Part shown: piece by piece, positions 1 to 64,000 of the stretch | Layout of the letters: each line of letters begins with the position of its first letter | How positions within the stretch are numbered: the stretch's first letter is position 1 | Assembly: GCF_028882255.1 (NCBI RefSeq) | Contig: NZ_JARBUY010000001.1 | Span: forward strand, 898,344-962,343 | DNA: 64,000 nt | Reading direction: 5' to 3' | From: Maribacter polysaccharolyticus | GTDB lineage: Bacteria > Bacteroidota > Bacteroidia > Flavobacteriales > Flavobacteriaceae | The notes under the pieces: generated by a model | The model's input: only the letters and a program-made list of their open reading frames with translations | Databases searched by the model: none | Told to the model about the DNA's origin: nothing | Program-made: the position numbers and the translations under genes

Positions 1-156
1 GGCTTCATCAACTATCTCGATATTGATTATCAGGCTATCTTGATGAATCGTTACGGCATGCTCTGATTTTTCAACGTTATACTTGAATTTTGATTGACAG
101 CCTACTGCCAAGAAAACTAGTACAACAATACTTAGGGTCGATGTATATCTTACCAT
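1..156 (-). CDS. Lipoprotein, N-terminal fragment (cut by window edge)
   Basis: The first 52 codons of a gene that runs off the left edge. It starts with ATG at 156 and stays open to base 1. The N-terminus has a hydrophobic stretch (residues 9-18) ending in a lipobox, AVGC, with Cys20 as the probable lipidated residue, followed by QSK. The protein should therefore be exported and anchored in a membrane. The remaining 30 residues look like the start of a beta-sandwich but are too few to assign a family. It lies 78 bp downstream of the double esterase at 235-2202 on the same strand, so it is probably the next gene of the same operon and a PUL enzyme. GH31 is one possibility from the general pattern of such N-termini, but nothing here proves it. 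Confidence 0.6.
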   Translation of the reverse strand, partial: MVRYTSTLSIVVLVFLAVGCQSKFKYNVEKSEHAVTIHQDSLIINIEIVDEA

Positions 157-234
157 AGTTAATTTATTTTTTAGTTTTAAAATGCTTTTTTTCATTGAGG
201 GTCTGTTTATTTTTTTGAGTATGCTATACTGCTC

Positions 235-2202
235 CTATGGTTTATTTACATATATATACCGTATGCGACATGCATTTCCGTTACTTTGCTCATCTTTTTC
301 ATTGGTTGTTTTCAACTCCAATCGGTGCTTTTTCCCCGTTAACCCACTGGCTAATGTGTAATACCATGGCAGGTGATGCGACGTACTCCATGGGGTAAAT
401 AGATTCAATCTCTGCCACTTCCCCCTATCGATCCGGTATTCAATAATTCCGGCATCTGGCCCAGCCGCAATTGCAATTCCGACGGCATTACCTTCAAAAG
501 TCAGTTGTAAAGTGCTTCCTGGCGATTCATTGATTAACATAGGCACATTCACATAATTGGGACGAACCCTTTTGCCGTCAATAGGATTCCAATTGGGATC
601 GATCTTCCATCCCTTTTTTAGTTTGATATCGGAGACATCGATCAAAACACCATTCGCGTATGCAAAAACATCCAAAGGGTTTGGTAAGGCATGCACTTTT
701 ATCTTATCATCATTGTCAATATGTCCCGCAAACGCCTTATCAAGAAACTGAAGCATTGACCGGGCATAAACCCCTTGACCAAAAGGTGATGGATGAAGGT
801 TTTCAAAGTCCTCTTCCCAGTTAAACTCGCCATGATCGATTCTTTCGGTGACTTCTTTTGCCAAGTTGATGGTCGGAATATTATAATGTTCTGCCACCCG
901 ATTATGGTTTTTTATCACCTCAGGCACTTTCCCGGCACGGTAGGTCTTCATTTTATCCGGATCTACAAAATGCATCATCACGATATCCATCATCGGGTTG
1001 GATTTGAGTAGATGTCTGACAATACCTTCCATTCCCCTTATTTGCTCTGTTTCGGTTCGTTTATTGGTGGCATCGTTTACAGCCGCCTCTTCAAATAACA
1101 AATCGATTTTCCCTTTTGACAACACATCCCTTTCCAATCTAAATGCAGCTGGTGTGGTTCCCATAGAAGGGATTCCGGCCGCAATGAACTCAAATTCGGT
1201 TTCAGGGAATCTGGTTTTCAAATACGCATAAATACTATCACGCCAACCGCCATTATGTGTAATCGACCCACCAAGAAAAGCAACGCGACCTTTTTTATTA
1301 CGCTCAAACTGAATCCTGCTATTATGAAGGCCATTTCCCATCCGATGGAATTTTGAAGCATCCAACAATTTATTTTCAGTACTATGCCTCATGATAAAAT
1401 CAACCACCATTTTCGGATCATCAATATCATAATGGTGCCCATTGGATTTTTGGACACCTGAACTACAAGGTGATACCGTTGCAGTCCCCCCTACATGGAT
1501 GTAATTTTGAACGAGTAATAATGAATTCTCATCTGGGGGTACAACCCCATCTTTTAAACTAACGGTATGTAGAATCTGCACACCTGCTTTAGCCAGTGCA
1601 TCCAAATTATCGATTGGGTTGTTTGTATAGGCTTTGGCTTCTGCATCTGAAACGAATCCGTATTCGGTCTTTAACACTTGCCATTCCTTTTTACTTCCTT
1701 TGCTTGCTCCAAAACCTCCGGGCCAACTTTTAAAATCGCATACTACCGCATCTCCATAAATACAAGCAACCTTTTCAGCGTTTTGTTTCGCCCAGTTGTA
1801 GATGAACAATCCTCCCCGACTATGCCCATGTAAAGCGACCTTGTCCTGCAACCCATAAGTCGTTGTTAGGTAATCGTAAAAACCATTCCAAACTTCTACC
1901 GCTTTAGGGCTACCAAATTGGTTATTGGTATTTACATAAGCGATATGAAAACCTTTAGTCAGGAGTACACTGTCTATTTCGGCATGATAATCGGGAAAAC
2001 GGGCCCGCCATAACCATGGATTTCCGGGTAAAGGTTTTTCCGGACGCGTAAGATGTGCTTCCTTACCATCAAACATGAAATTTATACGTTCAAATCCTTT
2101 CCATGTGCCTACAGCCACTTCGTCAACGGTGGATTGCCCATAGCCCATTGATAAAGTGGAAAATATTGTAAAAAGAAATATATATACGTTTTTGTACTTC
2201 AT
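235..2202 (-). CDS. Bimodular esterase: alpha/beta hydrolase fused to SGNH hydrolase
   Basis: Secreted protein of 655 residues with a Sec signal (about residues 1-22, ending YGQ). Residues about 30-275 form an alpha/beta hydrolase: nucleophile elbow GHSRGG with Ser128, probable acid in KDGVVP (Asp218) and His in GHHYDI (His256/257). Residues about 300-490 form an SGNH/GDSL hydrolase in normal order: GGSIT (Ser313), a Gly-containing block at AAGIPS, AVND (Asn376) and NLHPS (His470). The usual DxxH is ExxH here (Glu467). Residues 500-655 form a beta-rich tail of unknown role. Two serine-esterase modules suggest removal of two ester types (for example acetyl and methyl or feruloyl-like) from the glycan; the substrate is inferred only. 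It follows the GH3 gene after a 111-bp gap on the same strand. Confidence 0.8.
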   Translation of the reverse strand: MKYKNVYIFLFTIFSTLSMGYGQSTVDEVAVGTWKGFERINFMFDGKEAHLTRPEKPLPGNPWLWRARFPDYHAEIDSVLLTKGFHIAYVNTNNQFGSPKAVEVWNGFYDYLTTTYGLQDKVALHGHSRGGLFIYNWAKQNAEKVACIYGDAVVCDFKSWPGGFGASKGSKKEWQVLKTEYGFVSDAEAKAYTNNPIDNLDALAKAGVQILHTVSLKDGVVPPDENSLLLVQNYIHVGGTATVSPCSSGVQKSNGHHYDIDDPKMVVDFIMRHSTENKLLDASKFHRMGNGLHNSRIQFERNKKGRVAFLGGSITHNGGWRDSIYAYLKTRFPETEFEFIAAGIPSMGTTPAAFRLERDVLSKGKIDLLFEEAAVNDATNKRTETEQIRGMEGIVRHLLKSNPMMDIVMMHFVDPDKMKTYRAGKVPEVIKNHNRVAEHYNIPTINLAKEVTERIDHGEFNWEEDFENLHPSPFGQGVYARSMLQFLDKAFAGHIDNDDKIKVHALPNPLDVFAYANGVLIDVSDIKLKKGWKIDPNWNPIDGKRVRPNYVNVPMLINESPGSTLQLTFEGNAVGIAIAAGPDAGIIEYRIDRGKWQRLNLFTPWSTSHHLPWYYTLASGLTGKKHRLELKTTNEKDEQSNGNACRIRYIYVNKP

Positions 2203-2313
2203 GTAATTTTCATTTTTGGTGACTTAATTATTCCGTTCGAAAATACCTTTAATACTATTGTTCACCAATTCGTTTATTCTTTGATGGCATCGAAACATCG
2301 TTGACAACCCTGA

Positions 2314-4689
2314 TCATTGTGCCACATAGCTTTCCGAGAAAAATATGTTCCTACCCGCCAGTTGCACATCATCCCCTTTTAATTGGACCATACCCTCTAA
2401 TCGTATATCCACACAGGAAGCCCCTATTTTAAACTTGTATTTTCCTGCTTCCACCACCCAGTTCCCTTCTATATATTGCATCAATTGTTGGGGCGAGACT
2501 TTAAATCCAATGGTTTTCTTTTCGCCTGCTTTTAAATCTACCCGCTTAAAACCCTTCAACTGAATGGGGTCCATGGTAGAGGACCCTTCAACCGGTGATA
2601 CGTATAATTGTACGATCTCAGCACCGTCCATCGCCCCAGTATTCTCAACGGTACAGGAAACTTCGAAAAAGGGATCATTACCATTGACTGTTGCCGGCAT
2701 ACTGAAATCGGAATACTCATAGGTAGTATAGGAAAGTCCATAACCGAACGGATATTGGGGCTGCACATCAACATAGCCCTTTTGGTAGTTTAATTCCTCC
2801 TCCGAATCATCTTTGGGATAGCTTACACAGAGTTTTGCCGAGGGATTTACATCGCCAACCAAGATATCCGCAAGGGCATTACCGGCTTCTTCTCCTGGGA
2901 ACCACGCCTGGATTATCGCTGCACATTTGTCTTCAAACTTGTCGACCAACTGCTGCCTTCCTCCCGTAATGACCAAAATAACAGGCCTACCTGTTTCAAT
3001 GAGCTGCTCTACAAACTGTTCTTGTTCACCTGGTAACCGAATTCCTTCGCGCTCCCGGTTTTCCCCACACAGGTAGGTATTCTCTCCCACTGCCGCAATA
3101 ATCACATCACTCTTTTTGGCCATAGCCAAGGCCCTGTCCATATCGGGTTGGGCCACCCTACCCAGAATGTTCTTCTTAGCCGTACCCAGTTCACCATCTC
3201 CGTAACTATTCGGGTCTATTACCGTACCTATTGGTTCTGTCCAATCACACCCCCGTTCATTATGGATATTGACCTTATCTCCCAATTTATTTTCCAGACC
3301 TTCAACAATACTGACGATTTTTGGGGAATTGGGATCGAATGTTTGTCCCCAGAAATACGTGATCATCGATTGGTACGTATAGTCCCCTAGCAAACAAAAC
3401 ACATTATCCGAGTTGGGTCCAAGTAATGCGATATCCTTTATCTCATCCACTTTCAATGGCAGGATTCCATTGTTTTTCAGTAGTACGATTGCCTGGGTGG
3501 CTGCTTCATAAGCCAGTTTTCGATTGGTGGGTGGATCAAAATCCAAATCCCCATCCACACCAAAAACAGGGTTTGGATCCAAAAGGCCCAACTTTTCTTT
3601 CATGATCAAGGAACGCTTTACGGCCGTATTGATAACATCCAATGAAATCAGGGAATCCTTAAGTGCTTCCGGTAAAAACCCATAGGCATTGGGTAGGGGG
3701 AATTCAAGGTCGTTCCCCGCTTTCAAGGCCATCACCCCCGCTTCTTTTAAAGAACCTGCCTGCCCATATTTATCATAAACATGGTCTATGGAATGGTAAT
3801 CACTTACCGCAATCCCATCAAAACCCAGTTTATTACGGAGGATTCCGTTGAGCAACTCCGGGTTGGCCACATCAGCGACCCCGTTATAGGCGGCATAGGA
3901 GGGCATCACACTTTTAACATTGGCAACTTTAAATGCTGCCTCATGGGGCATAAGGTAATCTTCAAAAAAATCTTTTTCATGGGTGGTATTAGCGCCATAG
4001 CCAGCAAAGTGTTTGGTTGTTGCGGCAATACCCGTCCTAAAATCATCACCTTGCAAGCCTTTTACAAAGGCCACGCCCATTGTAGCGGTTAAATAAGGGT
4101 CTTCACCATAGCTCTCTTCGATTCTGGGCCAATGGGCCGTACGTATAACATCGAGCATGGGCGATAGGGCATAATTTGCACCGGCAGCTTTCATATTTTT
4201 TCGGGTAGAAAGGGCATTCCTGGTCACCATTTCAGGATTCCATGAGCAGGCCACCCCGATTTGCTGTGGGAATGTCGTTGCCCCTTTGGTGGAAAATCCC
4301 GTAATGGCCTCTTCGTGAAAAACAGCTGGAATCTTCAATCTGGTTTCGGTCATGAGATACTGTTGGATCTCCCGTACAAAATCGCGCAATTCTTCCGGCT
4401 CCATGGTAAATGAAGAGGAGAACTGACACAAATGTCCTATACCATCGGGTATTTTTTCGCGACATTTTTCAAGTGATAATTTGCCATCTTCCAAGAGTTC
4501 GGTGGGTCTGATCCCTTCTATTTGTGCAATCCTCTCCTCAAGGGTCATGGTTGCTATGATCGAATCAATACGAACATCGGTTTCCGGTGTAGAAAAAGGT
4601 TCGGGTGTTGCTATGAATATTGATGCTTGTTTTGTCTCGCTACAAGCGAATAACAAAACGGATAAAAACGCTAGTCCTACTTTTCTCAT
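2314..4689 (-). CDS. GH3 glycoside hydrolase, lipoprotein
   Basis: Exo-acting GH3 enzyme of 791 residues, beta-glucosidase/beta-xylosidase-like. I chose the ATG at 4689 because it gives a clean lipoprotein signal (MRKVGLAFLSVLLFAC); an in-frame ATG at 4710 would add seven residues. The (alpha/beta)8 domain carries KHFAGYG and the nucleophile motif AVSDYH (Asp297 from this start). The alpha/beta sandwich has the GEN..RE..RLPGEQ region that normally holds the acid/base. A C-terminal fibronectin III-like domain is visible (ENTGAMDG..VQLYVSP). These are the three standard GH3 domains at usual length. Within this PUL it probably removes a terminal beta-linked hexose or xylose from oligosaccharides. 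Specificity cannot be read from the sequence. Confidence 0.9.
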   Translation of the reverse strand: MRKVGLAFLSVLLFACSETKQASIFIATPEPFSTPETDVRIDSIIATMTLEERIAQIEGIRPTELLEDGKLSLEKCREKIPDGIGHLCQFSSSFTMEPEELRDFVREIQQYLMTETRLKIPAVFHEEAITGFSTKGATTFPQQIGVACSWNPEMVTRNALSTRKNMKAAGANYALSPMLDVIRTAHWPRIEESYGEDPYLTATMGVAFVKGLQGDDFRTGIAATTKHFAGYGANTTHEKDFFEDYLMPHEAAFKVANVKSVMPSYAAYNGVADVANPELLNGILRNKLGFDGIAVSDYHSIDHVYDKYGQAGSLKEAGVMALKAGNDLEFPLPNAYGFLPEALKDSLISLDVINTAVKRSLIMKEKLGLLDPNPVFGVDGDLDFDPPTNRKLAYEAATQAIVLLKNNGILPLKVDEIKDIALLGPNSDNVFCLLGDYTYQSMITYFWGQTFDPNSPKIVSIVEGLENKLGDKVNIHNERGCDWTEPIGTVIDPNSYGDGELGTAKKNILGRVAQPDMDRALAMAKKSDVIIAAVGENTYLCGENREREGIRLPGEQEQFVEQLIETGRPVILVITGGRQQLVDKFEDKCAAIIQAWFPGEEAGNALADILVGDVNPSAKLCVSYPKDDSEEELNYQKGYVDVQPQYPFGYGLSYTTYEYSDFSMPATVNGNDPFFEVSCTVENTGAMDGAEIVQLYVSPVEGSSTMDPIQLKGFKRVDLKAGEKKTIGFKVSPQQLMQYIEGNWVVEAGKYKFKIGASCVDIRLEGMVQLKGDDVQLAGRNIFFSESYVAQ

Positions 4690-4784
4690 TATTAAATGTA
4701 TTAGTGCCATACTTTAAACCAACATGATCCACAATATTGAAAACAATACTTCAAAACCAACGACACATGATGCATTATTTATTC

Positions 4785-6386
4785 TTATAGTGCTCCTTTC
4801 AACTCAAAGACCAATGCATACGTATTCGGCCTTTGTGCCGGTATGTTAAGCATCAAATAATCACTCGTTTGGTCAAATTGGATTTTTTCATCACTTCCGA
4901 TTAACTTTAAAGACTTGATTTTATTTGGATTATACCCTGAATTAAATCCTAATGTTGGTAGTTGGATCTTTCCTTCTTCCGGATTAAGGACAAAAACATA
5001 CAATGCATCCCCCCTTGTTGTAAACCGAACTTCGTCGTTCCCATATGGAGGGCTGTCCTTTGTTCGGTTATTGAACTGTTTGCTTCTCTTCTTTTTGAGG
5101 GCTATAAGATCGGTATTGGCCAAATTGGAAGCATTGGAAACCTCCTCAAGGCCAGAGAAAAAATTATCGCCATATACTTTCCAGGGCTTACTGGCATAAA
5201 TCGCTTCGCCATTCAACTTAAGCCAGGCACCGAATTCATCCAAAATGACTTTATGGTCGGGAGGAATGGTCCCATCGGGCAATAGTTCGACATTGAGCAT
5301 AAAGTTGCCGTTTTTACTCACGACATCGATCAATAATTCTATGGTACTTCTTGCATCATGGCGGGAAGGATCGTCTTTTTTATAAAACCAATGGGTATAC
5401 GAACAAATGCTCTGCCAAGGTTCGGGGTTGATCTTGAGCTCTACGCCCTGCTCTATGTCATTTACCACTCCGGGATCCCCATCTGGAATTTTTCCCGTGA
5501 TAACCGCATTGATTTTTCCGTTTTTATTTAAGTTATGATTATAAAATGCCCGGAAAGCTTCCTTGCCATACTCCCCATAAGGAAAACCACAACCATCGAA
5601 CCACATAAAATCCACTTCATATTGCGTAAGGAGGTCTTTCATCCTACGCAACCAGTTTTGCTTCCATGACTCCTTCCATTCAAGTGTTCTTTTCTCAGGA
5701 GGTAGTCCATACAATACGGCGGGATCAAGACCTTCCCACCATGTACCTACACCTTCCGCTTTGGTCAGGTACCCATCGTACGGAACACCTTTATAATCCC
5801 CATTGGCATCGGAACCAAAGGCTGGGAGTCCCCATTCAAAAAAACGTTCGTTATGGGTACTTACCCCAAAGGGAACGCCGTATTTTCTCGCAGAGCTACA
5901 AAACTCCCCGATAATATCGCGTTTGGGTCCAACCATCACCGAATTCCATTCATGATGCACTGAATTCCAATTGTCGAAATTATCGTGATGATGCGCCAGT
6001 GCCATAAAATATTTAGCTCCAAGATCTCTTGTGAAATAGCGTAAAAGGCTATCTGTATCGAGCTTCTCGGCCTTCCATTCATGAATCACATCCTTATATC
6101 CAACTTCCGAAGGGTGTCCAAACCTCTTCAGGTGATACGGATAGGCATTCTTTCCAAAGGTTTCCTTGCCTACATCTTGCATATACAAATGCCGGGCATA
6201 CCACCCCCCTCCATATTCGGGTACGGTTTGAGCCCCCCAATGCACCCAAATGCCGAATCGAGCTTCGGGAAACCAATCGGGAACTTCATATTGACTACCA
6301 ATTTCTTCCCAGGTAAGTTCTTTCTCCTGCGAATAACCACCAAATCCCATTAAGATCAGTAGACCTATGATCGTATAAATCTTCAT
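4785..6386 (-). CDS. GH29 alpha-L-fucosidase with C-terminal beta-sandwich
   Basis: Secreted GH29 enzyme of 533 residues with a Sec signal (residues 1-19, GGYSQ). GH29 features: RFGIWVHWGAQ (residues 43-53), ALAHHHDNFD (129-138) and nucleophile motif FMWFDGCG with Asp264. The C-terminal 150 residues form the beta-sandwich often found after the GH29 barrel. GH29 retaining enzymes release alpha-L-fucose (alpha-L-galactose in some members). It sits between GH43 (18 bp upstream) and GH3 on one strand, so it is probably co-transcribed with them. It is one of three distinct GH29 proteins in the window; the low identity among them argues for different linkages or substitution patterns rather than recent copies. 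Confidence 0.92.
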   Translation of the reverse strand: MKIYTIIGLLILMGFGGYSQEKELTWEEIGSQYEVPDWFPEARFGIWVHWGAQTVPEYGGGWYARHLYMQDVGKETFGKNAYPYHLKRFGHPSEVGYKDVIHEWKAEKLDTDSLLRYFTRDLGAKYFMALAHHHDNFDNWNSVHHEWNSVMVGPKRDIIGEFCSSARKYGVPFGVSTHNERFFEWGLPAFGSDANGDYKGVPYDGYLTKAEGVGTWWEGLDPAVLYGLPPEKRTLEWKESWKQNWLRRMKDLLTQYEVDFMWFDGCGFPYGEYGKEAFRAFYNHNLNKNGKINAVITGKIPDGDPGVVNDIEQGVELKINPEPWQSICSYTHWFYKKDDPSRHDARSTIELLIDVVSKNGNFMLNVELLPDGTIPPDHKVILDEFGAWLKLNGEAIYASKPWKVYGDNFFSGLEEVSNASNLANTDLIALKKKRSKQFNNRTKDSPPYGNDEVRFTTRGDALYVFVLNPEEGKIQLPTLGFNSGYNPNKIKSLKLIGSDEKIQFDQTSDYLMLNIPAQRPNTYALVFELKGAL

Positions 6387-6404
6387 AATCGTAATTTTCT
6401 GTCC

Positions 6405-7778
6405 TTAATCATCAAAAACCTGTTCCAATTTTATATAATCGATTGCCAAATCCCCCTGTGAGGGCTTCCAATTTCTTTTGAATATTCGTACCAGGTTATC
6501 ACCCTCCTTTAACTCAACAATCCCAAAATCAATTTCACGGAAGACATCGGATTGTGGAAAAACAAATTCTCGATACTGGTGGCTATTGATCAATATATCG
6601 TGGTTCGATGCGCCCTTGGGGGAAGCATAGCGTACAATAAAACGATATTTTGCGTGTTTTGCCACCTGTGCGAGTATGGAAACATGATCGTAGGGGTTAT
6701 CAAAATTGGTAACATATCCTTTACCACTGTACCCTTCTATCCATGTATCCACAATCACATTGTACAATTCCCCTCCTGCGGCAAAGCCATTCTCGGCTTC
6801 CAGAAGGAGGGTGGTTTTGGTACGTTTTGCATTCCCCAAGCCTTTTTTTGAAGGAACGATCGGAATGATATCCCCGTTTTTGTCATATTCAAGATAATCT
6901 GCCATCACCGACCGGGTTTCACTTAAACCACCGGAAAGCCATGCACTGTGATAGAACATGATATCCTTCCCCTTATAGGTGACCGTACCTCCGTGGTTGG
7001 TACCACTCTGCCCTTCAAAATCGTCGATGAACACGTCTTTGAATTCATAGGGTCCCAACGGTTTATCGGCTACGGCATAAAACATTTTTTCGGGCCATCT
7101 GCGGGGCGTTAAGCCGGGATAAGTCAAATAATACTTCCCTTGGTACTTATGCACCCACGGACCTTCGAAAACATGGGTCAATTGGGAGGTCAAATCTACA
7201 AAGGTCTCCGGTTTAATCGACATAAGGTCCTCATTCAATTCTGCGGCGAAACATTTACGGTCGTGTCCCCAAAACAGGTATGGGGTACCATCATCATCTA
7301 TAAAAAGTGCAGGGTCTTGACCAAATTCCACCCCTTTAACATATCCGAGATCGGTAAATGGCCCTTCGGGGACATCACTTCGCGCAATACCCGTTCTAAA
7401 GAGTCCGATCCCCGCTTCTTTCATACAATAAATAAGGTAATATTTTCCCCGGTAATAGGCGGCATCCATGGCCCAAGCATGACTCTCTGCCCACTCCACA
7501 TTCTCCAAATGCAAAATACGCCCGTGGTCTGTCCAGTTTACCAAATCGGTAGTGGAAAATGCATGGTACCCGGTCATTCCATAATGGTTATTGGAACCGG
7601 GTTCATCATGGGAGGTATATACCCATAGGCGATCGTCATTCGGCCAAACATGGGGAGAGGGGTCGGCCGTAAACACATGCGTGAAAATCGGATTTTGCGC
7701 ATGCGTTGTGATCATGAATAACCCCATGATCAAATAGCTGATGATTTCCCTTTTCCTAATTAGTGATTCCATAATCAT
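6405..7778 (-). CDS. GH43 glycosidase with C-terminal CBM6/35-like domain
   Basis: Secreted protein of 457 residues with a Sec signal ending near THAQ (residue 28). The five-bladed propeller of GH43 is recognised by its three acids in order: catalytic base in TADPSPHVW (Asp39), pKa modulator in FGQDPALF (Asp155) and general acid in FEGPWVHK (Glu205). From residue about 318 a beta-sandwich begins with LLEAENG and ends with DYIKLEQ, the pattern of CBM6/CBM35 modules. GH43 enzymes include beta-xylosidases, alpha-L-arabinofuranosidases and galactan-active enzymes; I cannot choose between them. The stop of GH95 lies 6 bp upstream of this start, so both are almost certainly on one transcript. Confidence 0.88.
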   Translation of the reverse strand: MIMESLIRKREIISYLIMGLFMITTHAQNPIFTHVFTADPSPHVWPNDDRLWVYTSHDEPGSNNHYGMTGYHAFSTTDLVNWTDHGRILHLENVEWAESHAWAMDAAYYRGKYYLIYCMKEAGIGLFRTGIARSDVPEGPFTDLGYVKGVEFGQDPALFIDDDGTPYLFWGHDRKCFAAELNEDLMSIKPETFVDLTSQLTHVFEGPWVHKYQGKYYLTYPGLTPRRWPEKMFYAVADKPLGPYEFKDVFIDDFEGQSGTNHGGTVTYKGKDIMFYHSAWLSGGLSETRSVMADYLEYDKNGDIIPIVPSKKGLGNAKRTKTTLLLEAENGFAAGGELYNVIVDTWIEGYSGKGYVTNFDNPYDHVSILAQVAKHAKYRFIVRYASPKGASNHDILINSHQYREFVFPQSDVFREIDFGIVELKEGDNLVRIFKRNWKPSQGDLAIDYIKLEQVFDD

Positions 7779-7784
7779 ATCCTT

Positions 7785-10325
7785 TTATTTTTTTACCAAA
7801 ACTATGGTTTGTCCTGCTTGGGTCGCCACATCATACAGGTACGTATCCTTTACCTCAAACCCCTTTAAATGGGCTTCTTCCGAAATGATCGGCGCTTTGA
7901 TCTTTGGAACTTGATAAAATGGGTTTACATTGTTTCCTTCGGCACTTTCCAATATCTTTCCATCGTCGAAATCAAGTTCAGTGTAGGAACGGATCCTACA
8001 AATGCCTCCTAAATTCGATTTTATCACCGCTTTAACTACTTCTCCGTCTTTCCATTCCAGGGATTCCAATTCGAATCCCCCACGTGCGCGCAATCCGGTA
8101 ACCTTCCCATCTTGCCATACATCGGGTAAGGCAGGGATCAAATGAATGGCCCCATCATGACTTTGCAGCAACATTTCCGTTAAACCGGAAGTAAATCCAA
8201 AATTACCATCAATTTGGAACGGAGGGTGGGCATCCAGCATGTTGGCGTAGGTACCTCCTCCTTTTGAGCCCGGCCTGCCCACCAATTTAATCTGGTCGGT
8301 CATCATTTTATAGGCATGGTTGCCATCCAACAAACGCGCCCATTGGTTGATCTTCCAGTTCATACTCCAACCCGTTGAAGGGTCGCCGCGGTAAATCAAT
8401 ACGTTTCTTGTGGCTTCTGCCAATTCCGGTGTACGGAAAGGCGAAAATTGATTGGAGGGGTGCATGGCGTATAAATGGGAAATATGACGGTGTTTGTCAT
8501 CCGGACTGTCCCAGTCATTGATCCATTCCTGAATTTGGGCATGCCGACCAATTTGGGTAGGGGCCAATTGAGGAAGGGTGGCTTCGATTTTTCGTATGAG
8601 TTTCGCATCGGTGTCCAATACTTTTGCCGCTGCTAACGTTTTCGTCAACATATCAAAAATCAATTGATTGTCCATGGTGGTTGCATAGGCAATGTTCACC
8701 ATGTTGGGCATATGGGCCGGCCGATTTTCAGGAGATGTCGATGGCGTAAAAACCAACCACCCATGATCCGGTTCCGGCGTTAAAAAGCTTAGGCAAAACT
8801 CAGCAGATCCTTTTAAGGCCGGATATACCTCTTGCAAATAGTCCATATCGCCATTATACAGGTACTTTTCCCACAAATGCTGGCTCAGCCACAACCCACC
8901 ACTTGGCCACATGCCCCAAGTGGCACCGTCTACCGGACCGCAAATACGCCATAAATCGGTATTGTGATGACATACCCAACCTTCGGCCCCGTACATGACT
9001 TTTGCGGTTTCCTGACCGGCTACTGATAGTTCCTTAACCATTTCAATCAATGGCTCATGCATCTCGGTTAAATTAGTTGCCTCCGCAGGCCAATAATTCA
9101 TTTCGGTATTTATATTTACGGTGTAGGCACTTTTCCAAGGTGGGAAAAGTTCGTTTGCCCATATCCCTTGCAGGTTGGCTGCCTGCCCACCGGGCCGGGA
9201 AGAACAAATCAACAGGTAACGGCCATATTGAAAATAAAGGGCGGCCAAAGCGGGGTCGTTGGCCTGGCTAAACCGTTGAATGCGCACATCGGTTGGATGG
9301 TCGATTTCATCGGTTTTGCCCAAATCGAGACTGACCCGGTTAAAATAGCTTTGAAAATAAGCCGAATGCCCTGCCTTTAACCGCTGGTAGTCTTTTCGTT
9401 CGGCATTGGCCATAAAGGCTATAGCGCGCTTATGCGCATTGCCACTGACATCCCGATAGTTGACAAAATTGGTCGCTATGGAAAGGTACATGATAACACT
9501 GTTCGCCCCTTCAACGCTTAAACTGTTTTCCGAAGCCGTCAAAGTCCCCCCCTCGGGGACGATTTTCAATCTGGATTCGAACCTCACCTTGCCTTCAATG
9601 GGGTGCGCATCCTCGGGGGTCCGTTTACTTTTCCGATCGGAGCCCTTCCCGGTCATCACCAAAACATCATCATTTTCGGTACCTACCTCAACCACTGCGG
9701 GTTCAGGGCGATCCATCGTAGCTTTGAAACTGATTTTACCTTTTCCATTGGCCGTTAATTTCATGACAATTACATCATCGGGAAAAGAAGTGAAAATTTC
9801 ACGTCGATATTCTACACCATCAACTGTGTATTTTGTGGTATTGATGGCATTTTCAATATCCAACTCACGGTAATAGTTTGAGTACTTCCCATGATTTGCA
9901 AAATCCAACCGTAAATTCCCAACGGTTTCATAGGGCATCCCATGCGATGTTTTCGAGATGATCTTGGCATTGGCCAAGTCATGAGCCTCTTTGTAATTTC
10001 CGTCAAACAGCAGTTGGCGTATTTCGGTCAAAATTCCCTTGGCTTCCGGATTGTCATTTCGATGGGGGCCTCCTGCCCAAAGTGTACTTTCATTCAATTG
10101 AATATTTTCATTTACAGGATTACCGAAAACCATGGCACCCAAACGGCCGTTGCCCAAGGGTAAAGCCTCATTCCAATTGGCAGCGGGAGCATCGTACCAG
10201 AGTTTCAAATCAGAGGCCTGATTTGGTGTGGTTTGCGCATTGCCCACACGTGAAACCAATACACATAGGCATAGCGAAAGCAAGGTAAAACCGAATGGGT
10301 AAATTGTTTTGTTCATCATATCCAC
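7785..10325 (-). CDS. GH95 alpha-L-fucosidase (or alpha-L-galactosidase)
   Basis: Full-length GH95 protein of 846 residues with a Sec signal (about residues 1-31). The N-terminal beta-domain starts [19 protein letters not shown], a hallmark of the family. In the (alpha/alpha)6 barrel I see [10 protein letters not shown] (Asn404, Asn406), STSPEN (Glu533, probable general acid) and FQIDGNFG (Asp706). By order and spacing these match the catalytic set known for the inverting GH95 1,2-alpha-L-fucosidase AfcA. The predicted reaction is hydrolysis of terminal alpha-L-fucose, or L-galactose in some members. It lies between a heparinase-like lyase (5 bp upstream) and GH43 (6 bp downstream), so it is part of the left operon. 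Confidence 0.93.
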
Positions 10326-10330
10326 TACTT

Positions 10331-12817
10331 TTATTTTGTTGTTTCGGTTCGTACAATTTTATCATTTACAGCCTCATCCAAGTGTACGGTAACATCCCCC
10401 TCCTTTATATTACCGAGGGTTATGTGATGTTGTCTGCCATCTTTTAGATAAACCACCAATTCGTTGGCGTTTTTAGCTTCTATCTTGGAAATGGCACTTT
10501 CCCCTTTATAAGGTTCCAATACATGTAAAAACTCGGTTTCCTTTGCATTCACACGCACGCCATAAGTCCTTCTATCCGGGTTATTTCTCATTGTCCGTTG
10601 TTTTCCCCCGTTTGGATAATCGGCAATCAGCGCACTCGCTTTTTTGGGCCATAGCGTGAATACATCCAACTTGTTCCCTTCTTCATCAAATTCAACTACC
10701 GCACCTTTATTCAGGTTATACCATTGGGCATTGGCAAAGTATTTATAAGGCGAATCTTTCTTATGGCACAAGGTATCCAATAACCTTCCTTTCTTTTTTG
10801 CCCCTTTAATGGTTTGAAACCCAACAGGGTGAACCAACCAATCGTAGTTATGCTTTTTGTTCGAAGTGATGTAATCCGCTATGACTACATAATCATCCGT
10901 GACAATTGATAGTCGCCTTTGCAGAATGGGCTCAAAATCCCCATCATAATCGGTATCGTCCCAGGGTGGAAATTTTTCAGCATTCCACGTAGGGATCTTT
11001 CGCCATCGCGCCTTTGTTTCCACTACGGTAGCCTGCATCATTTTTCCTTTATAAAACAAGGTTTGCTTTGAAGGCACGGCTTCTTGTTGCAACCCATCCA
11101 CGATGACCATGTTATGGGTGGCCGATGTCTGTACACATTCTTTATAGCCAGGATTACCGTACCCAAACCAAACCATTTCAGCACCAAAATATTTATGCCC
11201 ATTACGGTCGAGCCCAATCATATTGGTTCTATCGAAATGCCCATGCCAACCACCATGGGTTCCGTATTTAAAATACGCTTGAATTTGTTCTTCCGGAGTA
11301 TTGTTTTTTGCATGAGATCTTAAGGCGACCAATCCCACATTCGGGGCAAATGCCGAAGCTGTTCTTGGATCCCCGACTTCAGGTAACTCTGGAACCCCAT
11401 ACATCAAAGACACCCATGAATCCCTTTTGGTTTTGCTTAAAACCCAAGCTATATCGTTTAACTTGTAGGCCCTATAGACCAATTCATAAAACGGATCAGG
11501 GGTTTTTAAATTGGAATCATTGGTGGCGACCACATTGGCATTTTCATCCATAAACGGAATGTATGGCGTAACCATATCCTCCAATCCGATCGTATTCTTC
11601 GTTACAGGTCCCCAGTTATCGAACTTCATACCTGTAAAACCTTCCTTAACGTTTTCAAAATCCTTACTTTTGAATTTTACGGGAAAACGTCTGTGGTATA
11701 AATCCCATCCATAATTTTGGAATGCCTGGGCTACCAAACTATAACGTTGCACCACCAAATAGCAATAATTTGCAGTTCCTTCAAACCACCAACCATCATC
11801 CATAACCCCTTTTCCTATTTGGTCTGCCATTCCTCCATCGGCCTCGGTCAAATATTCCACCTCGGCTACATCTTGCAAAAACAATGCGGATAGGATCGCA
11901 CCTGCATTGGCACTTGCTTGGTGATTCATAATGCCTAAAGGATCCATATGCTTTCGGTTCAATTCCAAATAATACCGAAAGGTTGCTTCTATATTCTCCC
12001 TGTCCTCAGCCGAGAATTCCGGTTCATTAAAGAGTAAATCACAGGCTGCCGCTAAGTGCAGAAAGAAATTACCTTCATGAACTTGTACCCCATAGGTGGC
12101 TGCACCTATTGAAAGGTAGCCTTCTTCCTTATCGCAAACCTCCTTGATAAACCGTATTGCTTTTTCTTTATAGCTCTGCTTTCCTGTTAATTTCCATGCC
12201 AGACACAAACGAAATACTTCTTCACTATCATTGGGCCTGTAATTAAAACTAGACCAGACTTTTACAGGTCTGGGTTTGGTGACAATTTTTCTTTCAGGGA
12301 CTTTATAGGCATCCAGTTCCTTAAGCATGGCATCTAAATTGGCTTTTGCCCAAGGGTAGTTTTTCACTTTCTCCTTGGTTTCGTTGATAATATCATTGGT
12401 AACCAATAAAAAAGGATGCTCTTTTACCCTAACCGAGATAAATTCAAGCGATTCTACCCGGTTTCCCAATTCATTTTCAATGGTGATAAAACAGGATTCT
12501 TTTCCGCCTTTTGGCATTCTATCGCTAATGATAACCTGAAGTTTCCCGGAATAACTTTCCTGTGGCTTGAGGGTAACCATGCTATCCGATAGCATATATT
12601 GACATGCCAAGGTTCTTGGGTCGTTTATTTTTAAATGAAAAATTTCCACTACTTGATTCTCGTTTTTTATTTCGAAACCATAGTGAATGGTATCATTGGC
12701 CTTGGCCGATTTAGATTGGATGGTATACGTAACCTGTGCTATAGGGGACTCTTTTGCAATACCCCAAAAGGTGGTCAACCCAATAAAAATCAGTAGATAT
12801 TTTTTTATTTGAATCAT
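10331..12817 (-). CDS. Heparinase II/III-like polysaccharide lyase
   Basis: Secreted protein of 828 residues with an N-terminal hydrophobic signal. Residues about 25-130 look like an immunoglobulin-like beta-domain. Residues 150-430 are helical and form an (alpha/alpha) toroid with NHQASANAG (His299) and [11 protein letters not shown] (Tyr). A beta-sandwich follows with [11 protein letters not shown] (His527) and [12 protein letters not shown]. This layout, toroid plus heparinase II/III C-terminal domain, is that of uronic-acid-cleaving lyases such as alginate, heparin and ulvan lyases. I do not recognise the PL family number. It differs from the four paralogues in the right operon. If active, it would cut next to a uronic acid by beta-elimination. 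Its start is 32 bp after the SGNH gene's stop. Confidence 0.82.
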
Positions 12818-12849
12818 TTAAGTTCTATTCAGTTCTGTTATTACCATCA

Positions 12850-13575
12850 TTACTTTTGAAAATGCTGTTGTATTAATGCGGAAAGCACGGCAGGATAATT
12901 TTGCCCTGTAACGGTACCTTTGTTTTTGGTTCCGGCCCCATGGGTAATCGAATCACCGAAACAGACCAACTTTTGACCCTTTTTCAATAGGGCGTTCATT
13001 TTCAAATAATCAAAAACCGTTTCAGCTATAAATCGATATCCTAGCGCCGTAGGATGAACCCCATCCTTGGCACCACTATTCCGCTCATTCCTAAAAAACA
13101 GATCCACGTTATGTTCGGGCAGTCCCATATCACTGAAGATTTGGAAAAAATCAATATACCCTAAACCGTCTTTTCGGGCCAGTTTCTTGATAATTTGTCG
13201 CGTGGAATCCATTTTTACATTCGGTATTTCCCGATAAGCGTTTCTGTCGTGTCTTTGAAATAAATACACCGAATCAACGGGAGGCGGGGTCATTAAAACC
13301 ACCTCTACCCCCTTAACCTTTATTCTTTGAATGATTTCCTCCAAATTGTGCGCATAGTTTCTATAGGAAATCATTTTTTTGGAATTCAACATATCGTTGG
13401 TTCCTACCATGACAATAACCAGATCGGGATTATGTCGTAGCACTTCGGCATCCAATCGTTCCAATAGATTTTTGGTATTGTTTCCACCGATACCCGCATT
13501 GAATACCTGTGCATTGGTGGTTTTAGGTCCAAGCAAGGTCAGTATCAAAAGCAAGCAATTTAGGCCTTGTTTCAT
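12850..13575 (-). CDS. Circularly permuted SGNH/GDSL hydrolase
   Basis: Secreted protein of 241 residues; Sec signal residues 1-22 (TTNAQ). All SGNH blocks are present but in a rotated order. The mature protein begins directly with the Gly block (NAGIGGNNT, Gly30/31), then Asn block MVGTND (Asn60), then Asp-His block KDGVHPTALGY (Asp171, His174), and only then the Ser block VCFGDSITHG with Ser209 near the C-terminus. In ordinary SGNH proteins the GDS block comes first. The C-terminal segment (residues 200-241) reads like the missing N-terminal helix that would normally lead into VFNAGIGG. The start is secure: ATG overlaps the upstream stop as ATGA. Probable role: deacetylation of the glycan. 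Confidence 0.85.
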   Translation of the reverse strand: MKQGLNCLLLILTLLGPKTTNAQVFNAGIGGNNTKNLLERLDAEVLRHNPDLVIVMVGTNDMLNSKKMISYRNYAHNLEEIIQRIKVKGVEVVLMTPPPVDSVYLFQRHDRNAYREIPNVKMDSTRQIIKKLARKDGLGYIDFFQIFSDMGLPEHNVDLFFRNERNSGAKDGVHPTALGYRFIAETVFDYLKMNALLKKGQKLVCFGDSITHGAGTKNKGTVTGQNYPAVLSALIQQHFQK

Positions 13576-15269
13576 TTTTCGGTATTTTCCGGTGCCTTAT
13601 ATTCCAAAATCTGACCGTCTTTCCTAAGTTGCCTGTCCAAGGCCTCAAAAGGAACATCGTACAGGCTAATATCCGCATCAAGTGCCATTGCCGCGAGAGT
13701 CCCTGCACTTTGTCCCAATATCATGAATACGGGCTCCATTCTAATGGAACCAAAGGCAATATGTGAACTGGAAACCGCTGCCGGGACCAAGAGGTTTTTA
13801 CACTCTTCCTTTTTGGGCATAATGGTGCCCAGGTGAATCTGATACGGCCCTGGTGGCTCTACCCCCAAATCACCTTCGTTCTGTACAAATCCCCCTTTGG
13901 TGATGTAGCGTTGCGTATTGTGGGAGTCCATGGTATATGACCCCATACCAATAGGCTTATCGACCTTGTTCTTTCCCAATATCTCATTCTCCGTCATGAC
14001 GAATTCCCCTAGCATCCGCCTTGCTTCACGAACATAAATTTGATAAGGCCAGTGGCCGTTATCAACGAACTCATCCTTGGCAAGTCCCCACTTTTTAAAA
14101 TCCTCACGCAGTTCTTTAGGCACGCTTTCATCATTACCCCAAAACCAAAGGAGACCTTTATGGTACTTGGTATGTTCCTCCAGGATTAGTTTTCTCTTTT
14201 CATAAGATGCTTCCGGGTATTCATAGTTCATCCCAATATTATCGGAACTAAACGGCCCCACATTATTGACGTCCCGCTTTTTATTGGGTATTTTTCCGCC
14301 ACCGAACATGGCATGTCTTCCTCCCCTGAAAACACGTCTTAATAACTCATATTGGGCAGGGTCGTAGTTTTCGGGCTTCTCGAAAGGGACTACATTACCT
14401 TCTGCATTGGTCGTACATAATCTATAGTTATATGCCTGAACCCGATGATCGCCTTCTCCATTTTCACCAGGGTCTTCCGTTGAGATGCGGGGAAGCACCC
14501 CACTGGTAGAATCCCCGGGAATCATATATGGACTTATGTTCAATTGCTGAAAATTATGGCTGTGGTGATACTTTCCTTTCTGCACACCGTTCCACTCTTC
14601 GCCATAAACGCTATTCGCTTCCCTACCCACGTGATAGCCAACACCGGCCGCAGCCATTAAGTCGCCTTCGTAAGTGGCATCTACAAATATTTTTGCCTTA
14701 TATGTGGTACCTTCCAACAGGGTAATCGAAGTGATTTTCCCATTGGAAGTCTTAACCCCATTTTCCCTATCCAACCATTTGTCGCGTAATACTTTTATAT
14801 CGTGTTCTTTTACAAATTTTTCAAAGATTTGTTCCGCAACATGGGGTTCAAAAGTCCACATGGTTTTATATTCATCATCAATGGCGGTGGTACCTTGACC
14901 GACATTACCATATTCATCTTTGGGCTGCCATCTCCAAGCCTTATCATTTTGATAATGTTTGTATACCTCTTGATAGAATTCCTTTGAAATGCCGCCAATA
15001 ACGCTTTTATTCCCTAAATCGGTGAATCCCAATCCACTGGCCGACAATCCTCCGATATGCTTATCAGGGCAGACGATCAAGACCGATTTGTCCATTCGCA
15101 CCAACTGGACGGCCGTCGAGATGGCCGCGGAAGTCCCCCCGTAAATCACGACGTCGGCATCGATATTATCCTGCTTTTCCGATGATGCACAAGCCGTCAG
15201 CAAAACCCCTACTATCAAAGTTAAAATATAACTTCGTCGTACTTTTGATCGGATTGTTCCTCTGTTCAT
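13572..15269 (-). CDS. FAD-dependent oxidoreductase, lipoprotein
   Basis: Protein of 565 residues with a lipoprotein signal (VLLTAC, Cys27). A dinucleotide-binding fold starts at residue 38: DVVIYGGTSAAISTA, followed by the acidic/hydrophobic strand SVLIVCP and HIGGLSASGLGF, typical of the FAD_oxidored family (Pfam PF12831). A C-terminal FAD-contact segment, GSIRMEPVFMILGQSAG, is also visible. Such proteins occur in several PULs, but their substrates are mostly unknown; a sugar or sugar-acid oxidation is possible. The stop overlaps the start of the permuted SGNH gene by four bases (ATGA), so the two are translationally coupled. The lipid anchor implies that it acts outside the cytoplasm, which is unusual for a flavin enzyme. 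Confidence 0.85.
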   Translation of the reverse strand: MNRGTIRSKVRRSYILTLIVGVLLTACASSEKQDNIDADVVIYGGTSAAISTAVQLVRMDKSVLIVCPDKHIGGLSASGLGFTDLGNKSVIGGISKEFYQEVYKHYQNDKAWRWQPKDEYGNVGQGTTAIDDEYKTMWTFEPHVAEQIFEKFVKEHDIKVLRDKWLDRENGVKTSNGKITSITLLEGTTYKAKIFVDATYEGDLMAAAGVGYHVGREANSVYGEEWNGVQKGKYHHSHNFQQLNISPYMIPGDSTSGVLPRISTEDPGENGEGDHRVQAYNYRLCTTNAEGNVVPFEKPENYDPAQYELLRRVFRGGRHAMFGGGKIPNKKRDVNNVGPFSSDNIGMNYEYPEASYEKRKLILEEHTKYHKGLLWFWGNDESVPKELREDFKKWGLAKDEFVDNGHWPYQIYVREARRMLGEFVMTENEILGKNKVDKPIGMGSYTMDSHNTQRYITKGGFVQNEGDLGVEPPGPYQIHLGTIMPKKEECKNLLVPAAVSSSHIAFGSIRMEPVFMILGQSAGTLAAMALDADISLYDVPFEALDRQLRKDGQILEYKAPENTEK

Positions 15270-15290
15270 TTTGAAGCCTTATAAGTATAG

Positions 15291-17243
15291 TTAATTTACC
15301 GGTGTAAAAATGGTCGTTATACTCCCTGAACGTAAAGGTGCCACAAAATCGACTCCAATGCGGTATGCGGTCTTACCACTCCTTAAATGTTTTACAGGGA
15401 CTTTTTCCGGTAAGATGCCCACAACTCCACCTTCAGCCATTATTTCAACCTTTACTTGCTGATTTTCAGTAGTAATAAGTATCGTATGGTCATCAAGGAC
15501 TTCATAAGCATCCGAAACCATAACCGCCGTGCCGAAGGTCATTGATTCCGATGCTTTGAAACTGTCCGTGATAGTGATGGTTCCTTTCCCCTTTTTGTTG
15601 TTGACCATGGTTCGCTCCAACTTCTGCAACCCCTCTACTTCATAGGCCGGCTTAATGTCGATGACCACCTTATCACGATCTATACTGAATTCCGTTTCGG
15701 TAATCTTACCTGAAAATTCATTGCCATTGGATTGCAGTGACCCGGCCACTCTCGGTACCGGATGCCCCCAAGAACTACGGGCCTTATTCTCTGGCGAAAA
15801 TGCCCCGGCCGTGTACGACGGAGCCCCGATATCCCCTGTTATCAAATCGTCTTTGTATACCACAATATAGGTCCCTACATCACTGTGGTTATGGTTTTCG
15901 GCATTGTGTCCGGCCTTAACGGCAATGGAAAAGGGTTCTTGTTGTTTCCCCCTCGAAATCACCATGCCAAAATCATCGAAATAGGAATGATCGGGTAATT
16001 CCGTTTTTCCTTCAATAGGATTTTCCTCAGGGGTAAAAGCAGTCGGATGTGCCCAGGCGACCAACTGTTCCGCAGCTTCTTCCATTCTAAACTCGGATGG
16101 CTTTATGGCCCCATAATACATGGCGGAAAGCGCATTGGCAAAATTGCTCCCTTTTTTTGATATCGTTGATACCCCGTCTGAAAAGGGGGCGCACCTTTCG
16201 TTCTGAATTTCGAACTTTTCCGGAAAATTCCCAACGTTCTTTAGTTTTTCCGAATTATCGGCTGCGAATAAATTGATTTTACCCCCGGTATAATCATATA
16301 AAATCTGAGCCAAATACAGGTAATGTCCAAAACCGTATCCCCAATAACCCAATCCTTCAGAGCAATACCCATCCTCCCCGAAGCCACTGAGATAATAGTT
16401 CATGCTATTCAAGGCACTACCCACGGCTGCAAGTCGTTCTTCCTCCTTATCGGAAATTGCGATTGTAGCGAATATGGTGCCACTTGTACAAACGGAATTC
16501 CAGTTACTGGTACTTTTGATCCACTTATTGTTTTCATCCAAAATGGAGCAACTTTTTAGGTAAGTATCCACAATACGCCACTGAAGCTGCCCTGCAATTT
16601 CCTTTCTAAAGGCATCACTGAGTTTATCCCTTAACAATACCTCGGCCATTGCCAGTACCATTCCGAATTTTCTGGCCCCTAGATCAATGGAGACACGCCT
16701 ACCTTCAAGCACACCGTTGTCTTTATCGTCATGGTTCGGGTGCAACCATGACTTCATTTCCATGATCGCTTGGATATATACCTTGATCTGCGGTAAAAAA
16801 CGGCCTTTGTTTTCCAAACACTCCCCCAAAATAAAATGTTCGAGCCTATCCATGGTACGGTAATACCTTGGTTTGTATATGCCTCGGTTTCCTTCAAGAT
16901 TGGCCCTTCGATAAATTTCATCGGTAATGGGCACTTCCGGTTGTTTGTCCAACACTTCAAGAGCGGATTTCAAATACGCTTGGCCCGATGAACTGTTCGC
17001 GATTTCTTCCCAATATCCCCTATTGGAAATGGCCGGTGCAGGTTGAAAGGTTTGTTTTGGCAGTACGGCTTTTAACATTTTTATTTGCTTGGCCGAAGGG
17101 TAGATCTTATCGCCATCGACATATTTGAGATATACCCCAATATCCAAGGTATCCCCGTTTTTGCTTTGGTTACCAAAAGCGATGGTAAAACACAGCAAAA
17201 ACCCGAAACCGATTAAAGACATTATCTTCTTCCCTATAGCCAT
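15291..17243 (-). CDS. Heparinase II/III-like polysaccharide lyase
   Basis: Protein of 650 residues from the ATG at 17243, which gives a normal Sec signal (MAIGKKIMSLIGFGFLLCFT..FG). An in-frame ATG at 17315 would add 24 residues and spoil the signal, so I rejected it. The helical toroid holds STSNWNSVCTSG and EGLGYWGYGFGHYLYL; the C-terminal beta-domain holds AENHNHSDVGTYIV and DIGAPSYTAG. These match the heparinase II type arrangement (Asn/His region, catalytic Tyr, HNHxD metal/active-site motif). Predicted substrate: a uronic-acid-containing sulfated polysaccharide, cleaved by beta-elimination. It is the first gene of the left minus-strand operon, next to the divergent control region. Confidence 0.82.
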   Translation of the reverse strand: MAIGKKIMSLIGFGFLLCFTIAFGNQSKNGDTLDIGVYLKYVDGDKIYPSAKQIKMLKAVLPKQTFQPAPAISNRGYWEEIANSSSGQAYLKSALEVLDKQPEVPITDEIYRRANLEGNRGIYKPRYYRTMDRLEHFILGECLENKGRFLPQIKVYIQAIMEMKSWLHPNHDDKDNGVLEGRRVSIDLGARKFGMVLAMAEVLLRDKLSDAFRKEIAGQLQWRIVDTYLKSCSILDENNKWIKSTSNWNSVCTSGTIFATIAISDKEEERLAAVGSALNSMNYYLSGFGEDGYCSEGLGYWGYGFGHYLYLAQILYDYTGGKINLFAADNSEKLKNVGNFPEKFEIQNERCAPFSDGVSTISKKGSNFANALSAMYYGAIKPSEFRMEEAAEQLVAWAHPTAFTPEENPIEGKTELPDHSYFDDFGMVISRGKQQEPFSIAVKAGHNAENHNHSDVGTYIVVYKDDLITGDIGAPSYTAGAFSPENKARSSWGHPVPRVAGSLQSNGNEFSGKITETEFSIDRDKVVIDIKPAYEVEGLQKLERTMVNNKKGKGTITITDSFKASESMTFGTAVMVSDAYEVLDDHTILITTENQQVKVEIMAEGGVVGILPEKVPVKHLRSGKTAYRIGVDFVAPLRSGSITTIFTPVN

Positions 17244-21059
<3,816 letters not shown>

Positions 21060-21088
21060 ATTCCATAAACCCACCAAGACTTTGAATC

Positions 21089-22207
21089 ATGAATAGAAAA
21101 GATTTTATAAGAGTATCATTGCTGGCCGGAGCAGGAGCTATGATTTTCCCAGGTTGTAGTGGCAATAGGCAAAGTATCCCTAACTATTTAAAAGACTATG
21201 GGGATGCCTATAAAATCAACCCGAGAGAAGCTGCGCTCCAATGGTTTAAAGAGGCCAAATACGGTATGTTCATTCATTATGGGTTGTATTCCTTATTAGG
21301 AAGGCATGAGTGGGTCATGTATAACGAAAAAATTCATGTAGCCGAATATGCCCAACTTAAAGAGCGATTTACCGCAGATAAATTCGATGCAGATTTCATT
21401 ACCGATTTAGCGCTTGAAGCTGGGATGAAATACATTAACATAACGACACGCCATCACGATAGTTTTTGCCTGTGGGACACCAAATACACCGATTTCAAAA
21501 GTACTAACTCACCAGCCGGAAGGGATTTAATCGCTGAACTTTCGGACCAGTGCAACAAAAAGGGAATTGCCTTATTTTTATACTACTCACATGGACGGGA
21601 TTGGAGGCATCCCGATGCGCCCAACAATGATCAATGGGGCGGAGCGGCAAGACCAAATTACGAAACCCAAGAACCTTTTTACAATTATGGCGATGACCAC
21701 GATCTGAATAGGTATTTAGGGTTTATGACCAATCAGGTAGATGAATTGTTAACCAACTTCAAAGATGTTGCGGGAATTTGGTTAGATGGGTTTTCTACCC
21801 CGGCTTCCGGAAATCGTTCGCTGTTTAAATGTCAAGAATTGTACGACTTGATCCACTCCAAACAACCTCAGGTATTGGTATCTTACAAACAAGGTATGTT
21901 AGGAACCGAAGATTTTTTAGCTCCTGAAAGAAAGTACGAAAAAGGGGAAGTTATGGAAAAGCCATTGGAAATTTGCGACCATTTGCAGAGAAAGGGATGG
22001 GGCTATACAAAAACTCAAGATGGAAAGCACAAAACCAAAGACGAAGTCATAAAAATGCTAAAAAAAGCCAATGACTATCCCGCTAATTTACTTTTAAACA
22101 CAGGGCCCTTACCCTCTGGGGAAATGCATCCGGAAGACGTCAAGGTCTTACGGGAAGTAGGCCAAGAAATCAGGACCAAAGGCTGGGAAGGGGTCTTAAA
22201 TTCATAA
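21089..22207 (+). CDS. GH29 alpha-L-fucosidase, short lipoprotein form
   Basis: GH29 catalytic domain only, 372 residues, without the C-terminal beta-sandwich that the other two GH29 proteins here carry. Motifs: KYGMFIHYGLYS (58-69), TTRHHDSFCLWD (119-130) and nucleophile motif GIWLDGFS with Asp233. The N-terminus MNRKDFIRVSLLAGAGAMIFPGC resembles a Tat signal (RK in place of RR) joined to a lipobox with Cys23, so lipid anchoring is likely and Tat export possible. The stop is one base from the start of the sulfatase gene, indicating co-translation. The pairing suggests desulfation and fucose removal on the same oligosaccharide, but the linkage is unknown. Confidence 0.9.
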   Translation: MNRKDFIRVSLLAGAGAMIFPGCSGNRQSIPNYLKDYGDAYKINPREAALQWFKEAKYGMFIHYGLYSLLGRHEWVMYNEKIHVAEYAQLKERFTADKFDADFITDLALEAGMKYINITTRHHDSFCLWDTKYTDFKSTNSPAGRDLIAELSDQCNKKGIALFLYYSHGRDWRHPDAPNNDQWGGAARPNYETQEPFYNYGDDHDLNRYLGFMTNQVDELLTNFKDVAGIWLDGFSTPASGNRSLFKCQELYDLIHSKQPQVLVSYKQGMLGTEDFLAPERKYEKGEVMEKPLEICDHLQRKGWGYTKTQDGKHKTKDEVIKMLKKANDYPANLLLNTGPLPSGEMHPEDVKVLREVGQEIRTKGWEGVLNS

Positions 22208-22208
22208 A

Positions 22209-23711
22209 ATGAAAATGACAAATAAAAGTTTATTGATAATTTGCTTACTTGTTATTGGTGCTGTTTCTTTTAAAGTAACCGCCCAAAACAGTAAACCTAA
22301 TGTATTATTCATTTTTGCTGATGATCAAAGGGCCGATGCCATGGGCTGTTCCGGGAATACCTATATACAAACCCCTAATATTGATAAATTGGCCCAAAAC
22401 GGGGTAAGGTTTACCAATAGTTATGTCATGGGCGGTCATCATGGTGCCATTTGTGCTCCAAGCAGGGCGATGTTAATGAGTGGTAAAAGTTTGTTTCATG
22501 TATATGATAAATTGGATGGCGTTAAAACCATGCCCATGCATTTTGCCGAAAATGGTTATGAAACTTTCGGAACGGGAAAATGGCATAACAAAGCCCCTAG
22601 TTTCGAGGCTGGTTTTCAGTATGGCTCCAATGTGTTTATTGGTGGAATGGCCGACCATTTCAATACCCCTATGAGGGATCTGGGAAAAGATGGCAAATTA
22701 AGTGAACCCGTTAAAAAAGGCTACTCCACCGATTTGTTTGCGGATGCGGCAATAGATTACATCAACGGTTATGCCCAAGAAAAAAAAGACCGACCGTTTT
22801 TCTGTTATATAGCTTTTACTGCCCCACACGATCCCCGTTCTCCCAGAGAAGATTACATAGGTATGTATCCTGATGAATCCATGCCTTTACCTGGGAATTT
22901 TAAAGCATTGCACCCGTTTAAGTTCGATAATCTAAATATCAGGGATGAAACTTTGGGGCCATGGCCTAGAACCCCCGAATTGATCAAGTCTTCGTTGGCC
23001 GATTATTATGCGCTAATCAGCCATATGGACAATCGTATAGGCGATGTTATAAACACCTTGAAAGAACAAGGATTGTACGATAATACGATTATTGTTTATG
23101 CTGCCGATAACGGCTTGGCTATAGGTAGCCACGGTCTGTTGGGCAAGCAAGATCTGTATGAGCACAGTACTAAAGTGCCATTGATAATCAGCGGTCCCGG
23201 TGTACCTAAAAGTGAAACTAGGGATGCATTTCTATATTTATTTGATATTTATCCGACTTTAGCCGAATTATGTAACTTACCAGAACCAACAGAAATTGAT
23301 GGGAAAAATTTCACATCGGTATTGGCAGGAAAAGAAACAAAAATCAGAGAATCACTTTATACCGCATATAGACATACGGCCAGAGCGGTAAGGACCGAAG
23401 ACTGGAAATTGATAAGATATCCCGAAAGGGATTATACGCAGTTGTATAATTTAAAAAAAGACCCCTTGGAGATCCGTAATCTTGCGGAATTGGACGCATA
23501 TGAATCCGTAGTAGAAAACATGTTGCTTTTGTTAGCGGATTGGCATGCATCAACCGATGATACGGCAAACCTCAATCCATCAACCATTTTACCCTTAGAA
23601 TATGACTATAAGAAGTTGATGCAAATACCGGATGACAAACAACCAAAATATATTTTAGACAAATATTTTCAAGGAGTTGATTTAAAAACCGTAAAAAAAA
23701 CGGGACATTAA
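22209..23711 (+). CDS. Sulfatase, family S1 (formylglycine type)
   Basis: Exported 500-residue sulfatase with a Sec signal (ending near VTAQ). Metal-binding start NVLFIFADDQRADAMG; the maturation motif is CAPSR with Cys82, which would be converted to formylglycine by a sulfatase-modifying enzyme encoded elsewhere. Further S1 landmarks: TGKWH (residues about 120-124), FTAPHDPR, AADNGLAIGSHGLLGKQ (second metal/sulfate site). It hydrolyses a sulfate ester on the glycan; the S1 subfamily cannot be named from sight. Starts one base after GH29 and ends 41 bp before the second GH2. An alternative ATG two codons in (22215) is equally possible. Confidence 0.92.
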   Translation: MKMTNKSLLIICLLVIGAVSFKVTAQNSKPNVLFIFADDQRADAMGCSGNTYIQTPNIDKLAQNGVRFTNSYVMGGHHGAICAPSRAMLMSGKSLFHVYDKLDGVKTMPMHFAENGYETFGTGKWHNKAPSFEAGFQYGSNVFIGGMADHFNTPMRDLGKDGKLSEPVKKGYSTDLFADAAIDYINGYAQEKKDRPFFCYIAFTAPHDPRSPREDYIGMYPDESMPLPGNFKALHPFKFDNLNIRDETLGPWPRTPELIKSSLADYYALISHMDNRIGDVINTLKEQGLYDNTIIVYAADNGLAIGSHGLLGKQDLYEHSTKVPLIISGPGVPKSETRDAFLYLFDIYPTLAELCNLPEPTEIDGKNFTSVLAGKETKIRESLYTAYRHTARAVRTEDWKLIRYPERDYTQLYNLKKDPLEIRNLAELDAYESVVENMLLLLADWHASTDDTANLNPSTILPLEYDYKKLMQIPDDKQPKYILDKYFQGVDLKTVKKTGH

Positions 23712-23752
23712 TCCAAAAATAAAAGGAATGTAAAACTCCTAAAACTTCATCT

Positions 23753-26700
23753 ATGAAGTGTAATTCATTGGTTCCATTTATTTTTTTTATCCTACTATGT
23801 CCAAATTATGGTTTCTCCCAAAGAGAAACCATTGAATTGAATACGAACTGGAAATTCGTTGAAAAGGATAACCCAAACTTCTCAAATCCCAAAACAAACA
23901 CATCAAATTGGAATGATGTACAAATTCCACACGATTGGGCTTTTGAAAAAGGGATATCCAAAGATGGTGCCCAAGGTGCAAGTGGCGGATATTTTGATGG
24001 CGGTATCGGTTGGTATCAAAGAACATTCAAAGCCTCTAAAAAATGGTCGGATAAACGTGTCATAATTGATTTTGACGGTGTTTATATGAATAGTGAAGTT
24101 TGGGTAAATGGCCATTATCTGGGTAAACGCCCTTACGGCTATATATCATTTCGTTATGACCTTTCCAAATATTTACTACCTGGGAACAACACCATTGCCG
24201 TAAGAGTTGATAATTCGAAAGAGCCTTCTGCTCGGTGGTATCATCCTTGTGGCATTTATGCTCCGGTGCGTTTAATAATTACCGATAAAAAGTTTATACC
24301 CCCTCATGGTGTATATGTAACCACGCCGACAATTACGGCTGATTTCGCCACTGTTAATATAGAAACATCCCTCCAGAATTCGAGTACATCAAAATCGAAA
24401 GGTATTTTGGAAACATCGATTCTAGATGCCAATGGAAACCTTATTTCAAAGAACAGTCGAAAGTTCGTCAGCAAGGGGTCCAATCTTCAACTAACTACGC
24501 GATTGAACATTGAAAATCCTAAATTATGGAGCCCAGACAATCCGTACTTGTATATGGTTATCAGCAGGTTAAAAGAAAAAGGCAAATTGATTGACGAGGT
24601 AAAGACCCGCATAGGAGTGCGTTCCATTGCTTGGAAAACCGATACGGGGTTTTGGTTAAATGGAAAAGCCACAAAATTACTTGGAGTTAGTGAACATTAT
24701 GAAGGTGGGCCTTTAGGAGGTGCATGGACCAAGCCCATGTTACGTTGGAAATTAGGTTTGTTAAAAGATATGGGCGTGAATGCCATACGTACCGCACATA
24801 ACCCCGCACCACCGATATTTTATGAATTATGCGATGAAATGGGGATTTTAGTGATGGATGAAATATTTGATGGATGGTCAAAAAAAGCAAAAGAAGATTA
24901 TGGAAAACAAGCTTTTGATGGTTGGTGGAAAAAAGATATGACGGAATGGTTGTTAAGAAACAGAAACCATCCATCCATTGTTATTTACAGCGTGGGTAAC
25001 GAAACAAAGGGAGATATAGCCAAAGAATTGGTGGCCTTATGTCATGATCTAGATCCTGAAAAACCGGTCACTTCCGGACATAGTTCATCAGAATACATGG
25101 ATGTATATGGAGTAAACGGTGGAAGTGAGAAGCAGGGATTTTTCAATAAACCCCTACCCAATAAACCTTTTGTGTCTACGGAAGCACCACATACCTGGCA
25201 AACCAGGGGGTATTACCGCACTAAAACCTGGTTTAGGGATGGTTATCCCAATAAAGGGCAACAACCCTTTGAGTTACCTGATTTAGCTGCAAAGGAAGTA
25301 TTTCATTATGAATGGGCCCCTGTGAGTAAATGGAAAAACGGGAAACAACATTTCAACTCTTCATACGACAATGCCATGGTCCGGATCTCTGCGCGTAAAA
25401 ACTGGGAGTTGATGAGGGATTTACCCTGGTTTAGTGGCCATTTCCGTTGGACAGGATTTGATTATTACGGTGAAGCGGGTTATGTACATGGCGGTTGGCC
25501 ATTCCGTTTGTTTATGGGAGGTGCGTTGGATGTGGCGGGGTTTAAAAAAGACTTGTTCTATTTTTATCAAAGCCAATGGACCGAAGAACCAATGGCACAT
25601 ATTTTACCTCATTGGACCCATCCAACGTTGGAAAAAGGAGTGGAAATTCCGGTTTGGGTATATTCCAATGGTGATGAGGTAGAATTGTTCTTAAACGGAC
25701 GTTCCCTGGGAAAAGACAAACCAGGAACACAATGGAACGACATGCAATGTGAATGGATGGTGCCTTGGGAGCCCGGAAAATTGATAGCCAAAGCGTATAA
25801 AAATGGAGAGGTAGTGGCCGTATCAAAACAGGTAACAGCTGCAAAACCTTCAGGCATCCAATTAAAGCCAGAAAATGACCATATTGATATTCCTCATGAT
25901 AAAGTAGCCATTGTTACCGCCTATTTGGTTGATGATAAAGGTGTTTACTACCCTTATGGGGAAAATAAAATTCATTATCACCTTAAAGGGAATGCCGTGT
26001 TACTCTCTTTAGAAAACGGCGATCCCGTGGACACCACCAAAAATGTCGGGGTCAGCTCAAAAAAGGCTTTTATGGGAGCTACCAGGGCTTTCTTAAAATG
26101 GTCTGGATCCGATAAAAACATTGCCTTGACCGCAGGTGCGATTGTAGGGGAAAAGCAACTGTTAACCTCTAAAAAAGTAAGTATCGATGTAAAAACCCTA
26201 TATGTAACGGGAACAAAAAAAGAAGCATCCTTTACGGTATATTACACCATTGACGGAACCATACCCACAACAAAAAGTCGCATATATAAAACTCCTTTTG
26301 AAATTGATTCAGGAACAACCGTAAAGGCCATTGTTGTCGATAATGGACAAGTAATATTGAATATGGAAGAAAAGTTTGACGAAGAATTGGGCTTATCTTT
26401 TAATGACGTCAAAACACAAAAAACAGCAAAAATAAACACGAATGGCATGTTAGCAGCCGATGCCGATATAGAAGGAGCTAAAGTGGTTTCCATTGACGGT
26501 AAGCACTTTCTGGATTTCAAAAGTGGTGAAGGAAGTGTAGTTTGGTATCAGGAAAATGATGGAAGTGCAGGAACATTCAGTTTAAGGTTCACTTATGCTT
26601 CAAATGATTTAACGGCTAGACCGATGGAGCTTGTGATCAATAATGAGCGTGTTGGTATCATAGATTTCAAATCATCAGGGGCTTGGAACGTTCAATGGAA

Positions 26701-26803
26701 AGAAGTCAAGGTCAAAGCCCTGTTACAAGCAGGGGCCAATTATATTGAATTGAAAACAATTGGAAAAAGCGGACCCCATCTCTTCATGTTGAACGTGGAG
26801 TAA
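23753..26803 (+). CDS. GH2 glycosidase with C-terminal FN3-like and CBM-like domains
   Basis: Exported 1016-residue GH2 enzyme (Sec signal about 1-22, YGFSQ). Jelly roll with IPHDWAFEKG and ARWYHPCGIY; immunoglobulin-like domain; barrel with RTAHNPAPP, acid/base YSVGNETKG (Glu417) and nucleophile STEAPHTW (Glu477). After the barrel come a DUF4982-like segment (PVWVYSNGDEVELFLNG), a chitobiase C-terminal-like repeat (YYTIDGTIPTTKS) and a final beta-sandwich of about 110 residues resembling CBM6/35. This architecture is frequent in Bacteroidota beta-galactosidases of marine PULs, though beta-glucuronidase cannot be excluded. Last gene of the plus operon; a strong stem-loop lies about 270 bp downstream. 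Confidence 0.9.
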   Translation: MKCNSLVPFIFFILLCPNYGFSQRETIELNTNWKFVEKDNPNFSNPKTNTSNWNDVQIPHDWAFEKGISKDGAQGASGGYFDGGIGWYQRTFKASKKWSDKRVIIDFDGVYMNSEVWVNGHYLGKRPYGYISFRYDLSKYLLPGNNTIAVRVDNSKEPSARWYHPCGIYAPVRLIITDKKFIPPHGVYVTTPTITADFATVNIETSLQNSSTSKSKGILETSILDANGNLISKNSRKFVSKGSNLQLTTRLNIENPKLWSPDNPYLYMVISRLKEKGKLIDEVKTRIGVRSIAWKTDTGFWLNGKATKLLGVSEHYEGGPLGGAWTKPMLRWKLGLLKDMGVNAIRTAHNPAPPIFYELCDEMGILVMDEIFDGWSKKAKEDYGKQAFDGWWKKDMTEWLLRNRNHPSIVIYSVGNETKGDIAKELVALCHDLDPEKPVTSGHSSSEYMDVYGVNGGSEKQGFFNKPLPNKPFVSTEAPHTWQTRGYYRTKTWFRDGYPNKGQQPFELPDLAAKEVFHYEWAPVSKWKNGKQHFNSSYDNAMVRISARKNWELMRDLPWFSGHFRWTGFDYYGEAGYVHGGWPFRLFMGGALDVAGFKKDLFYFYQSQWTEEPMAHILPHWTHPTLEKGVEIPVWVYSNGDEVELFLNGRSLGKDKPGTQWNDMQCEWMVPWEPGKLIAKAYKNGEVVAVSKQVTAAKPSGIQLKPENDHIDIPHDKVAIVTAYLVDDKGVYYPYGENKIHYHLKGNAVLLSLENGDPVDTTKNVGVSSKKAFMGATRAFLKWSGSDKNIALTAGAIVGEKQLLTSKKVSIDVKTLYVTGTKKEASFTVYYTIDGTIPTTKSRIYKTPFEIDSGTTVKAIVVDNGQVILNMEEKFDEELGLSFNDVKTQKTAKINTNGMLAADADIEGAKVVSIDGKHFLDFKSGEGSVVWYQENDGSAGTFSLRFTYASNDLTARPMELVINNERVGIIDFKSSGAWNVQWKEVKVKALLQAGANYIELKTIGKSGPHLFMLNVE

Positions 26804-27125
26804 TCCGTTAGGTGATTTTCACTTGGTTACAGTGTGCTTTACTTGAGTGACTCCAATTCAAGTAAATTCATGCAAAAGCGGGTCGATCGACTATAAATCC
26901 AGACCATACCAATAGGCCAAGTATCGTTAATATTTTTGGTTGACGGTTTGTCGGAAAGTGTAGGGGATAAAAACAATGAAATCGCTAAATCTAAACTCCT
27001 CTTTAGATATGGAACTGCTTGATTATCCCAAACTTTATTAAGGTTATCGTCCTTTATTCCATTGGGATGCCTTCCTCCTTTTAATCGGTCGGGTTTAAAG
27101 GAAGGAGGGCACCTCAATTACACCC
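26804..27125. other. Convergent intergenic region
   Basis: 322 bp between the 3' ends of the plus-strand GH2 and the minus-strand sulfatase-PA14 gene. It holds the stem-loop at 27069-27110. A 92-codon open stretch on the minus strand has no start context, signal or family resemblance and is not called as a gene. Confidence 0.5.
27069..27110. terminator. Stem-loop between convergent genes, possible bidirectional terminator
   Basis: Left arm 27069-27084 pairs with right arm 27095-27110 over 16 positions with one C-A mismatch and two G-U pairs, loop of 10 nt. It lies 16 bp past the sulfatase stop and between two converging genes, where a shared terminator is expected. No long T-run follows on either side, so it may instead protect mRNA 3' ends. 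Confidence 0.55.
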
Positions 27126-29243
27126 CTAATTCTTTGCTATAAACAATGCCTCTTCCGGAATGGCATTTTTCACTATTCCAGGCCCGCTCCATTCCAATTT
27201 AAGGGATGGTTTCCCCTTTCTGGGGCTTTTATGGAAAACCCTAAAAGGATGCAGGCCAGCCTTTAGTTTAATGCTTCCGCTTTTGGGTGATCTTTGAAAA
27301 TACCCATAATCCGCATCAACGACCACCGCATCATGGATTCTCAGAAGTGCCCCCGAGTTGGCCGATAGGTAAAAAGTATATTCTCCATCAACGGGGACCC
27401 GTATATACCCCTCGAAGAACATAGCTCCAGAATCATCACCGCCATTTATGGTACCGTTCAACCGGTCAACGACACCTGCTTCATATTGGTCAAGGGTTGC
27501 CACTTTGGGCACCCATGGAAAATCGCCCTTAAAGGACTTCCATGAAACACCATTTTGAACATCCTCCTTGTCCGAGGCAGGAATGAGGGCATTATCATAA
27601 GGCCTTATTGCCGTACTATTTGGGATTCGAGACCCTAGGACCTTGTCCTTCATCTTTTGCTGCAACGGGGCCAGCTTTGGGTCATTCGCCAAATTGCGGG
27701 TCTGTTGGGGATCCTTGACTACATCATAAATTTCAAAATCATCGTTATGGGATTTGATATCGTAACGCAGCCCAACATAATCGTCTATACGCACCAGCTG
27801 CATTTGATTGCGACGACGTCCTTGGTGCTTCGGAATAAAATCTGAATATTCCGGTGTTTTACCCGGCTGATAATATTCTATATAGATAGTACTCTCGGGC
27901 TGTTCACCTTTTCCCAATAATGAAGGCAATAGGGATACCCCATCAGATACGGCCGGAGCGGGAAGTTTGGCCATCTGTGCAAAAGTAGGCATCCAATCAT
28001 AGGATATACTGGGGGTGTCAATTTTATTGCCTGCCAGAATATTCCCTGGCCATAGTGCCAATGTGGGCATACGCACGCCCCCTTCCAGACAATCGCGCTT
28101 AATTCCATCAAAAGGCCCAAAACTCTTGAAAAATGTAGGTTCTATGGGTTCATTAGCCAAATAGGATTCCCTTGAGGGGCCATTGTCGGAAGTAAATACA
28201 ACCATGGTATTTTTATCAATTTTCAAATCCTTGAGCAGTTGCAGGATATCGCCCACAGCATCGTCTATACGTCTCGTGTCCGTTGCATAACGTTTATAGA
28301 CCTCTGGCCAAGCTACATGTGGGGTTTCCGGTTTCCCATCATCATCATAGGTCGCATCGGCATAATCGGGATGCATCCAGGAATCCACCTTTCCTGAAGC
28401 CGTATTGATCATATGCCCCGGCTCCCCCAACCATTGAAGGCCTCCTTTTAAACCACCTCCTTCCGGATAGGCCTGGGTAGGGAGTTCGAGAACGGCATGT
28501 GGGGTATCATAGGCCAGGAACATAAAAAAGGGGGTATTGGCCTCCTCGCTATTTTTAAAATCCACTATCCACCTTTTAGCGGCTGCCGTAAACAAGTCAG
28601 TCGTATAACATTTATCCAGATCTTCGGCTATATTGACCCTGTTTTCATACACTTCCTTCTTGCCCCTATAAATACCTTCTTTGGGATAGTGCTCATGGCC
28701 ATCACCATGCCGTATATAGCCAAGGTAATAATCGAAGCCGCGGTTAAGGGGGTGGGCCGTCCAGTTAGGAGCCTTCCCGCCCTTACCTTGTAAACCCCAT
28801 TTGCCTATGGCCGCTGTGGTATAGCCCGCAGTTTGCAATACGGACCCTAAAGTATGGTTGTTGTCCAAGGCCTTGTCGAACTGATTGTCCCTCATATTGG
28901 CATGACCCTGACTCCGTCCTAACAACAGGGAGGCTCTGGAAGGTGCGCAAACAGGGGCTGCGGAATAATGCTGTGATAGCAAGGCTCCTTCTGCTGCCAT
29001 TCGATCCAGATTGGGCGTATACTCCCTCGGATGGTCTTCCCCCTTTTCCTTGTCCCTCATATTCTGAAACAATACCCCTAGGTCTCCATACCCCAGATCA
29101 TCGGTAAGGATGAAAATGATATTGGGCTTTTTGCTCTCCCCAACATCCACCGGTTTCACATTACTTTGGGCAGTTAATGTTTTTGTGCCCACCATCAGTA
29201 TTAGGGCGAACATAATTTTTGAAATCGTTGTTTTATAAGGCAT
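27126..29243 (-). CDS. Sulfatase S1 with C-terminal PA14-like domain
   Basis: Exported protein of 705 residues with a Sec signal (about 1-25, LTAQ). Sulfatase core: NIIFILTDDLGYGDLG, CAPSR with Cys99 (formylglycine site), AIGKWGLQG and FTSDNGPSRES. From about residue 570 a separate beta-domain follows: GAMFFEGYIRVPVDGEYTF, then SANSGALLRIHD and GLHPFRVFH, the pattern of PA14 domains, which often bind sugars. A sulfatase carrying its own PA14 module is uncommon and suggests targeting to the polymer or cell surface. Lies 47 bp downstream of GH30 on the minus strand. The sulfate position attacked cannot be inferred. Confidence 0.9.
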   Translation of the reverse strand: MPYKTTISKIMFALILMVGTKTLTAQSNVKPVDVGESKKPNIIFILTDDLGYGDLGVLFQNMRDKEKGEDHPREYTPNLDRMAAEGALLSQHYSAAPVCAPSRASLLLGRSQGHANMRDNQFDKALDNNHTLGSVLQTAGYTTAAIGKWGLQGKGGKAPNWTAHPLNRGFDYYLGYIRHGDGHEHYPKEGIYRGKKEVYENRVNIAEDLDKCYTTDLFTAAAKRWIVDFKNSEEANTPFFMFLAYDTPHAVLELPTQAYPEGGGLKGGLQWLGEPGHMINTASGKVDSWMHPDYADATYDDDGKPETPHVAWPEVYKRYATDTRRIDDAVGDILQLLKDLKIDKNTMVVFTSDNGPSRESYLANEPIEPTFFKSFGPFDGIKRDCLEGGVRMPTLALWPGNILAGNKIDTPSISYDWMPTFAQMAKLPAPAVSDGVSLLPSLLGKGEQPESTIYIEYYQPGKTPEYSDFIPKHQGRRRNQMQLVRIDDYVGLRYDIKSHNDDFEIYDVVKDPQQTRNLANDPKLAPLQQKMKDKVLGSRIPNSTAIRPYDNALIPASDKEDVQNGVSWKSFKGDFPWVPKVATLDQYEAGVVDRLNGTINGGDDSGAMFFEGYIRVPVDGEYTFYLSANSGALLRIHDAVVVDADYGYFQRSPKSGSIKLKAGLHPFRVFHKSPRKGKPSLKLEWSGPGIVKNAIPEEALFIAKN

Positions 29244-29290
29244 AAAGCGTTTTTTCTTTTTTGATTAAAAATGGTTCGGGCAAATAAGCA

Positions 29291-30835
29291 TTAATCCACC
29301 TCCCTTAAAACAAGTGTGGTCAGTGATTTTCCCAAGACCTGTATTTTATTTTTACCTAATTGAGCGTTGGGCATTTTACTAAGGTCATTAGATTCATTGG
29401 TAACATAACTCTCGATTTTGGTTTTTGACGGTAAGGCTACATTCAATTTTACATCCATAGCGGTATCCCGTTGGTTTACGATAACCAACACCAAACTTTT
29501 GTCCACATTCATATAGCCCGATATCAATACCCCATCCTTCAGGTTTTCCTCTTTGTTGAAATTGTCATAGGTAACCGAGACCCTTTTCGCCCCGGGCCTT
29601 ATAAACCGTGAATAATTCCCCAAGGCCCAAAGCAATTTGGAGTCATGGAAATTCCCATCCCCATTGTCCTTATCAACATAAATAAGTCCGTCCTTAAAGT
29701 CATAAGGACTCATAGCCAACCACCAGTGCCAGGCACTGGCATTGGCAATGGTAAGATCGGCATGGATGAGGCGGGCTACATACAGCGCTGTGGACATCCC
29801 AAAATCCCGACCTTTCCCCTTGATTTCCTCATTGTTCTCCAAAATACAGTATTCGCTCATCCAATATTCCAAGGAAGGGAATTCCACTAGTTTTTCGGCA
29901 ATTCGTTCCCTTTCCTTTTTCAGTTTTGAAATATCCCAAGTAGTAAAATAACTATGTGCCGCGATCTTTGGGGCTAAGGATTTTAGATTCCCCAAATAAT
30001 TAGGGCTTTCAGGGCCAAAAAAAGATGCTATTTGATTGCTTCTATTATGGTACTTTTCTTTTTCCCCTGTCAAATAGTCTATTTGACCGGCTTCTGTAAT
30101 TTCAAGTTTGGTATCTATTTTATGCCGTGTAAAAACCGAATCGATCACCCTAGTTGCATTGGCCAATTCGTCATTGTTCCAAGGCGATCCTTCCTGCCCC
30201 CCTTTCCACTCCCATTGTGGTTCATTGAACGGACTTATATAATCAAAATCAATAGCTAGACGACCCCTAAAATGTTTTAGTACCCTTGTAAGAAAGTTGG
30301 CATAATCGACATAATTGTCCTGGGATAAATTGGACGAGAAGCCATCATCGGAATGCGCCTTATTGTTTCTTGTTAACTGTATAGGCGGACTATTGACAAA
30401 CGCAATGAATTGATTTACCCCTCGTTTCTTCGCCGCTTGTAAGAACCATTGTTGCCCAGCCTGCTTTTGCCAATCATAACTCCCATCATCCTGTAAAAAA
30501 CCTTCAGCCCTTCTCCATAAATCCTTTATACCACTTTCTTCACCTTGGGTCCTACTCCCCGCCCCAATATTAAAACGCCATGCCGACAGGCCAATTCCCA
30601 TGGGAGAACCATTGGCATCGCTTTCCATGCTAAACAACCAGTCGGCCATTCGTTCTTTTTTTTCGCTGGGCCATAGACCCGTATACTGGGCGGACCAAGC
30701 ATCCGAGGCCGCGAAATTGTGAATGGACTGGAAAAGGATATTTCTATTTATATGGACTTCAATAGTAGCATTTTGCTGTGCATGCGTCCCATAAAAAGAG
30801 CACAAAAGAAAGTATATTTTCAACCAGTTTTTCAT
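29291..30835 (-). CDS. GH30 glycoside hydrolase, endo-galactanase-like
   Basis: Exported 514-residue enzyme. The ATG at 30835 gives a good signal (MKNWLKIYFLLCSFYGTHAQ); the in-frame ATG at 30880 adds 15 residues before it. Clan GH-A features: acid/base SPFNEPQWEW (Glu205), nucleophile YWMSEYCIL (Glu328), WRFNIGAGS and FVNSPP typical of the GH30 group that contains endo-beta-1,6-galactanases. A C-terminal beta-domain ends in LTTLVLREVD. The probable target is a beta-linked galactan or similar branch, inferred from resemblance only. The SusC-SusD-sulfatase terminator lies upstream, so it likely has its own promoter in 30836-30924. Confidence 0.85.
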   Translation of the reverse strand: MKNWLKIYFLLCSFYGTHAQQNATIEVHINRNILFQSIHNFAASDAWSAQYTGLWPSEKKERMADWLFSMESDANGSPMGIGLSAWRFNIGAGSRTQGEESGIKDLWRRAEGFLQDDGSYDWQKQAGQQWFLQAAKKRGVNQFIAFVNSPPIQLTRNNKAHSDDGFSSNLSQDNYVDYANFLTRVLKHFRGRLAIDFDYISPFNEPQWEWKGGQEGSPWNNDELANATRVIDSVFTRHKIDTKLEITEAGQIDYLTGEKEKYHNRSNQIASFFGPESPNYLGNLKSLAPKIAAHSYFTTWDISKLKKERERIAEKLVEFPSLEYWMSEYCILENNEEIKGKGRDFGMSTALYVARLIHADLTIANASAWHWWLAMSPYDFKDGLIYVDKDNGDGNFHDSKLLWALGNYSRFIRPGAKRVSVTYDNFNKEENLKDGVLISGYMNVDKSLVLVIVNQRDTAMDVKLNVALPSKTKIESYVTNESNDLSKMPNAQLGKNKIQVLGKSLTTLVLREVD

Positions 30836-30924
30836 CTCGGCTATTTTCTGGATTACATTAAGGTAAAATAGTTTTTTCAACCTAACCTAGGGGGTAGGGC
30901 AAATGGGTGACATATATCGTTGAA

Positions 30925-30954
30925 AAGAACCCTATGTATACTGATAGGGTTCTT
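30925..30954 (-). terminator. Rho-independent terminator of the susC-susD-sulfatase operon
   Basis: Perfect 11-bp stem (AAGAACCCTAT at 30925-30935 with ATAGGGTTCTT at 30944-30954) and an 8-nt loop. Read on the minus strand the stem ends in TTCTTTTC, a short T-run. It begins 33 bp after the stop of the sulfatase at 30987, so it should end the operon there. Confidence 0.8.
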
Positions 30955-30986
30955 AATAACTAAACTAATCCAACAACTAACAATTC

Positions 30987-32477
30987 TTATTCTTCACTCA
31001 AATAGGTGCCTTGATCAAAGGTAAACACCTCTGAGGGCGTCCTGGCTTCTTCAAAAATATTTTTCATTTCTTCTACCACCTTTGGATAATCCTTGGCAAG
31101 ATTATTCTCTTCACCCAGATCGGAGTCCAGGTCATAAAGCTCTATAGAAGCATCGGGCGAACTAAACACATTGTATTTAACGGCTTTCCAATTGCCTTTT
31201 CTAATGGCTTGTCGACCGCCTTTTTCATGAAATTCCCAATAGAGATATTCATGTTCATTTTGATCTTTTTCCTGACCTAAGAGGGTCGGCAAAAAGGAAA
31301 TCCCATCCAAAGAAGGAGGAACTTCCAAATCAACGATATTGGAAAACGTGGGAAATACGTCCCAAAAGGCTGAAACATGATCGGTTCTGGTATTTGGTTG
31401 AACGTGCCCGGGCCATTTTACGATTAAGGGAACACGAATCCCCCCTTCATAAAGATCTCTCTTGGTCCCCTTAAAGGGACCGTTACTGTTAAAATAATCC
31501 GGGTCGGCACCACCTTCAGTATGGGGGCCGTTATCCGAGGTAAAAATCAAAATGGTATTGTCCGCAATACCCAACTGTTCCAATTTGGCCATAATCTCCC
31601 CAACTTGATTGTCCAATATATGAATCATGGACACAAAGGCGGCATGGGGTTCTTTCTGTGATTCATAGGGCCCTTTTCTGTATTCAGGTCCGTCATCCAC
31701 ACCCACATAGGCTTTTTCTGGCGGGAATTTTCCTCTGTATTTTTGCATGATTTCCTCGGGAGCTGCAAGTTCTGCATGGGGTATGATCGATGCCACATAA
31801 AGAAAAAATGGATTATCCCTGTTGATTTCAATAAAATCGAGCGTTTTCTCATGTATGAGTTGGGGTGCATAAACCCCTTTTTGCTGCCCTGAATTTTCCT
31901 CCAACACCAAAGAGTCCGAATTGGCCCATAGGTGGCGCGGATAATAATTATGTCCCATGCGTTGGCAATTGTACCCAAAAAAAGTATCAAACCCTTGGTT
32001 CATAGGGTCGCCTTCGGAATTTGGAAAACCAAGTCCCCATTTGCCAAAAGCTCCGGTGACATATCCGGCCTTTTTCATGGCTTCCGCCAAGGTATAGGTA
32101 TTGTCCGGTATGGGGTACTGCCCTTCGGGTTGTATTTCCTTGTTACCCCTAACAAAGGTATGGCCGGTATGCATTCCCGTCAACAAAGCAGATCTAGACG
32201 GGGCACATACCGTACTACCGGAATAATGTTCGGTAAAAAGCATTCCCTCCCTTGCCAACTTATCTATGTTGGGTGTCGTAAACTTCCGCTGTCCGTAGGC
32301 ACTTAGATCCCCGTAACCCAAATCATCGGCCAAAATGTAAATAATATTGGGTTTGGCAGCCTTTTCCTGTGTACTTTCGGTTGTGGCTCCCTCAGTGAGC
32401 TGTCCCTTGTTTTTACAAGAGGACAATCCCATTATCAAGGATATTAATATAACTAAAAAGATAGGTGGTCTGATCAT
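30987..32477 (-). CDS. Sulfatase S1, lipoprotein
   Basis: Lipoprotein sulfatase of 496 residues. I chose ATG 32477: it yields a lipobox signal (MIRPPIFLVILISLIMGLSSC, Cys21) and avoids overlap with the SusD stop, whereas the longest reading from 32558 runs into susD. Core motifs: NIIYILADDLGYGDLS, CAPSR with Cys91 (formylglycine), GAFGKWGLG, SIIPHAEL and FTSDNGPH. It resembles the arylsulfatase A-like group of S1. It is the third gene of the susC-susD operon, the usual position for an enzyme working on surface-bound polysaccharide, and its lipid anchor fits an outer-membrane location. Confidence 0.9.
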   Translation of the reverse strand: MIRPPIFLVILISLIMGLSSCKNKGQLTEGATTESTQEKAAKPNIIYILADDLGYGDLSAYGQRKFTTPNIDKLAREGMLFTEHYSGSTVCAPSRSALLTGMHTGHTFVRGNKEIQPEGQYPIPDNTYTLAEAMKKAGYVTGAFGKWGLGFPNSEGDPMNQGFDTFFGYNCQRMGHNYYPRHLWANSDSLVLEENSGQQKGVYAPQLIHEKTLDFIEINRDNPFFLYVASIIPHAELAAPEEIMQKYRGKFPPEKAYVGVDDGPEYRKGPYESQKEPHAAFVSMIHILDNQVGEIMAKLEQLGIADNTILIFTSDNGPHTEGGADPDYFNSNGPFKGTKRDLYEGGIRVPLIVKWPGHVQPNTRTDHVSAFWDVFPTFSNIVDLEVPPSLDGISFLPTLLGQEKDQNEHEYLYWEFHEKGGRQAIRKGNWKAVKYNVFSSPDASIELYDLDSDLGEENNLAKDYPKVVEEMKNIFEEARTPSEVFTFDQGTYLSEE

Positions 32478-32544
32478 TATAATGGTATTATAAAATACCA
32501 TGGGGCAGGTTAAATTGCCCCATGGAAGTAACTTAATTTTGAAA

Positions 32545-34104
32545 TTATCTGTACCCATTATTGGTGGGATCCGACTCCAATAGATTCGGATTTAACTCCA
32601 ACTGATTCTGTGGAATGGGCAATAGTACATGGTACGGCTGAATATTTGCTGCAGGATTGTTCCAAGCCCGATGTTCTACCGTTTTCACAACGTCTAACAA
32701 GATGCCCCAACGAATAAGATCCATTCGGCGATGCCCTTCGGCACTCAACTCAAACTTCCGTTCATCATACATGGCTTCCCTGAACTGGGATTGTGACATT
32801 CCTGACCAAGGTTGATCTGGCTCAAAAGCGCGTTCCCTGACCTTGTTTACATAGGCGTAGGCGTTATCTGGGCCATTAGCTTCATTTTCGGCTTCTGCTG
32901 CCATCAGATAGACGTCCGCCAATCGAAATACGATAAAGTTTTCAGGGTGGTCTTCACGCAATGAAGTTTCTTGATCTAAATTCCAATTTTTACGGAAGTA
33001 CGGGAAAGATAATTTCCATCCCAAATATTCGGTAACAATGGTCGCATCATATCGCAAATCACCATCTTGCCAATTTTCCCTTAGTGCAAATTCAGGCAAG
33101 GGAACCGACCAGCCATAACCGGTCATATCTTCGCTACGGGAGCGCAATAGGTCCTGGAAAATTTGAACTTTGGTACCCGATACCCCGTCTACAATGGTAT
33201 CGTTATTTCGGCCTGCCGGTTCATCCCTAATACGCGGATTGTAATCATCTGTCCTCGTCGTATTCAAGGGCGAACCAAGATCCGCTTCAAAATCAACAAC
33301 AAAAATATATTCATCGTTATATTGGGCATCTGGATCTGATTGATCGAAGACATCGGCATAGTTATCCAGAAGTGAATGTGGACTTTGATCGATCACTATA
33401 TCACATTCTGCCTTTGCCAATTCCCATTCTTGATCAAAAAGATGATATTTCGCCTTAAGTGTTGCAGCGGCCCATTTGGTGGCCCTTCCCAAACTACTTC
33501 CCGAATAGGAGCTGGGCAACAGATCGAATGCCCGCGCCAAATCCGATTTCATGGCACTTCTGATTTCGGCTTTTGGCGTTCTACCTAAAACCGATCTTTC
33601 CAAAACAGGCAGTTGCTCTGTGTAAAAAGGCACATCGCCCCATAGATTGGTCAAGTGAAAATAGGCCAATGCCCTAAGAAAAAGCAGTTCTCCCAGCCTT
33701 TGGTCCCTGGCATCTTCCGACAAATTTTCATTTCCCTCAATATTCGTAATAAATTCCGTAGTGTTGTTCACCACCCGATATAACTGGATCCACGTCCCAT
33801 TACCGTCGGCAGTGCCTTCTTGGACCAGGTAATTGTGAATAGATCCATTGACATCCCTACTCGCAGCCTGAATATCTGCCATACTGGTGTAGTAATTGTC
33901 CAACCCACGCTGGCGGTAAAGATTGTTATTATGGTATAGGTTGTAGACACCATTAACGGCCAATTCAGCCTCCTTATCATTCGTGAAAAAATTATCCGGG
34001 GTAATTTCGTCCCGTAAATCCTCTTCCAGGAAATCGTCACATGAGCCTAGCACAAAAAGGCCCATAAGCAATATTAAAAATCTGTTCTTTATAATAGCTT
34101 TCAT
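32545..34104 (-). CDS. susD: SusD-like glycan-binding lipoprotein
   Basis: Outer-membrane surface glycan-binding protein of 519 residues, partner of the SusC transporter encoded 12 bp upstream. Lipoprotein signal with lipobox VLGSC (Cys22), followed by an acidic DDFLEEDL stretch typical of surface export in Bacteroidota. The SusD/RagB fold is recognised from GELLFLRALAYFHLTNLWGDVPF (tetratricopeptide region), LGRATKWAAATLKAKYHL and the C-terminal DERKFELSAEGHRRMDLIRW motif. Its role is to bind the oligosaccharide at the cell surface and act as the lid of the SusCD complex. The ligand is expected to be the same sulfated fucose-rich glycan as for the rest of the locus (inference). Confidence 0.96.
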   Translation of the reverse strand: MKAIIKNRFLILLMGLFVLGSCDDFLEEDLRDEITPDNFFTNDKEAELAVNGVYNLYHNNNLYRQRGLDNYYTSMADIQAASRDVNGSIHNYLVQEGTADGNGTWIQLYRVVNNTTEFITNIEGNENLSEDARDQRLGELLFLRALAYFHLTNLWGDVPFYTEQLPVLERSVLGRTPKAEIRSAMKSDLARAFDLLPSSYSGSSLGRATKWAAATLKAKYHLFDQEWELAKAECDIVIDQSPHSLLDNYADVFDQSDPDAQYNDEYIFVVDFEADLGSPLNTTRTDDYNPRIRDEPAGRNNDTIVDGVSGTKVQIFQDLLRSRSEDMTGYGWSVPLPEFALRENWQDGDLRYDATIVTEYLGWKLSFPYFRKNWNLDQETSLREDHPENFIVFRLADVYLMAAEAENEANGPDNAYAYVNKVRERAFEPDQPWSGMSQSQFREAMYDERKFELSAEGHRRMDLIRWGILLDVVKTVEHRAWNNPAANIQPYHVLLPIPQNQLELNPNLLESDPTNNGYR

Positions 34105-34116
34105 ATCGGTTTTTTT

Positions 34117-37100
34117 TTAAAATTGTACTTTTACACCTAGGGTTATGGTTTTCGCATACGGATATTGCCCAGCTGCAAAACCTTGAGAGACAGAACCGAA
34201 CCCACTAGAGGCTGTAAAATTGTTCACTTCGGGATCTCCTAAAGTAAAGTCTGACCAAAGGAAAAGATTCGTTCCGGTAACATACACGCTCAAGTCACTG
34301 AACACATCACCAAGACTACCTGATTCCAAAGGAAAATTATAGTTTAAAGTCAACGTTTTCAACCGTAAGTAAGAGCCATCCTCAATATTCAAACTACTAT
34401 TTGGGTTAAAGAGACTGTTCGATGGTCCTGCCCTTGGAATATCGGAGGTTTCATTGACACCCTCAATCCAACGATTCAAAACAATGGGATCCAAATTTTG
34501 TTCGCCCCTTCCAAAATAGGCCGTTTGACTACGGATATTGAAAATTTCGGCCCCATAACTCCCATGGAAAAACAAATCGAGGGACAGGTTTTTATAGGTA
34601 AACGTATTTCTGAACCCTCCATAAAATTCAGGGACAGGGCTACCCAACACCACAAAATCCTCATCGTTGATATTTGAGTCCCCATTTACATCTTCATAGC
34701 GGGGACCTCCGATAAATGACCTTCCTTCCCTTCCATCGGCAATAATCTCATCGGCCGTCTTATAGGTGCCCAAATATCTTGCCCCAACGAAAGTAGGCAA
34801 AGCCTCACCCACGATCAACCTTGCGGAATTACCCCCTTGATTCCCTGTGGACTGTAAGGAAATATACTCTTGCCCATCCAATTCCAATATTTCACTTTTG
34901 TTGGAAGATATACTTAGGTTGGACTCCCAAGTAAAGTTTTCGTTCTGTACATTGATGGTATTAACACTGAATTCAAATCCACTGTTCTCCACTGAACCTA
35001 AATTCTGTAATTGGGAAGTTGAATTGGCTCCTACCTGCCCGGACAATGCAACCGACAGTAATAGGTCTTCCGTTGTCTTTTTATAATAATCGGCCTCAAA
35101 AGTAAGCCTATGGTCGAATAAGGCCAATTCCAACCCTAAATCCAACTGTTTAGTGGTTTCCCAAGTTAAACCACTACTGGGTACTTCCCCAACGAGAACT
35201 CCGTTTACCAAAGAACCGTTAAAGACCGTCGTAGTATTGGCATAGGTCGCAATAGAGTTATAAGCATCTACCCCTTGTTCCCCGACAATACCGTAACTAC
35301 CCCTTACCTTAAATCGGTTTATGACCTTGGAATCGGCTATGAAATTTTCCTCATCCACATTCCAAGCGACACCTACTGAAGGGAAAAAAGCATATTTATT
35401 TCCTGTTTCAAATACGGATGACCCATCGTACCTACCCACCAAAGTAAGCAAGTACTTACTTTTATAACCATAGTTCACACGACCAAGAAAAGATGATAAG
35501 GTCCGTTGCCCATAGCCAGAACCCACAGTTGCGGTTTCTGCATCACCCAAGGCCAGATTATTGAACGACACCACGTCGTTCGGAAAATTATCGGCTTCCG
35601 AATAGGTACTTTCGTTATTATCCTTTTGCCAAGTAAAACCTCCCAGCACCTTTATCGAATGATCTTCTAAACCTAAATCGTAATTTATGGTATTCTCGTT
35701 CAATAAACTTTTGGTGAAATTGGTATTGATCCTGCCATATCCACCACTACCTGCATTTGAGCGTTCGGGCAAAATCCCCGGCAAATAATTGTTTTGCTTA
35801 ACATAGTTCAACTGAGCTCCAAAAGTAGATTTAAAGGATAGGTTTTTGGTCAACTTATATTCAACATAGGCATTGGTGATGATCTGAGTGACCAAATCAT
35901 GATCCACGCGCAATTGTATATCCGCTTCCGGGTTACGTTCCAACCCGGCACTTATGGGATTTTCAAAAGAGAAACTCCCGTCTTCCAGATATACAGGGCG
36001 TATGGGCAAGACGCTGGAAACAATATTACTGTAATTCACTTTATTGTTCTCAATTTTATAGTGCGTTATATTGGAACGTATACCCGTCTTAAACCTATCT
36101 GAAAGCTTAACATCCAAATTGGTCCTAAAATTAACCCTCTCAAGACCAGACCCCCTAAGCAATCCTTTTTGGTTGAAGTAGTTTCCTGAAATAAAGTAGT
36201 TGGTATTTTCAGAATTTCCGGTGATAGACACATCCGTATTGGAGATAGTTCCCGTTTGTTCCACCAGATCCAACCAATCTGTGGTGGTCGTATTTTCCGG
36301 ATCCAAAACCAACGGCAAGCTGGTGTCGGTATACCCAAAACCATCCGGGCCGGGCACGAACTGATACGATTCATTTTTGTAATCGATAAAATCCTTTCCT
36401 CCTAGAATATTGATCCGATTAGCGGTTTCTTGTATACTCTGGTAATGGTTAATGGCAATTACCGGTTTACCGGGAGCCATACCTTTACCGTTTTTGGTCG
36501 TGATCAAAACAACACCTGAGGCCCCTCGCGTACCATAAATGGACAGAGCGGTCGCATCTTTCAATATTTGGATGGATTCAATATCGTTAACATTGATGGT
36601 ATTGAGGTTAAATCCGGTACCGGCAATAAAGCCATCAACAACGAACAATGGGTCGTTGTTACCATTTATAGAACTATTTCCCCTAATACGTATTGTTGCA
36701 CCGGAACCCGGCGTTCCATTGTTAGAGGTAACCTCGACCCCTGTGGCCCGCCCCTGTAAGGCCTGATCTACCCTTGCCACCGGTTGATTCTCCAAAACAT
36801 CCGATTTTACCGAGGAAACAGAGGAAACCAAATCCTTTTTGGTTGAGGTACCATATCCTATGACCACCACCTCATCCAAAAGGGAGACATCTTCCTGCAA
36901 AACGATATCAATCGTTGTCGCCACCCCTACCTGAACACTTTGAGCAATATAGCCCAAATACCTAAATTCCAGAACGGACCCTTCAGAAGCGGAAATAGTG
37001 TAATTCCCATCAAAATCCGCCACCGTTCCCGTATTAGTCCCCTTGACTAACACACTCACCCCCGGAAGGGGTTGGCCAGTTTCATCAGTAACCGTTCCGC

Positions 37101-37173
37101 TTATAATTTGCTGTGCTTGAAGCGACACAATACTGAAAAACAGCAGTAACAATAAAATTCTCTTTAATTCCAT
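34117..37173 (-). CDS. susC: SusC-like TonB-dependent transporter
   Basis: Outer-membrane TonB-dependent receptor of 1018 residues. Sec signal (1-21), CarboxypepD_reg-like domain (about 24-92: GTVTDETGQPLPGVSV, FDGNYTI), a conserved DEVVVIGYGT segment (100-109), plug domain (ATIRIRGNSSINGNNDPLFV, DATALSIYGTRGASGVVLI) and 22-strand barrel ending in phenylalanine (LGVKVQF). It imports oligosaccharides into the periplasm together with SusD. First gene of the operon and divergent from the HTCS, the usual layout of HTCS-controlled PULs. Expression is probably driven from the region with the inverted repeat at 37274-37330. Confidence 0.97.
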   Translation of the reverse strand: MELKRILLLLLFFSIVSLQAQQIISGTVTDETGQPLPGVSVLVKGTNTGTVADFDGNYTISASEGSVLEFRYLGYIAQSVQVGVATTIDIVLQEDVSLLDEVVVIGYGTSTKKDLVSSVSSVKSDVLENQPVARVDQALQGRATGVEVTSNNGTPGSGATIRIRGNSSINGNNDPLFVVDGFIAGTGFNLNTINVNDIESIQILKDATALSIYGTRGASGVVLITTKNGKGMAPGKPVIAINHYQSIQETANRINILGGKDFIDYKNESYQFVPGPDGFGYTDTSLPLVLDPENTTTTDWLDLVEQTGTISNTDVSITGNSENTNYFISGNYFNQKGLLRGSGLERVNFRTNLDVKLSDRFKTGIRSNITHYKIENNKVNYSNIVSSVLPIRPVYLEDGSFSFENPISAGLERNPEADIQLRVDHDLVTQIITNAYVEYKLTKNLSFKSTFGAQLNYVKQNNYLPGILPERSNAGSGGYGRINTNFTKSLLNENTINYDLGLEDHSIKVLGGFTWQKDNNESTYSEADNFPNDVVSFNNLALGDAETATVGSGYGQRTLSSFLGRVNYGYKSKYLLTLVGRYDGSSVFETGNKYAFFPSVGVAWNVDEENFIADSKVINRFKVRGSYGIVGEQGVDAYNSIATYANTTTVFNGSLVNGVLVGEVPSSGLTWETTKQLDLGLELALFDHRLTFEADYYKKTTEDLLLSVALSGQVGANSTSQLQNLGSVENSGFEFSVNTINVQNENFTWESNLSISSNKSEILELDGQEYISLQSTGNQGGNSARLIVGEALPTFVGARYLGTYKTADEIIADGREGRSFIGGPRYEDVNGDSNINDEDFVVLGSPVPEFYGGFRNTFTYKNLSLDLFFHGSYGAEIFNIRSQTAYFGRGEQNLDPIVLNRWIEGVNETSDIPRAGPSNSLFNPNSSLNIEDGSYLRLKTLTLNYNFPLESGSLGDVFSDLSVYVTGTNLFLWSDFTLGDPEVNNFTASSGFGSVSQGFAAGQYPYAKTITLGVKVQF

Positions 37174-37496
37174 ATTGGTATATGTTGGTTAATATTTAAT
37201 ACGATTATGCCTATACAATCGAGATAGCGTAAATATAAAATGAGACACGGAACAATAAATCCCTATTTGGTGTAATTATGTTGCACCCCCTTGTTTTAAA
37301 GGCTTAATTAGCCTAATTTGCAACATTATTGCCCTAAATCCTATACATTAGGAACCTTTCTACGCACGCATTGCTACTTATATTTAGTAAACCTTAAAAT
37401 AATACCAGTGTAAAACCAATAAACCCATAAGGGACAAACGGATCCAACCTTAAAATGCTTAACGGTAGCAACCCAATTCCCTTAATGTCAAACCTT
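37174..37496. promoter_or_regulatory. Divergent control region between susC and HTCS
   Basis: 323 bp, AT-rich, containing both promoters. The only strong element seen is the inverted repeat at 37274-37330, itself enclosing the imperfect palindrome GGCTTAATTAGCC (37301-37313). A perfect TAnnTTTG element was not found on either strand; TATATTTA on the minus strand about 60 bp upstream of susC is a weak candidate. Confidence 0.5.
37274..37330. promoter_or_regulatory. Inverted repeat, candidate HTCS operator
   Basis: AATTATGTTGCA (37274-37285) and TGCAACATTATT (37319-37330) are inverted copies matching in 11 of 12 positions, 33 bp apart. They lie about 100 bp upstream of susC and about 170 bp upstream of the HTCS. 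An AraC-type regulator dimer, the output domain of the HTCS, commonly binds such spaced sites. Direct binding is inferred. Confidence 0.5.
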
Positions 37497-40400
37497 ATGA
37501 AATACCCAACCAGCCATTTTATTATCATCTTACTATTCCACATCGCCGGTTTGGCCCAGATGAATAGTACATACCTTCATAAATTGAACATAGAGGGTAT
37601 ACCCTTTAATAAAAAGACCAATGTTGTTTTTGAGGACCATTTGGGATTTTTATGGCTGGGCACGGACAGTGGACTCTACCGATATGATGGCCATTCCATT
37701 GTAGAGCATCAATACGACGTTTTTAATAAACACTCCATTCCCAACAACAGCATTAACTCAATCGTTGAGGATGATCTCGGAAATCTATGGATAGGCAGTG
37801 AAAGTTACTTGATATGCTACACTAGAAAATCCAATAAATTCATAGGGTATTACAAAAACAATACTTCCAAGGTCTTGGGCAAATCATCAGATGGAATAAT
37901 CTGGGCCAATTTATGGAATACAGGAGTTGTAAAAATAATCCCCGATGAAAATCCGGAGCATATTGAATTCCAAACGGATTTCAATTACAAACAGGACAAT
38001 AACATATGGGCCAATGACAGACAGATCAATCAGGTGTCCGAAGATCATTATGGCCGAATTTGGTTGGCCACGCCCAATGGTATACTTCATTTTGGCGACA
38101 ACGGAACATTGATCGAAACGGGATTTAATGAAAACACCCAAATCCTGACCAGGATAAAAAACAACACTTTTATCGCATGTACCGATGAAGGCCTATATAT
38201 TTTAGGATATGGCAAGGACCATAACCGATTGGAAATATTGGAAACATATACCGATTTTCCATGTAAAAGCTTCCTGCTTAACGAATTTACCGCCATTGTG
38301 CAGGAAGATGGGGCCGCTACCCTTTGGATCGGAACCCAGTTTGGCCTAATTAAGGGGGTACGCAAAAACAATAAATATGCTTTTGTAAATATCAATAACC
38401 CAAATATTCAGAACGTACCTTCCGAACGTAGAATCAATTCACTCGAACTAGATCGGTACAATAACCTTTGGATTGCAACAAATAAGGGGGTAATTAAATA
38501 TATAGGAAGGACTCCCATTTTCGAATATACGGGTATCGGTGATGATCTAACCAATTTCTTTCCACAAACATTAATCAAGGAGAATAGCCGGGAAATGCTC
38601 TTGACCATTAATCAAAAAGGACTTTACCGATATCACAAAAAACGAAGGACCAACACCTTACTACTAGCTACCGATGAAAATTCCTCCTATATAAAAAAAG
38701 ATTACCAAAATGAAGAACTTTTGATCGGGTTTGGCAGGTTTCTATTAAAAACAAAAAACTACAACCAGAAAAAAGGTCTTTTGGAGGTTGATACGATACA
38801 AAAGTTCACCAAAGACATAAAAGATATTATTCCCCTGAATAAGAACGAAATATGGGTAGGCCTATGGGGTGGCGGGATAAAAATCGTGAATACAGAGACG
38901 GATATTTCCGATTTCAAATCAAAAACCATGTTACACTTCTTGGGAATGAATGTTTCGGTAATGCATCTGGACAAACTGCAAAACATATGGATAGGAACAA
39001 GGGGGGACGGACTTTTCAAAGTTGATTTGAATAATGAGGAAATAAAAACCTTTAACCCATCTGTCAATGACGGTCTTTCATCCAATGCCATTCTTAGTCT
39101 GTTGGAAACAGGCCAAGGAAATATGTGGATCGGCACAAGAGGTGGCGGTTTAAATTATTATGACAGTCAATACCAGACCATAAAATCTTTTGGTAAAAAG
39201 GAAGGATTGCTCTCTACCACCATTTCCAGTATTGAAATGGACAAATCGGGCAATTTATGGTTGAGCACACATGGGGGTATTTCCCGCTTTAACATCGCAA
39301 ATGAAAAATTCGTGAATTTTGGAATCGAAGATGGTTTGGCCGAAAGTCATTTCATTTTTAATTCACATACCGCTGACGAAGATGGAACGCTATATTTTGG
39401 ATGCCCTGGTGGTTTCTATACCGTAAACGCTAAAAATTTTAAAAAATCATACCAACTCCCCAATACCATAATCACCAACTTTACGATTCTAGGGGATAAG
39501 AACAAAAAAATCGATACCGGACAATTTCCTTCAGAAGTACTCCCAACAAATACCATCAATAAAATAGAATTACCGTATAATTACAATAACATCGCCATTG
39601 AATTCTCTTCCTTGGATTTTACCGCTCCCAACAAAAATGAATACGCCTATATGTTGGAAGGAATAAATGATACATGGCACTATACCAAAGCATCCAATAG
39701 AAATGCAAACTACAACGACCTTTCCCCTGGGGCCTATACCTTTAAGGTAATAAGCTCCAATAGTGATGGTGTATGGAACGAGACCCCAACTATAGTACAA
39801 TTTGAAATCACACCTCCTTTTTGGAGACAAACAACAGCGCATATTATCTATGGAATCCTTTTAATGATCACGGTCTTTATCTGTACCTATTTAATTAAAC
39901 GATGGTATAAATTAAAAAAGAACTTAGTGGCCGAAACGATCAGTAGGGAAAAAGACAATGAACACAATAGGATGAAAATGATTTTTTTCACCGATATTTC
40001 CCACGAACTACGGACTCCATTATCACTGATTTCCGGAACTATTGAAAAAGTAGTCAAGGAAAAGAACTTCGCTTTAAGTCCACTTACGGCCCAACGCATC
40101 TATAACAATACACTAAGAATGCAACGCTTGATAAATCAAATCATGGACATTCGTAAATTCGACGTAGGTAAATTCAACCTAAGTATTTCAAAAAATGATA
40201 TTGTAAAAGACATAAGTATCATAAAGGATAGTTTCAATGACTTTGCGAGAATTTATGAAATTCAATATGATTTTATTTGTAATGAACCAATAATCAAAGG
40301 TTGGTATGATGTAGACATTTTGGAAAAAATGCTCTTTAACCTGCTTTCAAACGCCTTTAAATTCACCAAGGAAAAAGGAGTTATTCGGGTATCATTGGAG

Positions 40401-41603
40401 ATCGCAACAAAGGAAGACCCTAAAGCAAACTCACTTGATTTAGATAAAAATACCTATATAAAATGTGCTGTCAGGGATAATGGTATGGGAATCCCTAAAA
40501 AGGATTTACCCTATATTTTTGATCGATATTACCAAGCTACCAAATCCTATAGTAACCAAATCCCGGGTACTGGGGTCGGAATGGAACTCGTACACAAATT
40601 AATTGTCAGGCATCAAGGACTGATAATGGTCGATAGTGAAGAAAATGTATTTACGGAATTTACATTTTATCTTCCTATCAATAAAAGTAAATACCCTAAA
40701 AGCGAGCGTTTAAAACAAGGTATGCCTTTAAAAAGGAAATTCATACAAAACTCTGAATATCAAGTAATCCAAGAAGTATCAAGTGAGTTTGAGTCTAAAC
40801 AGAATACAAAAAAATCCACTAAACAAACCATATTGTTGGTTGAAGACAATGAGGATTTAAGAACCATGATCAAGGAGGAATTGACTACTGATTTTAACGT
40901 AATGGAAGCCTCGAACGGTAAAGTTGGGTATGAAATGGTTTTAAAAGAAATGCCTTCACTTATCATCAGTGATATTTTAATGCCCATAGAAGATGGCATC
41001 ACTATGCTAGAACGTATTAAAAAGAAGGATGAAACCAATAACATTCCAATTTTCATGTTAACTGCAAAACACGCTGAAGAAACCAAGATAAAATGTCTTA
41101 GTCTAGGCGCAGATGATTATATAGAAAAACCTTTTAGCTTGGAGTTTGTAAAATGGAAAGTAAAAAATGCACTGGGAACCAGAAAAGAACTCAAAGAAAA
41201 ATACAGTAAAATAATCACTCCGGAACCTTCAGAAATCGAAATTGATTCCAACGATGAAAAATTCATTAAGAAACTCATTATGATCATAGAGGAATCGATG
41301 ACGGATAATTTATTGAGCGTTGAATATTTAGCTTCGGAGATAGGTATGAGTAGGGCTAATTTATACAGGAAAATCAAGGCCATTGCAAATGATACTCCTG
41401 TAAATTTCATTAAAAAAATCAAATTGAAAAGAGCCGCTCAGTTACTAAAAACCAATAACATGTACATTTCAGAAGTAGCTTATATGACCGGGTTTAACAA
41501 TCAGAAATATTTTGGGAAGTGCTTTCAAAAGGAGTACCAAATGAGTCCTACCGAGTATATCAAAAAACACACAAGTCGGAAAGAGGAAGTTTTAATCGAC
41601 TAA
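37497..41603 (+). CDS. Hybrid two-component system regulator (HTCS)
   Basis: One-protein signalling system of 1368 residues. I start at ATG 37497, giving a good signal (MKYPTSHFIIILLFHIAGLAQ); ATGs at 37455 and 37485 are alternatives. Order: periplasmic two-propeller sensor of Reg_prop repeats (about 35-690; repeated LWIGT motifs), Y_Y_Y domain (about 700-775), membrane helix (about 781-801), HisKA with DISHELRTP (His836), HATPase (LSNAFKFT, DNGMGI, GTGVGMEL), receiver (LLVEDNED, phosphoacceptor in ISDILMP, Asp1159, lysine in IEKPF) and C-terminal AraC-type HTH (about 1262-1355). It would sense a periplasmic oligosaccharide and activate the PUL. Divergent from susC. Confidence 0.96.
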   Translation: MKYPTSHFIIILLFHIAGLAQMNSTYLHKLNIEGIPFNKKTNVVFEDHLGFLWLGTDSGLYRYDGHSIVEHQYDVFNKHSIPNNSINSIVEDDLGNLWIGSESYLICYTRKSNKFIGYYKNNTSKVLGKSSDGIIWANLWNTGVVKIIPDENPEHIEFQTDFNYKQDNNIWANDRQINQVSEDHYGRIWLATPNGILHFGDNGTLIETGFNENTQILTRIKNNTFIACTDEGLYILGYGKDHNRLEILETYTDFPCKSFLLNEFTAIVQEDGAATLWIGTQFGLIKGVRKNNKYAFVNINNPNIQNVPSERRINSLELDRYNNLWIATNKGVIKYIGRTPIFEYTGIGDDLTNFFPQTLIKENSREMLLTINQKGLYRYHKKRRTNTLLLATDENSSYIKKDYQNEELLIGFGRFLLKTKNYNQKKGLLEVDTIQKFTKDIKDIIPLNKNEIWVGLWGGGIKIVNTETDISDFKSKTMLHFLGMNVSVMHLDKLQNIWIGTRGDGLFKVDLNNEEIKTFNPSVNDGLSSNAILSLLETGQGNMWIGTRGGGLNYYDSQYQTIKSFGKKEGLLSTTISSIEMDKSGNLWLSTHGGISRFNIANEKFVNFGIEDGLAESHFIFNSHTADEDGTLYFGCPGGFYTVNAKNFKKSYQLPNTIITNFTILGDKNKKIDTGQFPSEVLPTNTINKIELPYNYNNIAIEFSSLDFTAPNKNEYAYMLEGINDTWHYTKASNRNANYNDLSPGAYTFKVISSNSDGVWNETPTIVQFEITPPFWRQTTAHIIYGILLMITVFICTYLIKRWYKLKKNLVAETISREKDNEHNRMKMIFFTDISHELRTPLSLISGTIEKVVKEKNFALSPLTAQRIYNNTLRMQRLINQIMDIRKFDVGKFNLSISKNDIVKDISIIKDSFNDFARIYEIQYDFICNEPIIKGWYDVDILEKMLFNLLSNAFKFTKEKGVIRVSLEIATKEDPKANSLDLDKNTYIKCAVRDNGMGIPKKDLPYIFDRYYQATKSYSNQIPGTGVGMELVHKLIVRHQGLIMVDSEENVFTEFTFYLPINKSKYPKSERLKQGMPLKRKFIQNSEYQVIQEVSSEFESKQNTKKSTKQTILLVEDNEDLRTMIKEELTTDFNVMEASNGKVGYEMVLKEMPSLIISDILMPIEDGITMLERIKKKDETNNIPIFMLTAKHAEETKIKCLSLGADDYIEKPFSLEFVKWKVKNALGTRKELKEKYSKIITPEPSEIEIDSNDEKFIKKLIMIIEESMTDNLLSVEYLASEIGMSRANLYRKIKAIANDTPVNFIKKIKLKRAAQLLKTNNMYISEVAYMTGFNNQKYFGKCFQKEYQMSPTEYIKKHTSRKEEVLID

Positions 41604-41794
41604 AAAAACGAATAAAGGCAGTACCACAGTATGGATAAAAGGGATACGAATAAAAAAACCCAATTTAATAAGCGGGGCTTTAGTTAGTATGACTAAGGTT
41701 CCAAAATGTCGGCATTGTGCCCACGACGAATAAAAAGGGCATGTGTCAACCATAAAATGGGACCTTGACATTCTCACCGATGGTACTGATGAAC

Positions 41795-44548
41795 TTATTC
41801 TATAGATCGATAAGGCCCCACACCAAACTGCTTTTCTTCCTTATCACTTTTAAGCGTAACCGGAACTTCGTTGTGTAGGTATAATCCCCCCTCTTTCTGT
41901 TCTAAAACCACATTCCCTTTTTCAGAAGCCATAAGGGTAAGTCCGTTTGCTTCCAAGGTAGTTCCATTGCCCATAAAAAGGATGAAATCCCCATTTTTTT
42001 GTTTGCCGATCAAGGCATAGGTTGCATCGGTCAACGTTCCTTTATATTTAGCCGTTTGGTTTTTCGTTGATGAGAAAACCAAATCTTCCCTTCCGGATTT
42101 ATGCTTTATGTGCAATCCCACGAAATCACTACTGCCATTTTCATCATCAAAGGACTTGATACTCGCGATACTTTTCCCTTCACTGGCCGTAAACGGCTCG
42201 TATACCGATGCAAAAGGATGCTCCCAAGCTTCCCCATGCTGCCTTGCCGCCAAGGTCAAATACGGCGCCTTATCCACTTCGTAAGGCAAGCCATGATCCC
42301 CTTTAAAAGCTTTGTTCGGTGGCGATTTTATGGAGAACACCTCCCGTCCCTCGGTGCCTTTCATCCATAGGTTCATAAATACGTCATCTTTTCCGTCGGG
42401 CATATCGATCTTCCATTCTGCCTGATAATCGCTCTGGGTACGCACCGATTTTTTATCCCACATATAATCAAAGGCATATAAATGTCCGCCTGCAAAGCCC
42501 ATTTCCTCACTGGGCGTAAGTTTTAGCGGGTTTCCATTCGTATCACTTATTTGCATACTTTGACCTAGATTATGATAAAAATAATCGTGGAATTTATCGC
42601 CTTTTCGTTGTTTTTTGGAACGGAATATATCAACATAATACCCGGTGGTCTCCCCCGTTTTCACGATACTGACCAGTCTGCTTTGATCACTTTGGGTCTC
42701 GGGTTCCAAAAAGTAAACATCGGAATACGTAATGGCTTTATAAAAGCCTTGTTTTTGCTCTGATTTCGGGTATTGTCCCATTAGATCGAAGGCATGGTAG
42801 CTCAACATCTCGGTGTAGGAAGAAACCCCATCGACCATGACGGTATTATGTGCAGGAAACTGGGAGTAATACTCTAGATAAATGGGTTGAAGATAGCCCG
42901 CTCCCTTACCCGGATCGGCACCTTGTATAAAACCTTTTCCATACAGTTCCATATTGATACCATTGGCATGCATATGGTTTCCGAGTGAAGCGTTCAGGGA
43001 CACCATCATCCCATCCTTGCCCGTACCCATGCGCTGTACATGCCAACTTACATTCGGTGCATAAAAAGTTTGGGTGATATAATCCTGTAGGTCACCCTTT
43101 TTATATTTGGGATCCAATTCCAAAGGTTTGCTGGCAAAAAATGAAGCAATAGTTGCCCTTACCTTTCTTCCTTTTCCCGAACCTTCCGCATTTTGGGCAA
43201 ATAACCGATACATGCCGGTAAATTCTTCTTCGAGCTCCTTGTCATTGTTTTTTTGTGCAATACGGATCATATCACTCATCGCTTCGACATAAAGTGGCCC
43301 ATAATTGGAATCCCCAAATGCAACGGTCTGTCCGTTGGGAAATAAATATTGTGGAAGCATTTTAACCGCTTTGGGCATTACCGGGGTATAGGGTAAAAGA
43401 TTATGATCGAACGTGTTGTCGAAATCCCTGATAAAATTGGTCAGGTCTTTGGTAACCCCTTGTGAGTAGCCCGGACATTCTGCCCATACCCCATTGGTTT
43501 CATCGTAACCATAATCGATGAACTTGGTCAAGGACCATTGTCTTGCCGAAGTAACGTTCAAAATATAATCGATATAGTACTCCCGACCTTTTCCGTCCTC
43601 ATACTCATCGTTATCACGCAGTACCATGGCTGCTTTTAAAATGATCTTTGCTTGATGCAGGTTCCAATTGTTTTGGGGCACACCGTTTTTAATGATCTGA
43701 TCGGTCCATCTTTTGATCGTGGTATCATACATATCGATTTTATCGGGATGGTTTGCTTCAATGTATGGATGCAAAAAATCATAAAGTTCAGCAATTTCCC
43801 GAAGGACGTTCTCATGTATTACCTGGAAATTCGTAAACCCAACCAGGGTTTGGATATGTCCGTTCAGTAGATCGATCGGTTCACTGCGGTACGACATCCC
43901 TTCCATATACGTATGGAAGATATCATATGAAAATTCAGCGAAACGCCTATCGCCCTCCACCCAATGGACAAATGCCGCATCTCTGGCCAATCCTATGATT
44001 TCCTCATTTATCGAATAGATAATACGCCCTGTTTTGGAAATTTCGACCCATTCAAAAGGGTTGCCTTCCTTACTCCTATTCGGCAGATATAATCCACGGG
44101 GATCATCCATATAAGGCAACACCTCTTCAAGTTTGGGTTTGCCATAAGGGGTCGTATAATCCCTGGAACCCACGAAGCGCACCGTAGGCACGGGTGCTTC
44201 CCCATCTGCATGGGAATAGTTTATTCCATTGACATAAATGTTGGTCGCCTTGGTCTTCCAATACATCTGTAAACGGGATACCATCCATTCCGGGTCATCT
44301 ACATGACGCCCCACGTGTGCATCGATACGATTGTGGATACCGGTCAAGACCTCTTGGGCCCAGTCTTCTTTCTTAATGGTCTTTTGAAGCCCCTTTTTAC
44401 CCTCTTGGGTAATGTACAATCGAGGATACCCTTCCTCCTGATTTTCAGGAAGCGGAATAAGGTTATCCGATTGTGCTTTGGTATAAAAACCCATGAAACA
44501 AAACAGTACCACAACTAATCCATTTATATACTTGATATTCCCTTGCAT
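41795..44548 (-). CDS. Heparinase II/III-like lyase, paralogue 1
   Basis: Exported protein of 917 residues (Sec signal about 1-25, YTKAQ). It is one of four related proteins in the right operon. Shared marks: DPEWMVSRLQMYWK and GEAPVPTVRF near the N-terminus, NNWNLHQAK in the helical toroid, NHMHANGINMELYGKG (His525, His527) and FPAHNTVMVDG in the beta-sandwich, and YHNLGQSMQ. The toroid plus heparinase II/III fold is that of uronate-specific lyases. All expected histidines are present here, as in paralogue 4 (60813-63620), so this copy should be active. No PL family number is assigned. It is the last gene of the right operon, facing the 3' end of the HTCS gene. Confidence 0.82.
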   Translation of the reverse strand: MQGNIKYINGLVVVLFCFMGFYTKAQSDNLIPLPENQEEGYPRLYITQEGKKGLQKTIKKEDWAQEVLTGIHNRIDAHVGRHVDDPEWMVSRLQMYWKTKATNIYVNGINYSHADGEAPVPTVRFVGSRDYTTPYGKPKLEEVLPYMDDPRGLYLPNRSKEGNPFEWVEISKTGRIIYSINEEIIGLARDAAFVHWVEGDRRFAEFSYDIFHTYMEGMSYRSEPIDLLNGHIQTLVGFTNFQVIHENVLREIAELYDFLHPYIEANHPDKIDMYDTTIKRWTDQIIKNGVPQNNWNLHQAKIILKAAMVLRDNDEYEDGKGREYYIDYILNVTSARQWSLTKFIDYGYDETNGVWAECPGYSQGVTKDLTNFIRDFDNTFDHNLLPYTPVMPKAVKMLPQYLFPNGQTVAFGDSNYGPLYVEAMSDMIRIAQKNNDKELEEEFTGMYRLFAQNAEGSGKGRKVRATIASFFASKPLELDPKYKKGDLQDYITQTFYAPNVSWHVQRMGTGKDGMMVSLNASLGNHMHANGINMELYGKGFIQGADPGKGAGYLQPIYLEYYSQFPAHNTVMVDGVSSYTEMLSYHAFDLMGQYPKSEQKQGFYKAITYSDVYFLEPETQSDQSRLVSIVKTGETTGYYVDIFRSKKQRKGDKFHDYFYHNLGQSMQISDTNGNPLKLTPSEEMGFAGGHLYAFDYMWDKKSVRTQSDYQAEWKIDMPDGKDDVFMNLWMKGTEGREVFSIKSPPNKAFKGDHGLPYEVDKAPYLTLAARQHGEAWEHPFASVYEPFTASEGKSIASIKSFDDENGSSDFVGLHIKHKSGREDLVFSSTKNQTAKYKGTLTDATYALIGKQKNGDFILFMGNGTTLEANGLTLMASEKGNVVLEQKEGGLYLHNEVPVTLKSDKEEKQFGVGPYRSIE

Positions 44549-44555
44549 TCCGTTA

Positions 44556-45509
44556 CTATTTATGTCTTAATACTTCTTTTATCGCCTCTTGCACCAAAGG
44601 TTCCATAACCGCATAACCCGTTAAATTAGGATGCACCGTATCCCTACCATAGTCCTCTTTCAATCCTTTTTCTTCATTGACCATATGGGAATAATAATCT
44701 AAATACACCATATCGTTCTTCTTGGCATAGGATTCAATCAGTGCATTCAGCCTACTGATCTTTTCCTTGGGTTCTATGGATGGACTCCAAGAATAACTAC
44801 TCGCGGGAAGCACTGAAGCCAAAACCACTTTTATATTATTCGCTTTGGCCAATTCCGCCATTGAAAAAATATTGTCTGCAATCTCGGGAACGGTAATAGG
44901 ACCTCTATTACCTGCAATATCATTGGTACCTGCGTGAATAACGACAACTTCCGGATTCAAATTGACCACATCGGGTTTAAACCTCACTAACATTTGTGAC
45001 GAAGTTTGCCCACTGATTCCACGACCGATATAATTGTTTTCAGTAAAAAATTCGCCATGGAACATCACCCATTTTTCGGTGATGGAGTTTCCCATAAAAA
45101 CCACACGTTTTTCTTTTTCACCAAGTGCTTTCAGTTCTTCATTGGCTTTTTTATACCGTTTTAAATTTGCCCAATCCTCATTGGGCATTAATTGGATTTT
45201 CACTACTGAAACCCCGGTTTCCGAGGCTTTCTTAGGTAATAAAACGGTTAATTTCCCATCAATCAATTTTATGTTTATTTTTTGGTCCGGTTCAGAAAGT
45301 AACCTCGCCTCCCTGGGCTTGATAGCGCTATCGATAACCAATTTACCATCTTCGGGCCAATTGGAAACATGTGCCAATAAAAAACCATCTTCCCCCTCAG
45401 TATACATACCCCATTCTGGTTTTTCATAAGGACTTCCTTGAGAAAACCCGACACCGATATTTGAGACAATGGCAATTGCAATAATGATCAGTTTCTTGTA
45501 AACATGCAT
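44556..45509 (-). CDS. SGNH esterase with N-terminal GH29-type beta-sandwich domain
   Basis: Exported 317-residue protein (Sec signal 1-24). Residues about 26-107 are a small beta-domain that matches, almost position by position, the C-terminal domain of the neighbouring GH29 protein: both begin SPxEKPxWGxYT, continue AHVxxWPExGxL and end VSVVKIxL. Residues 120-317 form an SGNH hydrolase in normal order: FMGNSITE (Ser142), GISGQTSSQ, HAGTNDI and DTVHPNLTGY. It probably removes an acyl group such as acetyl. It starts 75 bp after the GH29 stop, with a hairpin in between. The domain looks transferred from the GH29 gene by partial duplication. Confidence 0.87.
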   Translation of the reverse strand: MHVYKKLIIIAIAIVSNIGVGFSQGSPYEKPEWGMYTEGEDGFLLAHVSNWPEDGKLVIDSAIKPREARLLSEPDQKINIKLIDGKLTVLLPKKASETGVSVVKIQLMPNEDWANLKRYKKANEELKALGEKEKRVVFMGNSITEKWVMFHGEFFTENNYIGRGISGQTSSQMLVRFKPDVVNLNPEVVVIHAGTNDIAGNRGPITVPEIADNIFSMAELAKANNIKVVLASVLPASSYSWSPSIEPKEKISRLNALIESYAKKNDMVYLDYYSHMVNEEKGLKEDYGRDTVHPNLTGYAVMEPLVQEAIKEVLRHK

Positions 45510-45543
45510 CCTTTCGATATTGAATGTTAGTATGTATTAAACA

Positions 45544-45569
45544 GGCAAACGATCCAAGGACCGTTTGCC
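45544..45569 (-). terminator. Intercistronic stem-loop between GH29 and SGNH genes
   Basis: GGCAAACG (45544-45551) pairs perfectly with CGTTTGCC (45562-45569); further pairs inside (TCC with GGA) leave a very small loop. On the minus strand it follows the GH29 stop by 15 bp and is followed by TGTTTAAT. The T-run is weak, so it may partly terminate transcription or stabilise the upstream message. Confidence 0.5.
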
Positions 45570-45584
45570 CGTTCATTCCTTTTT

Positions 45585-46949
45585 TTACTTTGCCAATTCG
45601 ATTTTAACAACGGAAACCGTAGCATCTGGTGCCAACACGGGCACGTCAACCAATACTTCCCTTGATGTTGCCAAGGTTTCCAATTCGGTATTGGGATCTG
45701 TTAACAAAGTCGCTTTTTTGATCTTTATATCTTTATGCAGTTTTAAAGTCCCTGTTTCAGGCCAATCGAAAACATGGGCATAAATAACATTTCCTTTTTT
45801 GGTATATCGTCCCCATTTGGGTTTTTCGAATGGACTTGCGGAAGCGCCATAGATAGCCTCCCCATTTTTTTTCGTCCATTCCCCCATAGCCTTTAAACGA
45901 CGAATACTTTCCGATGGGAACCTTCCAAAACCATCAGGACCGATGTTCAAAAGGAAATTACCCCCTTTAGATACGATATCCACTAATTTTTGAATTAGAT
46001 CCTCACTGCTTTTCCAATTATTATCAGACGGCTTGTATCCCCAAGAACCATTCATGGTCATACACGCCTCCCAGTCAGAATCGATGCCCGTATCAGGTAT
46101 TTCCTGTTCAGGGGTGCCAAAATCCCCAGCGAACTCTCCTTCCATATCCATACCTTCCATTCCTTTTCTTCCCTTATCAACTCGGTTGTTTACAATAGTA
46201 TTGGGTTGAATATCACGGATGTATTTATAAAGGTCTTTCCCCATTTCCGTAGTATAATCGGAAATCCAATCGCCATCAAACCAAACGACACCTACATCCC
46301 CATAATTTTTCAATAATTCACCTACCTGAGGTTTCATATAGTTTTCATAATATTCAGGGAATTCGGGGTTTACGACCGATGGATCATCATGCTGTGAAAT
46401 ATTGTAGTTAGGATACAGATTCCCTTGCGCCTGTGGGTGATGCCAATCTACGATCGAGTAGTAAAAACAAAATTTAATGCCCTGTTTTTTACAAGCTTCC
46501 GATAATTCCTTAATGATATCGCGCTTAAAAGGGGAAGTATCCATCACATCATAATCGGACACTTTGGAATCCCACAATCCAAAACCTTCATGGTGTTTGG
46601 ATGTAATTACGATATACTTCATTCCTGCATCCTTGGCCATAGCTACCCATGCATCCGCATCGAACAATACGGGATTGAACATTTTCGGGAATTTCTCGTA
46701 TTCCTCTATCGTATAATCCAGCTTATCCATGGCCCACTCAGCACCTCCACCGGCGATTTTCGTACCACGTTCCCCTCCAACAATAGAGTATGCGCCCCAA
46801 TGGATGAACATGCCGAATTTGGAGTCTCGCCACCATTCCATGCGCTGATCGTCAGTTAATTTCATATCCTTTTTCCTTTGGGAAAAAACGTTGCCAAAAG
46901 TCAGCAGTGCTACAATTGCAAACACTATAGGTCTCATTGTTATTTTCAT
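45585..46949 (-). CDS. GH29 alpha-L-fucosidase
   Basis: Exported 454-residue GH29 enzyme (Sec signal about 1-24, NVFSQ). Motifs: KFGMFIHWGAYS (44-55), TSKHHEGFGLWDS (117-128), nucleophile VVWFDGDW (Asp225) and GDFGTPEQEIP (Glu281 is the probable acid/base, as in the GH29-A group acting on broad substrates). The C-terminal beta-sandwich runs from about residue 372 to 454. That same domain recurs at the N-terminus of the next gene downstream. Predicted to release alpha-L-fucose. Start is 16 bp after the GH141 stop on the minus strand, so it is part of the right operon. Confidence 0.93.
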   Translation of the reverse strand: MKITMRPIVFAIVALLTFGNVFSQRKKDMKLTDDQRMEWWRDSKFGMFIHWGAYSIVGGERGTKIAGGGAEWAMDKLDYTIEEYEKFPKMFNPVLFDADAWVAMAKDAGMKYIVITSKHHEGFGLWDSKVSDYDVMDTSPFKRDIIKELSEACKKQGIKFCFYYSIVDWHHPQAQGNLYPNYNISQHDDPSVVNPEFPEYYENYMKPQVGELLKNYGDVGVVWFDGDWISDYTTEMGKDLYKYIRDIQPNTIVNNRVDKGRKGMEGMDMEGEFAGDFGTPEQEIPDTGIDSDWEACMTMNGSWGYKPSDNNWKSSEDLIQKLVDIVSKGGNFLLNIGPDGFGRFPSESIRRLKAMGEWTKKNGEAIYGASASPFEKPKWGRYTKKGNVIYAHVFDWPETGTLKLHKDIKIKKATLLTDPNTELETLATSREVLVDVPVLAPDATVSVVKIELAK

Positions 46950-46965
46950 TGTTTCTTGTTTTAAT

Positions 46966-49335
46966 TTATTCGGTTTTTACAGCTAATTTATGTTCAACTT
47001 GATTTCTCATTACGACAAGGTCCAACTTGTCTTTTCCTTTGTTCTTTAGGGCTATCTTAAAAAAGTCCTTGATTTCCCGGACCATTTCACCGTCGGCCAT
47101 TAGGATTACATCCCCTTTTTTCAATCCATTGTCCTTCACGGCCGGACTATGGTTCCAAACCGTAAGGACAATAACCCCTTGAGGACTGGTCAACCCATAG
47201 GCAGACTGTTCTTCCTGTGAAGAAACACTTTTGAGTTTATTGCGTAGCCAAGCTACAATCGGTTCCGATGCCTTACTGTTCTTTTTCGGCATATTGATCT
47301 TGGGTACTTCGGGAATTTTTGCAATGGCCTTTAATTCATGTTTTTGAACCCCGAACCTGTCCATTGGAAAATTCTCAAAACCGATTTTTAAGGCAGGGGA
47401 ATCCTCAGCTACCTTAAAATCAAAAATCGAGGGGTCCTTGAACATAGGGTTCCCAAAGACACTGTGCATGTCCCTATCGTAAATCTGTGATTTCATCATC
47501 GTTTCCTCATTGGGGAATAAATTATAATCCAGTTGTTTTCCCCAACCTTTAAGACCCACATCCTGATACGCCATGCCCACGATATTATATCTGAAAACAT
47601 CTGCACTGTTCTGAAACCAAACATGGGGATGTAAGGAGTTATTGACCATGATATTGTTTTCTGCAGTCCTATTGAACCCTTCCCGTAATTTGAGTCCATT
47701 GTTCAACAATAGGTTATTGTAGATAGCATAGTTGGAAGACCCATCATCCAGGTCGATATCCCACCCATGGTCACAACGAAAACGATTGTTACGGATAATG
47801 GTCGTATGCACCGCATCCCACTGCCACATTTTCGGATTCACCGTGGTAAGGCTATCCATAATTTTGCGGTTCGGATGCCAAAAACGATCCCTTCCCCATG
47901 AATTGAACGATCCATGGTCACTGGTTTCCAATACGGTATTGAATACGTCATTGTATTCAAGAACGTGACCTCCCCAGGTACCGTCCCCGATGTTTATACC
48001 TGCCCTGGGTACATCATAAATACTGTTATGGCGTACCGTAATATCCATGGCCATGGAGATTTGCACTCCGGCCGTTTGTTTTTCCAATCGACCTATTCTG
48101 TGGATCAAATTATTATCGACCAAACATTCCCTGGGATACAATTCATTTTTGGGTCCGGTTACCGTATCCATTTCCGTCATTGGCACGAACTCCCTATAAT
48201 TAAAAGAAGGGGACCGTACTGCTGAAGGATCTCCGATAAACGAAATGGCACTGGCCCCGCAGTCGTGAATATGGTTTCCCTTGATTTGTAGGCCTTTATT
48301 GTATTTACTGACCATAATTACGTTACCCCCTAAATTTGTGAATTCACTATCGGAAACGCTACAGTTTTCAGTACCTTCAAAGAAAAGGGCCCCACCCCGG
48401 TAAATGGTCCAATCACTTCTTAAAAGAGGCTCGTAATCGTCCATAAACGTGCGTTTTGAGCTTTCGAACCGTATTCCACTAATGGAAATGTTCTTAACCG
48501 GATTTTCCAAAGTACCGACCACCTGGACTAAATTTTTCAGGGCCGCCACCTCAACTTTAGAGGTATTGGGGGTTCCTTCTTGGGTAGGCCAATAATATAG
48601 TTTGTTTCCTTTCTTATCGAGATACCACTCTCCAGGGCTATCGAGCTCTTCAAAGACATTCTCTACCATTCGGAATTCTTCGTGGGGTTTAGACGGCCTA
48701 TTGTTTTGATGCCCTCCTTTTAGTATCGGGGTTCCGTCATCCTCCACGCCTGTTACCTCAAAGTGAAAACCTCCCCATCTACCCTTGTGCAAGGCATGAA
48801 AATAGGTCCCCTCCGGTTGTTTCCAGGAAGCTATGCGTTCTTTTGACAAAGCATCCGCGGCATACCCCTGCCAATAATGGGCATTTTCATCATAGTTGGG
48901 ATAACGTGCCAAAACTTGGGGTACTCCATCGACCACCAACTGATCGAAATCGGAATTTTCAGGAACGTCTGCTACATAAATATCCTGACTGTATTTTTCC
49001 CATTGCAACGATAAGGGTTTCGAACCTTTTATAATGACGTCCGATGCCTTGCTCCCTATTATGGCCAGGCCACTTAATTGGGGGGAAAGCAGGATCGGTT
49101 CCGATAAATAATATTCCCCTGGAAGCAGTTGGATCACCACCTCGGTATTAAAATCCTTTTGTTTTAATTGACTTGCTTTTTGTATAGCCTCCGATACCGT
49201 TGCCAATGGTTCTTCTTCGGTTCCTACACCCCCTGTCTGCACACTTTGGGAGACAAAAAGCGTTACCCGTTGTTCTTTTGGGGAACAGGATAACATAAGT
49301 ACCATACTGAGTAGTAAAACAACCCTTATTTTCAT
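46966..49335 (-). CDS. GH141-like right-handed beta-helix enzyme with C-terminal PDZ domain
   Basis: Lipoprotein of 789 residues. ATG 49335 gives lipobox MVLMLSC (Cys17); the longer in-frame reading from 49425 overlaps the upstream gene. Residues about 40-640 form a right-handed parallel beta-helix with repeated NNxIH/xxIxxN rungs and the motif SDHGSFNSWGRDRFW, typical of GH141, the family that includes the alpha-L-fucosidase BT1002 and a xylanase. From about residue 690 to the end is a PDZ-like domain (SPAVKDNGLKKGDVILMADG). The PDZ module is unexpected in a glycosidase. Likely an alpha-fucosidase acting on the PUL substrate. It is flanked by GH29 and an esterase. Confidence 0.82.
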   Translation of the reverse strand: MKIRVVLLLSMVLMLSCSPKEQRVTLFVSQSVQTGGVGTEEEPLATVSEAIQKASQLKQKDFNTEVVIQLLPGEYYLSEPILLSPQLSGLAIIGSKASDVIIKGSKPLSLQWEKYSQDIYVADVPENSDFDQLVVDGVPQVLARYPNYDENAHYWQGYAADALSKERIASWKQPEGTYFHALHKGRWGGFHFEVTGVEDDGTPILKGGHQNNRPSKPHEEFRMVENVFEELDSPGEWYLDKKGNKLYYWPTQEGTPNTSKVEVAALKNLVQVVGTLENPVKNISISGIRFESSKRTFMDDYEPLLRSDWTIYRGGALFFEGTENCSVSDSEFTNLGGNVIMVSKYNKGLQIKGNHIHDCGASAISFIGDPSAVRSPSFNYREFVPMTEMDTVTGPKNELYPRECLVDNNLIHRIGRLEKQTAGVQISMAMDITVRHNSIYDVPRAGINIGDGTWGGHVLEYNDVFNTVLETSDHGSFNSWGRDRFWHPNRKIMDSLTTVNPKMWQWDAVHTTIIRNNRFRCDHGWDIDLDDGSSNYAIYNNLLLNNGLKLREGFNRTAENNIMVNNSLHPHVWFQNSADVFRYNIVGMAYQDVGLKGWGKQLDYNLFPNEETMMKSQIYDRDMHSVFGNPMFKDPSIFDFKVAEDSPALKIGFENFPMDRFGVQKHELKAIAKIPEVPKINMPKKNSKASEPIVAWLRNKLKSVSSQEEQSAYGLTSPQGVIVLTVWNHSPAVKDNGLKKGDVILMADGEMVREIKDFFKIALKNKGKDKLDLVVMRNQVEHKLAVKTE

Positions 49336-49346
49336 TTTAAAGCATA

Positions 49347-50213
49347 TTACATGGTGGGTTTCCCTTTTAAATAACCTATAGACCGTAAAAAGGCATCCGC
49401 TTCCAACGTTGTTTCCACATAACATTTATCGCCTTTTTGTTTCCCTCTATTAAAAAATCCGTGTTCCTGGTTTTCATAAATAAAAACATCACACCTACTC
49501 CCTACGGCTTCCATCTTTGCTTTGTAATCATAAGCCGTTGAAACCGGTATATATTTGTCTTTGTCCCCCAGGAAAAAAATAGTGGGTGGAGCTCCTTTCT
49601 TTATGTTGTGCAAGGGCGAAAACCCTAAATAACGGTCTCCGATCCTTTGGTAACCATAACCTTTTTCACTGTTGTCTATTACCGGATTATATAACACCAG
49701 GGCACTGGCTTTTGGACTTATGGACAAATCATCGGTTTCTTCATTGATTCCGGGAAGCAAGGATGTTGCGGCAGCCAAATGCCCCCCTGCCGAACCGCCA
49801 GAAGCAACGATTTTATCGGTATCGATACCATATTCATCAGCTTTGGCCTTTAAGAAGCGCATCGCGGATTTGGCATCTTTTACAGCTTCAAAGGGGGTGG
49901 TGCCATGTTTATTCTTTACCCTGTAATCCACCAAAACGGAAATCATGCCTCTAGACGCAAAATATAAGGCTTGGTCCTTAAATTGGTAAATGGACCCTCC
50001 ATTCCAACCGCCCCCAAAAAAGAACACTATGGTCGGGTATTTTTTGTTGGCCCTAAAATCAGTTGGATTGTAAATTTGAAGCTTTAAAGTATCCTCGTTG
50101 ACTACTTTATAAACAAGTTCATGCGCATATTCATCAATAACCTCCTTTTTCTTTTGGCCATTGACCATACCCACGACGAGCAATAAAAGTATTAAATGGA
50201 TTTTCGTTTTCAT
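49347..50213 (-). CDS. Alpha/beta hydrolase, BD-FAE-type esterase
   Basis: Exported 288-residue esterase (Sec signal 1-20, MVNGQ). Alpha/beta hydrolase of the hormone-sensitive lipase/BD-FAE type: FFFGGGWNGGS replaces the usual HGGG oxyanion motif, nucleophile ASGGSAGGH (Ser141), acid in GDKDKYIPVS and His in NQEHGFFN. Such enzymes release acetyl or feruloyl groups from polysaccharides. It is one of four esterase genes in the window, all from different folds or arrangements, implying a heavily acylated substrate. Start lies 4 bp from the stop of the next upstream lyase gene, which fits co-transcription. Confidence 0.87.
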   Translation of the reverse strand: MKTKIHLILLLLVVGMVNGQKKKEVIDEYAHELVYKVVNEDTLKLQIYNPTDFRANKKYPTIVFFFGGGWNGGSIYQFKDQALYFASRGMISVLVDYRVKNKHGTTPFEAVKDAKSAMRFLKAKADEYGIDTDKIVASGGSAGGHLAAATSLLPGINEETDDLSISPKASALVLYNPVIDNSEKGYGYQRIGDRYLGFSPLHNIKKGAPPTIFFLGDKDKYIPVSTAYDYKAKMEAVGSRCDVFIYENQEHGFFNRGKQKGDKCYVETTLEADAFLRSIGYLKGKPTM

Positions 50214-50217
50214 AATT

Positions 50218-53004
50218 CTACTGTGCTATTATGACTTTATTATAGTTTTTTTCCAGCTTAAAATATTGCAGATTCGAATTGTTCCTATTCAATACCGCAT
50301 TCTTCGTAGCGACTATCTTTCCGTCTTCGTATATCGAAATCGTAGCGCGCTTATCCCCTTGCTTATAAGGTAAATTAATGGTAACGGGTTTATTGTTCTG
50401 CACCTCATATCCTTCGCCCACCTTTTCAATGGATAAGGTAACGGGGTCACCGGAAGCTATGATGGTCCAGTCTTTGTAATCCATTTTGCTTACTCCGGAC
50501 AAAAACATGAATTCCAAAGTTCCATTGTTTTTTGAAGTTCTAATGATCGATAATGATCCTTTTTGATACATCCCGTCAGTTTTGGCTATATCAAGTTCCG
50601 ATGCATTTACAACTATTCTATCTGAAGTTATTTTATCCGATAATGAAACATCTATGATCTGTGTATGTGGATAATCCTTCAAAGCCGAAAACGATACGTT
50701 GTCAACCGTATTTGCTTCCCCTTCGATATAGGGGTTAAAAACCACGGAAAATGGGTTGGTCCAAGCGGCTTCATCCCTTTTTACGATTAAGGTTTGCAAC
50801 GAATCCTGTAAGATGGACTTTGGTGCAGTCCCTTCGCTTAATGCGTTGGAGTTAGGTGATTTTACCTTGTAAATGGTTTGGTTTTCACTTCCCTTAATCC
50901 ATAACTTCATCACATTATTCGGTTTATCGTCCTCTTTTAACGTAAATACCGCGTTCACATCTTTTGAAGTACTTGCTTTCCTTTTATCCGAAAAGAAATC
51001 ATAACCCTTTAAATCCCCATGTTCTGAGCTTAAGTCATTTGTTTTTTGAAATTCCAAACCATTGGAACCAACATCTTGAACATCCAATGTTTGCCCTATA
51101 TTTCGATAGATATATTCATGCTTTTGCTTTCCACCATTTTGTTTCCGAGACCTGAAAACATCCACCACATAAGCTTTATCGGCATTCGTTTTTATTATGG
51201 CGGAAAAACGCTGCTGATCGGATACCGTTTCGGGTTCCACAAACGATACTTTTGAAAAGGTCACCTTATCAAAAACAGTGGACTCACCCGATTTTGGAAA
51301 ACTATCATCCAACGAAAATGGATGATAGGTACGCATGTTGTTATAATCGGATTTACCATCCACGATTACCGTATTATGGGCCGGCATCCTCGCATAGTAA
51401 TTTTTGAACGTCGGGTGCCAGTAACTTGGGCCTTTACCTGAATCTGGACCCAACACATAATTGTTGGCGAATAGTTCTATTGAAATACCATTGGCGTGTG
51501 CATGATTCCCATATGAACCTATAGTGGATAGCATGACCGCATTATCCCCTTGGCCCATTCTTTGGTTGAACATACTGATGTTCGGCGCAAAAAATGTTGG
51601 CGTTGTTAGGGCCTCCAAATCGGCCTTACTGTCGACTATAGTATCTACATAGAAGAATAAATTGAAAAAATCCTTGGCTTTTCTTTCATATAATCCAGCA
51701 GACATAAACTCGGATAAGAACCCGGAGATCAACGTTTCTTTTGCTTTCTGGTGGTACTTTCTATAATTGGCTATTAAAAGTTCGAAATTTTCCGGAGGCA
51801 AAATCTTATGTCCACCATCACCTGCCCCTATCATATAACCCGAAGGGAACAAGTATTGGAATGATGATAATACCGCTTTTTCCAAAATAGGGTATTTCGA
51901 TATTTCATTCCGGTTGGTCCCATGATCCAATAAGGTGAATATTTTCAATAGCGTTGTGATAACATGCACTGAATACGTGGGGCATTCGGGCCAAATACCG
52001 GTTTCCTGATCGTAGACGTTCAAAGATTCACTTACCGCTATTTGCCTATCGGTTGAAATCGTAAAAGTATAATCCAAATAATACTCACGCCCTTTTCCGT
52101 TTTCGTAAGTAGCACTACTTTCCAAAACCAATGCAATATAGGTTAAAAATCGGGCTTGAAACAAATTCCAGTTATTATCGGGAATACCATTTTTAATGAT
52201 TTGATCGCCCCACTTTTGGAAAACCGCCGCTGCAGTTGATAAGTCCCTGTTTTCAGCTTTAAAATACGCATACAGAAAATCGTAAGTGGTTACCAGCGGA
52301 ATAACGACCCCTTCATGGATGACCTCAAAAGTGGCCAACCCTGAAATTTTTTGTTGGGTGGAATTTTCTAAATCGATGGGCGCATCCCTGTGATACATGC
52401 CATCGATGTACTTAAAAAATACGGGGGCCGCGAATTCCGCATATTTCCGCTCCCCTGTAAACCAATATAAGAAAGCAGCATCGGCTACCAAGCCCATAAT
52501 CTCGTCATTGATTTTTTCAATGGCGAACCCTGCTTTGGATGGATGGATCCACTCCTTTTTCCCCGTGTCCTTATGTTCTAAGTAAAGGCCTCGGGGGTCA
52601 TCAAAATAAGGTTCAACATCTTCCAGTTTTGGCCTTTTATAATCGGTTGCCCAATCCCTAGTCCCGGAATATCTAACGGTAGGCACCGGTGCCGAACCTT
52701 CGGAATGTGAAAAATCACCCCCCTTTAAATACACCTTATCATGCTTGGTCTTCCAGTTCATTTGCAGTCTGGATACCATCCATTCCGGATCTTTCTCCCA
52801 ATATTGGATATATTTTTCCAACCTTTTTTTCTTATTATCTATCAGCTCTTTTTTCCATTCAACGGTCTTTACGGCCTTTACAAAAGCTTCTTTTTCCTCA
52901 TTGGTAACATAGACCCTTGGATGCCCCAGCTCCTGCCCCAATAATGATTTTGAGCCCATTAAAAGACAAACCGTCAGTAGTATTGTTTTTATTATCCCTC
53001 TCAT
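50218..53004 (-). CDS. Heparinase II/III-like lyase, paralogue 2
   Basis: Exported 928-residue protein (Sec signal about 1-24, SLLGQ), related to 41795-44548 and 60813-63620. It keeps DPEWMVSRLQMNWK, APVPTVRYSGTRDW, NHAHANGISIELF (His501, His503) and MPAHNTVIVDG, but the toroid motif reads NNWNLFQA, with Phe where paralogues 1 and 4 have His. That residue lies in the segment that holds Asn/His catalytic residues in heparinase-fold lyases, so its chemistry or substrate may differ. Overall length is normal and there is no sign of decay. Packed between the esterase (4 bp) and paralogue 3 (5 bp). Confidence 0.8.
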   Translation of the reverse strand: MRGIIKTILLTVCLLMGSKSLLGQELGHPRVYVTNEEKEAFVKAVKTVEWKKELIDNKKKRLEKYIQYWEKDPEWMVSRLQMNWKTKHDKVYLKGGDFSHSEGSAPVPTVRYSGTRDWATDYKRPKLEDVEPYFDDPRGLYLEHKDTGKKEWIHPSKAGFAIEKINDEIMGLVADAAFLYWFTGERKYAEFAAPVFFKYIDGMYHRDAPIDLENSTQQKISGLATFEVIHEGVVIPLVTTYDFLYAYFKAENRDLSTAAAVFQKWGDQIIKNGIPDNNWNLFQARFLTYIALVLESSATYENGKGREYYLDYTFTISTDRQIAVSESLNVYDQETGIWPECPTYSVHVITTLLKIFTLLDHGTNRNEISKYPILEKAVLSSFQYLFPSGYMIGAGDGGHKILPPENFELLIANYRKYHQKAKETLISGFLSEFMSAGLYERKAKDFFNLFFYVDTIVDSKADLEALTTPTFFAPNISMFNQRMGQGDNAVMLSTIGSYGNHAHANGISIELFANNYVLGPDSGKGPSYWHPTFKNYYARMPAHNTVIVDGKSDYNNMRTYHPFSLDDSFPKSGESTVFDKVTFSKVSFVEPETVSDQQRFSAIIKTNADKAYVVDVFRSRKQNGGKQKHEYIYRNIGQTLDVQDVGSNGLEFQKTNDLSSEHGDLKGYDFFSDKRKASTSKDVNAVFTLKEDDKPNNVMKLWIKGSENQTIYKVKSPNSNALSEGTAPKSILQDSLQTLIVKRDEAAWTNPFSVVFNPYIEGEANTVDNVSFSALKDYPHTQIIDVSLSDKITSDRIVVNASELDIAKTDGMYQKGSLSIIRTSKNNGTLEFMFLSGVSKMDYKDWTIIASGDPVTLSIEKVGEGYEVQNNKPVTINLPYKQGDKRATISIYEDGKIVATKNAVLNRNNSNLQYFKLEKNYNKVIIAQ

Positions 53005-53009
53005 TTTGT

Positions 53010-55679
53010 CTATTTGATTTCCAAGTTATATCCTGCCGGATATTCTTTAGCCCCTTTTTTGTTGATTTGAATGATCACCGGCTTGTCCGATGAATAATAG
53101 TACTTACCGTCTTCGAATCGCAATGCTGCTGAAACCGCTTCATTGACCGCCTCGATCTTATACTTGCCGTTTTGAAGCAATTTTCCCTTGCCTAAGTATA
53201 AATAGTCAAACTTTCCGTTTTTTTTCGAAGTCACCCCTAAAGTCCCTTTGAACTTTAAATTTTTTGCTGGTTTATACACCTTGTTGCCATCAATCGAATT
53301 ACAGATGACCTGAGTGCTGTGTGTCGACGTGACCTTTAAACTTACCATATCCCCAAAATCTCCGACTTTCGTAATCTTTTCAATTGATTTTTCACCTGTC
53401 GCATACGGCTCAAATACCGAAACAAACGGATGTTTTTTTCCATTAATCCCATTTTGGCGTACGATTAAGGTTGGTGTTGTTTCCGGACTTCTATTGATTT
53501 GCTTTGGTGTAATATCTTCCCGTAAGGTTGTTGGCGGAGCATCTACCACATACAATTCCCGGTTATCCTGGCCCATCATCCATAGGTTTACGTGCAATGC
53601 GGGCGATACCGAATTGATATCCCAAGTGGCATTAAAATCCCTGTCATACTCCACTTTACGTTGGTTTTCAAAGAAGCTGTAATGCTTATTGTGGGCCGTT
53701 CCCAAGTCATTTACCGCCATTAAAGACAACTCATGGTCGGAGGCATCTTTAAGGGTTACCGCATTCCCCAGATTATGGTGTAAATAATCGTTGTCATCTT
53801 GATCGGACCTGAAGATATCGACATAATAACCAGAGGTTTCCGAAGTGCGTACCATCGCTACCACGCGACGTTTTTCTTCGGCAGACACATCGGCAAAAGA
53901 CACCAGTTCCGAGGTTACTTCGGTATTGTAAAAGCCGTTATCCGCCGTTTTTGGATCCATGGCATTTACCGTGATTTCCCCTGATTTATATCCTGGAATT
54001 ATGGTATTGGACCCCGTAATCCCCCTGTGATATCCCGCATCCGGAGACCAGTACGATTCGTATGCCGATGCATCCGGAGCCAAAGCCCACCCTTTACCGT
54101 AGAATTGAAACGCCAATCCGTTTTCCGCTAAATGAGACTTTTGGCGTCCGCCATAAAGTGTGAACATCAGGCCGTTTTCTTCATCGTTTCCATTCCTTAA
54201 GATCATATGTCTATGAAATTTTGAATAGGCCGATCTATGATACGGTAACTCACTGCCCGATTCCGGTAAGGTTTGATTCAAGATAATATCCCGCCATTGG
54301 GATCCATTCCGATCGTATTGACCGTTCTCCAAATTCTTCTTGATGACCGTTGCCATGGTCTTGGCGGTTTTCGTATCGCCTGTCCATGTCGAATAGGTCA
54401 ATAGCGCTTCAAAAGCCGACATGTTGAATGCCCCACCGCGCATATCGCCAAAAACGACTAAATTTCCACGGGCATCCAACCAACCCAAATTTGCCAAAGC
54501 CGCTTTTTCGATAATTGGATTTCCTGCCAGCGTGTTCATGCCGGACTTATATAATAGTAAGCCCATGTCCAAAACCGTCGGGATCATGCCCGAAGCGTAC
54601 CCTGGGGATTCTGGCCATAAGCCTGTTTCGGTATTGTAATTGGCCATGATCTCGGGTAAACCAGCATAATGATCTCCCGATTTTTCTGTATAAAACGGAA
54701 TGTAGTACTCCCGCCCTTTACCATCTTCATAAAATTCATTGGACTCCAATACCAACATACTGCCTATGATATTCTTATACCGGTTTACATTCCAGTTTCC
54801 TTTCTTACCCCCGCGGACCAAACCGATTTCTATAAAACGTTTGAATACCTCACTGGCCACATCGACCGTTTTTTTGTTGATTTCCTTAAGATGTTCGTGC
54901 GGATGGGCGTTTAAGTAATCATATAGAAAATCATAGGTGGCCGCCATGGGAATCTGACGATCGTCGTGGATCACTTCATAATCATAGTAACCCATAATTC
55001 CCCCAGGTTCATAGCCTCCCTGTCCGCCAGTTGATTCTTCGGGATCTAAGGGCGGATTCATATAATAGGTTCCCAATATCCAAGACCAAAAAATATCGGC
55101 CGAAAACTTGGCGTATTCTTCTTCTTGGGTGATGAAATATGCAAATGCGGATTTTTCCGCCAGTTTTAAAATTTCCATATTGTTGGCCCGGATCATATGA
55201 CCAGTTTCCTTATACGGGATTTTTACCGGAGTCTTATCGGCACTTGACCGACTGATCCCTAACATGTCGCCAGTTTCGTTGTACGGGATCCTATCTTCCA
55301 GGGGCACATTCACATAATCGTTCCATTTACGCATACCCGGCAGACGCACCGTGGGTACAGGGGCATTGCCTTCACCATAATTCCAATCCTGGCCTTTGAT
55401 ATAACATTGGGTATAGCGCTCGCCGTCTTTCCAATACATGGCCAATCGTGAGACAATCCATTCCGGGTCGGTAACATGTAGGTCTACATAGGGGTTTATT
55501 TCCTCCAAAAGCATGTGCCATGAGGCTTTGGCCCATGGTTCCGTTTCGATTTTGGCCAAAACCTCCTCCCGATCGCCATCGGCCACCAACAATCGTGGAT
55601 GGTCTGATGCTTTTTGTGCCTGTATAGCGATGGCGACGATCAAACTAAAGAACAAGGTTATGGGTCTTATGGCTGTCAT
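53010..55679 (-). CDS. Heparinase II/III-like protein, paralogue 3 (active-site variant)
   Basis: Exported 889-residue protein (Sec signal about 1-21, AIQAQ). It shares the N-terminal DPEWIVSRLAMYWK and APVPTVRLPG motifs and general fold with its three paralogues. However, three conserved sites differ: NWNLHQA is NWNVNRY, NHxHxNG is SHLAENG (His516 kept, second His replaced by Ala518), and PAHNTV is TGSNTI. The open reading frame is intact and no stop or frameshift is seen, so this is not a pseudogene. It may be a lyase with a rearranged active site, a glycan-binding protein or a different enzyme. It lies between paralogue 2 and a sulfatase. Confidence 0.8.
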   Translation of the reverse strand: MTAIRPITLFFSLIVAIAIQAQKASDHPRLLVADGDREEVLAKIETEPWAKASWHMLLEEINPYVDLHVTDPEWIVSRLAMYWKDGERYTQCYIKGQDWNYGEGNAPVPTVRLPGMRKWNDYVNVPLEDRIPYNETGDMLGISRSSADKTPVKIPYKETGHMIRANNMEILKLAEKSAFAYFITQEEEYAKFSADIFWSWILGTYYMNPPLDPEESTGGQGGYEPGGIMGYYDYEVIHDDRQIPMAATYDFLYDYLNAHPHEHLKEINKKTVDVASEVFKRFIEIGLVRGGKKGNWNVNRYKNIIGSMLVLESNEFYEDGKGREYYIPFYTEKSGDHYAGLPEIMANYNTETGLWPESPGYASGMIPTVLDMGLLLYKSGMNTLAGNPIIEKAALANLGWLDARGNLVVFGDMRGGAFNMSAFEALLTYSTWTGDTKTAKTMATVIKKNLENGQYDRNGSQWRDIILNQTLPESGSELPYHRSAYSKFHRHMILRNGNDEENGLMFTLYGGRQKSHLAENGLAFQFYGKGWALAPDASAYESYWSPDAGYHRGITGSNTIIPGYKSGEITVNAMDPKTADNGFYNTEVTSELVSFADVSAEEKRRVVAMVRTSETSGYYVDIFRSDQDDNDYLHHNLGNAVTLKDASDHELSLMAVNDLGTAHNKHYSFFENQRKVEYDRDFNATWDINSVSPALHVNLWMMGQDNRELYVVDAPPTTLREDITPKQINRSPETTPTLIVRQNGINGKKHPFVSVFEPYATGEKSIEKITKVGDFGDMVSLKVTSTHSTQVICNSIDGNKVYKPAKNLKFKGTLGVTSKKNGKFDYLYLGKGKLLQNGKYKIEAVNEAVSAALRFEDGKYYYSSDKPVIIQINKKGAKEYPAGYNLEIK

Positions 55680-55723
55680 ATTGTTTTTACGGTTAAGGAT
55701 TATGCGTACTTATAAGGTGTTTT

Positions 55724-57406
55724 TTAATGCAGGGGAACGGTTTCTATATCGGGGTTTTCCATAGCTTCCAGATATTTTCGCAATATTTCTTGATCCAACT
55801 GCGAACTATCCCCATATTGCTTACGCATTTCAACTAGCTGTTCCTTCAACTGTTTTACCACATCGGCATAAGCAGGGTCATCGACCACATTCTTCATTTC
55901 ATTGGGATCCTTTTTACGATCGTAAAGTTCCCACTCATCCACATCGTAATAAAAATGGGCCAATTTGTATTCTTGGGTAATGATCGCATAATGTCTTTTA
56001 ACCATATGGATTCCCGGGTATTCATAATAATGGTAATACACGGCATCCCGGGTCCACTCCCCATCATTACCCAGCAATAAAGGAATCAAGCTTTCGCCTT
56101 GCATATCCGAAGGAGCTTCAATATGGGCCGCTTCCAAAATGGTTTGGGCAAAATCAAGATTTTGGACCATTTCGGTATTGGTCGTACCCGGTGTAATAAC
56201 GTTCGGCCATTTGATCAACAGCGGTGTTTTAAATGACTCGTCATAAACAAAACGCTTGTCGAACCAACCATGCTCCCCTAAATAAAAGCCTTGGTCCGAA
56301 GTATACACGATGATCGTATTTTCGTCCAAACCGGTTTCCTCCAAATAATCCAATAATCGACCCACATTTTCGTCGACGGAGGCAATACAACCTAAATAAT
56401 CCTGCATATAACGTTGATACCGCCATTTCATTAAAGCCGTATCATCCATGGTTGGATATTTTGTCTTAAAATCTTCCATCATGGGTTTATAGACCGAGTC
56501 CCAAACGGCGCGTTGCTCGGGGTTCATACGCCCCACTTCACGTTCAAAAGCTTCAAGATCCCAGCCCGATTTATCCTTTATGCCCAATTCGGCCATCATT
56601 TCAGGATACAATTTGGAATCGCCTGCCCAGTTCATGTGCTCCAAAAGGTTCATTTCGGCTGTTTTTGCGGCCGTACCACGACCTTCGTAATCATCGAACA
56701 ATGTTTCTGGCTCCACAAACGTCTTCTTGGTATATTCCTTAAAATGGCGCGGTGCGGGTAACCATTCCCTATGGGGTGCTTTCTGCATCGAGAATAACAT
56801 GAAAGGCTTTTCCGCATCCCTTCTGTTTTCCAACCAATCCAACGTCATATCCATGATGATGTCGGTGACATAACCTTCCACCGTAATTTGACCTTCATTG
56901 GTATTAAAATCGGGATTGTAATACTGCCCTTGTCCCGGCAGGATTTTGAACTCATCGATTCCTTTTGGGTTATTCCCAAAATGTAATTTTCCGAACATCG
57001 CGGTTTGATAACCGGCCTCTTGCATGAGCTGCGGAAAGGTGGTTTGCGATTCATCGAACGGAAAAACATTATCCACTTTTCCGTGAATATGACAATGCTT
57101 ACCGGTTAATATCGTGGCCCTTGAAGGCGCACAGATCGAGTTGGTTACCGTGGCATTGGTAAATAAAATCCCTTCATCTGCAATACGATCGATATTAGGT
57201 GTTTCGATTAAATGATCGCTATAGGCACTAATGGCCTGATAGGCATGATCATCGGACATCATAAAGATGATATTGGGCCGTTTGGCAGGCAATTCTTTTT
57301 TCTCCGCTTTTTCTGCGGTTTTCTGCTCGCCTTTTGATTTACAAGACACACTTCCCAATAGAAGTAATATTGTCAATAAACTTAATACATAGGTTTTAGT
57401 ATTCAT
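55724..57406 (-). CDS. Sulfatase S1, lipoprotein
   Basis: Lipoprotein sulfatase of 560 residues; lipobox LGSVSC (Cys22), then a Lys/Glu-rich linker (residues 24-42) typical of surface-exposed lipoproteins. Sulfatase motifs: NIIFMMSDDHAYQAIS, CAPSR (Cys92, formylglycine site), AMFGKLHFG, KAPHREWLP and TSDQGFYLGEHGWFDKR, followed by a DUF4976-like C-terminal domain with DRKKDPNEMKN. It resembles the S1 group with GEHGWFDKR, which includes N-acetylglucosamine-6-sulfatase-like and exo-acting sulfatases. The sulfate position removed here is unknown. Starts 11 bp after the GH30 stop. Confidence 0.92.
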   Translation of the reverse strand: MNTKTYVLSLLTILLLLGSVSCKSKGEQKTAEKAEKKELPAKRPNIIFMMSDDHAYQAISAYSDHLIETPNIDRIADEGILFTNATVTNSICAPSRATILTGKHCHIHGKVDNVFPFDESQTTFPQLMQEAGYQTAMFGKLHFGNNPKGIDEFKILPGQGQYYNPDFNTNEGQITVEGYVTDIIMDMTLDWLENRRDAEKPFMLFSMQKAPHREWLPAPRHFKEYTKKTFVEPETLFDDYEGRGTAAKTAEMNLLEHMNWAGDSKLYPEMMAELGIKDKSGWDLEAFEREVGRMNPEQRAVWDSVYKPMMEDFKTKYPTMDDTALMKWRYQRYMQDYLGCIASVDENVGRLLDYLEETGLDENTIIVYTSDQGFYLGEHGWFDKRFVYDESFKTPLLIKWPNVITPGTTNTEMVQNLDFAQTILEAAHIEAPSDMQGESLIPLLLGNDGEWTRDAVYYHYYEYPGIHMVKRHYAIITQEYKLAHFYYDVDEWELYDRKKDPNEMKNVVDDPAYADVVKQLKEQLVEMRKQYGDSSQLDQEILRKYLEAMENPDIETVPLH

Positions 57407-57417
57407 GATAACTGGAT

Positions 57418-58812
57418 TTATTTTTTTATTACAATTGCAGCCAATGATTTTGCAGGGATTTCAAACTGTTGCCCTTCCTCATCTTCTAATTGATATTCAT
57501 ATGCCTTAGGAGTCCTTCCATCGTTTTGAACCAACACAATTATTTGATTGTTGTACTTTAAAGAAATTAAGTCATCTCGTGAGAAATTGGCTATTCTCTT
57601 AGCTCCTTTTACTAAATATTTACTCACAAAGGCAATTACGGCATAGTCTGGATTGTAGGTAACTTCTTTTTCTTCACGATCAATATTTATTAACGAGTTT
57701 TGTTTCCAACCCCAACCACTTTCTGTTGTTTCATTTAAAATGATATTCCAGTAACAATAATTTGGAACGCCTCTGTTTATGTAACCAGCAATTTCTTTTA
57801 ACCTTCTCGAGGCTTGATCCCAAGTATTTTTTCCATCATAACAAACACCCTCTGTATGCATTAACTTTACCTCTGGGAATAGGTCTTGAGTTTGTTGAAT
57901 GTAAACTCCACTTGTGTATTGAATTCCAATACCATCAAACAGCTTTCGGTATTCTTTGTTAGCGGCCAATTCCACAGCATCCAAACGACCATGGGTTCTA
58001 AAGGTCCCAGCCCAGATTTCCGTATCAATTTCATCCTGTGTAAACTGTGGCCGTAAATAATTTTTCACAAACGAACTCATTTGAGTAACCGACATATCAT
58101 TAGAAGGATATTTGGTATTGGCATCCGTTTCATTCTGAATTACCAAACGATCTACTGTAATTCCCTTTTTCGCATAAGCTTCTATGTATTTTGAAAAATA
58201 CAACGCATAAGCTTGATAAATTTTAGGATCGTCCCTTAGTTGATTCTTTTCCGGAAACTCATTCCCTCCATCCATAGCACCAGAATATTTCATCCAAGCA
58301 GGAGGGCTCCATGGAGAAGCAAATATTTTTAAATCCGGATTTATTTCAATGGCTTTTTGAATGTATGTAATTACTGTTTTTTTCTCTCTTTTGATAGAAA
58401 AATGTTTCATAGTATAATCCTCTGGAACTTCGGAATAACTATAAGCATCTATCCCAAAATCACTAGCTCCAACTGCAGTTCTACAATAAGAAAACCCTGC
58501 CTTATCTTTACCGAACAGATTAAACATTACTTCGGTCTGCAACGTTTTAGGCAAAGACATTAAAGCCTCTCCTCCGATCTCGTTAAAAGCACCACCAACA
58601 CCCTCAATTGTTTGAAACTCTATGTTTGGATACAAACGTATTTTACTTGGTTTTTCAACATTTAATTCCTTGTTTATATCTAATTGTTGAATAGGAAGGT
58701 CTCCGTTTGATAGTTCTCCAGATAATTTAAGTACGTGTACTTCTATATTTGCTTGGGAAAACAAAGCAAATGAACTCAACAATACGGGTATAAAAATTTT
58801 AAACTTTAACAT
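57418..58812 (-). CDS. GH30 glycoside hydrolase
   Basis: Exported 464-residue GH30 enzyme (Sec signal about 1-20). GH-A landmarks: GVGGAFNEIGGEAL (71-84), SPWSPPAWMK (166-175), acid/base VIQNETDAN (Glu228) and nucleophile MHTEGVCY (Glu321); C-terminal beta-sandwich of the GH30 type (about 390-464). This belongs to the glucosylceramidase-like branch and is only distantly related to the other GH30 (29291-30835). Candidate activities include beta-glucosidase, beta-xylosidase and beta-fucosidase. Parts of the gene look more AT-rich than its neighbours (about 30% GC in two sampled 60-base lines), which could reflect later acquisition. Lies 4 bp downstream of the GH97 stop. Confidence 0.9.
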   Translation of the reverse strand: MLKFKIFIPVLLSSFALFSQANIEVHVLKLSGELSNGDLPIQQLDINKELNVEKPSKIRLYPNIEFQTIEGVGGAFNEIGGEALMSLPKTLQTEVMFNLFGKDKAGFSYCRTAVGASDFGIDAYSYSEVPEDYTMKHFSIKREKKTVITYIQKAIEINPDLKIFASPWSPPAWMKYSGAMDGGNEFPEKNQLRDDPKIYQAYALYFSKYIEAYAKKGITVDRLVIQNETDANTKYPSNDMSVTQMSSFVKNYLRPQFTQDEIDTEIWAGTFRTHGRLDAVELAANKEYRKLFDGIGIQYTSGVYIQQTQDLFPEVKLMHTEGVCYDGKNTWDQASRRLKEIAGYINRGVPNYCYWNIILNETTESGWGWKQNSLINIDREEKEVTYNPDYAVIAFVSKYLVKGAKRIANFSRDDLISLKYNNQIIVLVQNDGRTPKAYEYQLEDEEGQQFEIPAKSLAAIVIKK

Positions 58813-58816
58813 CTTG

Positions 58817-60808
58817 TTATTCTATTTCCTTTATGTGCATAGTAAATCCATTATTGCTTTTCACATCTAAATTTAATTTTGACTCGTTTGTTACTTCCAT
58901 CTCCTCGATTCTAACCTGAGTTCTGGTTTCAACAGTCTCATCATCGGTATATACCTTGGCTATATACTTAGTCCCTGGCACTAAAAAAGAAAAATCGATT
59001 TCCACTTGGCGTGCCATGGGACCGTTAATGCCTCCAATAAACCAATCGTTGCCTTTTCTACGGGCAATAACCCCCAGTGCTCCAATTTCTGCTTGTAACA
59101 CTTTGGTCTCGTCCCATGTGGTTGGGACATTATTGAAAAATTCCAACTCAGGCTCATTTCCAATGGTATTGGTGTTGCCCCAAAGTGCATCGTCTTTTAT
59201 GGGGGCTGCCGGAGCTTTGTCGTACCAGTATAAAAACTGTAATGGACTGAAAATGCAAACCGTTTTCGCCAATTGAGAGGCATGGGAACCCATTTTATCC
59301 ACTCTTTTGTTGTAATAACACACCGTATTATCGGCGGCGCCTGCCAACATCCTCGTGAACATGGTGATCAAAGTATGTTCGTTCGGCACGGTTTCCTCAT
59401 CGCCACGAATACCTTCTTGTGTCAATAAATTAGGGTAAGTTCTAGAAAAGCCCGTAGGCCGGTATTCATCGTGCACATCTACAACCATTTTGTAATCAGC
59501 CGCTTTTTTTATGGCTTCATGCATCCAGGTAGTGGCATCTTGGTCCCCAACCCGTACAAAACCATATTTAATTCCGGAAACGCCCCATTCTTTAAACAAT
59601 GGCAATATCTCGTCCAACTGTTTTTCCAAAGCCCTACGGTTAACGTACAGCATGACCTTAATGCCTTTTTCTTTGGCATACGCGCAAATGGCCTCAATAT
59701 CAAAAGGACCTTTAGAACGTTTGGGATCTAAGGTAACCGTAGTAGCATCGGAGGCATCGTCCATTTCGTTGCCATACCAACCGGCATCAAAATGCACATA
59801 TTGCATATTATGGCTCGCTACAAAATCGATGGCCGCGAATCCACCTTGAGTTGTTAAGGTGCCTTCACGAAGTACCTTTCCAGGGGTTATCCAAGATTCA
59901 TCTTCAATTTCCGAAGGAGGATTTAAATTTTGAACAATGTAATTGTTCTCTAATAGTTCGCCATAACTACTTCCCATCATGACCACACGCCATGGGGATT
60001 GGAAAGGTAGCTTTTTGTGCACCTTGGCCCCTTCAATTTTACTGTCGGCTATTACAGCTCCGGTAATGGTGTCTTGTTTTTGTCGGCTTGTTTTACCATC
60101 AAGGGAGGACACTATACTGTATTTCGATGAATTACCTTTGTTGAAACCCAATCGGGCATAATCGACCAATCGTGCTTCCGCCAAGGCAATTTTAACACTA
60201 TCACCCATCTCAATCAGCAGTGGACGTTCTGCTCCTTCCTGTAACTCTGTCATAGGTATTTTCCGGTATTCCCCTTGTGCGGTAAGTACTCCTTTTTCAC
60301 GTTTCGGGGTAGACCAAACGGGGTAATCCTCCGAAAAATTATAATGGATGTTTTCACTTAAACCTATTTCCTTTATCGTATTTTGTTCTGGGATTTCATA
60401 GGCAAAAGCAACCCCTTCATTATAAGCCCTTGCAATGATATTCAGTTTCGTCTCGCCCTGCGTTAAATATATTTTTGTTTGATTGTAATGGTTTGGTATG
60501 GTACTCAACGCATTGAACCTGGAATTCCAAGTCGTATTTTCCGAGGTATTTTCCATACCTATGACGGAAATTTTCCCGGAAAAATCAAGGTCTTCCGAAA
60601 GCAATTCCAAAACTGAGGTTTGAATGACCTGCTTATTATCATAATACACCGAAAAAGTAATGCTGTTCGCATTTTCATCATCCAAAAACACGATTTTTTT
60701 TGAGTCATCGGGTGATGATAATTCTATAAATTCTTTCTGTTTACAACTGCTAATAAGCAACAAGAAAAGAACGGCTAGAATATGATATTGTTTTAAAATA
60801 AGACCCAT
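58817..60808 (-). CDS. GH97 glycosidase, lipoprotein, nucleophile position occupied by Gly
   Basis: GH97 protein of 663 residues from ATG 60808, which gives a lipobox (LLLISSC); the longer frame from 60886 overlaps the upstream gene. Beta-sandwich N-terminus (AYNEGVAFAYEI), TIM barrel with VHFDAGWYGNEMD, then GIKYGFV and VDVHDEYRPTGFSRTYPN, GDEE and a C-terminal beta-domain. In the retaining alpha-galactosidase BT1871 the nucleophile Asp415 lies in the barrel strand corresponding to GIKYGF; here the residue is Gly416. This suggests an inverting GH97 mode or another catalytic arrangement. Role: probably removal of alpha-linked galactose or glucose. Confidence 0.85.
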   Translation of the reverse strand: MGLILKQYHILAVLFLLLISSCKQKEFIELSSPDDSKKIVFLDDENANSITFSVYYDNKQVIQTSVLELLSEDLDFSGKISVIGMENTSENTTWNSRFNALSTIPNHYNQTKIYLTQGETKLNIIARAYNEGVAFAYEIPEQNTIKEIGLSENIHYNFSEDYPVWSTPKREKGVLTAQGEYRKIPMTELQEGAERPLLIEMGDSVKIALAEARLVDYARLGFNKGNSSKYSIVSSLDGKTSRQKQDTITGAVIADSKIEGAKVHKKLPFQSPWRVVMMGSSYGELLENNYIVQNLNPPSEIEDESWITPGKVLREGTLTTQGGFAAIDFVASHNMQYVHFDAGWYGNEMDDASDATTVTLDPKRSKGPFDIEAICAYAKEKGIKVMLYVNRRALEKQLDEILPLFKEWGVSGIKYGFVRVGDQDATTWMHEAIKKAADYKMVVDVHDEYRPTGFSRTYPNLLTQEGIRGDEETVPNEHTLITMFTRMLAGAADNTVCYYNKRVDKMGSHASQLAKTVCIFSPLQFLYWYDKAPAAPIKDDALWGNTNTIGNEPELEFFNNVPTTWDETKVLQAEIGALGVIARRKGNDWFIGGINGPMARQVEIDFSFLVPGTKYIAKVYTDDETVETRTQVRIEEMEVTNESKLNLDVKSNNGFTMHIKEIE

Positions 60809-60812
60809 TATA

Positions 60813-63620
60813 TTACGCTTTAAGTTTGATTGAAATGTTTTGAAATTCCGTTGGTGGCACTTTGAACCGTACCACATTCTTACCATTGACTTTTTCCCGT
60901 TCGCCTTTTATTTGTTTAAAACCAATATGTAAAACCACGTCCCTTTTTTTATAACTATCGGGTACGGTCAATAAAATGGGATCGTTACAGGTTAATTTGA
61001 ATTGTCTGCCGATAACCAAAGTAGCGGCACTTGATTTTTTTCCTAAAATTTCAATGGTATAACCATTGTAATCCATTTTTTTACCTGCCCCAATAAAAAG
61101 TGTCGCTCCATGGGCTTCTTTGGTCAACAGTCCAAAAGTCCCTGTAAAACCGATGTTTTGATGCGTGTAGGCATTGTACACCTCCGATGAGAAGATATGA
61201 TCGGTTCTATTGTTTTTACTATCGATTTGCAGCCCTACAAAACTAGATTCCGAATCGTCCGTCTTAAACGTTTTTACAGATTTGATAGTGGATGGTTCTT
61301 CCGATGACGACGGCTCGTAAACCGCCACAAATGGTTTATTCCAAGCTTCCCCATATTGTCTTACAACCGTGGTCAATAAGGGCGCTTTTTCTATTTTTTC
61401 CGGCAATATATTCCTAAAGGCTTCGGAATGTGGTGCTTTTACCTTGAACAGCTCACGGTTTTCTTGTCCGTTCATCCACATATTCATTTGAATAATGCCA
61501 TCATTGATGGATAACCCGTAGGTAGCCTTAAACGCAGTTGCTGTTTGTACCGATGTTTCATCATACAAATAATCGTAGGCCTTGATATTCCCCGAATTTG
61601 AATTCAGTTTTGATGAAGTTTCCAGTTCCAAAGGTTGATCATCGGTGGTGGCAAATTGCAGGTCCTGCCCCAAATTATGATAGAAATAATCGTGATAATC
61701 GGCATTCCCAACTTTGGTCTTCGACCTGAAAATATCGATATAAAACCCGGAAGTTTCTCCTGTTCGTACAATGCCCATTACCCGGTTTTGATCGGCATCG
61801 GTACTTGGCTCGTGAAAATAAATATCCGAAAAGGCAATATGTGGATAGTACCCCGTTTTTCTTTCAGAGGCAGGATATAACGCATTGACCTCAAAAGGAT
61901 AATAGCTTCGCATTTTGTTGTACTGCGATTTTCCGTTTACGGTAACCGTGTTATGGGCCGGAAACTGCGAATAATACTCACGGTAATCGGGTCGGAAGTA
62001 ACTGGAACCCCTTCCCCCTTCAGGGGCCAATACATAACCTTTGCCGTAAAGTTCCATGGCAATTCCGTTGGAGTGGGTATGGTTGCCCAATGCACCTACC
62101 TGAGACACCATCAATCCGTTATTGACATCCATTCCGTTACGCATAACCAACCAACTCACGTTAGGTGCGTAAAACGCGGCTGTGGTTTGATCGGATAGGT
62201 TGGCCGCCCCAATACCTGGATCTAGATTGACATTGGTCGGGTAGAGCAATTCTTTAAAAACATTTTTAGGTTTCCCCGGTCGTACTGATCGCTCTTTTTG
62301 CCGCAACATGTAAATAAGGCTCGTAAATTTTTCCTCTTGGGCCCTTTTACCGAATTTTTGGGCGTTATCGATCAGATCCAAAAACGGCTGGGATTTCAAT
62401 TCACCATAGTGCGAATCGCCAAAAGCGACAATATGTTTGTTTGGAAACAAATATTGGGGCATTACCTCCACGGCTTTCGGAATGATAGGCATTTGGGGCA
62501 TTATATCCATTGCCAAAGCATCTTGGATCACACCCGCCAGATGGGTAAACCCTTCCGCAACACTTAGTGCATACCCAGAGCTTTCATTCCATATACCGTT
62601 TTCCTGATCATAGCCATAAGCCAAAACATCATTGACCGACCATTGTCGCGGTTCCGAATCGTTAAAAACGCGATTTAAATAATACTGACACCCTTTGCCA
62701 TCGGAGTACATTTCATCTTCATCCAATACCAAGGCAATGGTAATTACTTTATTGGCTTGGTGTAAATTCCAGTTATTGTCGGGCACACCATTTTTTATGA
62801 TTATTTCGGCCAGCTTTTTTAGGGACTCCAAATAAATGGGCAATTCCTCCTGCTTGTTCTTTTGCAGATACCCATATAAAAAATCGTAACATTCAGCGAG
62901 TTCATCAACGATATTTTCTTTGATGACCTGAAAGGAAGTCAGACCGATCACATTTTGGATATTGCCATTTTGGAGGTCGATGGGCTCATTCCTATAATAC
63001 AGGCCTTTCATATAAACATCGAAGAGATGTGTGGCCAACCTTGCATAATCAACATCACCTTCAATAAAATAAATCAAGGCGGCATCACGGGCAATACCCA
63101 TGATCTTTTCATTGATATTTTCTATGACCCTACCGGTTTTGGAAGGATGTACCCATTCCCATTTACCGGAATTTTTATTTTGCAGGTATATTCCTTTTTT
63201 ATCTTCCCAATATGGTTTTACATCTTCTAACTTAGGGGTTTTATAATCCGTCACATAATCGCGCTGACCTGTAAACCTTACCGTGGGCACCGGTGCTTGC
63301 CCGTCTTCATGTGAATAATACTCCCCATCTACATATACATTGGTAGCGTGGGATTTCCAATACATTTGAAAACGCGATGACAACCACTCGGGGTCGGATT
63401 TATATTGGGTTACGTATTTGGCAATTTTACCTTTAAAAGTACGGTACGATTGTTTTATTTCCTCAGAACCATCGATGGCCTTTAGGATGTTTTCTTTGTT
63501 CGTTTTGGAGGATATCAACCGTGGATGTTCCCTTTCTATGTTCCCCATAAAAACAAATTGGGCAAAGGCCATCTTCCCCAAAAACAAACTCCAAATAACA
63601 AACAGTACCGTTTTTTTCAT
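60813..63620 (-). CDS. Heparinase II/III-like lyase, paralogue 4
   Basis: Exported 935-residue protein (Sec signal about 1-21, AFAQ), closest in motifs to paralogue 1. Shared: DPEWLSSRFQMYWKSHATNVYVDG near the N-terminus (compare KTKATNIYVNG in paralogue 1), APVPTVRFTGQRDY, NNWNLHQANK, NHTHSNGIAMELYGKG (His514, His516) and FPAHNTVTVNG. All positions expected in the active site of this fold are kept. Predicted beta-eliminating lyase of a uronic-acid-containing glycan; the PL family cannot be named. Its stop is 4 bp from the start of GH97, and its start lies 13 bp after the edge sulfatase. Confidence 0.82.
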   Translation of the reverse strand: MKKTVLFVIWSLFLGKMAFAQFVFMGNIEREHPRLISSKTNKENILKAIDGSEEIKQSYRTFKGKIAKYVTQYKSDPEWLSSRFQMYWKSHATNVYVDGEYYSHEDGQAPVPTVRFTGQRDYVTDYKTPKLEDVKPYWEDKKGIYLQNKNSGKWEWVHPSKTGRVIENINEKIMGIARDAALIYFIEGDVDYARLATHLFDVYMKGLYYRNEPIDLQNGNIQNVIGLTSFQVIKENIVDELAECYDFLYGYLQKNKQEELPIYLESLKKLAEIIIKNGVPDNNWNLHQANKVITIALVLDEDEMYSDGKGCQYYLNRVFNDSEPRQWSVNDVLAYGYDQENGIWNESSGYALSVAEGFTHLAGVIQDALAMDIMPQMPIIPKAVEVMPQYLFPNKHIVAFGDSHYGELKSQPFLDLIDNAQKFGKRAQEEKFTSLIYMLRQKERSVRPGKPKNVFKELLYPTNVNLDPGIGAANLSDQTTAAFYAPNVSWLVMRNGMDVNNGLMVSQVGALGNHTHSNGIAMELYGKGYVLAPEGGRGSSYFRPDYREYYSQFPAHNTVTVNGKSQYNKMRSYYPFEVNALYPASERKTGYYPHIAFSDIYFHEPSTDADQNRVMGIVRTGETSGFYIDIFRSKTKVGNADYHDYFYHNLGQDLQFATTDDQPLELETSSKLNSNSGNIKAYDYLYDETSVQTATAFKATYGLSINDGIIQMNMWMNGQENRELFKVKAPHSEAFRNILPEKIEKAPLLTTVVRQYGEAWNKPFVAVYEPSSSEEPSTIKSVKTFKTDDSESSFVGLQIDSKNNRTDHIFSSEVYNAYTHQNIGFTGTFGLLTKEAHGATLFIGAGKKMDYNGYTIEILGKKSSAATLVIGRQFKLTCNDPILLTVPDSYKKRDVVLHIGFKQIKGEREKVNGKNVVRFKVPPTEFQNISIKLKA

Positions 63621-63633
63621 GGTTCAAAATGGC

Positions 63634-64000
63634 TTATTGCTCTTCGTTTCGGACCCAAATATGGCTATCCTCCAATAATTCCTTATATCGCATTTCAAAC
63701 TCTTTCTTCATGCTTTCAAAAACCGCAGCCTCCTTTACCGACAAATCCTCGGATTCGTTGATATCTTCCTTTAGATTGAATAGGACAAAGTCCGTAAGCT
63801 TGGCACTTTTCACAAGAGCCTCATTCCCATCGTATAAATTATGGATATGGGGTAAGGTGTTATTGTCGACTTCCAAGCGTCCCATGATTTTCCAATCCCC
63901 TTTTCGCATGGCTACCCTACGTTCATTGATCGCATCATAAAAAGCCCAGATCAAAGGTGTACTGCGTGCAAACTCCCCAGTATCCAAAAGGGATTTAAAG
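63634..64000 (-). CDS. Sulfatase, C-terminal part (cut by window edge)
   Basis: The last 121 codons of a gene entering from the right edge; the stop is at 63634 and the frame is open through base 64000, so the start lies outside. The segment has the RVAMRKGDWKIMGRLEV block and LFNLKEDINESEDLSVKE, the conserved end of family S1 sulfatases (the C-terminal strand and the residues before the DUF4976-like tail). The catalytic CxPSR and metal sites are not in the window. It is upstream of paralogue 4 in the same direction with a 13-bp gap, so it belongs to the right operon. This would be the fifth sulfatase of the locus. Confidence 0.8.
   Translation of the reverse strand, partial: FKSLLDTGEFARSTPLIWAFYDAINERRVAMRKGDWKIMGRLEVDNNTLPHIHNLYDGNEALVKSAKLTDFVLFNLKEDINESEDLSVKEAAVFESMKKEFEMRYKELLEDSHIWVRNEEQ

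Follow-up and report, generated by a model that had tools for sequence, protein, structure and literature searches.

The question raised by this locus is whether an SGNH domain whose catalytic blocks run Gly, Asn, Asp-His, Ser along the chain is a genuine rotation or the remains of a damaged gene. The window (the whole stretch of 64,000 nucleotides that was analysed, from the marine, polysaccharide-degrading bacterium Maribacter polysaccharolyticus) carries such a domain, and its open reading frame, strand, coordinates and block order are as the first-pass annotation gave them:

12850-13575, minus strand: circularly permuted (G-N-H-S) SGNH hydrolase, 241 aa, probably exported (open reading frame list, Pfam and HMM)
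13510-13575, minus strand: putative signal peptide, residues 1-22 (by eye; helix 2-14 at low confidence in the AlphaFold2 model)
13480-13500, minus strand: Gly block (block II), N26-A-G-I-G-G31-N32, adjoining the signal peptide; G31 in 22 of 23 rows of alignment A2
13393-13404, minus strand: Asn block (block III), G58-T-N60-D61; N60 in 23 of 23 A2 rows
13054-13065, minus strand: Asp-His block (block V), D171-G-V-H174; D171 and H174 in 23 of 23 A2 rows
12937-12963, minus strand: Ser block (block I), C205-F-G-D-S209-I-T-H-G213, near the C-terminus; G207, D208 and S209 in 23 of 23 A2 rows

Judged by eye, residues 1-22 are signal-peptide-like, as had been claimed, and the ATGA start overlap described earlier is present, with the SGNH ATG sharing 4 bases (13572-13575) with the end of the upstream gene. 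The same 4-base overlap with the same neighbour occurs at three further loci (L006, L058 and L059).

Block order and rotation of the domain

The four blocks that define the SGNH superfamily, with the catalytic Ser, Gly, Asn and His and the Asp partner, are all found in the window protein, which reads G-N-H-S along the chain instead of the normal S-G-N-H. Normal hydrolases of the Lipase_GDSL_2 kind (PF13472; AlAXEase 7ddy, Axe2 3w7v, BDI_0976 3p94 and TesA) have the same four blocks, with DxxH, GxND and GDSI, but carry the Ser block N-terminally, whereas here it lies at the C-terminal end.

Because domain models match only from near profile position 30, a G-N-H-S gene could pass for a fragment. 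The native window protein matched Pfam Lipase_GDSL_2 (PF13472) in two stretches (101.7 bits), the best of which covered profile positions 31-177. So late a start is the one feature that speaks for an artefact, whether a normal SGNH gene that was cut short and has GDSI near its end by chance, an assembly join or a frameshift. When the C-terminal part was put first, a single stretch covered positions 1-177/178 with 114.4 bits. The true score was reached in none of 500 shuffles of the moved 40-residue tail, which argues against such an artefact. Other 40-residue blocks moved to the front all scored lower than the true tail, the nearest lying within 1.1 bits of it and overlapping it over most of its length.

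An HMM was then built from 20 normal-order SGNH domains (22 were collected; L073 and L076 were dropped). All 31 native permuted proteins showed a two-match rotated pattern, in which the first match started at profile position 21-33 and ended at 190-196, and a C-terminal match ran from position 1 or 2 to 12-30. De-rotation yielded a single full match and a higher total score in 31 of 31 (mean +10.2 bits, range 5.0-15.2). These 31 proteins were selected by a motif pattern demanding most block residues, so that residue conservation among them is partly by construction. When the 20 normal proteins were rotated alike, the best-domain score fell for every one of them, a control that is biased because the same proteins trained the HMM. 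Two alignments had their rows picked by search hit. Gly31, Asn60, Asp171, His174 and Ser209 were invariant in A1 (15 rows); in A2 (23 rows, picked without regard to motif) Asn60, Asp171, His174 and Ser209 were invariant and Gly31 was kept in 22 rows, L048 having Asn there and so being without the block-II Gly.

The closest relative is found in Maribacter luteus (96% identity). Comparison of the window gene with this orthologue gave dN 0.020 and dS 0.195, which indicates purifying selection; residues 198-241 alone gave dN 0.030 and dS 0.199 (8 base changes). Selection on the gene tells against an artefact, as do the 31 other proteins that share its block order, which come from different genomes and contigs, M. 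luteus included, and we regard the chance of an artefact as negligible. The earlier statement that the gene is neither frameshifted nor truncated thus stands, homologues of the same order having been found (32 distinct permuted proteins in all). De-rotation tests with their controls, same-order homologues, purifying selection and a confident model together support the claim of a clean rotation: judged from sequence, the window protein is a complete SGNH domain, rotated.

AlphaFold2, run with a 15-row alignment, predicted the window protein with a pLDDT of 89.1 (five models, 78.4-89.1) and a pTM of 0.85. The Ser-block region (residues 201-210) had a pLDDT of 94, with residues 202-207 modelled as a strand and 209-212 as a helix; residues 211-230 were weakly predicted (pLDDT 65-74). 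A phage-contig relative (L047, 6-row alignment) reached a pLDDT of 83.8 and a pTM of 0.86. In the permuted protein the normal ends, ahead of the Ser strand and behind the last helix, would be joined, and the chain would instead be opened between the first helix and the Gly strand. It would pass through the Gly strand, the Asn strand, the Asp-His loop and the last helix before reaching the Ser strand, which places Ser209 close to the end of the chain. By analogy with normal SGNH hydrolases, Ser209 would be the nucleophile and His174-Asp171 the base relay, and the oxyanion hole would be formed by the Ser209 NH, Gly31 and Asn60.

With the Ser segment at the very end of the chain and residues 211-230 modelled at low confidence, the protein would also suit an obligate dimer in which Ser209 completes the active site of the partner chain. 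Such a swap is still compatible with the two observations that weigh against it, i.e., prediction of a single chain at pTM 0.85 and occurrence of the domain in longer proteins (following a beta-helix domain, in proteins of phage contigs and ahead of a T9SS tail), and we consider it very unlikely.

Top solved structures by sequence and fold included acetylxylan esterases (7ddy; Axe2) and the GDSL-like lipase 3p94. Among the best 50 of 1805 PDB and best 50 of 1180 BFVD Foldseek matches, SGNH structures were matched mostly over 160-190 columns with a TM (query) of at most 0.56; a few of the BFVD matches listed spanned 200-258 columns, but with an rmsd of 5-15. The whole permuted topology was not found among these best matches. 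For the predicted model, such partial coverage is what is expected of a sequential aligner given a permutant, and is no positive proof of a closed fold.

Spread and origin of the permuted order

Of the 32 distinct G-N-H-S proteins, 29 belong to Bacteroidota genomes; the other 3 lie on viral contigs that carry phage-type genes. A pattern-based scan of a species-genome collection gave 80 candidate stretches, of which 14 were confirmed as loci; these are 42-96% identical and all have the same order. Further surveys were made of sampled genomes, which overlap between surveys and in which 7-11 candidates were scored per genome, so that members may be missed. At the level of the phylum, 4 of 395 genomes had a near-full-length match, and 11 further matches at E ≤ 1e-20 were each in normal order. 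The family-level survey gave matches at E ≤ 1e-35 in 12 of 397 genomes, at 14 places, all permuted, and the class-level survey in 4 of 395 at the same threshold, two of them already counted in other surveys; another class gave 1 of 244. The protein had been called unusual, which holds in that the family is thinly spread, but not in the sense of a lone oddity, as relatives exist.

Normal order prevails in the window's own genome, where 9 of the 10 Lipase_GDSL_2 matches, all those besides the window gene, have it. The two other SGNH domains in the window (about 775-1278 and 44607-45095, both on the minus strand) keep the normal order, as reported at first pass. A 655-aa protein at 235-2202 combines a normal-order SGNH domain with a weak N-terminal prolyl-oligopeptidase match below cut-off and is perhaps a double esterase.

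Most permuted members are short exported proteins, and some (e.g., L014, L022 and L072) have, by eye, lipoprotein-like starts. In four distinct members (L013, L015, L018 and L038) the permuted domain forms the C-terminus of a beta-helix-like protein, where the Beta_helix (PF13229) match rests on L013, which the other three resemble by sequence; these fusions are perhaps lyase-esterases. In L046 an extra region and a T9SS sorting tail come after the permuted domain.

Five viral-contig scans yielded 16 distinct contigs, three with the permuted order:

L047, 3013-3708: permuted SGNH domain; endolysin, DNA polymerase exonuclease subunit and Erf-like genes near
L048, 4347-5645: permuted SGNH domain as the C-terminal part of a longer protein; tape-measure gene near
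L087, 3248-4651: permuted SGNH domain as the C-terminal part of a longer protein; baseplate, tail-fibre and endolysin genes near

The remaining viral contigs had normal order wherever it was readable, L089 being ambiguous. The phage-contig relatives had PHROG 14008 (unknown), 6102 (lipase) and 8460 (tail fibre) among their best PHROG matches. With the window protein as query, plasmids gave 22 records, none covering 80% of the query, and named phages gave 92, two of which covered at least 80% (Gordonia phage ScarletRaider and a phage named FlyingTortilla); the ScarletRaider protein was rejected as a permuted relative, its order being normal. The L047 protein gave 17 records in named phages, one covering at least 80% (Vibrio phage D526).

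In a first tree (31 permuted and 22 normal proteins) a single branch set the permuted proteins apart from the normal ones, with weak support (48/78; 50% of 200 bootstrap trees). When L087 was added and the normal L005, L049, L073 and L076 were left out, the resulting second tree needed two changes, with one change in only 2% of bootstrap trees; a one-clade tree was not rejected in this set (p-AU 0.159). Long branches meet in these trees, and a single origin of the permutation is possible. No tandem S-G-N-H-S intermediate was noticed among the proteins read. From the same order in Bacteroidota relatives and a few phage-like contigs, the permuted group looks like a real, hitherto undescribed branch of a familiar enzyme family.

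Gene neighbourhood and probable function

Three genes on the minus strand flank the SGNH gene or lie close to it:

13572-15269, minus strand: FAD-dependent oxidoreductase (PF12831, 349 bits), upstream, with the 4-base overlap
10331-12817, minus strand: heparinase II/III-like (PF07940) protein, probable polysaccharide lyase (26.7 bits, cut-off 24)
7785-10325, minus strand: glycoside hydrolase family 95

The heparinase-like gene is the next one downstream of the SGNH gene, after a gap of 32 bases. Glycosidases in the window comprise GH95, three GH29-type fucosidases, a GH141-like beta-helix protein, two GH2, two GH30-type, GH97, GH43 and GH3, and there are also four sulfatases, a SusC-like/SusD pair and a hybrid two-component regulator. 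From this content of glycosidase, sulfatase, lyase-like and SusC-like/SusD genes, the PUL context therefore suggests a sulfated, fucose-rich algal polysaccharide as target. Three large proteins in the window, at 15291-17315 (674 aa), 41795-44548 (917 aa) and 53010-55679 (889 aa), had no Pfam match at E ≤ 0.001.

We compared neighbours at 27 loci, which cover all 29 Bacteroidota genes except L071 and L072, whose flanks were short. The flanks used were about 6-10 kb, or the first 30 kb for the window, and three loci come from one genome; neighbour clusters were named from one or two Pfam-tested representatives each. The FAD oxidoreductase, in either of two clusters, was the most frequent neighbour: 20 of 27 loci have it, and in 10 it lies directly upstream (at -1 to +16 bases, without the stop codon); it was not seen in the other 7, some of which had flanks of just 6 kb. 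A 3-keto-disaccharide-hydrolase cluster was found in 5 of the 27 loci, and GMC oxidoreductase and SASA esterase clusters, with CstA, in 5 others. Examples with a PF12831 neighbour are L009, L010, L055, L057, L059, L060 and L064-L067, and some loci add gluconate-dehydrogenase subunit 3, 3-keto-disaccharide hydrolase, GMC oxidoreductase, CstA and SASA esterase clusters. Relatives of the 15291-17315 protein recur in 9 of 27 loci, the window included.

Our combined findings point, with a probability of roughly 85%, to a naturally circularly permuted SGNH enzyme that is secreted into the periplasm and acts as a carbohydrate O-acyl esterase, probably on O-acetyl groups. The kept catalytic residues suggest the esterase activity, and substrate and acyl group are guesses from gene context. 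More tentatively, the enzyme might strip acyl groups from oligosaccharides of the sulfated, fucose-rich algal polysaccharide, and in doing so might clear hydroxyls for the adjoining FAD oxidoreductase and the lyases. Deacylation followed by oxidation of the freed hydroxyl is the mechanism that we consider most likely for the SGNH/FAD oxidoreductase pairing. Against the acetylxylan esterase AxeA1 model (NF042968) the window protein scored 40.8 bits, below the curated cut-off of 700.

Relation to known permutants

AlgX, AlgJ, WssI and PatB1 are likewise natural circular permutants of the SGNH core, as far as the passages available describe them, but they start with the His block (H-S-G-N type; PMC9487903, PMC4148444, PMC5697884 and PMC10302187), a different cut from the G-N-H-S of the window protein. 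The printed orders are H-S-G-Y for AlgJ/AlgX and H-S-G-D for WssI, and the permuted proteins named in PMC5697884 are AlgX, AlgJ and PatB1. The comparison with AlgX/AlgJ made at first pass is therefore apt in that both are SGNH permutants, yet it is an analogy and not the same thing, because the two are permuted at another cut.

Permuted SGNH proteins in the passages covered are acetyltransferases or homologues of these, a point for reading the window protein as an O-acetyltransferase like AlgX, AlgJ, WssI and PatB1 instead of a hydrolase, with the permuted fold itself correct. The window protein lacks the His-first order of the AlgX/AlgJ/PatB type, and where AlgX/AlgJ have, in the same passages, Tyr for the block-III Asn and DxH, it has N60 and D171xxH174, kept in 23 of 23 A2 rows. 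No AlgX- or DHHW-type family was among the 8 Pfam families matched at E ≤ 1, and the setting, with glycosidases, sulfatases and lyase-like genes, is one of degradation. An acetyltransferase is thus unlikely, and we retain the esterase.

A G-N-H-S SGNH permutant was not found described in the open-access titles, abstract openings and passages covered, subscription journals lying mostly outside this scope. In the parts seen, PMC5408684 and PMC2848206 apply "circularly permuted" to something other than an SGNH domain, PMC3779223 does not have SGNH among the permuted superfamilies counted there, and PMC12419801 mentions an SGNH-family lipase as a neighbour.

A broader reading, which we hold to be possible but rather doubtful, is that of a permuted (G-N-H-S) SGNH glycan deacylase family common to marine Bacteroidota PULs and phage tail modules. 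Its PUL members would be paired with the PF12831 FAD oxidoreductase, and the 3-keto-disaccharide-hydrolase family gene nearby in 5 of 27 loci would hint at oxidative (3-keto) glycan cleavage that needs prior deacylation; the term "3-keto-glycoside" was not found in the open-access literature covered.

SGNH hydrolases have been studied intensively; the permutants found in the printed passages covered share one cut, with the His block first, and G-N-H-S adds a second natural cut point. This second cut, with the hydrolase residues kept, offers a direct way to test how an SGNH active site depends on where the termini lie. That an FAD oxidoreductase gene so often lies nearby suggests that the breakdown of algal glycans may include a step not yet characterised.
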